Positions 1-28,509 of a stretch of 28,509 nt of DNA are shown piece after piece. Source of the DNA: a virus. The stretch lies in IMG/VR virus record IMGVR_UViG_3300047551_000904, positions 1 through 28,509 of that record. One strand, given 5' to 3'. Both the position numbers and the translations under genes were made by a program. A model generated the notes under the pieces. That model did no database searches. It was not told where the DNA came from and saw nothing but the letters and a program-made list of their open reading frames with translations. Position 1 is the first letter of the stretch. Each line of letters starts with the position of its first letter.

Positions 1-133
1 ATGGTGAACTGCGCCACCCGACGCGGCGACGCTCAACACGGGGAGCATCGGCGTCGCGGTCGAGTGGGCGACCGGGGCGAGTGCGCCGACGGCTGGCAAG
101 AACGGCAACCTGTTCACGCGGTACGCGCCGGGG

Positions 134-1432
134 GTGGTCCCGACGGGTGCGGTGCAGTTGCCAGCGGTCAAGCTCGGGGCGACCAAGGTCCACGTCCGGG
201 TGCGGTCGGAGGTGCCGGGCATTTTCCCGAGCGCGTGGTCTGGCTGGCAGACCGTGACGCTGAACGCGTGGACGGCCCCGACGGGCGTGACCGTGGGGAC
301 GCTGACCAACGAGACGGCGGCGGTCTCGTGGAGCTTGAACACGAACACGACGGACGCGGTGGACGTTTATGTGGCACCGGGGTCGGTGGCTCCGAGCGAC
401 TGGACGCCGTACCGCGTGAACACGCTGCCGGAGGGGACGACCTCGACCCTGCTCACGGGGCTCTCCGCGTCGACGGCCTACATCGTGGGCGTGGCGTTCC
501 GCGATCGCATCGCGAACGTGGCGATGACGCCCGTGACGGCGACCTTCACGAGCGCCGGGACGACGACGGGCACGGCGACGACTCCCATCGCGGTGCAGGT
601 GATTGCGGGTGTGAACGATGCGAGTCTCCCGCAGGGCATCGTCTTGGCGCTCTACTCTGCCGCCGGAGCGGTGCAGACGGTCATCGAGCGGTCGACGACC
701 TCTGGTAGCGGGTTCGCCGAGATTGCGGTGGTGCCTGCCGAGTCGACCAGCTACGTCGATTACCTCCCCAAAGACGGCACGACCTACTACTACCGGCTCA
801 AGCATCGCGCTCCCGGTCAGGCCGACTCCGCGGCGACCGCGGAAGCCTCCGGCACGGCGAGCGGGGTGAACGTGGTCGTCGTCCCGTCGTTCTCGGCCCC
901 AAGCTTGAAGGTCGTCACGACACCGGGGACGTCGAGCTACGACCTCGTCGTGACGTGGGACGGGACGATCGTCTACAATCTAGACGGCGTCAGCCAGTCG
1001 GTGAGCGGGTGGAACTCGCCACGGACGGTCAACGTGACGCGGAACGACTACCTCGGCTCGACGAAGGTCGCGGCGTTCGCGGTCACCAAGACCGGCGTGA
1101 CGGTCTCGGAGTCGGTCAACGTCCCGCCGAAGGACTCGAGTTCCGCGACGCTGACCATCGGCAACCAGACCGCGGACGACGTCACGGACGACTACGAGTT
1201 CTCGTGGACTGCGAGCGGGTTCCCCACGGGGACGACCTACGACCTGCTTTGGACGGCGACGACGACGGCGGGCGTGACGGAGCGGGGCTATGACGACAAC
1301 GCCACGAGCCCCGTCACGGTCGCCTCGGGCTATAATATCGGGGCGAGTCCGACGTACTCGATGACCGTCACCGCGATCAAGAACGGCGTGGTTATCTTGA
1401 GTAAGAGTCGGACCGGCACGTTCCTCACCTAA
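134..1432 (+). CDS. Fibronectin-type III / Ig-like repeat protein, probable distal tail or fibre protein (5' end uncertain)
   Basis: The translation is a string of beta-sandwich modules rich in Thr, Ser, Val and Gly. I can mark about four: residues 25-120, 145-245, 255-335 and 340-432. The first has the typical fibronectin signature (Ala-Pro-Thr-Gly-Val start, central Trp, Leu-Ser-Ala-Ser-Thr-Ala-Tyr near the end). Such arrays are common at the C-terminus of tail-tip or fibre proteins, where they contact host glycans or space out the receptor-binding tip. The GTG at 134 is the first conventional start, but clearly similar coding sequence continues upstream to base 8, where it meets an in-frame TGA at 5-7. 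The true N-terminus therefore lies outside the window, is displaced by a frameshift, or starts unusually. It ends 20 nt before the glycosyltransferase gene. The fold is fairly sure; the exact role is inferred. Confidence 0.8.
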   Translation: MVPTGAVQLPAVKLGATKVHVRVRSEVPGIFPSAWSGWQTVTLNAWTAPTGVTVGTLTNETAAVSWSLNTNTTDAVDVYVAPGSVAPSDWTPYRVNTLPEGTTSTLLTGLSASTAYIVGVAFRDRIANVAMTPVTATFTSAGTTTGTATTPIAVQVIAGVNDASLPQGIVLALYSAAGAVQTVIERSTTSGSGFAEIAVVPAESTSYVDYLPKDGTTYYYRLKHRAPGQADSAATAEASGTASGVNVVVVPSFSAPSLKVVTTPGTSSYDLVVTWDGTIVYNLDGVSQSVSGWNSPRTVNVTRNDYLGSTKVAAFAVTKTGVTVSESVNVPPKDSSSATLTIGNQTADDVTDDYEFSWTASGFPTGTTYDLLWTATTTAGVTERGYDDNATSPVTVASGYNIGASPTYSMTVTAIKNGVVILSKSRTGTFLT

Positions 1433-1446
1433 CCTCCCATCGAGGT
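1432..1446 (+). promoter_or_regulatory. Shine-Dalgarno mini-hairpin before the glycosyltransferase gene
   Basis: ACCTC (1432-1436) can pair with GAGGT (1442-1446) across the loop CCATC. This folds the ribosome-binding site of the gene at 1453 into a 5-bp hairpin that begins on the stop codon of the preceding gene. Similar CATC-loop hairpins precede the genes at 8956, 10604 and 12790. Confidence 0.45.
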
Positions 1447-1452
1447 CACCTG

Positions 1453-2568
1453 ATGCGGCTTCACCTGCTCTCTATCCCACATACCGTCACGACGAAAGCC
1501 TTCGCGCATTGTGCCTTCACGCAGAAGGTCTACAAGCTCCCGCGAATGCTTCGGCCCTTGGGCTACGAGGTTATCCACTATGGGGTCGCGGGGTCGGACT
1601 CCGGGGCCAACGTCGATGTCATTCTGATGGAGCAGGACGAACACCTCGACCTTCTCGGGCATCCATATCACGCCCAGCCCAAGGGGTTCTACGGCGACGA
1701 TGCGAAGGCCGATAGCCCGCTCTATCGGCAATGGAACCTCTACGCCCGCGATGCGCTGAAGGAGTATGTGCAGCCGGGCGACTGCATCCTGCTCCCGTTC
1801 GGTCACGCCCACGCCTCCGCGGTGCGGGACTTGCCCGTACTGAAGGCCGGGGCGTCGGCGATTGAGTCCGGCATCGGGTACTACGACTGCCTTCTGCCGT
1901 GGCGCATCTACGAGAGCGAGGCCGTGCGGCACGGGTGTATGGCGAAAGAGGGGCGCGTCGGGGTGCATCACGCCTCGAACCGGCTGGAGTTTGTGGTGCC
2001 GAATAGCTACGACGTAGACGAGTGGCCCGAGGGCGCGGGCGGGGACGCGGTGGTCTTTCTCGGGCGGCTGACCGAGGGCAAGGGCATCCCGCTCATCTTG
2101 GAGTTGGCCGCCTTGCGTCCCGACGTGCCGTTTGTCTTGGCGGGGCAGGGCGATCCTGACGCCTTCGGGGACGTGCCGCCCAACGTGACGTTCCTCGGGC
2201 CGTTGACGACGGAGCGGGCGGCGTTCCTCGGGAATGCGCGGGCCATTATCGCGCCGAGCCGGTACGTCGAGCCGTTCTGTGGCACGGTCGTCGAGGCGGC
2301 GTTATGCGGGACGCCAGCGATCACGTCGGCGTTCGGGGCATTTACGGAGACGGTGGCGCACGACCGGACGGGGTTTCGGTGTCAGACGATGCGGGAGTTC
2401 GTGCGGGCGGTGGACGCGGTGCGGGGTTTGAACCGCAAGGACGTGCGGGCGCGGGCGCGGCGGTTGTACGGGCTGCGGTCGGTGGCGAAGGGGTATGACG
2501 CGGTGTTCCAAACGGTCGCGGACGAGACTCGTCGGGGGCGGTTTCCCTTGACGGGGTGGGCGACTTGA
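1453..2568 (+). CDS. GT4-family (GT-B fold) glycosyltransferase
   Basis: This 371-residue protein has a convincing retaining GT-B C-terminal half. Residues ~200-215 read as the beta-strand and loop FLGRLTEGKG, with the donor-phosphate Lys near 210. An AGQGDPD turn follows, and then the EX7E motif with Glu near 273 and 281 in EPFCGTVVEAALCGTP. These are hallmarks of GT4 enzymes, which use nucleotide-sugar donors. The N-terminal ~180 residues would be the acceptor domain and I do not recognise them further. No signal peptide or membrane segment is visible, so it should be cytosolic. The start is set by a good GAGGT 7 nt upstream. It lies between a tail/fibre gene and the lysis genes. The acceptor could be a virion protein, modified phage DNA or a host surface glycan; the sequence does not decide between these. 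Confidence 0.85.
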   Translation: MRLHLLSIPHTVTTKAFAHCAFTQKVYKLPRMLRPLGYEVIHYGVAGSDSGANVDVILMEQDEHLDLLGHPYHAQPKGFYGDDAKADSPLYRQWNLYARDALKEYVQPGDCILLPFGHAHASAVRDLPVLKAGASAIESGIGYYDCLLPWRIYESEAVRHGCMAKEGRVGVHHASNRLEFVVPNSYDVDEWPEGAGGDAVVFLGRLTEGKGIPLILELAALRPDVPFVLAGQGDPDAFGDVPPNVTFLGPLTTERAAFLGNARAIIAPSRYVEPFCGTVVEAALCGTPAITSAFGAFTETVAHDRTGFRCQTMREFVRAVDAVRGLNRKDVRARARRLYGLRSVAKGYDAVFQTVADETRRGRFPLTGWAT

Positions 2569-2613
2569 TAGTTAGGTTGTCACGGGTGGGTTGACTTTTG
2601 ACGGGAGTCTCGA

Positions 2614-2898
2614 ATGGCGCAGGATAAGTCGAGCGCGATGCTCGTGGTGGCGGGGTTCTTCGGATCGCTCATTGCGGTCGGCAAGGCGAGCCACGGGAAC
2701 CTCCGCGATAATCTCCTCGCGGTCTCGGCGGGCACGTCGAGTGCCTACTTCCTCACCCCCGTGGTCTTCGAGTTGACGGGCGTGGCAGCAAGCCAGCAGA
2801 CGATGAGCGCGATGGCGTTCCTGCTTGGTGTGTTGGGACAGAGGGGCGTCGAAATCATTATCGGCAAGGTGTTTCCCGAAACAAAGACGGAGGGCTGA
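2614..2898 (+). CDS. Holin-like small membrane protein
   Basis: A 94-residue protein with three hydrophobic segments, about residues 8-24, 38-58 and 63-84, joined by short loops, and a short charged C-terminal tail (KTEG). Length, topology and position just upstream of another small membrane protein, an amidase and a spanin-like gene match a class I-like holin. A holin would open the inner membrane at the end of infection to release the endolysin. GGGAG sits about 6-7 nt before the ATG. I recognise the type rather than a named family. The adjacent gene could equally be the holin, with this one modulating it. Confidence 0.6.
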   Translation: MAQDKSSAMLVVAGFFGSLIAVGKASHGNLRDNLLAVSAGTSSAYFLTPVVFELTGVAASQQTMSAMAFLLGVLGQRGVEIIIGKVFPETKTEG

Positions 2899-2901
2899 CC
2901 G

Positions 2902-3243
2902 ATGCTCGACCGCCTCAATCTCCTCGCCAATACCGTGATGGCGCTGTCCGCTGGCGCGTTCTATCTGATGATCTTCAGCAACGCGGCTCCGGGGTTCAAT
3001 GCCGCCAAGCATTTCCGTCAGCGGTCGTACTGGACCGTCCGTATTGGGCTGTCTTTCTTCGTGGCTGGGAGTCTGTTTGCGGTGCTGACGGTGCCTCCGG
3101 CGACGCTGTCGCAGGTGGTCCGCAACGCCGGGGTCGCCATCCTCTTTGCGTGGGCGGCGGTGTATCACGCGAAGAAGTGGGGCGTCATCACGGGCGTCAA
3201 GCGGGTGGACCGCGTAACGGGTAGCCATCCCGTCATCAAGTAG
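2902..3243 (+). CDS. Three-span membrane protein, possible holin or antiholin partner
   Basis: This 113-residue protein has hydrophobic stretches around residues 8-26, 48-66 and 75-92, with a basic C-terminal tail. It starts 3 nt after the preceding holin-like gene, so the two are probably translationally coupled. Two consecutive small membrane proteins before an endolysin are typical of holin/antiholin pairs. The function is inferred from topology and context only; I recognise no family motif. Confidence 0.55.
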   Translation: MLDRLNLLANTVMALSAGAFYLMIFSNAAPGFNAAKHFRQRSYWTVRIGLSFFVAGSLFAVLTVPPATLSQVVRNAGVAILFAWAAVYHAKKWGVITGVKRVDRVTGSHPVIK

Positions 3244-3250
3244 CCGGGCC

Positions 3251-3703
3251 GTGAACCCCGCCCTCAAGCTCTCGCCGAACCACAACGCCCGGAAGCAGGA
3301 CATCCGGCTCGTCGTGCTTCACGCGGACGCCGCGCCGACCGAGGCGTCCTGCCTCTCGTGGGTGCAGTCGAGCCAGTCGAAGGTGAGCTACCACATCCTT
3401 ATCGGACGCGACGGGACGATTTATCGCTGCGTCCCTGATGGGCGTCGGGCGTGGCACGCGGGCAAGGCCGAGTGGCAGGGCGAGAAGGATGTGAACGGCA
3501 TCTCCCTCGGGCTGGCGTTTAGCAATCTCAATGACGGCAAGGAGCCGTTGACGGACGCGCAGAAGACGGCGGCGAAGCAGGTCATTGCGGCGTGGCGCAA
3601 GCTCTACGGGCCAATCGCGGTGACGACCCACGCCAAGGTCTCGCCGGGCCGGAAGAACGATCCCGAACTGGTGCCGGGGTTCGCGCTTGCGGACTACGTC
3701 TAG
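3251..3703 (+). CDS. N-acetylmuramoyl-L-alanine amidase (Amidase_2), phage endolysin
   Basis: This is a single-domain amidase of 150 residues, close to T7 lysozyme in size. It would cleave the amide bond between N-acetylmuramic acid and the peptide stem. Predicted zinc ligands are His24 (LVVLHAD), His127 and Asp137 (HAKVSPGRKNDP). The 10-residue spacing of the last two matches the His/Asp pair of the AmiD-like amidases. The central segment YHILIGRDGTIYRCVPD is the family core. The Glu found at the SIGIE position of AmpD/AmiD is absent here (the site reads LGLAF), as in several short phage enzymes. No signal peptide is visible, so export would rely on the neighbouring holin. The start is a GTG with no clear Shine-Dalgarno sequence. 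Confidence 0.9.
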   Translation: MNPALKLSPNHNARKQDIRLVVLHADAAPTEASCLSWVQSSQSKVSYHILIGRDGTIYRCVPDGRRAWHAGKAEWQGEKDVNGISLGLAFSNLNDGKEPLTDAQKTAAKQVIAAWRKLYGPIAVTTHAKVSPGRKNDPELVPGFALADYV

Positions 3704-4262
3704 CGGCTGGGTGGTGGTCGCCTTGGCTCTCGGGGCCGTGGGTGGATACTACGCCGCACAAAAGCAGAGGGCCGCTCCGATGGATTGGCAACGCACGGTC
3801 GATAGCCTGACCCACATCCTTCACGAACAACGGACAATGGCGGCGATGTCCCGGGCACGGGCCGATACCGAGGCGGTCAAGGCCCGCCGTTCGGTCGCCA
3901 AGGCCGATTCTGCGGCCCGCGCCGTGCTGACCCTCACCGATACCGCCCGGGCCGTCTTGCGGGACTCTACGGCCAACGTCGCGCAACTACGGGCCACCCT
4001 AGAGGCCACGACCTTCGCCGCCTCGCAACTCGCCGACGAGGTCTTGACATACGAGGCCCGTCTTGATACGCTCTTGACAGCGCATCTTGCCGAGCGTCAA
4101 GCCGTTGCGAATCAGATGGGGACGATGCAAGCGGTGATTGACGCACAGGCGGGGGCGTTGGAGGCAGGGCGCTGCTCGACCTTCTTCGGGCGGTGTCCGA
4201 CCCGATGGCAAGCGTTTGGAGCTGGGGTAGTGGTCGCCATCGCGGTCGCGGTGCTCTTGTGA
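3687..4262 (+). CDS. Membrane-anchored coiled-coil protein, spanin-like
   Basis: This 191-residue protein has an N-terminal hydrophobic anchor (about residues 8-24), a long Ala/Arg/Glu/Thr-rich helical region (30-150) that should form a coiled coil, and a second hydrophobic segment at the extreme C-terminus (175-191). It overlaps the end of the amidase gene by 17 nt from a TTG start. An anchored periplasmic helix directly after the endolysin is what an inner-membrane spanin looks like. Spanins help fuse the inner and outer membranes at lysis. The second terminal membrane segment is not typical of an i-spanin and could mean a unimolecular spanin-type design. No lipobox-bearing partner is seen. 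Role inferred. Confidence 0.55.
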   Translation: MRTTSSGWVVVALALGAVGGYYAAQKQRAAPMDWQRTVDSLTHILHEQRTMAAMSRARADTEAVKARRSVAKADSAARAVLTLTDTARAVLRDSTANVAQLRATLEATTFAASQLADEVLTYEARLDTLLTAHLAERQAVANQMGTMQAVIDAQAGALEAGRCSTFFGRCPTRWQAFGAGVVVAIAVAVLL

Positions 4263-4273
4263 GGGCGTGGGGT

Positions 4274-4510
4274 ATGTCCTATTCTGTGCGCGTGTTTTGC
4301 CCGGAGTGTTTGGGCGAAAGTTCCGACCCGTCGAGTCCGGCCTGTGAGACCTGTATGTGCGGCGGGCATCTCGACATCAACCGCAACCCTGATGGGTCCG
4401 TTCCGTCGCATCACCCGGATGGTGCGGTGGTGCAGGAGTGGGTCGATCGCCTCCTTCCCCCCGAATGGGCGCACGACACGACCTCACCGCGTGGTCTGAC
4501 CGCGAACTAA
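4274..4510 (+). CDS. Small cysteine-rich (zinc-ribbon-like) protein
   Basis: This 78-residue protein has an N-terminal CPEC knuckle followed by CETCMCGG about 17 residues later. Four or five cysteines could bind zinc as a ribbon. The C-terminal half contains His-His and an acidic/Trp helix. It begins 11 nt after the spanin-like gene and overlaps the next gene. I recognise no family. It is the first of several small cysteine-knuckle proteins in this genome. Confidence 0.6.
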   Translation: MSYSVRVFCPECLGESSDPSSPACETCMCGGHLDINRNPDGSVPSHHPDGAVVQEWVDRLLPPEWAHDTTSPRGLTAN

Positions 4511-5817
4511 AGCGGCTCGCCGAACTCTCGGCCCAAGGCGCGTCGTCCTCGGAAACCACCGCCGCGTTGAACGCCGAGTTCCACAAGGGCGTCCCGATTC
4601 GCACCACCACGGCGGTGCAACTCAAGCGGGGCAAGCACGGCATCAAGGTCGCCGAGCGTCCGCGAGAGGTGGTGTCGCTCGCGCAACGGGAGCAAGCGGT
4701 CGAGCAGACCGCGGGGCCGGACGGGATTATTGCCAGAGCGAACGGGTCGCGCATCAAGACCGTGGCCGACCTCCTCGCGCACATCGAGGCCGACTTGGAG
4801 CGGTTCGACGTCGCCGAGAGCCAAGCGACCAAGTACGAGGTCGCGACGAAAGACCCCGAGACGGGCGAGGTCGCGACCACCGAGTTGCACCGCGTGTTCG
4901 TCAAGTTGAAACCCAAGGCGGGGCCGACCCTTGAGGAGCGGGTCGAGGCCATCATCGCCGGGGCGTTCGCCGTGCGGAAGCCGCCGACGCGGGCGATCCC
5001 GAAGGGGACCGGAACGCGGGCCGACTTGCTCCAAGGGGTCGTCATCGCGGACCCGCATATCGCGAAGCTCGCGTGGGGTGAGGGGACCGGGCACGTGAGC
5101 TACGACACCAACCTCGCGGTCAAGGTCATCCGCGATGGGGTTGGGGCGTTACTCGATGCGGGCCGGGAGCGGCGGGTCGGCACCAGACACTTGTGGCTCT
5201 TGGGCGACTACTTCCACCACGACGGGCAAGGGGCCACGACCAAGGGCACGGTCCTCGACTACGACACCCGCGTCCAGCAGATGCTCAAGCGGGGCGCGGA
5301 TGTGCTCTGCGAGGTCATTGAGGCGAGCGCGTCGCAGGTGCCGACCAAGGTCATCTTGGTCCCCGGCAACCACGACCGGACGCTCACGTGGGCGTTGCAG
5401 CGCATTTTGATCGCCGAGTTCCGCAAGGCCAGCGGAGTGACCATTGACGACTCCCCGACGACGACCAAGTACATCCAGCACGGGAAGACCCTTATCGGCT
5501 TGGACCACGGCGACAAGGGCAAGAAGCGGCTCGCCGAGGTGATGGCGGCACAATGCGCCGTGGAGTGGGGCCAGACCATCTACCGCGAGATGCACACCGG
5601 CCACCTCCACGGGAAGGCGGCCATCGAGACGTTCGGCGGGGTGACGGTGCGGACCCACGCGGCCTTGTGCCCGCCGGACCAATACCACGCGGACGAGAAG
5701 TTCTCGGTCAGCCCTCGGATGATTGAGGGGTTCGTGTATCATTCGGGGGGGGCGTTGGTCGGCTCCGATGCGTGGAGTCCCGACCTTGGCAGCGCCCCGC
5801 GCCGGGGGACGATATGA
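4465..5817 (+). CDS. Calcineurin-like metallophosphoesterase with N-terminal Myb/HTH-like segment
   Basis: From the ATG at 4465 the protein has 450 residues. Residues 5-55 resemble a small three-helix DNA-binding (SANT/Myb-like) segment. The C-terminal ~265 residues carry the full metallophosphoesterase set: DPH near Asp196, GDYFHH with Asp248, GNHD at 301-304, a later Asp-His-Gly, and GHLH with His380/His382. These bind two metal ions and hydrolyse phosphodi- or monoesters. Enzymes of this fold include the Mre11/SbcD nucleases and phage protein phosphatases. Linked to a DNA-binding-like segment and placed at the head of the replication genes, a DNA-directed role is plausible but unproven. 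A GTG at 4438 is an alternative start; neither has a convincing Shine-Dalgarno sequence. Confidence 0.85.
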   Translation: MGARHDLTAWSDRELKRLAELSAQGASSSETTAALNAEFHKGVPIRTTTAVQLKRGKHGIKVAERPREVVSLAQREQAVEQTAGPDGIIARANGSRIKTVADLLAHIEADLERFDVAESQATKYEVATKDPETGEVATTELHRVFVKLKPKAGPTLEERVEAIIAGAFAVRKPPTRAIPKGTGTRADLLQGVVIADPHIAKLAWGEGTGHVSYDTNLAVKVIRDGVGALLDAGRERRVGTRHLWLLGDYFHHDGQGATTKGTVLDYDTRVQQMLKRGADVLCEVIEASASQVPTKVILVPGNHDRTLTWALQRILIAEFRKASGVTIDDSPTTTKYIQHGKTLIGLDHGDKGKKRLAEVMAAQCAVEWGQTIYREMHTGHLHGKAAIETFGGVTVRTHAALCPPDQYHADEKFSVSPRMIEGFVYHSGGALVGSDAWSPDLGSAPRRGTI

Positions 5818-6044
5818 GCGACAAGCAGGACGAAGCTATCAAGTGCGTGGACTGGTCGCCGGTGCCGTGCGCCTATCGCCGGGCGGCGCGGGATCGCGGC
5901 GACTTTGGCTACCTCTGGGGCGTGGGCTGGGTCTGGTGGCGGGCCAAGGACGTGATGACGCCGTGGGAGAAGTGCCCGTGGTGCGACGGCTGGCTCCCGA
6001 CGATGGAGGCGCTCGTGTTGCGGGCGTTGAGCCGTGGCAAGTAA
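5814..6044 (+). CDS. Small Trp/Cys-rich hypothetical protein
   Basis: This 76-residue protein overlaps the metallophosphoesterase stop by ATGA. It is rich in Trp and has one CPWC knuckle near residue 57, plus a Cys near 10 and another near 18, so a metal-bound fold is possible. I recognise no family. The tight coupling suggests co-translation with the upstream gene. Confidence 0.6.
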   Translation: MSDKQDEAIKCVDWSPVPCAYRRAARDRGDFGYLWGVGWVWWRAKDVMTPWEKCPWCDGWLPTMEALVLRALSRGK

Positions 6045-6045
6045 G

Positions 6046-6330
6046 ATGCCGAGTAAGCGTCGGTCCAACCCGTTTACGAACCGCAAGGCGTCGGTGAGCT
6101 TGCACCGCAACGGCTTGTCGATTGAGATCCAAGACGTGGGAGCGACGGACGCCGGGGTGGTGGCGAAGGAGTTGCTAGATATGATGCGGCAACTCACCGC
6201 GGCGGGGTATGACGAGCTCGTGCAGGACGCCGGGGCGTTGCACGGGGGCGGGTTTGAGACGCCGGACGAGGAGGGCATCGAGGACTGGGTGATGCCACCG
6301 GAGGCCAAGCGTCGGCGCATCGGGTTCTAG
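6046..6330 (+). CDS. Hypothetical protein
   Basis: About 94 residues: a basic N-terminus (SKRRSNPFTNRK), a beta-hairpin-like stretch, then an acidic helix around residues 35-65 and a basic C-terminus. I recognise no family. ATG 6046 lies one base after the preceding stop. A GTG at 6034 in the same frame would add four residues and overlap the upstream gene; neither start has a strong Shine-Dalgarno sequence. Confidence 0.6.
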   Translation: MPSKRRSNPFTNRKASVSLHRNGLSIEIQDVGATDAGVVAKELLDMMRQLTAAGYDELVQDAGALHGGGFETPDEEGIEDWVMPPEAKRRRIGF

Positions 6331-6366
6331 GGCTTTACTTTTGGTGGGCGCGGTGTAGGTTATGGC

Positions 6367-6390
6367 TTGCGGTGTCGGGAACCACCGCAA
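6367..6390. repeat. Perfect 8-bp inverted repeat (hairpin or operator)
   Basis: TTGCGGTG (6367-6374) and its exact reverse complement CACCGCAA (6383-6390) are separated by 8 nt. It lies in the 163-nt non-coding gap before the initiator-like gene and could be an operator or an RNA hairpin. Confidence 0.6.
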
Positions 6391-6407
6391 CGAAGTCAAA
6401 ATCGATT

Positions 6408-6475
6408 GGCCCCCGTACTTCTACGCCAAAGCCCCTTGACCGGGTGCGATGGGTTCCCCGTAGAAGGCGGGGGCC
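6408..6475. repeat. Long imperfect inverted repeat / stem-loop upstream of the replication gene
   Basis: GGCCCCCG-TA-CTTCTACG (6408-6425) pairs with CGTAGAAG-G-CGGGGGCC (6459-6475): two 8-bp helices around a small 2x1 internal loop, enclosing a 33-nt loop. Part of that loop, GGTTCCC (6452-6458), can instead pair with GGGAACC (6377-6383) in the upstream hairpin, so two mutually exclusive folds are possible. The stem ends about 18 nt before the ATG at 6494. This may be a leader regulatory RNA, an operator or part of a replication region. Confidence 0.6.
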
Positions 6476-6493
6476 GCTCGTTTAGGTGGCGCG

Positions 6494-7108
6494 ATGCATT
6501 GGATTCGAGTGGCGGTCACGATCGGGGACGATCCCGACATCTACACACTGGCGCATCATCTTGGCATACGGCCCGCTGAAGCGGTCGGCCTCTTGGTGAT
6601 GACGTTGGCAAAGTTTCCGGCCCACGCGCCGGACGGCAACCTCAAAGACATCCCGGACGCCTTGATAGAGCGATGGGCGGGATGGGCTGGCGAGACGGGC
6701 CAGTATGCCGGACTGCTCCGGGCGTTATTCCTCAACGAATCTGGCATCTGGGAATCGTGGGAGCGGCACAACGGCCAACCACTGCGGGAGGCCGAGGCTA
6801 GCCGAGAACGAGCCCGCAAGTACCGTGAGCAGAAACTCAACACCGAGGCTAGTACGGCGAACGGTACGGCGTACGGTACGGCGAACGAACGCGAACGGTT
6901 CGCGTTCGGTACGGGTCTACGAACGAACGTACGAACGAACCAAACTACTAGGGGTGCTACGCACAGGAATGTGGAAAACTACGCACCCGGCTACCTGAAC
7001 CTGACGCCGACGAAGTTCTGCGCCGAATGTGGGGACGGGGTGCTGACTGAGGTCGCGGGGTCGAAGCGTCCGGTCCAGACTCACGCGCCGGAATGTAGCA
7101 ATGCCTAA
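6494..7108 (+). CDS. Phage replication initiator / replisome-organiser-like protein
   Basis: This 204-residue protein has an N-terminal winged-helix-like segment of the type found in phage replisome organisers. It opens HWIRVAVTIGDDPDIYTLAHHLG, continues with a hydrophobic GLLVMTL helix, and contains a W-x-x-W-ERHN segment followed by the basic RERARKYREQK helix at about 95-112. Such proteins bind the origin and recruit helicase or its loader. Residues ~118-150 are low-complexity (TANG/TAYG/TANE, RTNV/RTNQ) because the DNA there is an array of short repeats that may be the origin itself. The C-terminus has CAEC and a later Cys. AGGTGG lies 6 nt before the ATG. No separate helicase or polymerase gene is visible in this window. 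Confidence 0.65.
   Translation: MHWIRVAVTIGDDPDIYTLAHHLGIRPAEAVGLLVMTLAKFPAHAPDGNLKDIPDALIERWAGWAGETGQYAGLLRALFLNESGIWESWERHNGQPLREAEASRERARKYREQKLNTEASTANGTAYGTANERERFAFGTGLRTNVRTNQTTRGATHRNVENYAPGYLNLTPTKFCAECGDGVLTEVAGSKRPVQTHAPECSNA
6853..6941. repeat. Iteron-like direct repeats and 23-bp palindrome, candidate replication origin
   Basis: Three tandem 12-mers of the form TACGGCG(A/T)ACG(G/A) lie at 6853-6864, 6865-6876 and 6877-6888. A perfect palindrome follows at 6886-6908, with 11-bp arms CGAACGCGAAC/GTTCGCGTTCG around one central G. Two more tandem 12-mers TACGAACGAAC(G/C) lie at 6918-6929 and 6930-6941. The array sits inside the initiator-like gene, as the lambda origin sits inside gene O, and is followed by a somewhat AT-richer stretch. 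The repeats are directly visible; the origin function is inferred. Confidence 0.6.
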
Positions 7109-7127
7109 CACTAACCAAGGGAGACCG

Positions 7128-8924
7128 ATGGACCTGACGTATCTGGAACTCTTCGCTGGGGCTGGCGGGATGAGTTTGGGCCTTGAGACCGCGGGTTGGC
7201 GGTGCGTGGCCCACGCCGAGATTGAGCCCCACGCCCGTGCCGTGTTGCGCCATCATTGGCCGGATGTGCCGCTCTATGGCGATGTCGCCGAGTTGGACGG
7301 CACCCAGTTTCGCGGCGTCACGATGGTCACCGGCGGGTCGCCGTGTCAGGACTTGTCTATCGCGGGAAAGCGGGCCGGGATGACCGAAGGATCGGGTACC
7401 CGCTCGTCGCTGTTCTTTGAGCAGGTCCGTATTTGGAACGAATCACAAGCCCCCTACATCCTCTGGGAGAATGTCTATGGAGCCTTCAGCAGCAACGCCG
7501 GACGGGATTTCGCCTCCGTCCTATCAGCCCTCGTGGGAGGAGCCGTCCCTGTTCCCGCGGACGGATGGGTCCGTGCGGGTGTGGTTGCAGGACCGACCGG
7601 AGTCGCCGCGTGGCGGACATTGGACGCTCAATACTTCGGGGTGCCACAGCGCCGCCGCCGTGTCTTTGTCCTCGGTGTTAGAGGCGGAGGGGTTGATCCC
7701 GCCGAAGTACTATCTCTCGCCGAAAGCCTGTCAGGGCATCTTGCGGCGAGCGGAGCGAAGGGGCAAGCAACTCCCTCCGATACTAGAGCAGGCGCTGCGG
7801 TCACGCGCACAGGATTCAGCACCACCGGGTCCGTCGAATACGTCCACGACGTGATGCCAACGCTTCCGCACAAGACGGGATTGGGCTGTGCTGGGGCGCA
7901 GATGGTTGGCGTATTGGAGTCATCGCAGGGTCTCGCAATCAATATCTCCAATGGAGAACCCAGACTTTCCGACGTAATGGGGACACTCCAAGCTCGCGCA
8001 TCGTCAGGTGGTGTGGGAAGCGGGGCACAGATGAACGCCGTGCTTGCGCTTGACATCTACAACCAGAGCGTCAGCCCGAATGGTGTGGCGCACACCATTC
8101 GGGCAATGAACACTGGCGAAGGTATCCCGCATACGATGACCTATGACGCCAGAGACAACGGCGACGGTAGCGTGGTGAACACGATGCGTGGTTTTGCGGT
8201 CAACATCTCCAACGGCGAGCCCCGACTCTCCGACGTGATGGGCACCCTGCAAGCCCGCGCCACGTCAGGCGGCATCGGGAGCGGGGCGCAAATGAACGCC
8301 GTGCTCGCTTTTGCGCAGAACACACGCGACGAGGTGCGCGTCGTTCCGGGTGATAAGATCTGCGCGTTAGCGGCCCAGCCGGGGATGAAGCAAACCAACT
8401 ATGTCCTGACTTATGACGCCCGAGGCAACGGCGAGGGTGTTGGCGACAACACCCTCTCTGGCGACCACCAGAACCGCGTGACGGATTACACCGCCATCGT
8501 CCTCCGCAACCGCGAGGGCAAGCCAGGCGGCGGCAAGGGGCCGCTCCTCTCTGCCGAGCGTCAGCGAACGCTCGGCACGGCAAACGATCAAGTGGTCTTT
8601 ACGCATCAGCAATTCGGTGGGTATAGCGAAGGCAATGATGTCGCGCCGACGATGCAGGCAAGGGATTACAAGGATGCTACCACGCTTGCAATCGGACAGG
8701 TTGGAACCCCTCGACGCCTGACCCCGGTCGAGTGTGAGCGGCTGATGGGCTGGCCCGACCAGCACACCGCCCACGGCATCAGCGAGGCGGGCAAGCCCTA
8801 TGCGCTCGCGGACACCGCCCGCTACAAGCTCTGCGGCAACGGCATCGCCAGCCCGGTCACCGCGTGGATTGGGTTCCAGTTGCGCCACTACTTGACAAGC
8901 GGCAAGCCGTCCCCTAGTCTGTAG
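7128..8924 (+). CDS. C5-cytosine DNA methyltransferase with repeat-containing target-recognition region
   Basis: A 598-residue enzyme transferring a methyl group from S-adenosylmethionine to C5 of cytosine. Motif I is FAGAGGMSLGL (residues 9-19). Motif IV GGSPCQ holds the catalytic Cys73. Motif VI is WENV (Glu114). Motif VIII is QRRRR (175-179). The C-terminal motifs IX/X are LTPVECERLMGWP and YKLCGNGIASPV. Between VIII and IX lies an unusually long insert (~residues 190-520) made of degenerate repeats, including two 38-residue copies at 270-307 and 357-394. Multi-target phage methyltransferases have large variable regions here. ATG 7128 is preferred over 7101 because AAGGGAG lies 4 nt before it. 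No restriction partner is nearby, so this is probably a protective, solitary enzyme. Confidence 0.93.
   Translation: MDLTYLELFAGAGGMSLGLETAGWRCVAHAEIEPHARAVLRHHWPDVPLYGDVAELDGTQFRGVTMVTGGSPCQDLSIAGKRAGMTEGSGTRSSLFFEQVRIWNESQAPYILWENVYGAFSSNAGRDFASVLSALVGGAVPVPADGWVRAGVVAGPTGVAAWRTLDAQYFGVPQRRRRVFVLGVRGGGVDPAEVLSLAESLSGHLAASGAKGQATPSDTRAGAAVTRTGFSTTGSVEYVHDVMPTLPHKTGLGCAGAQMVGVLESSQGLAINISNGEPRLSDVMGTLQARASSGGVGSGAQMNAVLALDIYNQSVSPNGVAHTIRAMNTGEGIPHTMTYDARDNGDGSVVNTMRGFAVNISNGEPRLSDVMGTLQARATSGGIGSGAQMNAVLAFAQNTRDEVRVVPGDKICALAAQPGMKQTNYVLTYDARGNGEGVGDNTLSGDHQNRVTDYTAIVLRNREGKPGGGKGPLLSAERQRTLGTANDQVVFTHQQFGGYSEGNDVAPTMQARDYKDATTLAIGQVGTPRRLTPVECERLMGWPDQHTAHGISEAGKPYALADTARYKLCGNGIASPVTAWIGFQLRHYLTSGKPSPSL
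7935..8309 (+). repeat. Internal duplication in the cytosine methyltransferase gene
   Basis: Two copies of a 114-bp unit (7935-8048 and 8196-8309, spacing 261 bp) encode nearly the same 38 residues, starting A(I/V)NISNGEPRLSDVMGTLQ. They differ mostly at third codon positions, and the first copy is visibly less GC-rich than the second. A smaller YDAR(D/G)NG(D/E)G motif recurs after each copy. Confidence 0.8.
8892..8920 (+). promoter_or_regulatory. Candidate sigma70-type promoter
   Basis: A consensus TTGACA (8892-8897) is followed after 17 nt by TAGTCT (8915-8920), only three of six matches to the -10 consensus. It overlaps the end of the methyltransferase gene and could drive the small genes from 8956 onward. 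Weak on the -10 side. Confidence 0.35.
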
Positions 8925-8936
8925 GCGTTGGCTCAC

Positions 8937-8950
8937 CCTCTCATCGGAGG
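8937..8950 (+). promoter_or_regulatory. Shine-Dalgarno mini-hairpin before the gene at 8956
   Basis: CCTC (8937-8940) can pair with GAGG (8947-8950) of the strong ribosome-binding site across TCATCG. The same CTCATCGGAGG block occurs before the gene at 10604. Confidence 0.45.
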
Positions 8951-8955
8951 TCACA

Positions 8956-9138
8956 ATGCACGACCGCAACGCGCTGGTGCAGGTCATCTACAACAAGCGG
9001 TTCGGGTTCCTCGCCGTGTTCGAGGACGGCTCGGTGGCCGAGGCCAAGACGCTCCCCAATGGCAAGCGGACGTGGACGTTCGCCGAGAACATTTGGGACG
9101 AGGCGATGGCGAACGACCAGATGGCGAGGGTCCAGTGA
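8956..9138 (+). CDS. Small hypothetical protein
   Basis: A 60-residue protein with an excellent GGAGG 5 nt before the ATG. The sequence suggests two or three beta-strands (VQVIYNKRFGFLAVF, GSVAEAKTL, KRTWTF) and a terminal acidic helix. I recognise no family. Its stop overlaps the start of the next gene by 4 nt. Confidence 0.65.
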   Translation: MHDRNALVQVIYNKRFGFLAVFEDGSVAEAKTLPNGKRTWTFAENIWDEAMANDQMARVQ

Positions 9139-9395
9139 CCGACCCCATTTCCTACGCCACCTACTGCGTTATAAAGGACAACGAACTCGCGGCGGTGCAA
9201 GCCAATCTTGCCGCCTTGAGGCGGACGCTTGACTACCTCACCGCGGGGACGTGGGACGATGTGCCGGACGGCCTCACGGACGCCGAGCGGCAGCGCATCC
9301 AACGGGCGGCGTTCGCCGCGATGAACGCAGACTTTGACTTTGGCGCGGCCAATCGCGCCTTTCAAGCGGCCCGCGACCGACTGGTCCGGGACTGA
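9135..9395 (+). CDS. Small helical hypothetical protein
   Basis: 86 residues from a GTG that overlaps the upstream stop (GTGA). It is almost entirely helical, with an LRRTLDYLTAGTWDDVPDGLTDAERQRIQRAAFAAM-type pattern suggesting a helix bundle or coiled coil. I recognise no family. Context is the replication/nucleic-acid block. Confidence 0.6.
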   Translation: MTDPISYATYCVIKDNELAAVQANLAALRRTLDYLTAGTWDDVPDGLTDAERQRIQRAAFAAMNADFDFGAANRAFQAARDRLVRD

Positions 9396-9423
9396 CCCCG
9401 CACGACGGCGGGAACCACTTACC

Positions 9424-9437
9424 GGGGACGCGTCCCC
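9424..9437. repeat. Perfect 14-bp palindrome
   Basis: GGGGACGCGTCCCC is fully self-complementary. It lies in the 53-nt gap before the SSB-like gene, just 5' of its ribosome-binding site AAGGA (9438-9442). It could be a binding site for a dimeric regulator or an RNA hairpin controlling that gene. Confidence 0.55.
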
Positions 9438-9448
9438 AAGGATCGGCA

Positions 9449-10120
9449 ATGCAGAGCAAGGCACGGAAGGTGCAACTTGAGAACGCGGGCGATGAGGCCA
9501 CGTTCACCGTCACGACCTGCCGGACGGTCGAGACGAAGTTCGGCGAGCGGATGGTCTTCGCCGGGACGGATGTCGCGGGCGAGGCGGTGGAGACGCCGCT
9601 GATGCCGGAGGCGACGGCCACGAAACAGCTCGACCGGCTCGGCCTCACGCACGAGACGTGCATCGGCGAGACCCTGCGGTTCTCGCGGGCGGCGAACCCG
9701 AGCGGCAAGCCCTACTGGAACATCGACGTCGCGGGCGCGGCTCCGGCCCCGACCAAGCGTCTCCCGGCCCCGACGACCGAGGTCGTCGGTAGCTCGAAGG
9801 CTGGCAAGTCGGTCGGCGGTATCGCAGACGCCTACGCGAACCTCTGGGAGTCGATCGCGGCTCGCCTCGCGGTCTCGTGCGCGACGCATCGGGTGACGCT
9901 CACCGCCGAGGCGGTACAGGCGGCGACGGCCACGGTCTGGATCGCGCTCCGCGACCACGGCTTGCAGGGGGTGACGGAGGCTCCGAAGGCCGAACCCGCC
10001 CCGGCCATCAAGCATCCCGCGCCGAGCGGCAAGCGGCTCTCGGCCCCGGATGCCCCGCCTGATTACTCGAAGGTGCCCCCGCCGAGCGACTCCGACTTCA
10101 CGGACGACCTGCCGTTCTGA
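9449..10120 (+). CDS. Single-stranded-DNA-binding-like protein with acidic C-terminal tip
   Basis: A 223-residue protein. Residues 1-100 are beta-rich with short strands compatible with an OB fold (VQLENAGDEATFTV, RMVFAGTDVAGEAVETPL, ETLRFSRA, PYWNIDVAG). A Pro/Ala-rich linker, a helical segment at ~125-180 and a second Pro-rich linker follow. The last residues are DFTDDLPF. A disordered linker ending in Asp-Asp-(Ile/Leu)-Pro-Phe is the protein-recruitment tip of bacterial and phage SSBs. Together with the neighbouring replication and recombination genes this makes an SSB role likely. I cannot place it in the standard SSB family by sequence alone. AAGGA is 6 nt before the ATG. The next gene overlaps by one base. 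Confidence 0.6.
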   Translation: MQSKARKVQLENAGDEATFTVTTCRTVETKFGERMVFAGTDVAGEAVETPLMPEATATKQLDRLGLTHETCIGETLRFSRAANPSGKPYWNIDVAGAAPAPTKRLPAPTTEVVGSSKAGKSVGGIADAYANLWESIAARLAVSCATHRVTLTAEAVQAATATVWIALRDHGLQGVTEAPKAEPAPAIKHPAPSGKRLSAPDAPPDYSKVPPPSDSDFTDDLPF

Positions 10121-10611
10121 TGCGCTGCGAACGCCAGAAGTGTCGGGCGGTGCTCGTGGAGCAGATTGACCGACTAGGGCGGGTGACGTACACCTGCCCT
10201 AGTTGTGCCCGCCGCGAGGCGGGGATTTGCGCCGGATGCCCGGCCCCGATTGATGGAAAGGCCAAGAGTGCCAAGTGGTGCGCGAGGTGCCGAGTGCTTC
10301 AGCATCGGCGGTATTGCGAGACCTATCGGAACCGCGACCTGAAGGCGTATAACAAGAACGCCGCACGGCGGGCGCGGGCACGGCGAGCGAAGGCCAAGGC
10401 AATGCAACCGGGGCCGTCGTGGTCCGAGGTGGTCGCTCAACGGACGGAAAGTCGGAATCGGAACCTGACCCCGGCCCAACGCTCCGAGATTGCCAAGAAA
10501 GCGTGTGCGGCTCGCTGGCGGCGGTACTATCAGCGGCAGATGTTGGCGAAGATGCGGCACCAATCTACGAACCACCCCACCCTCTCATCGGAGGCGTCAC
10601 ACAATGCGTGA
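10120..10611 (+). CDS. Basic zinc-knuckle protein
   Basis: A 163-residue, strongly basic protein whose stop-start overlap with the SSB-like gene is TGATG. Cys pairs occur at the N-terminus (RCERQKC), in CPSC, CAGC and CARC, suggesting two zinc ribbons within residues 1-65. A long Arg/Lys/Ala helix follows, then a short segment (LTPAQRSEIAKKACAARWRRYYQR) like those in nucleic-acid-binding HTH or AT-hook-associated proteins. It probably binds DNA or RNA. No catalytic motif is seen. Confidence 0.65.
   Translation: MRCERQKCRAVLVEQIDRLGRVTYTCPSCARREAGICAGCPAPIDGKAKSAKWCARCRVLQHRRYCETYRNRDLKAYNKNAARRARARRAKAKAMQPGPSWSEVVAQRTESRNRNLTPAQRSEIAKKACAARWRRYYQRQMLAKMRHQSTNHPTLSSEASHNA
10580..10593 (+). 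promoter_or_regulatory. Shine-Dalgarno mini-hairpin before the gene at 10604
   Basis: The block CCTCTCATCGGAGG can form a 4-bp CCTC/GAGG stem that masks the ribosome-binding site. It is identical over 14 nt to the element before 8956, although it lies inside the 3' end of the preceding coding sequence. Confidence 0.45.
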
Positions 10612-10978
10612 CATCGAAGCACGGATTGGCATTGAATCGCTCGACGAACTCCTCGATCTACGCGGCAAGCTCGTCGCACAGGCCGCAAGTCTCTACGCCC
10701 TCTACGGCCCATTCGGGACCGCCGAGCATCGCCGGAAGGTTTCGCTCGCGATGGCCGAGCTACAGGTCCGGCGCGACCTGACGGACTCCGGCGAGAAGGC
10801 GACCGAGGGCAAGGTCGAGGCGATGAGCCGGACCCACCCGACGTACCTGACCTTCCTCGACACCCTTGAGGCGGGCCGGGCCGAGTGGCTGATGACGGAG
10901 AACGCCATCCAGTCCATCACCGACCGCATCACCCGCGGCAACACCCTCTCGCGCTACGTCGCCTCGGAGCCCCGCTGA
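10604..10978 (+). CDS. Hypothetical helical protein
   Basis: 124 residues starting at the ATG at 10604, which overlaps the preceding gene by 8 nt and has GGAGG about 10 nt upstream. The protein is predicted mostly helical, with an amphipathic pattern and many charged residues. I recognise no family. It ends in a TGATG overlap with the next gene. Confidence 0.65.
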   Translation: MRDIEARIGIESLDELLDLRGKLVAQAASLYALYGPFGTAEHRRKVSLAMAELQVRRDLTDSGEKATEGKVEAMSRTHPTYLTFLDTLEAGRAEWLMTENAIQSITDRITRGNTLSRYVASEPR

Positions 10979-11277
10979 TGGACGAGACCGAGATGTACCT
11001 CTACCGCAAGCGGCTCGCCGTGGATTTTGGATTGTTTGCCGCCGAGCAAACCACCACGCATCCGCAAACACTCGACGGCACCACGCAGAACGGGCAGATC
11101 CTCGCGCACCTCCGCGCCGGGCACGGCCTGACCTCGTTGGAGGCGTTGCAGATGTTCGGCTGCTCCCGGCTCGCCGCTCGGATTGCGGACCTGAAGGGCG
11201 CGGGCTATGCCATCACCTCGACGATGGTCACCCTGCCCAACGGCAAGCGGGTCGCCACCTACCGACTGGAGGGCTAA
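10978..11277 (+). CDS. Helix-turn-helix protein (HTH_39-like)
   Basis: A 99-residue protein. Residues ~38-99 (QILAHLRAGHGLTSLEALQ, then SRLAARIADLKGAGYAI, ending with a short beta wing KRVATYRLEG) match the compact winged-HTH domain often seen in phage replication/recombination regions. It should bind DNA, possibly as a small regulator. It is coupled at both ends by one-base overlaps. Confidence 0.75.
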   Translation: MDETEMYLYRKRLAVDFGLFAAEQTTTHPQTLDGTTQNGQILAHLRAGHGLTSLEALQMFGCSRLAARIADLKGAGYAITSTMVTLPNGKRVATYRLEG

Positions 11278-11429
11278 TGGAGCGCGACAACTGGGAGAAC
11301 AGCGGCATCGACGACTTCGCCGAGCGTCGGCGTAAGGTCTGCCGTCTCTGCGGTGATGACAAGGACGAAGACGCGACCACGTGCGAGACGTGCCGCGCCC
11401 AACCTGTGAGGATCAACGATGCGGACTAA
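11277..11429 (+). CDS. Tiny zinc-ribbon protein
   Basis: 50 residues (MERDNWENSGIDDFAERR at the start) with CRLC and CETC knuckles 10 residues apart, a classical rubredoxin-like zinc site. The start overlaps the stop of the HTH gene (TAATG). No family recognised. Confidence 0.6.
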   Translation: MERDNWENSGIDDFAERRRKVCRLCGDDKDEDATTCETCRAQPVRINDAD

Positions 11430-11592
11430 CCGATGGACGATGCCGTCGTGGATGTCGTTCCTCTTCGGATTTATCTGCGGGGTCGTGGCGATGGGGTGGG
11501 CACTCGTCTTGACCACGAACGACACCTCGCCGCAGTTCACCGAACCGCGATGCCTCCGCATCGTCAACCACGGATCACTCAATGACCATTGA
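11419..11592 (+). CDS. Small single-span membrane protein
   Basis: 57 residues with one hydrophobic helix at about 10-32 (WMSFLFGFICGVVAMGWALVL) after a basic N-terminus, predicting an inner-membrane peptide with a short periplasmic tail. It overlaps both neighbouring genes by about 10 nt. Function unknown; such peptides can alter host membranes or exclude superinfecting phages. Confidence 0.5.
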   Translation: MRTNRWTMPSWMSFLFGFICGVVAMGWALVLTTNDTSPQFTEPRCLRIVNHGSLNDH

Positions 11593-11779
11593 TAATCTCG
11601 AAGACAAGCTGGCCGAGTTGACGTGGCAAGAACGGATTGCCGAGCGCATCCCGCTTGTGCCGATAGACCTGACGACCCAGCACCTCGGGAACCGCGTCAT
11701 CTCGCGATTCTTCCCGGAGCATTGGGCCAAGGTGCAACTCGCCCGGCACACCGCCGAGCGATACGGACGGCCCGCGTGA
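11582..11779 (+). CDS. Small hypothetical protein
   Basis: 65 residues, acidic N-terminal helix (NLEDKLAELTWQERIAERI) followed by a conserved-looking segment IDLTTQHLGNRVISRFFPEHW. No family recognised. Its 3' end overlaps the HNH-like gene by 4 nt. Confidence 0.6.
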   Translation: MTIDNLEDKLAELTWQERIAERIPLVPIDLTTQHLGNRVISRFFPEHWAKVQLARHTAERYGRPA

Positions 11780-12138
11780 AGCGCACCCCATTGAAGCGCA
11801 AGACCAAGCTCGTTGCCAAGACGAAGCCCAAGGCCAAGAAGCGCAGCACCGCCGACTTCGCCCGCGTCTACGGGTCGAAGGCGCGGGTCGCGTGGATCGC
11901 CGCCCAGCCGTGCGTGGCGTGTGGCCGTGGGCCGTGCGAGACGGCGCACATCAAGTCGGGCGGGATGGGCCGAAAGGCCGACTACACCGAGACCGTCCCG
12001 CTTTGCTCGTCGTGCCACCGCTTGCAACACGCCAAGGGGTGGGGGGCACTCGGGTTCCCGGTTTCCAAGCTCGGCTACTTGGCCTACGTCACGCAGTTCA
12101 AGTACGCCCAAACCCGAGGGGAACCGGGTGACGATTGA
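11776..12138 (+). CDS. HNH-type recombination nuclease (DUF968/DUF1364-like)
   Basis: From the GTG at 11776 the protein has 120 residues. A very basic N-terminal tail (KRTPLKRKTKLVAKTK) precedes a zinc-bound HNH-like core: CVACG, the ETAHIKSGG turn, then VPLCSSCHRLQH. Four cysteines and the His residues fit the small phage nucleases encoded near recombination genes, such as the lambda nin-region and YbcO-like proteins. It would cut DNA, probably branched or single-stranded intermediates. It sits immediately before a RusA resolvase, as in lambdoid recombination blocks, and overlaps it by 11 nt. Confidence 0.75.
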   Translation: MKRTPLKRKTKLVAKTKPKAKKRSTADFARVYGSKARVAWIAAQPCVACGRGPCETAHIKSGGMGRKADYTETVPLCSSCHRLQHAKGWGALGFPVSKLGYLAYVTQFKYAQTRGEPGDD

Positions 12139-12487
12139 CCTCTGGCTCCCCGAGCCGCCGAGTGCCAACCGCTACTGGCGTATCGGCAACGGCCACGCCT
12201 ACCTCTCTGCGGAGGCCAAGGCGTACAAGGCGCACCTCGCGGCGATCGCCCACGCGGTCACCAAGGGCCGCATCGCCTTCCCATCTGGCAAGCCCATCGC
12301 GGTCACGCTAGTTTGGTACCGCTCGGCCCGTCGCGGGGACTTGGACAACCGCGCCAAGGTCGCGCTCGATGCCTTGAACGGCATCGTGTGGGACGACGAC
12401 TCGCAAGTCGTCGAGTTGCATCTGTACCGGCAGGACCGCCCCAAAGACGGGGCATTACATCTCACCGTAGAGGATCGCACCGTATGA
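12128..12487 (+). CDS. rusA: RusA-family Holliday junction resolvase
   Basis: A 119-residue protein from a GTG start, the normal size for RusA (about 120). The opening LWLPEPPSANRYWR is typical. The catalytic block GDLDNRAKVALDALNG contains Asp71, Asp73 and Lys78, and the second acid cluster WDDDSQV holds Asp89-91. These correspond to the Asp/Asp/Asp metal site and Lys of the E. coli enzyme. It resolves four-way junctions by paired nicks, clearing branched DNA before packaging. It is coupled to the HNH gene upstream and by ATGA to the HTH gene downstream. Confidence 0.92.
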   Translation: MTIDLWLPEPPSANRYWRIGNGHAYLSAEAKAYKAHLAAIAHAVTKGRIAFPSGKPIAVTLVWYRSARRGDLDNRAKVALDALNGIVWDDDSQVVELHLYRQDRPKDGALHLTVEDRTV

Positions 12488-12693
12488 TTGACGTCTCCAT
12501 CGAGATTACTCCCCCGACGCCCACCGGCTGGCTCACCGTGACCGAGGCCGCCAAGGTGCTCGGCGTGAGCCGTCAGCGTATTCACCAGCGTATCAAGAGC
12601 GGCACCATCGAGGCCCGTCAGGAGCCGTCGAGCCGCACGAAGACGGGGTTCTTCTGGGCCGTCCGGGTGGCCCCTGTACCCGTAAGTGTTTGA
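12484..12693 (+). CDS. Excisionase-like helix-turn-helix protein
   Basis: 69 residues. The segment WLTVTEAAKVLGVSRQRIHQ followed by RIKSGTIEAR is a MerR/excisionase-type winged HTH (HTH_17-like). It probably binds DNA as a small regulator. No integrase is present, so an excision role is not supported. Starts within the RusA stop (ATGA). Confidence 0.75.
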   Translation: MIDVSIEITPPTPTGWLTVTEAAKVLGVSRQRIHQRIKSGTIEARQEPSSRTKTGFFWAVRVAPVPVSV

Positions 12694-12716
12694 TATGTAA
12701 AGGGTTAGGTGGGGGC

Positions 12717-12744
12717 TTGACAGGCGTATAGTCCCCACTATATT
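12717..12744 (+). promoter_or_regulatory. Strong sigma70-like promoter
   Basis: A perfect TTGACA (12717-12722) and TATATT (12739-12744, five of six) are separated by 16 nt in an otherwise GC-rich region. This is the clearest promoter in the window and lies in a 96-nt non-coding gap. It should drive the small genes from 12790. Transcription would begin near 12751. Confidence 0.75.
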
Positions 12745-12751
12745 CCCCTGT

Positions 12752-12781
12752 GTCGGCAATGACGCCGACCTCCCATCGGAG
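12752..12781 (+). promoter_or_regulatory. Two stacked 5'-leader hairpins
   Basis: GTCGGC (12752-12757) pairs with GCCGAC (12764-12769). Immediately after, CTCC (12770-12773) pairs with the Shine-Dalgarno GGAG (12778-12781) across the loop CATC. The first begins at about the predicted transcription start. Together they may protect the transcript or control translation of the gene at 12790. Confidence 0.5.
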
Positions 12782-12789
12782 ACAAAGCA

Positions 12790-12975
12790 ATGCGCGAGAT
12801 TTACAAGCAACACGAGAACGGGCGGCACGGGCACATCCGGCAGTACGAGGGCCGCTGGCTGCTTCAGGTTTACGCTTCGGAGTCCCGCAAGCGTGGCGAG
12901 CCGATGGTTCAGCAGTTCTTCTTTGACACCTTGCAGGACGCTCGTTACACCCTTCGGCGCGAGTTGGCGCGGTAA
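12790..12975 (+). CDS. Small basic hypothetical protein
   Basis: 61 residues, beta-rich in the middle (GRWLLQVYAS, VQQFFFDT) and ending with a basic helix (ARYTLRRELAR). It is the first gene after the strong promoter at 12717, so it may be abundantly expressed early. No family recognised. Confidence 0.65.
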   Translation: MREIYKQHENGRHGHIRQYEGRWLLQVYASESRKRGEPMVQQFFFDTLQDARYTLRRELAR

Positions 12976-12976
12976 G

Positions 12977-13201
12977 ATGCCAATGACCCGTCAACAACGT
13001 GTCGCGCAGGGCTTGGTCGCCAAGCACGGCCTCATCAAGGCCCGCATCATCGCGGGGTCGCGTGGGCATCGCCACCTCTGCATCGCGCCCGCCCTCGAGA
13101 ACCGCAAGGTGACCGAGTCCGACGTGTTCAAGTGGACCTTCTGGCATTGCGTCTCGTCCTCGCTCAACCAGATGGTCCGCGTGGGAACCTTCAATGCGTA
13201 A
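12977..13201 (+). CDS. Small basic hypothetical protein
   Basis: 74 residues from the ATG at 12977, one base after the previous stop. Basic and His-rich, with a helical N-terminus (TRQQRVAQGLVAKHGLIKARI). No recognisable domain. Overlaps the next short gene by 8 nt. Confidence 0.55.
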   Translation: MPMTRQQRVAQGLVAKHGLIKARIIAGSRGHRHLCIAPALENRKVTESDVFKWTFWHCVSSSLNQMVRVGTFNA

Positions 13202-13289
13202 ACCCCTCGGGGACGGGGAGCTTGAACTCCTCTTCGTCATCGCCTTGGTCACGGTGTCGGCCCTCGGCATTCTCTGGCTCATCCGCTGA
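13194..13289 (+). CDS. Very small single-span membrane peptide
   Basis: 31 residues: a short polar N-terminus followed by one helix ELLFVIALVTVSALGILWLI ending in Arg. It overlaps the previous gene by 8 nt and the following ATG by one base. Below the size of most gene calls, so it may be missed. Real expression is supported only by the tight packing. Confidence 0.4.
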   Translation: MRKPLGDGELELLFVIALVTVSALGILWLIR

Positions 13290-13840
13290 TGCGCTGGCAC
13301 CTTCTCGACGACACGGGCCGGATTGTTCGCACCACGGACGCCCCCGACAAGTCGACCGCCGCGGTCAAGCTCGGCCCCGGCACCGTCGTCTCCGAGGCGT
13401 CCTATCGGGCCGCCCCCTCCCGCCCAACGCCCAAGCCGGTCATCAACGCACGGCGCAAGGGCAACGGGCACGATCCGCTCCCGACGCTCCCACCGGGGCA
13501 CCTCTACACCGACCAACTCGCCGACCGCCTCGGGGTTTCCCGGCAACGCGTCTTGGCCTACGCCCGCGCCATTGACCTCACCCCGGTACAGCAGACCTCG
13601 GTTGCCGGGGCACGGCTCCGCTACATCTGGACCCCCGAGCACATCGACGCGCTCACCGATCGCCACCGCTGGTACCACTCCACCGAACGCCGCACCGCGA
13701 CCGCCGCCAAGCGTCGCCGCTCCTACCTCCTCACCTGTTCCCACCGCTACGCCGCCCGCATCGCGGCACGGAGACTCGAATGGCAATCTTCACGCACTTC
13801 CTCGCCCTCGCCCTCGGTGTCATCGCCGGTATCCTCCTGA
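13289..13840 (+). CDS. Helix-turn-helix domain protein
   Basis: 183 residues. An N-terminal beta-rich segment (RWHLLDDTGRIVRTTDAPD) is followed by a linker, then at ~70-125 a DNA-binding region: YTDQLADRLGVSRQRVLAYA, a short wing, and WTPEHIDALTDRHRWY. This resembles the phage MerR-like or RepA-type HTH. The C-terminal ~45 residues are Ser/Arg/Pro-rich and overlap the next gene by 61 nt; they look like read-out of the other frame, so the useful protein may end earlier. Confidence 0.65.
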   Translation: MRWHLLDDTGRIVRTTDAPDKSTAAVKLGPGTVVSEASYRAAPSRPTPKPVINARRKGNGHDPLPTLPPGHLYTDQLADRLGVSRQRVLAYARAIDLTPVQQTSVAGARLRYIWTPEHIDALTDRHRWYHSTERRTATAAKRRRSYLLTCSHRYAARIAARRLEWQSSRTSSPSPSVSSPVSS

Positions 13841-13980
13841 CCAAGCGCATCGACGCCACCGATATTGCGGAGGCCCGCGCCGAAGGGTATCGACAGGCCC
13901 AGTTTGAGGCCGGACTCCGTGCCAAGGCCCGCGGAGCCAAAGCCGCTGCGACCCGCCGGCAACGCAAGGCCGACCCGTGA
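13780..13980 (+). CDS. Small single-span membrane protein with basic helix
   Basis: 66 residues. One hydrophobic helix at 4-21 (FTHFLALALGVIAGILL) is followed by an amphipathic, Arg/Lys/Ala-rich cytosolic helix. It starts 61 nt inside the 3' end of the previous gene. It resembles small phage membrane peptides of unknown role. Confidence 0.55.
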   Translation: MAIFTHFLALALGVIAGILLTKRIDATDIAEARAEGYRQAQFEAGLRAKARGAKAAATRRQRKADP

Positions 13981-14096
13981 TCCGCCGCGCCGTCGACACG
14001 CTCTTGACCGTCGCGCTCCTGCTCGCCACCCTTCCCCTGCTCCTCGTCCTCTCCCTCCTCCGCTCGTGGAGACGCACCGATGTCCGGCAAAGGTGA
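13977..14096 (+). CDS. Very small membrane peptide
   Basis: 39 residues from a GTG overlapping the preceding stop (GTGA). Basic ends flank a helix of about 20 residues (TLLTVALLLATLPLLLVLSL). It is probably inserted in the inner membrane. Support rests on hydrophobicity and coupling to its neighbours. Confidence 0.4.
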   Translation: MIRRAVDTLLTVALLLATLPLLLVLSLLRSWRRTDVRQR

Positions 14097-14256
14097 CACC
14101 CCACGCCCCCTCTCCGTCTCACCCGAGACGTTCACCGGCAACTGGCAGAAAGCCTTCGGCCCCGCCATCGACGATGCCGTCGGCTACGACCCGAACCACT
14201 ACACCCCGCTGACCGACAAGCCCGCCCGCGAAACCCTCGGCGATCCCGAGGAATAG
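14080..14256 (+). CDS. Small soluble hypothetical protein
   Basis: 58 residues rich in Pro, Asp, Thr and Gly, including the segment NWQKAFGPAIDDAVGYDPNH. It overlaps the previous peptide gene by 17 nt and is the last gene before a 181-nt non-coding gap. No family recognised. Confidence 0.45.
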   Translation: MSGKGDTPRPLSVSPETFTGNWQKAFGPAIDDAVGYDPNHYTPLTDKPARETLGDPEE

Positions 14257-14278
14257 CGCATCACTAGCGCGTCACTCA

Positions 14279-14409
14279 CTTGCTAGGTGGTGGGGTGTAA
14301 CCGTCCCGGTCGGCAATACCGGTCGCCACTACACTCGTAAGGCCGACGAGGGCGAACCTCCTCCGAGCATACCACCGCCCGTTGACTCGACCTCGCATCA
14401 CCTAGCAAG
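14279..14409. repeat. Non-coding segment bracketed by an exact 11-bp inverted repeat
   Basis: CTTGCTAGGTG (14279-14289) and its exact reverse complement CACCTAGCAAG (14399-14409) enclose 109 nt. Inside is a 5-bp hairpin CCGGT/ACCGG (14306-14322). TTGACT at 14382-14387 lies 15 nt before TAGCAA in the second arm, a possible but short-spaced promoter. The gap 14257-14437 contains no ORF I can support. It separates the early genes from the ParB/Mom cassette and could be an operator region, a boundary of an inserted cassette or part of a packaging/replication site. Confidence 0.6.
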
Positions 14410-14437
14410 CCCCATCCAACGCCTCAACTTTATCCGG

Positions 14438-15025
14438 ATGACAACCGCCCGCCACGTCCCCATCGGTGACATCAAGCCGAACCCCAACAACCCGCGCATC
14501 ATCAAGGATGACAAGTTCCGCAAACTGGTAAAGTCCATCAAGGATTTCCCAGAGATGCTGACGTTACGCCCCATCGTGGTCAATAGCGAGATGGTCGTGT
14601 TGGGCGGCAATATGCGCCTTAAAGCCTGTCAAGCGGCGGGGCTATCCGAAGTCCCCGTCATCCTAGCATCCGGATTAACGGATGAACAACAGCGCGAGTT
14701 CATCATCAAGGACAACGTAGGCTTTGGCGAGTGGGAGTGGGAAACGTTGGCAAACGAATGGGACGCCGAGGAACTGGCGGATTGGGGATTAGACTTGCCT
14801 GTAATGGATGAAATCGCGGAAGTTGATTTCGCCAACTTGCCAGATGGCGACAAACCCGACTTTGAGCAAATGACATTTACTTTACATACCTCCCAAGCTG
14901 ATACAATCCGCGAAGCGTTGGAACTTGCAAAGTCTGTGGGGCCGTTTGTGGATATGCCAAATCAAAACAGCAACGGCAATGCCCTTGCCCGCATTGCGGA
15001 GGCAGCACTTGGCGCACTCCGCTAA
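14438..15025 (+). CDS. ParB/sulfiredoxin-fold (ParB-N-like) nuclease-domain protein
   Basis: 195 residues. The N-terminal ~100 residues match the phage ParB/Srx domain: VPIGDIKPNPNNPR start, a hydrophobic RPIVVN strand, the signature VLGGNMRLKACQAAG, and the helix EQQREFIIKDNVGFGEW. In phages this domain is often found beside or fused to DNA-modifying enzymes and can nick DNA or hydrolyse nucleotides; I cannot tell whether this one does. The second half is acidic and Trp-rich. Codon use is visibly less GC-rich than in the flanking genes. The Mom-like gene begins inside its 3' end, indicating coupled translation. Confidence 0.85.
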   Translation: MTTARHVPIGDIKPNPNNPRIIKDDKFRKLVKSIKDFPEMLTLRPIVVNSEMVVLGGNMRLKACQAAGLSEVPVILASGLTDEQQREFIIKDNVGFGEWEWETLANEWDAEELADWGLDLPVMDEIAEVDFANLPDGDKPDFEQMTFTLHTSQADTIREALELAKSVGPFVDMPNQNSNGNALARIAEAALGALR

Positions 15026-15716
15026 AGACATTCGCGTGGCCCCAATAAGTGCCGCCGATGCTCGCGCCATTGTCAAGCGTTACCACTATAGCGGAAAGGT
15101 GGTCAACAACAGCCAGTTGCATCTCGGCGTATTCCTAAATGGGCGTTGTCTCGGCGCGATGTCGTTTGGCCCGTCGCTCGACAAGCGTAAACTTGTCGGC
15201 CTTGTCGCGGGTACGCCGTGGAACGGATTCATCGAATTAAACCGGATGGCGTTTAGCGACGAATTGCCACGCAACAGCGAGTCACGAGCTTTGTCGGTTG
15301 CCTTTAGGATGCTTCGCGCCAACGCCCCGCATTTGCAATGGGTCGTGTCATTTGCAGATGGGACGCAATCGGGGGATGGCGGGATATACCGCGCCAGCGG
15401 GTTTGTGTTGACCGGGATTAAAAAGAATACGCAAGTATGGGCCGCGCCAACAGGTGGACGAGGGAATTGCGAACAACAGCGTGCCGCCGTGGTGTCGCGT
15501 ACATCTGTGACTAAAAGTACGCACATTCTGGATGACGGCGGTGCATCAATGGCAAAGTATGTGGCGGCTGGGTTTGTGCCGTTGAAAGGGTTTCAGCTTC
15601 GCTATGTGTATTTTCTAAATCCTTCCGCACGCGAACGTTTGACGGTTCCAGTTCTCCCATTTTCCCGCATTGCCGAAATGGGCGCGGGGATGTATCGTGG
15701 TAAAGTACGCGCATAA
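15009..15716 (+). CDS. Mom-like DNA adenine modification protein (GNAT-related)
   Basis: The TTG at 15009 is chosen because a perfect GGAGG (14998-15002) lies 6 nt upstream. It gives 235 residues, close to phage Mu Mom. Mu Mom converts adenine in DNA to a methylcarbamoyl form that resists many restriction enzymes. Visible family features are the His26-Tyr27 pair in RYHYSGK, the NRMAF segment with Arg79, SFADG with Asp117, and GGIYRASGF with Tyr127. From memory, the essential Mu residues H48/Y49, R101, D139 and Y149 have the same spacing (a constant offset of 22). Low-GC codons resemble the upstream ParB-like gene, which it overlaps by 17 nt. The stop codon lies in the acceptor stem of a tRNA-like element. 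The modification chemistry here is inferred. Confidence 0.85.
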   Translation: MAHSAKDIRVAPISAADARAIVKRYHYSGKVVNNSQLHLGVFLNGRCLGAMSFGPSLDKRKLVGLVAGTPWNGFIELNRMAFSDELPRNSESRALSVAFRMLRANAPHLQWVVSFADGTQSGDGGIYRASGFVLTGIKKNTQVWAAPTGGRGNCEQQRAAVVSRTSVTKSTHILDDGGASMAKYVAAGFVPLKGFQLRYVYFLNPSARERLTVPVLPFSRIAEMGAGMYRGKVRA

Positions 15717-15781
15717 AGCACAGCGAGCGGTGCGCTTGGCGTCCAGCCAAGAGGGGGCGGTGCAAATCCGACCTATGCGCT
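15709..15781 (+). tRNA. tRNA-like cloverleaf, possibly degenerate (anticodon position reads TCC)
   Basis: Acceptor arms GCGCATA (15709-15715) and TATGCGC (15774-15780) pair perfectly. Between them, in order, are a D-arm GCAC/GTGC, an anticodon arm CTTGG/CCAAG with a 7-nt loop CGTCCAG, and a T-arm-like GGCGG/CCGAC enclosing TGCAAAT. The box GGTGCAAATCC differs at one base from the usual T-arm box, and total length is normal. Against a working tRNA: no U at positions 8 and 33, one T-stem mismatch, one extra base after the T-stem, and no encoded CCA. The loop would read TCC (Gly). It could be a decayed tRNA, an unusual tRNA or a tRNA mimic. The first 8 bases overlap the Mom-like gene. Confidence 0.4.
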
Positions 15782-15803
15782 TTACAGGGAAAGAACAGGG
15801 AAT

Positions 15804-16121
15804 ATGTCACCAACTCCACCAAAGCACAGTCAATTCAAGAAAGGTCAATCGGGCAACCCGAAAGGACGGCCGAAGCTCCCTGACATCAAGGAGGCGTTGG
15901 CGAAGGTGCTGGCCGACGAGAAAGACGGATATTCCGCGCTTGAGGCGACTTTGATGGCTCTCCGCGCCAAGGCCGTCAAGGGCGATATTCGGGCTGCTGA
16001 AGCCCTGCTGGATCGTGCCTTTGGCAAGCCGCGCCAGTCGGTTGACCACACGACGGGCGGTGACAAGTTGCCGCCGACCGCCGTCCGCGTCGAACTCATC
16101 GCCCCCTCCATCGAGGACTAA
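15804..16121 (+). CDS. DUF5681-domain protein, probable small terminase-associated protein
   Basis: 105 residues. The N-terminus FKKGQSGNPKGRPKLP is the DUF5681 signature, followed by a helical region (IKEALAKVLADEKDGYSALEATLMALRAKAVKGDIRAAEALLDRAFGKP). In phages this family is usually found just upstream of the large terminase and probably acts in DNA recognition for packaging. GGGAA lies shortly before the ATG. The following methyltransferase overlaps by one base (TAATG). Confidence 0.8.
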   Translation: MSPTPPKHSQFKKGQSGNPKGRPKLPDIKEALAKVLADEKDGYSALEATLMALRAKAVKGDIRAAEALLDRAFGKPRQSVDHTTGGDKLPPTAVRVELIAPSIED

Positions 16122-17428
16122 TGACAACGTGGGAAGTACGCCACGGGGACTGCCGCGACGTGATGCGGTCGCTCCCCGCCGACAGCGTGGACGCCATCGT
16201 CAGCGACCCGCCATACGGCCTCGCCTTTATGGGGAAGGAATGGGACCACGGCGTCCCCGGCGTTGAGTTCTGGACCGAGGCGCTACGGGTCGCCAAGCCG
16301 GGAGCGCACCTCGTGGCGTTCGGCGGGACGCGGACGTTCCACCGACTTGCGGTCGCCATCGAGGACGCGGGGTGGGAGGTGCGCGACTGCCTCTCGTGGC
16401 TCTATGGGTCGGGCTTCCCGAAGTCGCTGGACGTGGGCAAGGCCATCGACAAGGTAAACGGAGAGACGGATCGGGCGTTGCGGTTCTGCGCGTGGTTTCG
16501 GACGACTGGCGTCAGCAGAAAGACAACAACCGACGCGATGATTCAGGACGGCCACATCAGCGCCAACGGAACGATGGCCGGGCATTATTATGCGACCAGC
16601 ATCGCCGGACAACCTGCGGTCCCGACCCGTTCGATATGGCAAACGCTGCGCCCATTGTGCGGTGACGTGCCGGGCTGGGTCGACCAACTCGTCGAGCGTC
16701 ACGAAGCCGAGCGGGAAGTGGTGGGCGAAAAGGCCAGCACCGCGTTAGCCGTTGCGCCCGGACAGAATACCGACCGCCCGCAGGTCAACCTCGACATCAC
16801 CCGCCCCGCCACCGATGCCGCGAAGCAATGGGACGGCTGGGGCACCGCGCTCAAGCCAGCATATGAGCCGATAATCCTCGCCCGCAAGCCGCTGGTCGGC
16901 ACGGTCGCGGCGAACGTCACGCAGTACGGGACGGGCGGGATCAACGTGGACGGGACGCGCATTGGTGGTCGCTGGCCCGCCAACGTCTGCCTTGACGAGG
17001 ACGCGGCGGCGATGTTCCCCGAGTCGCGCTTCTTCTATACAGCCAAGGCGTCCCGCCGGGAACGGGAAGCGGGGCTGGACGGGATGCCGGAGCGCATTGC
17101 CGCCAAGTCCAACGGCGCACAAGCCGCCGAGGATCGCGGCGAGATGTATGACCCCGACACGATCGGGCTGAACCGCGCCACCCGGACCACCAACCACCAC
17201 CCCACCGTCAAGCCCATCGCCCTGATGCGCTGGCTCTGCCGTCTCGTCACGCCACCGGGTGGACTCATCCTCGACCCCTTCAACGGCTCCGGCTCTACCG
17301 GCTGCGCGGCGGTCCTTGAAGGCTTCCGCTACCTCGGGGCCGAGCTTGAGGCCGAGTACGTCGAGATCGCCCGACGCCGGATCGCGTACTGGGAGAGCCA
17401 GCGGGCCGAGCCCGACCTGTTCGGATGA
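16121..17428 (+). CDS. Beta-class N6-adenine/N4-cytosine DNA methyltransferase (DPPY type)
   Basis: A 435-residue S-adenosylmethionine-dependent DNA methyltransferase. The catalytic motif IV DPPYG is N-terminal (Asp29-Tyr32), and the cofactor-binding motif I, DPFNGSGSTG, is C-terminal (~385-394). Catalytic-first order defines the beta class. Before motif I is the expected KP-rich X motif (HHPTVKPIALMRWLCRLVTPPGG). The middle ~250 residues would carry target recognition. It methylates an exocyclic amine; which base cannot be told by eye. It is wedged between the small-terminase-like gene and the large terminase with 1- and 4-nt overlaps, so it is expressed with packaging genes. No cognate endonuclease is seen. 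Confidence 0.93.
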   Translation: MTTWEVRHGDCRDVMRSLPADSVDAIVSDPPYGLAFMGKEWDHGVPGVEFWTEALRVAKPGAHLVAFGGTRTFHRLAVAIEDAGWEVRDCLSWLYGSGFPKSLDVGKAIDKVNGETDRALRFCAWFRTTGVSRKTTTDAMIQDGHISANGTMAGHYYATSIAGQPAVPTRSIWQTLRPLCGDVPGWVDQLVERHEAEREVVGEKASTALAVAPGQNTDRPQVNLDITRPATDAAKQWDGWGTALKPAYEPIILARKPLVGTVAANVTQYGTGGINVDGTRIGGRWPANVCLDEDAAAMFPESRFFYTAKASRREREAGLDGMPERIAAKSNGAQAAEDRGEMYDPDTIGLNRATRTTNHHPTVKPIALMRWLCRLVTPPGGLILDPFNGSGSTGCAAVLEGFRYLGAELEAEYVEIARRRIAYWESQRAEPDLFG

Positions 17429-18624
17429 CCGCCCTCTCGGTCCCGACCCCGAAGGCGTTCGGCTACCTCTTCACCCCCGCGCTCGGGGCGCTCCGCTACC
17501 GCGTGGCCTACGGGGGGCGAGGCTCGGCGAAGTCGTGGCAGTTCGCCCGCGCCCTGCTCGTCCACGGCCTCTCCAGCCCGCTCCGCATCCTCTGCGCCCG
17601 TGAGTATCAAGCGAGCATCCGGGACTCGGTGCATCGCGTCCTCGCTGACCAGATCGACCTGCTCGGGCTCTCGGGGTTCTACACCATCCAAGAGTCCGCC
17701 ATTCTGGGGGCCAACGGGACCGAGTTCCTGTTCAAGGGGCTGCGCCGCGACATCGCGCAGATCAAGTCCACGGAAGGCATCGACCTCTGCTGGGTCGAGG
17801 AGGCCGAGGCGGTCTCCGACCACTCGTGGCGCACCCTCATCCCGACCATCCGCAAGCCGAACTCCGAGATCTGGGTGACGTTCAACCCCGCGATGGAGTC
17901 CGACCCGACCTACCAGCGGTTCGTCAAGTCGCCCCCCGAACGCTCGGTCGTCCGGCTGGTCAGCTACCTCGACAACCCGTGGTTCCCCGCCGTGCTGAAG
18001 GAGGAGGCCGACGCCCTGCTCCGCGCCGACCCCGAGGCCCACGCGCACGTCTGGGGCGGCAAGCCGTGGTCCCGCTCGGACGCGCAGGTCTTGTCCGGCA
18101 AGTGGCGCGTCGCCGAGTTCATGCCGAGCGAGGGCTGGCAGGGCCCGTACTACGGCGCGGACTGGGGCTTCGCGCACGACCCGACGACGCTCGTCCGGCT
18201 CTGGACACACGACGGGCGGCTCTACCTCGAGCACGAGGCGGGCGGGGTCCAGCTTGATACCGACGCGACGGTCCGGGCGTTCGACGAGGTGCCGGACAGC
18301 CGGAAGCACGTCATCCGATCCGACTCGGCCCGACCCGAGACCATCGCCGAGATGAAGAAGCGCGGGTTCCGGACCGAGGCCGCACCGAAGTGGGCGGGCT
18401 CCGTGCAAGACGGCATCCAGCACCTCCGCAGCTACACGGACATCGTCATCCATCCCCGGTGCAAGCGGGCGATCGAGGAGGCGCGGCTCTGGCGCTACAA
18501 GACGGACGCCCGGACCGAGGAGGTCTTGCCGCACCTGTATCCGGGGAACGACCACATCTGGGACGCGGTGCGTTATGCCCTCGCCCCGCTCATCAAGAAG
18601 GGCCCGAGCATCTTCGTGGTCTAA
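17425..18624 (+). CDS. terL: Terminase large subunit (TerL)
   Basis: 399 residues. The packaging ATPase domain has Walker A GGRGSAKS (30-37), an adenine-binding YGG just before it, and Walker B LCWVEEAE (Glu125/126). A coupling-motif-like VTFNP follows. The C-terminal RNase H-like nuclease shows GADWGFAHD (Asp246), IRSDSARPE (Asp300) and NDHIWDAVRY (Asp376/380). It resembles PBSX/SPP1-type (Terminase_3) enzymes. It translocates DNA into the prohead and cuts concatemers. ATGA overlap with the methyltransferase upstream; the portal gene follows after 163 nt. Confidence 0.95.
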   Translation: MTALSVPTPKAFGYLFTPALGALRYRVAYGGRGSAKSWQFARALLVHGLSSPLRILCAREYQASIRDSVHRVLADQIDLLGLSGFYTIQESAILGANGTEFLFKGLRRDIAQIKSTEGIDLCWVEEAEAVSDHSWRTLIPTIRKPNSEIWVTFNPAMESDPTYQRFVKSPPERSVVRLVSYLDNPWFPAVLKEEADALLRADPEAHAHVWGGKPWSRSDAQVLSGKWRVAEFMPSEGWQGPYYGADWGFAHDPTTLVRLWTHDGRLYLEHEAGGVQLDTDATVRAFDEVPDSRKHVIRSDSARPETIAEMKKRGFRTEAAPKWAGSVQDGIQHLRSYTDIVIHPRCKRAIEEARLWRYKTDARTEEVLPHLYPGNDHIWDAVRYALAPLIKKGPSIFVV

Positions 18625-18667
18625 TCGGTAGCGGGCTACCCGTTCGGGGGTGCTTCCGTTCGTAAGT

Positions 18668-18690
18668 GGTACCGGGGTGCCTTTTATTTA
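18668..18690 (+). terminator. Weak intrinsic-terminator-like hairpin after terL
   Basis: GGTAC (18668-18672) and GTGCC (18677-18681) form a 5-bp stem with one G-T pair and a CGGG loop, followed by TTTTATTTA. The T-rich tail is striking in this GC-rich genome, but the stem is short, so termination may be partial. Confidence 0.4.
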
Positions 18691-18716
18691 CCGCGCCCCG
18701 TTGTTAAAAGTCGCCC

Positions 18717-18745
18717 TTGCGCGGTTGCTTGCTTTCGCGTAGCCT
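18717..18745 (+). promoter_or_regulatory. Possible promoter before the portal gene
   Basis: TTGCGC (18717-18722) and TAGCCT (18740-18745) are 17 nt apart. The -10-like TAG(C/T)CT also occurs in the candidate at 8915. It lies between the terminator-like hairpin and the portal start. Weak matches; listed as a candidate only. Confidence 0.25.
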
Positions 18746-18787
18746 TGATGGTGGCGAGTCCCATCCCCTCACCTTCGGGGCGCACGT

Positions 18788-21481
18788 TTGACTGATACCG
18801 AGCGCAAGCCTTTGATCCGGCGCGTGAGCGATGCGCTCCGCGTGTTGGCAGGACGGGAGGGCGGTGAGGCGACCCGCGCCATCATCCCGACGACGTACCC
18901 CAACTTCCCCGGCGGACAGCAGCAGATGGCGCTGGTCCGCACCGCGAACCCCGGCGAGTACCGCTATGACGGCTCGACCATTCGGACGCAGGGGTTCAAC
19001 AAGCATCCCGTTGTCCACGCTTGTATCCGCGTCGTCGCGGACATCGTGGCGTCGGTCCCGCTCGTCGTGTTGCAGGAGCGTGGCAACTACGAGAGCCGCG
19101 TCGGTGAGGACCACCCGCTCCAGAAGCTCCTCGACTATCCCGGCCCGCGCTTCACGGCTCGGCAGTTCCGTGCGCGGTTCGCGGTCGACTTCCTCGGCTA
19201 CGGCAACGCGTTCTTCCAGATCGAGCGGCCCGGCGAGAACCGACTCCCGGTTGGGCTTCGTGCGGTCAACGCCGAGTCGATGCAGCAGGTCTGGATCGAC
19301 CCCGAGGGCGACCCGCGCCGCTACGACTACGCGAACTGGGCGGGCATCATCGTCAACGTGCCGGTCGAGGATATGCTGCACTTCCGCGATCTCGATATGG
19401 GGCGTCCGTTCGAGGCCGAGGTGTTCGGCTATCCCCGTGGGGCGACGGCCATCGGCTCCCTGCTCGCCGACAACGAGGCGACGCAGTACGTCCGGCAGGT
19501 CGTGACCAACGACGGGACGCCGACCTTCGCCGTGCTGATGGCGGACGAGGCGACCACCGAGGATGCCTCCGCGATGCAGGACCGCTACCGCGCTCGCGTG
19601 GTCGATCGCGGCAAGCGTGGCACCCCGGCCTTCTTCGGGGCGGTCAAGGACATCAAGCCGCTGGGCTTCACGCTCTCCGACCTCGAGTTCCCCGACCTCC
19701 GCCGCGTCTCGCGTGAGGACATCTGCGCCGCGTTCGGGGTCGACCCTCGGATGATTGGCATCGCGTCCGCCTCGAGCGATGCGGGGCTGTCGGGCATCCA
19801 GTACGCCGAGGCCCGTGCCCGGCTGGTCCAGCACACGATCGAGCCGATGTTCTCCGCGCTCGAGGACGAGCTCAACCATTGGCTCGCGCCCGAGTTCGGC
19901 GACGTCTGGGTGACCTACGACCACGACAAGCTACGCGACTTGGTCGAGAACGACACCGAGACCTCGACCCGTATCCGCGCCGAGTACGCCGAGGGGCTGC
20001 GGACGTGGGAGGAGAGCCGCACCGCGCTCAAGCTCTCGCCGCTCCCCGAGCCGACCGATAGCATCCTCAAGACCGCTGGGCGCGACCTGATCCCTGCGGC
20101 GCTCGCGGTCATCAACCCCGCCGAGATTCTTGACCAGCCGCCCGCGACGGACAACGAGACGCCCGCGCTTGGTGCGCCGACGCCCGAGATGGACGAGGAG
20201 GCCGAGGTCGAGGACGTCGAGGAGGACGAGGCCGAGGAGCTCGACGAGGAAGAGGAAGCCGAGGACGAGGACGAGGTCGAGGAAGGCCGCGCCGACCCGG
20301 TGACCAACTTCCCTGCCGAGGGCGACGACAAGAAGGTGACGCTTCGGAACTCCCAATGGGCGCTGTTCCCCGTGGGCGAGGCCGAGGACTTGAAGGAGAA
20401 CTGGCCCGAGCTTTGGTCGAAGGCCGGGAACGAGAAGGGCAACGAGCAGTTCCGCAAGCTGGCCCCCATCGCCAAGCGCGGCGGGGTGCCGGAGGGTGAG
20501 GCCGAGGAGAACGCCATCCGGCTGCGCGAGGCGTGGATCGCCCGGCACCGGGGTGACTTCCAACTCAACGGCGTCATCGCGCAGGTCAAGTGGCTGGCCG
20601 TGGGCGATCGCGGGCTCGACCATATGCGGAAGGTCTTGCGCGAGGCGAAGGACAAGCTCGGCGACCGCTCGGAGCCCGAGATGGCCCCGATGGACGAGAC
20701 GATGGCCCGCAAGCGCGGTATCTGGGAGCGGGCGATGCAGGAGCTCGACCGCACCGAGCAGACCTACAAGGCGACCGCCGAGGCGCTGTTCCGTGCCGAG
20801 CGTCCGAAGGTGACCCGCTCTATCGCCTCCGCTGGCGACTTCGCTACGGCGAAGCTCCGCGTCCGCGAGGCGTACCGCACGGGCGGCGAACTCGAGGAGA
20901 ACTGGCGCGAGACCTACACCCCGCTCGTGGCGACCACCTACGCCTTCGGCGCGACCGAGGTGGCGGGCGTCGGGGCCGACCTGAAGGCCGACGTGCAGGA
21001 GTCCGGGCTGACCGGGCGCTCCGTGGCCTCCGTCCGTGAGGCGATCCGTAAGCGGGCCGAGCGGTTGGCGGGGCTCATCGGCGACACTACCGCCCGCGAG
21101 GTCTTGGCGGTCATTGAGGCGTCGGAACGGGCCGGGCTGACGGTCGAGGAGACGTCCCGCCTTGTGGGTCGGGCGGTCTATGGCGAGGAGCGGGTCGATG
21201 CCCGGTCCACGATGATTGCCCGCACGGAGTCCGCTGGGGCGCTCTCGCAGGGCTCGTGGGACCAAGCGCAGGAGATGGGCGACCTCTACCAGAGCAAGGA
21301 GTGGCTCGCCTTCTCGGACGCCGAGACGCGGGAGACGCATACCGCGTGTATGGCGCAGGGCCGCATCGGCATCAACGAGCCGTTCACGAACGGCCTGATG
21401 TACCCGCTCGACCCGACCGGACCAGCGGCCGAGGTCGTGAACTGCCGCTGTGTTTTGGCATATTCTGACGAATCCGTCTAA
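18788..21481 (+). CDS. Portal protein fused to MuF-like minor head protein
   Basis: An 897-residue protein in three parts. Residues ~70-430 are an HK97-type portal (HPVVHACIRVVADIVASVPL, LGYGNAFFQIER, ICAAFGVDPRMIG). The portal ring is the packaging and ejection gate. Residues ~466-500 are an extreme Asp/Glu tract. Residues ~505-640 form a helical domain I do not recognise (NSQWALFPVGEAEDLKENWP, LREAWIARHRGDFQLNGVIA). The C-terminal ~200 residues are Mu gpF-like, ending in the hallmark RTESAGA, KEWLAFSDAETRETH and NCRC. MuF-type proteins enter the capsid as minor components. In most phages the two are separate genes. The TTG start at 18788 has no clear Shine-Dalgarno sequence; start codons slightly downstream (TTG 18810, GTG 18824) are possible. 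Confidence 0.9.
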   Translation: MTDTERKPLIRRVSDALRVLAGREGGEATRAIIPTTYPNFPGGQQQMALVRTANPGEYRYDGSTIRTQGFNKHPVVHACIRVVADIVASVPLVVLQERGNYESRVGEDHPLQKLLDYPGPRFTARQFRARFAVDFLGYGNAFFQIERPGENRLPVGLRAVNAESMQQVWIDPEGDPRRYDYANWAGIIVNVPVEDMLHFRDLDMGRPFEAEVFGYPRGATAIGSLLADNEATQYVRQVVTNDGTPTFAVLMADEATTEDASAMQDRYRARVVDRGKRGTPAFFGAVKDIKPLGFTLSDLEFPDLRRVSREDICAAFGVDPRMIGIASASSDAGLSGIQYAEARARLVQHTIEPMFSALEDELNHWLAPEFGDVWVTYDHDKLRDLVENDTETSTRIRAEYAEGLRTWEESRTALKLSPLPEPTDSILKTAGRDLIPAALAVINPAEILDQPPATDNETPALGAPTPEMDEEAEVEDVEEDEAEELDEEEEAEDEDEVEEGRADPVTNFPAEGDDKKVTLRNSQWALFPVGEAEDLKENWPELWSKAGNEKGNEQFRKLAPIAKRGGVPEGEAEENAIRLREAWIARHRGDFQLNGVIAQVKWLAVGDRGLDHMRKVLREAKDKLGDRSEPEMAPMDETMARKRGIWERAMQELDRTEQTYKATAEALFRAERPKVTRSIASAGDFATAKLRVREAYRTGGELEENWRETYTPLVATTYAFGATEVAGVGADLKADVQESGLTGRSVASVREAIRKRAERLAGLIGDTTAREVLAVIEASERAGLTVEETSRLVGRAVYGEERVDARSTMIARTESAGALSQGSWDQAQEMGDLYQSKEWLAFSDAETRETHTACMAQGRIGINEPFTNGLMYPLDPTGPAAEVVNCRCVLAYSDESV

Positions 21482-21511
21482 CTTTCTCCCGCACGACCCG
21501 AGGACTTCCCG

Positions 21512-21829
21512 ATGGCAATGGCGCAGCGCATCCCCCTGATGACCTCCCGTACCGCGACGGCGACGGGCAGCACGATTGAGGCTCCCGGACCGGGCGCGAC
21601 GGTGCAGGCCGTGGTGACGGGCACGGGGGCGCTGACGGCCACGGTCGTCGTGCAGGTCTCGAACGACGGCTCCAACTGGCTGACGATCTCCACCCTCTCG
21701 CTCTCCGGCACTACCTCGGCGACGCAGGGGATGGCGCTCGATGCCCACTGGGTCTATATTCGGGCCGACCTGACCGTCCTCACGGGGACGGGCGCGACGG
21801 TCAACGTTTGGATGGGTAGCCGCGACTAA
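21512..21829 (+). CDS. Small beta-rich virion-type protein
   Basis: 105 residues, Thr/Gly/Val-rich with alternating strands. The stretch VVVQVSNDGSNWLTISTLSLSG followed by HWVYIRADLTVLTGTGATVNVWM resembles small beta-sandwich decoration or fibre-base proteins that recur in phage head regions. Probably structural; no named family. GAGGA lies about 8 nt before the ATG, and the stop overlaps the next start by one base. Confidence 0.6.
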   Translation: MAMAQRIPLMTSRTATATGSTIEAPGPGATVQAVVTGTGALTATVVVQVSNDGSNWLTISTLSLSGTTSATQGMALDAHWVYIRADLTVLTGTGATVNVWMGSRD

Positions 21830-22047
21830 TGAGCGACCGCTATCCGTCGCCCTCGCGGACGGCCTTACCGCTCGGTGACATCCCGAACCTCGGGATCGAG
21901 CCGACGCTTGGCATCCTGCCGACCTTTGGCGTGTTGTACGGGCTCGGGCGGTTCGGCGGTGTCTTGTTCTCGTGGAACGTGTACGCGGGTGTCACGGGCG
22001 CGACATATGCGCGGACGGGCATCGCCACCTACAATCAGGACGCATAG
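21829..22047 (+). CDS. N-terminal part of a fibre-like protein, ended by an in-frame amber codon
   Basis: 72 residues, then TAG at 22045-22047. Three bases later, in the same frame, the next long gene starts. The last residues (TYARTGIATYNQDA) resemble the conserved FTRASTATYxDxxG block that in many phage fibre proteins runs directly into a segment ending LLLEPARTN. That segment appears after the stop. The two ORFs therefore look like one protein interrupted by an amber codon, through mutation, readthrough, or a switch to stop-and-restart translation. It could also be a genuine short protein. Neighbours: portal-MuF upstream, prohead protease downstream. Confidence 0.55.
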   Translation: MSDRYPSPSRTALPLGDIPNLGIEPTLGILPTFGVLYGLGRFGGVLFSWNVYAGVTGATYARTGIATYNQDA

Positions 22048-22050
22048 CAT

Positions 22051-23184
22051 ATGGCCTTGACCGTCGCCACCGCTGGCACCGGGGTCGCCCGGACCTCGCA
22101 CTACGTCACGCCGACGGGGGCCAGCGCTCCCATCCAAACGCTCCTGCTCGAACCCCAGCGGACGAACGTCTGTATCCGCTCCGAGGAGTTCGACACGTGG
22201 ACACAGACGAGCTGCGTTGTGACGGCAAACGCATCCGTCGCCCCCGATGGCACGACGACGGCTGACCTCATCACGCCGAGCGCAGACACAAACGGGCGCG
22301 TCAGGCGCACCGTGACATTTACGACCGATGCCGAAAAGTGCATCGCAGTGTATCTCAAAGCGGGCACCTCGACACGCTCGCGGTTCACGCTCCGCGACAC
22401 AACCGTCGGCACCGACCGCGTTTCTATTCGCATCAGTTGGAGTGCTGGTGTGCCGACGCCCGCCGCGTATCTCGGGTCGGGCACGATTTATCCTGCTGAG
22501 GCGCTGGCGAACGGATGGTATCGCATTTCGGTAAGTGCCGTGGGCGTGATTGCCGCGAACACCAATGAGCTCGCCATCTTTGCAGACGACAGCGCCGGCA
22601 CCGGCACCGTCTATGCGTGGGGCGCACAGGCCGAGGACGCCATCGTCCCGTCGAGCTACATCAAGACGGAAGGCACGACCGTCACGCGCAACGCGGACAG
22701 CCTGTATTTCCCGTTCACCGTGCCACCGCAGGCGATGACGGTGTATGTGCGCTCGGTCAACAGGGGTTTATACACGGCATCGACGCTTACGCGGTATGCA
22801 ATACAGATTGGCCCAGAAAACGCAAGCACCGACCCACGTTTCGTTCTCTACGTCGCGGCGAGCGGCACGATGGGTGCGCTGTATGATGACGGGACCACGC
22901 AGGTCCTTTCAACATCCGGGTCAGCGCAAGTTCTTGGCACCATCGTCGAACATCTTGGGCAGTTGTCAAGCGACTGGAAGGTGACCATCGCTCGTGCATA
23001 TGATGGTGGGGCGGTGACTGTTGGTACGCAGTCGGCGGCCTCTGGTGCGAGTGTTGCGTGGAGTGCGCCACGGCTGTATCTGACCAATACCGTCAACCTT
23101 GCGTCCGCTGCCTTCACCCACGTCATCGTCGCGGCTGGTGAGCAGTCGATGGCGACGATGCGTTCTCTCGCAGGAGTTGCCTGA
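22051..23184 (+). CDS. Head-spike-fibre / lectin-like structural protein (in frame with the upstream ORF)
   Basis: 377 residues. Residues ~25-45 carry TLLLEPQRTNVCIRSEEFD, followed by a carbohydrate-binding-like beta-sandwich (~45-215; VAPDGTTTADLITPSA, AVYLKAGTSTRSRFTL, ANGWYRISVSAVG, YAWGAQAEDAIVPSSYI). A second LamG/concanavalin-like sandwich follows to the end. This arrangement is typical of proteins labelled phage head spike fibre or tail-spike N-domain and may bind glycans. The ATG at 22051 has only a weak AGGA 10 nt upstream and directly follows the amber codon, so restart or readthrough is likely. Codons in the second half are less GC-rich than in the head genes, suggesting exchange. 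Confidence 0.7.
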   Translation: MALTVATAGTGVARTSHYVTPTGASAPIQTLLLEPQRTNVCIRSEEFDTWTQTSCVVTANASVAPDGTTTADLITPSADTNGRVRRTVTFTTDAEKCIAVYLKAGTSTRSRFTLRDTTVGTDRVSIRISWSAGVPTPAAYLGSGTIYPAEALANGWYRISVSAVGVIAANTNELAIFADDSAGTGTVYAWGAQAEDAIVPSSYIKTEGTTVTRNADSLYFPFTVPPQAMTVYVRSVNRGLYTASTLTRYAIQIGPENASTDPRFVLYVAASGTMGALYDDGTTQVLSTSGSAQVLGTIVEHLGQLSSDWKVTIARAYDGGAVTVGTQSAASGASVAWSAPRLYLTNTVNLASAAFTHVIVAAGEQSMATMRSLAGVA

Positions 23185-23561
23185 TGCGTCCTTCGATGAT
23201 TGTCACCGTGCCGGATACCGCGTTGCCCGAGGAGCCGACGGCGGGCTATGTCGTCCTCGGGGTCGTGGACGGCCTCGCCTACGTCCACCTCGCGCCCTAT
23301 GCCGAGCCGCAGGAGGTCTACTTCCGCGACGGGGCGTTGAGCACGGAGCCGAACGGCGGACAGGCCGGGGTGCTGGAGACGCCGCGCCCCGCATTCGCGG
23401 AGGGGGCCGACGTGTGCTACGATCCCGCCCCTGACGCCTTCCGCTGGGACGCCTTCGCCGCCGCGCATCCCGCGCTGGCCGCGTCCCCCGGCGTGGATGC
23501 CGAGGGTGCGCCGTTGCCCGCGCCGCTGATGCCGCACCAGTGGTCGGGGGACTTCGTATGA
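23184..23561 (+). CDS. Hypothetical protein, possibly fibre-associated
   Basis: 125 residues, Pro/Ala/Asp-rich. N-terminal beta strands (MIVTVPDTALP, GYVVLGVVDGLAYVHLAPY) precede a Pro-rich C-terminus containing FRWDAFAAAHPAL. Starts in a TGATG overlap with the fibre-like gene and ends in an ATGA overlap with the protease gene. It may be a chaperone or accessory of the fibre, but I recognise no family. Confidence 0.6.
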   Translation: MRPSMIVTVPDTALPEEPTAGYVVLGVVDGLAYVHLAPYAEPQEVYFRDGALSTEPNGGQAGVLETPRPAFAEGADVCYDPAPDAFRWDAFAAAHPALAASPGVDAEGAPLPAPLMPHQWSGDFV

Positions 23562-24349
23562 GCAAGCCGACCCGTGAGACGATGTGGCACCTCGCGGACG
23601 CGACGCTTGAGGTCCGTGCCGAGTCCGACCTCCCGCCGGGGATTGCGGGGCGGGTCTCTGGGGTCGCGCTGACCTACGAGGTCGTGGACTCCTACAACAC
23701 GATGTTCTCGCGCAAGTGCGCCAAGCGGTCCATTGACGGGCGGGTGGCCGCTCGCAAGGTGCCGCTCCTGATGGATCACGAGCGCACCTCGAAGGCGCAC
23801 GTCGGGGTCGTGACCTCGATGACGGACGCCGGGGACGCGCTGGTGATGACCGCCGACGTGTTCGATACCGCCGAAGGGCGGGCCGCGATGGAGTACGTCA
23901 AGGCCGTCCTCGCCTCGGGGGCCTCGACGGGGTTCTCCATCGGGTTCATCCCCCGCGCCTCCGAGATGGTGACCGTGGACGGGAAGCCCGTCGAGCGGTT
24001 CACCGAGATTGAGCTCCGCGAGGTGTCAATCACCCCGATGCCTGCGGTGCCGGGGGCCGAGGTCGCGTCGGCCCGAAACGAAAGCCCTACCCCTGCTACC
24101 CCCGAGGAGGTCGTCGCCGAGCGCACGGAGACCGACCTGCTCATTCTTGCCGCTCGCGTCGCTCTGGATGCGCTGTCCGAGAGCGATCGCCACGCGGTGC
24201 TGTCCCGCTACCAGCCCAAGACCCGCTCCGAGACGGCCACCGTGGTCACGCCTGTCGTGACCCCGACGCCCTCCTCGACCGCGTCCACGGCCCGGTATGC
24301 CTCGCTGGAGGAACGCGCCACAGCGGTGCGTTCGACATTCATCGCTTGA
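23558..24349 (+). CDS. HK97-family prohead protease (S78/U35)
   Basis: 263 residues from the ATG at 23558. The serine protease core is visible: YEVVDSYNTMFSRKCAKRSI, LMDHERT with catalytic His74, GASTGFSIGFIPR with catalytic Ser127, and the later VSITPMPAVPGAEV strand that ends the fold. It removes the N-terminal delta domain of the major capsid protein during maturation and digests itself. The ~80 C-terminal Thr/Ser-rich residues are probably disordered or scaffold-like. It stands directly upstream of the capsid gene, as in HK97. Confidence 0.93.
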   Translation: MSKPTRETMWHLADATLEVRAESDLPPGIAGRVSGVALTYEVVDSYNTMFSRKCAKRSIDGRVAARKVPLLMDHERTSKAHVGVVTSMTDAGDALVMTADVFDTAEGRAAMEYVKAVLASGASTGFSIGFIPRASEMVTVDGKPVERFTEIELREVSITPMPAVPGAEVASARNESPTPATPEEVVAERTETDLLILAARVALDALSESDRHAVLSRYQPKTRSETATVVTPVVTPTPSSTASTARYASLEERATAVRSTFIA

Positions 24350-24366
24350 TACAGGAACACACGACA

Positions 24367-25719
24367 ATGAAGACCCCGCTGGTTAGCAAGAACCGCGCCG
24401 CGAACGAGCTTCGCGAGCAGGCCCACAAGCTCCGGGCCGACCTGATGGACCCCTCGGTGCAGTTCAGCGCCGAGGAAGTGGAGAAGCGCACCGCTGATAT
24501 CCGCGCCCTTGAGATGCGGGCGGCGGCGGCTGCCGAGTTCACCGGCGACGCCGAGATTGCCCGTCAGGGCGGCGACGAGGGCCTTGTCCGCGTGGACGCG
24601 GGGGCCGAGCGTGGCGACTTCGCCGGGATGAAGGACGCGCAGGACGAGGTCCGGAAGGAGCTCGCGAAGGGCTTCAAGAGCGTCGGGGCGTTCATCCGCG
24701 CCGTCTCGAAGGGCCCGGCCAACGCGAAGGAGGCCGAGGCGCTCAAGCGCGTCGACCTGATGACCCGCACCATCACCGGCTCGACCAACGGCGGCGAGTA
24801 CCTCCTCCCGCTGACGCAGGTCCCGGAGATCTTCTCGACCTCGAACGCCCAGCCGGGCCTGTTCCAGTACGCCCGCCGCTACAACGTGCCGGGCCGGTCG
24901 CTCCGCATCCCGTACCTCATTCAGGACGAGGGCACCACGACCCTCAACCGTCCGATGGCCGGTAAGATCGCCAACGTGACGATCGTCGGCGAGGGCGACA
25001 CCAAGCCGACCCGCGAGCCGTCGTTCGGCCAGCGGCTCCTGACGATGTACAAGTACGCCGCCATCACGCAGTTCGGTGACGAGCTTCTCGGCGACGACTT
25101 CACCGGCGAGCTTCCGTCCGAGGTGACGGCGGCGGTCGGTGGGCAGATTATCAATAAGATCAACGAAGACATCACCATCGACGGCACGGGCTCCAGCCAG
25201 CCGCTCGGCGCGTTCCACACGAACAACGGGGCGCTCATCAAGGTCCCCCGCGCCTCGGCGACCGACTTCACGGCGGTCGATGCGTTCAAGATGTACGAGC
25301 GCCACACGCACGGCCCGAACTCGGTGTGGATGGTCTCGCGCCGCGTGCTCGCCAAGCTGTACGCGATGCAGACCACCAATAACACGATGGTCAGCTTCCT
25401 CCCGAACCTTCGGGACAAGGCTCCGGCGACCCTTCTCGGGCTCCCGGTCATCGTGACGGACCTGCTTCCGACGCTCGGGACCGAGGGCGATGTGGCCCTC
25501 GTCAACGGCGACTTCTACGCGATGGGGCTCCGTCAGGCGCTCACGGTCGAGTCGTCGATCCACTACAGCTTCGTGCAGGACATCACGACCTACCGCTTCG
25601 TCGCTCGCGCCGGTGGCCTCCCGCTGCCGACCTCGACGTTCGCGTACAAGGTCAACGCCTCCGGCAACAAGGTGGACGAGCACTCGCCGTTCGTGGTGCT
25701 GGATGAGCCGGCGGCGTAA
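24367..25719 (+). CDS. HK97-fold major capsid protein
   Basis: 450 residues from the ATG at 24367 (AGGA about 11 nt upstream). Residues 1-~75 are a charged coiled-coil delta domain (NELREQAHKLRADLMD, EEVEKRTADIRALEMRAAAA), the usual built-in scaffold. The HK97 core follows: GGEYLLPLTQVPEIFS, an N-arm/E-loop, the P-domain helix (DELLGDDFTGELPSEVTAAVGGQII), NEDITIDGTGSSQPLG, VWMVSRRVLAKLY, and the A-domain strand PVIVTDLLPTLG. It forms the icosahedral shell. The protease upstream should cut after the delta domain. No separate scaffold or decoration gene is adjacent. Confidence 0.95.
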   Translation: MKTPLVSKNRAANELREQAHKLRADLMDPSVQFSAEEVEKRTADIRALEMRAAAAAEFTGDAEIARQGGDEGLVRVDAGAERGDFAGMKDAQDEVRKELAKGFKSVGAFIRAVSKGPANAKEAEALKRVDLMTRTITGSTNGGEYLLPLTQVPEIFSTSNAQPGLFQYARRYNVPGRSLRIPYLIQDEGTTTLNRPMAGKIANVTIVGEGDTKPTREPSFGQRLLTMYKYAAITQFGDELLGDDFTGELPSEVTAAVGGQIINKINEDITIDGTGSSQPLGAFHTNNGALIKVPRASATDFTAVDAFKMYERHTHGPNSVWMVSRRVLAKLYAMQTTNNTMVSFLPNLRDKAPATLLGLPVIVTDLLPTLGTEGDVALVNGDFYAMGLRQALTVESSIHYSFVQDITTYRFVARAGGLPLPTSTFAYKVNASGNKVDEHSPFVVLDEPAA

Positions 25720-25954
25720 GCCAACGGCAACGGATGAAGTCGTGGGGGGGACGCCCCCCACGGCTTCGCCCGTGTCGGTCAGACTGGAACGGGTGGTGCT
25801 GATTGCCGCCTGTAAGATGGACGGGGTGCGACGGCTCCCCGGTGAGGTGTTCGAGATTTCCGCTGAACGGGCTGCCGTTTGGCGTCAGAAGGGTTTGATT
25901 GCTGATCCAGACCACCCGCCTGCGTCGGAGTTCGCGTGGCTCTCCCAACTGTAA
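25703..25954 (+). CDS. Small head-completion-associated protein
   Basis: 83 residues from the ATG at 25703, overlapping the capsid stop by 17 nt. The core (RVVLIAACKMDGVRRLPGEVFEISAERAAVWRQKGLI) matches a short beta-barrel-like type often seen between the capsid and connector genes. Its first ~20 codons contain a very stable hairpin (25741-25762), so a downstream GTG could be the real start. Function unknown. Confidence 0.6.
   Translation: MSRRRKPTATDEVVGGTPPTASPVSVRLERVVLIAACKMDGVRRLPGEVFEISAERAAVWRQKGLIADPDHPPASEFAWLSQL
25741..25762 (+). terminator. GC-rich hairpin just after the capsid stop (attenuator or stabiliser)
   Basis: CGTGGGGGG (25741-25749) and CCCCCCACG (25754-25762) make a 9-bp perfect stem with a GACG loop, 21 nt after the capsid stop. 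There is no T-run, so it is unlikely to be a full terminator. It may protect the 3' end of the capsid message or reduce downstream expression. Confidence 0.45.
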
Positions 25955-26502
25955 CGGACCTCAAGTCCTATCTCCGCATCGAGTCCAACGCGGAGAACAC
26001 GCTCCTGACGGCCCTCCTCGCGAGGGCACAGGCCCAAGTGGAACTCTGGATTGACTGCCCGATCACGGCGGTCTCCCAGACGTATGTGGACCGCTGCGAG
26101 ACAGACGCTGACGCGCCGGTGTTGTCGCTGATCTTTCCGCGCCGACCCATTGCGGTGACCAGCATCGTGGATGTGGACGGCGTGACGGTCCCCGCGACCG
26201 ATTATTGGGTGAGCGGGGCGACGGGCGTCATCTACGCGGAGGCGGGCCATTCATTCTCCAACCCGCGCTACACGATTACCGCGACCTGCGGGCTGTCGCT
26301 GTCCCAGCACTACACGCTCTGGGAGCCGGTCATCTCGCAGTGCATCTTGGACCTCGCGGCGGACCTTTACCAGAAGCGGACGCCGAACGCGGCCTCGGAG
26401 ACGGGGGCGGGGACGAGCATCACGTGGGATGTTTCGCGGGACACGGCGGCGCGGGTCTTGAAGGTGCTCCGGGCGCTGAAGCTCCCCGTGGCGGTGGGCT
26501 GA
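25936..26502 (+). CDS. Head-tail connector protein (gp6-like)
   Basis: 188 residues from a GTG start preceded by CGGAG. N-terminal helices (TVTDLKSYLRIESNAENTLLTALLARAQAQVELW) are followed by a beta-rich insert (FPRRPIAVTSIVDVDGVTVPATDYWVSG) and C-terminal helices (VISQCILDLAADLYQKR). This is the HK97 gp6 / SPP1 gp15-type adaptor that forms a ring below the portal. It follows the capsid block in the usual order. Confidence 0.85.
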   Translation: MALPTVTDLKSYLRIESNAENTLLTALLARAQAQVELWIDCPITAVSQTYVDRCETDADAPVLSLIFPRRPIAVTSIVDVDGVTVPATDYWVSGATGVIYAEAGHSFSNPRYTITATCGLSLSQHYTLWEPVISQCILDLAADLYQKRTPNAASETGAGTSITWDVSRDTAARVLKVLRALKLPVAVG

Positions 26503-26945
26503 TGTACGTCGCGCCGGGACTGCTCGACCAGCGGCTCGGGTTCTACACGCGCTCGGATGACGGCGCGTACGGGTTCCAGCGGCCCCTCTACACGAAGGTC
26601 GGGGTCTACTGGGGGCGCATTGACGCGACGGCGAACCAGTTCACGGTCGCGGGCGCACCGCAGGGCCACACGGACAGCCGGACCACCCTGACGGCGACGG
26701 TGGCCGATTATGTCCCGGTCGACCCGTTCGGGGTGGTCAAGATCGAGGGCACGACGGTCATCTATTTCGTGCGCTCGGTGGTCGCGGTGCGGCAGATGCG
26801 GTGCAAGCAGTTAGCGTTGGAGGAGGTGGACCCGACGGCGTATGCGGAGTTCATCGCCAACGATCCCGACGCGGTGGCGGACGGGGTGCATCTGGTGGAC
26901 GCGACGAGCGCGTTCACGACTGGCTTTGATGAGGGCTACGACTGA
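26502..26945 (+). CDS. Head-closure / head-tail joining protein
   Basis: 147 residues starting in a TGATG overlap. The opening LLDQRLGFYTRSDD with GVYWGRIDATANQF is typical of small beta-barrel stopper proteins (SPP1 gp16-like). These seal the portal after packaging and bridge to the tail. Position between the adaptor and gp10-like genes supports it. Confidence 0.7.
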   Translation: MYVAPGLLDQRLGFYTRSDDGAYGFQRPLYTKVGVYWGRIDATANQFTVAGAPQGHTDSRTTLTATVADYVPVDPFGVVKIEGTTVIYFVRSVVAVRQMRCKQLALEEVDPTAYAEFIANDPDAVADGVHLVDATSAFTTGFDEGYD

Positions 26946-27490
26946 TGGCCGAGACGCCGAAGGTACTCTCTGCGCTGTTGGCGCAGCTTCCCGATAACAC
27001 GACCGGCCTCATCAGCCCCGAGGATATCCGGGACGCGGTGGTCAGCCTGTTCCCAAGCCGAGGACAGATTGACCTTACGGCGTCGGCGCAGACCACGTTC
27101 TCTGGTCAGAACGTCTGGACCAAGATTGCCGGGACGACCGCGCTGGATGCGACCCTCGGGCAGGACGGGTTCTCGCAGGCGTCGAACAACGAGATGCGGG
27201 CGACGAAGGCGGTCAACCAAGTCCTCCTCGTCGTCGGCAACATCGAGGCGACCTGCGCCTCGAACAACAAGGTGTTCGGGTTCACGTTCGCCAAGAACGG
27301 GACGCCCATCACGACGTTCCACGTCTCGGAGCGGTTCGATGTCGGTGGGTCGACCTACTCGGTCAGCCTGACGGCGCTCATCCCGACGTCGGAGAACGAC
27401 ACCATCTCAATCTACGCCCGGAACGAGACGGACACGACGGCGATGACGGCCTCGAACTTGACCCTCTCGGCGGTCGGGTTTATCCGATGA
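26945..27490 (+). CDS. Beta-rich virion protein, possible neck or head decoration
   Basis: 181 residues. The N-terminal helix (LLAQLPDNTTGLISPEDIRDAVVSLF) is a recurring virion-attachment segment in phage fibre and decoration proteins. It is followed by a ~130-residue jelly-roll-like domain (TAVNQVLLVVGNIEATCAS-type strands, TFHVSERFDVGGSTYSVSLTAL) ending in GFIR. It lies within the head-tail joining block, where a neck appendage or decoration would fit. Family not certain. Confidence 0.6.
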   Translation: MAETPKVLSALLAQLPDNTTGLISPEDIRDAVVSLFPSRGQIDLTASAQTTFSGQNVWTKIAGTTALDATLGQDGFSQASNNEMRATKAVNQVLLVVGNIEATCASNNKVFGFTFAKNGTPITTFHVSERFDVGGSTYSVSLTALIPTSENDTISIYARNETDTTAMTASNLTLSAVGFIR

Positions 27491-27735
27491 GCCAGTTCGG
27501 CGAGGATGCCCGGCAGATGTGCGGCTCGGACATTCGGAGCCGTGGGGTCTGGCCGTCGGATTCGGCCCGTCTGGAGGCGTTTATCGGCCAGTACGGGGGC
27601 AGTCTGGAGGCCTACCCGGTGGGCAACGTCGGGGTGGCCCTGCGCTGGATTGCGGGCGACCGCACCCTGACACGTTCGGGGGCGACGACTGGGGCGGCGT
27701 TGGAGAGCCTGCGGGCCGCGATGGTGGAGGCCTGA
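27487..27735 (+). CDS. Small hypothetical protein in the neck block
   Basis: 82 residues starting in an ATGA overlap. It contains an acidic/basic N-terminus with one Cys, a Gly-rich turn and a C-terminal helix (TTGAALESLRAAMVEA). No family recognised. Coupled by one base to the gp10-like gene. Confidence 0.6.
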   Translation: MSQFGEDARQMCGSDIRSRGVWPSDSARLEAFIGQYGGSLEAYPVGNVGVALRWIAGDRTLTRSGATTGAALESLRAAMVEA

Positions 27736-28208
27736 TGTCGGTCGTCGTCCGCGACTTGTCGCCGCAGTTCTTGAAGCAGTACCGCGACGCCTCCCGGATG
27801 GCGCTGGACGCCGCCGCGAACATCTACGAGGGCAACCTCAAGCGGCGGTTCTTCAAGGGCTACTACACGTCGCAGGCCTTCCGCTCGACGGCGCAGGTGG
27901 TGCAGCACATCCAGCGAGACGAGCCGACATTCGGCGGGAACGGCTGGTACACGAAGGTCGGCATCCCCGAGGGCATCACGGCGACCGCCAAGCCCAAGAA
28001 GGGCCGGAAGGCGCGGGCGGTCACGTCCCGGTTCTCGGTCGGCAAGATCGCCCTCGCGTGGGAGCTCGGGCACCACAACCTGTTCACGCGACGGTTCGAG
28101 CGGGTCGCCATCTTCAAGCCGGTCGCGATCGATTCCGCTCGGCAGATGATTGACACCTACAACCGCGTCCTCAACCGCTACCTCGAGCGAGGCAAGGCCG
28201 TCCGATGA
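27735..28208 (+). CDS. HK97 gp10-like neck / tail-completion protein
   Basis: 157 residues from the ATG at 27735. The N-terminal helix (LKQYRDASRMALDAAANIYEGNLKRRF), an extended middle loop, and the ALAWELGHHNLFTRRFERVAIFKPV segment with a long C-terminal helix fit the HK97 gp10 family that completes the neck. It starts in a TGATG overlap and ends in an ATGA overlap with the tail terminator gene. Confidence 0.8.
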   Translation: MSVVVRDLSPQFLKQYRDASRMALDAAANIYEGNLKRRFFKGYYTSQAFRSTAQVVQHIQRDEPTFGGNGWYTKVGIPEGITATAKPKKGRKARAVTSRFSVGKIALAWELGHHNLFTRRFERVAIFKPVAIDSARQMIDTYNRVLNRYLERGKAVR

Positions 28209-28509
28209 CCCTCCCGACCTATGTGGTCCCCGGTAGCCTGACCCTCCCGTCTACCACCTCGACCACGGCGATCTACGGGACGCTTCGGAAGGCGCTCATC
28301 GACTACGTCTCGCCGTCCACCGATACGCTGGCAGGGTTTGTCGGGACGCGGATTTGGGTCCGAGCCGCGCCTGCCGACCCCGTGTTCCCCTACTTGACGC
28401 TCCGGCTCGACCGCGTCTCCCTGCCCGCCTTCAACGGCTACCGCGAGACGGCCATCCTCGAGGTACAGGGGGTGGGCAAGCCGGACAGCCAGTTGCCGCT
28501 GGTCGAGTC
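28205..28509 (+). CDS. Tail terminator / tail-completion protein (DUF3168-like), partial
   Basis: The first ~101 residues are present and the gene runs off the window. The segment LRKALIDYVSPSTDTLAGFVGTRIWVRAAPAD followed by FPYLTLRLDRVS and TAILEVQGVG has the helix-then-beta pattern of tail terminators, which cap the tail tube and join it to the head. Order after gp10 supports this. Confidence 0.75.
   Translation, partial: MTLPTYVVPGSLTLPSTTSTTAIYGTLRKALIDYVSPSTDTLAGFVGTRIWVRAAPADPVFPYLTLRLDRVSLPAFNGYRETAILEVQGVGKPDSQLPLVE

Follow-up and report, generated by a model that had tools for sequence, protein, structure and literature searches.

The window, i.e. the whole stretch of 28,509 nucleotides analysed from the virus record IMGVR_UViG_3300047551_000904, harbors a gene for an initiator-like protein with a compact set of DNA repeats inside its coding sequence (Table 1). 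In profile searches, the N-domain of this protein matches two PHROG families of replication initiation proteins (phrog_9474, E=3.8e-17; phrog_2509, E=1e-9), and the protein is 37-66% identical to its relatives. A Pfam search returned no match of any family and thus no relation to lambda O was detected; likewise, sequence and fold searches of the PDB revealed no solved relative. A viral fold library gave primosomal protein 1 and a replisome organizer as fold relatives, and DUF1376 proteins as weaker ones. According to the AlphaFold (AF2) model, a long helix (H89-123) contains a basic segment, and residues 135-173 are disordered (pLDDT<50); the repeat-encoded part falls mostly into this linker. 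The zinc-ribbon-like C-terminus replaces the DnaT-like domain of some relatives. This domain (PF17948) is present in P0002 and L023 and absent from the window protein, L009, L010 and L011, and since only some YdaU-like members carry it, it is not defining for the family. Based on its N-domain profile and on the iterons and tandem array in its linker, the window protein is assigned to the YdaU-like phage initiators.

Table 1. Features of the initiator-like gene and its repeats (nucleotide positions of the window unless given as aa).
Feature	Position	Strand	Basis
Initiator-like gene, 204 aa, phrog_9474/phrog_2509, predicted YdaU-like phage replication initiator	6494..7108	+	profile match, AF2 model
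N-domain of the initiator-like protein	aa 1-94		
Basic part of long helix, aa 95-112, QPLREAEASRERARKYRE, proposed iteron-recognition segment	6776..6829	+	model helix, covariation in relatives
Iteron 1, GCGAACGGTACG	6857..6868	+	
Iteron 2, GCGTACGGTACG, holds perfect 11-bp palindrome CGTAC-G-GTACG	6869..6880	+	
Degenerate iteron 3, GCGAACGAACGC	6881..6892	+	
Perfect 23-bp palindrome, CGAACGCGAACGGTTCGCGTTCG, contains iteron 4	6886..6908		
Iteron 4, GCGAACGGTTCG, at palindrome centre	6891..6902	+	
Iteron 5, GCGTTCGGTACG	6902..6913	+	
(ACGA)n 4-nt tandem array, TACGAACGAACGTACGAACGAAC	6918..6940	+	
Mildly AT-richer stretch, 52% GC, 3rd percentile of window; candidate opening region	6914..6973		
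TTTTCCACA, sole DnaA-box match (TTWTNCACA) in 28.5 kb	6970..6978	-	
Short C-terminal zinc-ribbon-like segment CAEC...H...C, without database match	7019..7099	+	

All repeats are held by codons 120-149 of the gene (6851-6940). The sequence GCGWWCGGTWCG occurs exactly at 6857, 6869, 6891 and 6902 and has no other match in the 28.5 kb, while three 12-mers (GTACGGCGAACG/GTACGGCGTACG/GTACGGCGAACG) stand in tandem at 6852-6887. Including the degenerate copy at 6881, the iterons follow each other at 12, 12, 10 and 11 bp; all have the same-strand orientation, and in most copies 11 bp form a palindrome that is perfect or nearly so. The original prediction described five 12-bp iterons in two clusters flanking a perfect 23-bp palindrome. 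The repeats and their position are real, and the palindrome exists as described, in frame inside the gene. However, there are four exact iterons and a degenerate one, and the second cluster is a 4-nt tandem in which TACGAACGAACG is present twice. The upstream cluster and the palindrome together make more sense as a series of iterons on one strand, each an imperfect palindrome, and the downstream array is a different element. An overlapping ORF in another frame of the + strand (6705-6998) reads the same repeats as VRRTVRRTVRRT...ERTYERT.

The palindrome is an extension of one iteron. By itself it is not special, since a longer perfect palindrome with 14-bp arms and a 3-nt centre is located at 8074-8104 in the C5-methyltransferase gene. 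As a perfect 23-bp inverted repeat it might be taken for a transcription terminator, an attenuator or a recombination site, but this is scarcely credible: no terminator-like site was found in 6000-7400, the palindrome overlaps an iteron, and L004, L009 and L011 have other iterons and do not keep the palindrome as such. Two further inverted repeats were noticed along with the longer palindrome, at 8433 and 8552. The C5-cytosine methyltransferase gene (7101-8924) also has a variable region with a duplicated segment, NISNGEPRLSDVMGTLQARA.SGG.GSGAQMNAVLA. A Mom-family DNA modification gene (14925-15716; PF25680, E=5e-53) directly follows a ParB-like gene, and with two further DNA methyltransferase genes it characterizes a phage rich in DNA modification.

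The repeat block was recoded synonymously with the window's own codon usage. The observed self-similarity score of 83 was reached by none of 5000 recodings (maximum 43), which excludes chance, and a palindrome arm of at least 11 arose in five of the 5000. Among the 25 CDSs of the window, solely the initiator-like gene passed the shuffle test. An equally repetitive acidic stretch in the fused portal/head-morphogenesis ORF (20191-20285, with the repeat at 20194) served as a protein-driven control and failed it (p=0.28); this repetitive head-protein stretch is explained as a product of protein composition. Furthermore, the comparison with the closest relative, L003 (95% aa), in which the block is nearly intact, yielded 2/89 differences inside the block versus 50/523 outside (Fisher p=0.022). 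Selection at the protein level for a low-complexity, charged and disordered tether, with the DNA repeats following from repeated codons, would agree with the predicted disorder of the linker and with the charged linkers of many relatives (RREEK, EEEE). Nevertheless, it is a very improbable explanation, as synonymous recodings never match the DNA repetition, the repeats have periods of 4 and 5 nt, neither divisible by 3, one DNA junction is used in all three frames, and the palindromes and phased inverted boxes are left unexplained. The suggestion that selection acts on DNA rather than on protein is thus supported by the synonymous tests, the three-frame junction and the low divergence from the closest relative. 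If the element is an origin, the disordered linker (aa 135-173) would largely be a side effect of writing it into the gene.

The relatives of the initiator span Pseudomonas, enterobacteria, Planctomycetes and Akkermansia (prophages), with E. coli Rac-442/2 YdaU, epsilon15, Xanthomonas Olaya, Pseudomonas PAN70, Vibrio 1.211 and Cobetia Carin1 as distant members. Among 124 non-redundant members, 88% have their most self-similar 90 nt beginning at aa 90-145; in a first set of 21 members, the maximum lay in the linker in 20 cases and p<=0.003 was obtained in 14. The layout of the family comprises lineage-specific iterons followed mostly by a 4-6-nt tandem, typically (AGAAG)n, and tandem units seen across members are AGAAG, GAGAC, ACGG, ACGA and others. 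Positional counterparts of the (ACGA)n array of the window are (ACGG)n, (GAGAC)n and (AGAAG)n; all four are stop-free in all forward frames and therefore the origin may be able to sit in any reading frame. L004, L009 and L011 (53-63% identical where compared) carry different iterons in the same place, namely GCGACCGTCGC and then (ACGG)n in L004, GTACGC-type iterons and then (ACGG)n in L009, and GTACCCGGTAC and then (GAGAC)n in L011. L031 (59% aa identity) has GGCGAACGGTACG in common with the window, twice in 44 kb and both times in the linker. The extreme is L033 (1880-2060), where 13 GGGACA boxes are located in the linker, many of them forming GGGACATGTCCC palindromes, and are followed by (CGTAGA)n. 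Regarding the reach of the searches, a genome scan with the GC-rich N-domain alignment gave no matches, a DUF1376 scan gave near-identical enterobacterial copies only, and a scan of viral contigs with a 20-nt iteron pattern gave a known relative and two chance matches in unrelated coding sequences.

GTAACG boxes in 103 members are spaced by 11 (23 cases), 12 (53) or 23 bp (15) on the same strand and by 13 (52 cases) or 24 bp (45) when convergent. The sequence AGAAGAGAAGAGA is found on the coding strand in 49 of the 124 genes, on the other strand never, and not once in 593 kb of flanks with both strands counted. The last box often abuts the tandem directly, and the junction ACC/AGAGAAGAGA lies in codon frame 0, 1 or 2 in 7, 1 and 11 members, respectively. 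Conservation of the same DNA junction in three frames rules out protein selection as its cause, and since the layout recurs in a large family of phages, often with other letters and even other frames, it is the DNA and not the protein that is kept. Thus, when repeats and protein are compared in relatives, as had been proposed, the repeats stay in place while their sequence, the protein linker and the codon frame vary. Relatives that retain the gene and lack the repeats, named beforehand as evidence against an origin, were encountered in a weak form: L005 shows no significant repeats, and degenerate tandems occur in a number of Pseudomonas members. Short tandem repeats grow by slippage and some members are degenerate, so the element could in principle be a functionless product of neutral slippage or gene conversion, tolerated in an unconstrained linker. 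This is highly unlikely in view of the same place in most of the 124 relatives, the fixed order of iterons and tandem with its fixed junction, the quantised spacing (11/12/23; 13/24), the exceptionless coding-strand polarity and a divergence below that of the flanks.

The palindromic sites beside a gene for a DNA-binding protein also bring to mind an autoregulatory operator, on which the initiator or a repressor would control its own transcription and not replication; binding of the initiator could even serve both roles. The sites are situated about 360 bp into the coding sequence, neither sigma-70-like promoters nor terminators were found in 6000-7400, and the tandem and AT-richer elements would be unexplained, which makes an operator function quite unlikely.

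The slightly AT-richer stretch noted after the repeats is present but mild, with 52% GC in 6914-6973 against 65.5% in the genome, and a tandem array is found there instead of an A/T tract. The DnaA-box match has a counterpart in the L009 contig (34.8 kb), which also contains a single match, at the equivalent place on the opposite strand (TTATCCACA). As DnaA boxes show no family-wide enrichment (4/22), the match is suggestive only. A GC-skew inflection at the site, proposed as a check, was not found in the window. Skew speaks for the site in three of four complete relatives, where the cumulative minimum falls within 0.5-1.1 kb of the element, with a nearby switch in gene direction as a confounder; VW-6S, a complete relative, is without skew inflection, and the epsilon15 record contains no annotated origin feature. 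A recognised helicase or loader gene is absent from the window, itself a fragment, and DnaB-type and DnaC/IstB-type genes were not found in most contigs of the GC-rich relatives, which are possibly fragments as well. Searches of the relatives for DnaB and IstB/DnaC gave a sole DnaB, adjoining the initiator in the L011 contig. Genes for a DnaB-type replicative helicase were observed immediately 5' of the initiator in the L011 contig (16333-17046) and in L005 (2292-3998), unlike in the window group.

Within the family, the type of box varies with a basic segment that immediately follows the conserved HNG motif. TAKRVAxHK-like segments go with GTAACG boxes, ERKRxxRK-like with GTCCGC, RKxKQR-like with GTCACG and RQxxWRA-like with GTAGAC boxes. 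For 18 members picked by eye, with related sequences treated as independent, box type is associated with the helix when partialled on the N-core (p=0.0002), and the reverse is weak (p=0.06). L016 and L025 have identical last 100 residues, N-cores that are 35% identical and different boxes. This chimera pair shows that iterons move with the N-domain, and such pairs point to exchange on the element's 3' side, possibly as a consequence of its position. In E. coli K-12, ydaU of the Rac prophage combines a DUF1376 N-domain with a C-terminus resembling Rac-442/2 YdaU, and the same linker contains its own TGTTCAAACA/TGTTTGAACA iterons (p=0.003). For the Rac prophage as a whole, an active origin named oriJ is on record (PMC3945230). 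A wider proposal is a frame-independent origin cassette of about 200 bp, consisting of recognition helix, matching iterons and a strand-polar, short-period tandem, that is exchanged as a unit between phages; its tandem would be a single-strand docking or opening element that works GC-rich, in replacement of an AT-rich unwinding element. We offer this tentatively, as a possibility somewhat short of an even chance.

The origin of phage lambda is located in gene O, where four inverted-repeat iterons of 18 bp precede an AT-rich tract of 38 bp, and lambda O binds single-stranded DNA too (PMC7466680, PMC3349717). The lambda tract reads ACAAAAGAAAAAAGAAAAGATTATT and is purine-rich on the coding strand, as is (AGAAG)nATATA of the family. 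Lambda and Stx origins resemble the element described here in that the initiator gene contains, near its middle, several iterons of imperfect palindromic symmetry, then an asymmetric purine-rich tract on the same side, and in a variable number of iterons that lengthens the protein. The lambda-like arrangement seen in the original prediction is supported, with several dyad-symmetric iterons inside an initiator gene in the order of ori-lambda. In contrast to lambda, with its 18-bp iterons spaced by 20-24 bp, the window has iterons of 11-12 bp that are spaced by 10-12 bp, the tandem is GC-rich with a 4-nt unit instead of an AT-rich tract, and a P-like gene was not recognised. The YdaU-like initiators (PHROG 9474/2509; Rac YdaU, epsilon15) share the homologous N-domain, the linker position and the order of iterons and tandem; differences are the zinc-ribbon-like C-terminus of the window protein versus a DnaT-like domain and (ACGA)n versus (AGAAG)n.

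In B. subtilis oriC, the strand-specific signals for DnaA and for DnaD reside in an array of short period, and where the region is opened DnaD binds to one of the strands (PMC10201434). Bacterial oriC (DnaA box with DnaA-trio, DnaD element) is similar in that duplex boxes stand at a fixed distance from a short-period, strand-asymmetric array, and differs in its initiator and in a period of 3 nt compared with 4-6 nt in the phage arrays. A DnaA-trio repeat beside DnaA boxes was not found in the window, where the array has period 4 and the single DnaA box lies 30 bp downstream. The likeness to oriC is a resemblance by analogy and not membership. A possible DnaD TnnT motif was dropped because the complement of (ACGG)n is without the motif.

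Taken together, the repeats are very probably the replication origin of this phage, lambda-like, placed inside the gene of its own initiator and bound by that initiator; the PHROG match, the family-wide layout and the likeness to ori-lambda support the candidate origin. Its anatomy, the conservation at the DNA level in the family and the covariation of iterons and helix are documented in sequences; the following course of binding, opening, helicase loading and DnaA action is inferred. Dimers of the N-domain would bind the semi-palindromic iterons of 11-12 bp (6857-6913), which lie about one helical turn apart, through the basic helix at the domain end and would form an O-some-like array. Strain and supercoiling would then open the adjoining tandem array and AT-richer stretch (6918-6978), where one exposed strand may be held by the initiator and/or used for helicase loading. 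Host DnaA would perhaps assist through the single box at 6970.

The principle of an origin within an initiator gene is already known. What looks new is a composite element that is independent of frame, together with the covarying cassette of helix and iterons and a tandem in GC-rich form; no description of the composite element was found in a literature search that covered a minority of the subscription journals. If true, the finding would provide a sequence rule for locating origins in many phages and prophages that are for the most part uncharacterised and range from E. coli Rac to Planctomycetes and Akkermansia. Such an element would be a clean case of coding sequence that carries a DNA function whatever the frame, and it raises the question of how an origin is opened whose tandem element is GC-rich. 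In addition, the natural helix/iteron pairs would offer a means to decode the recognition between initiator and origin.
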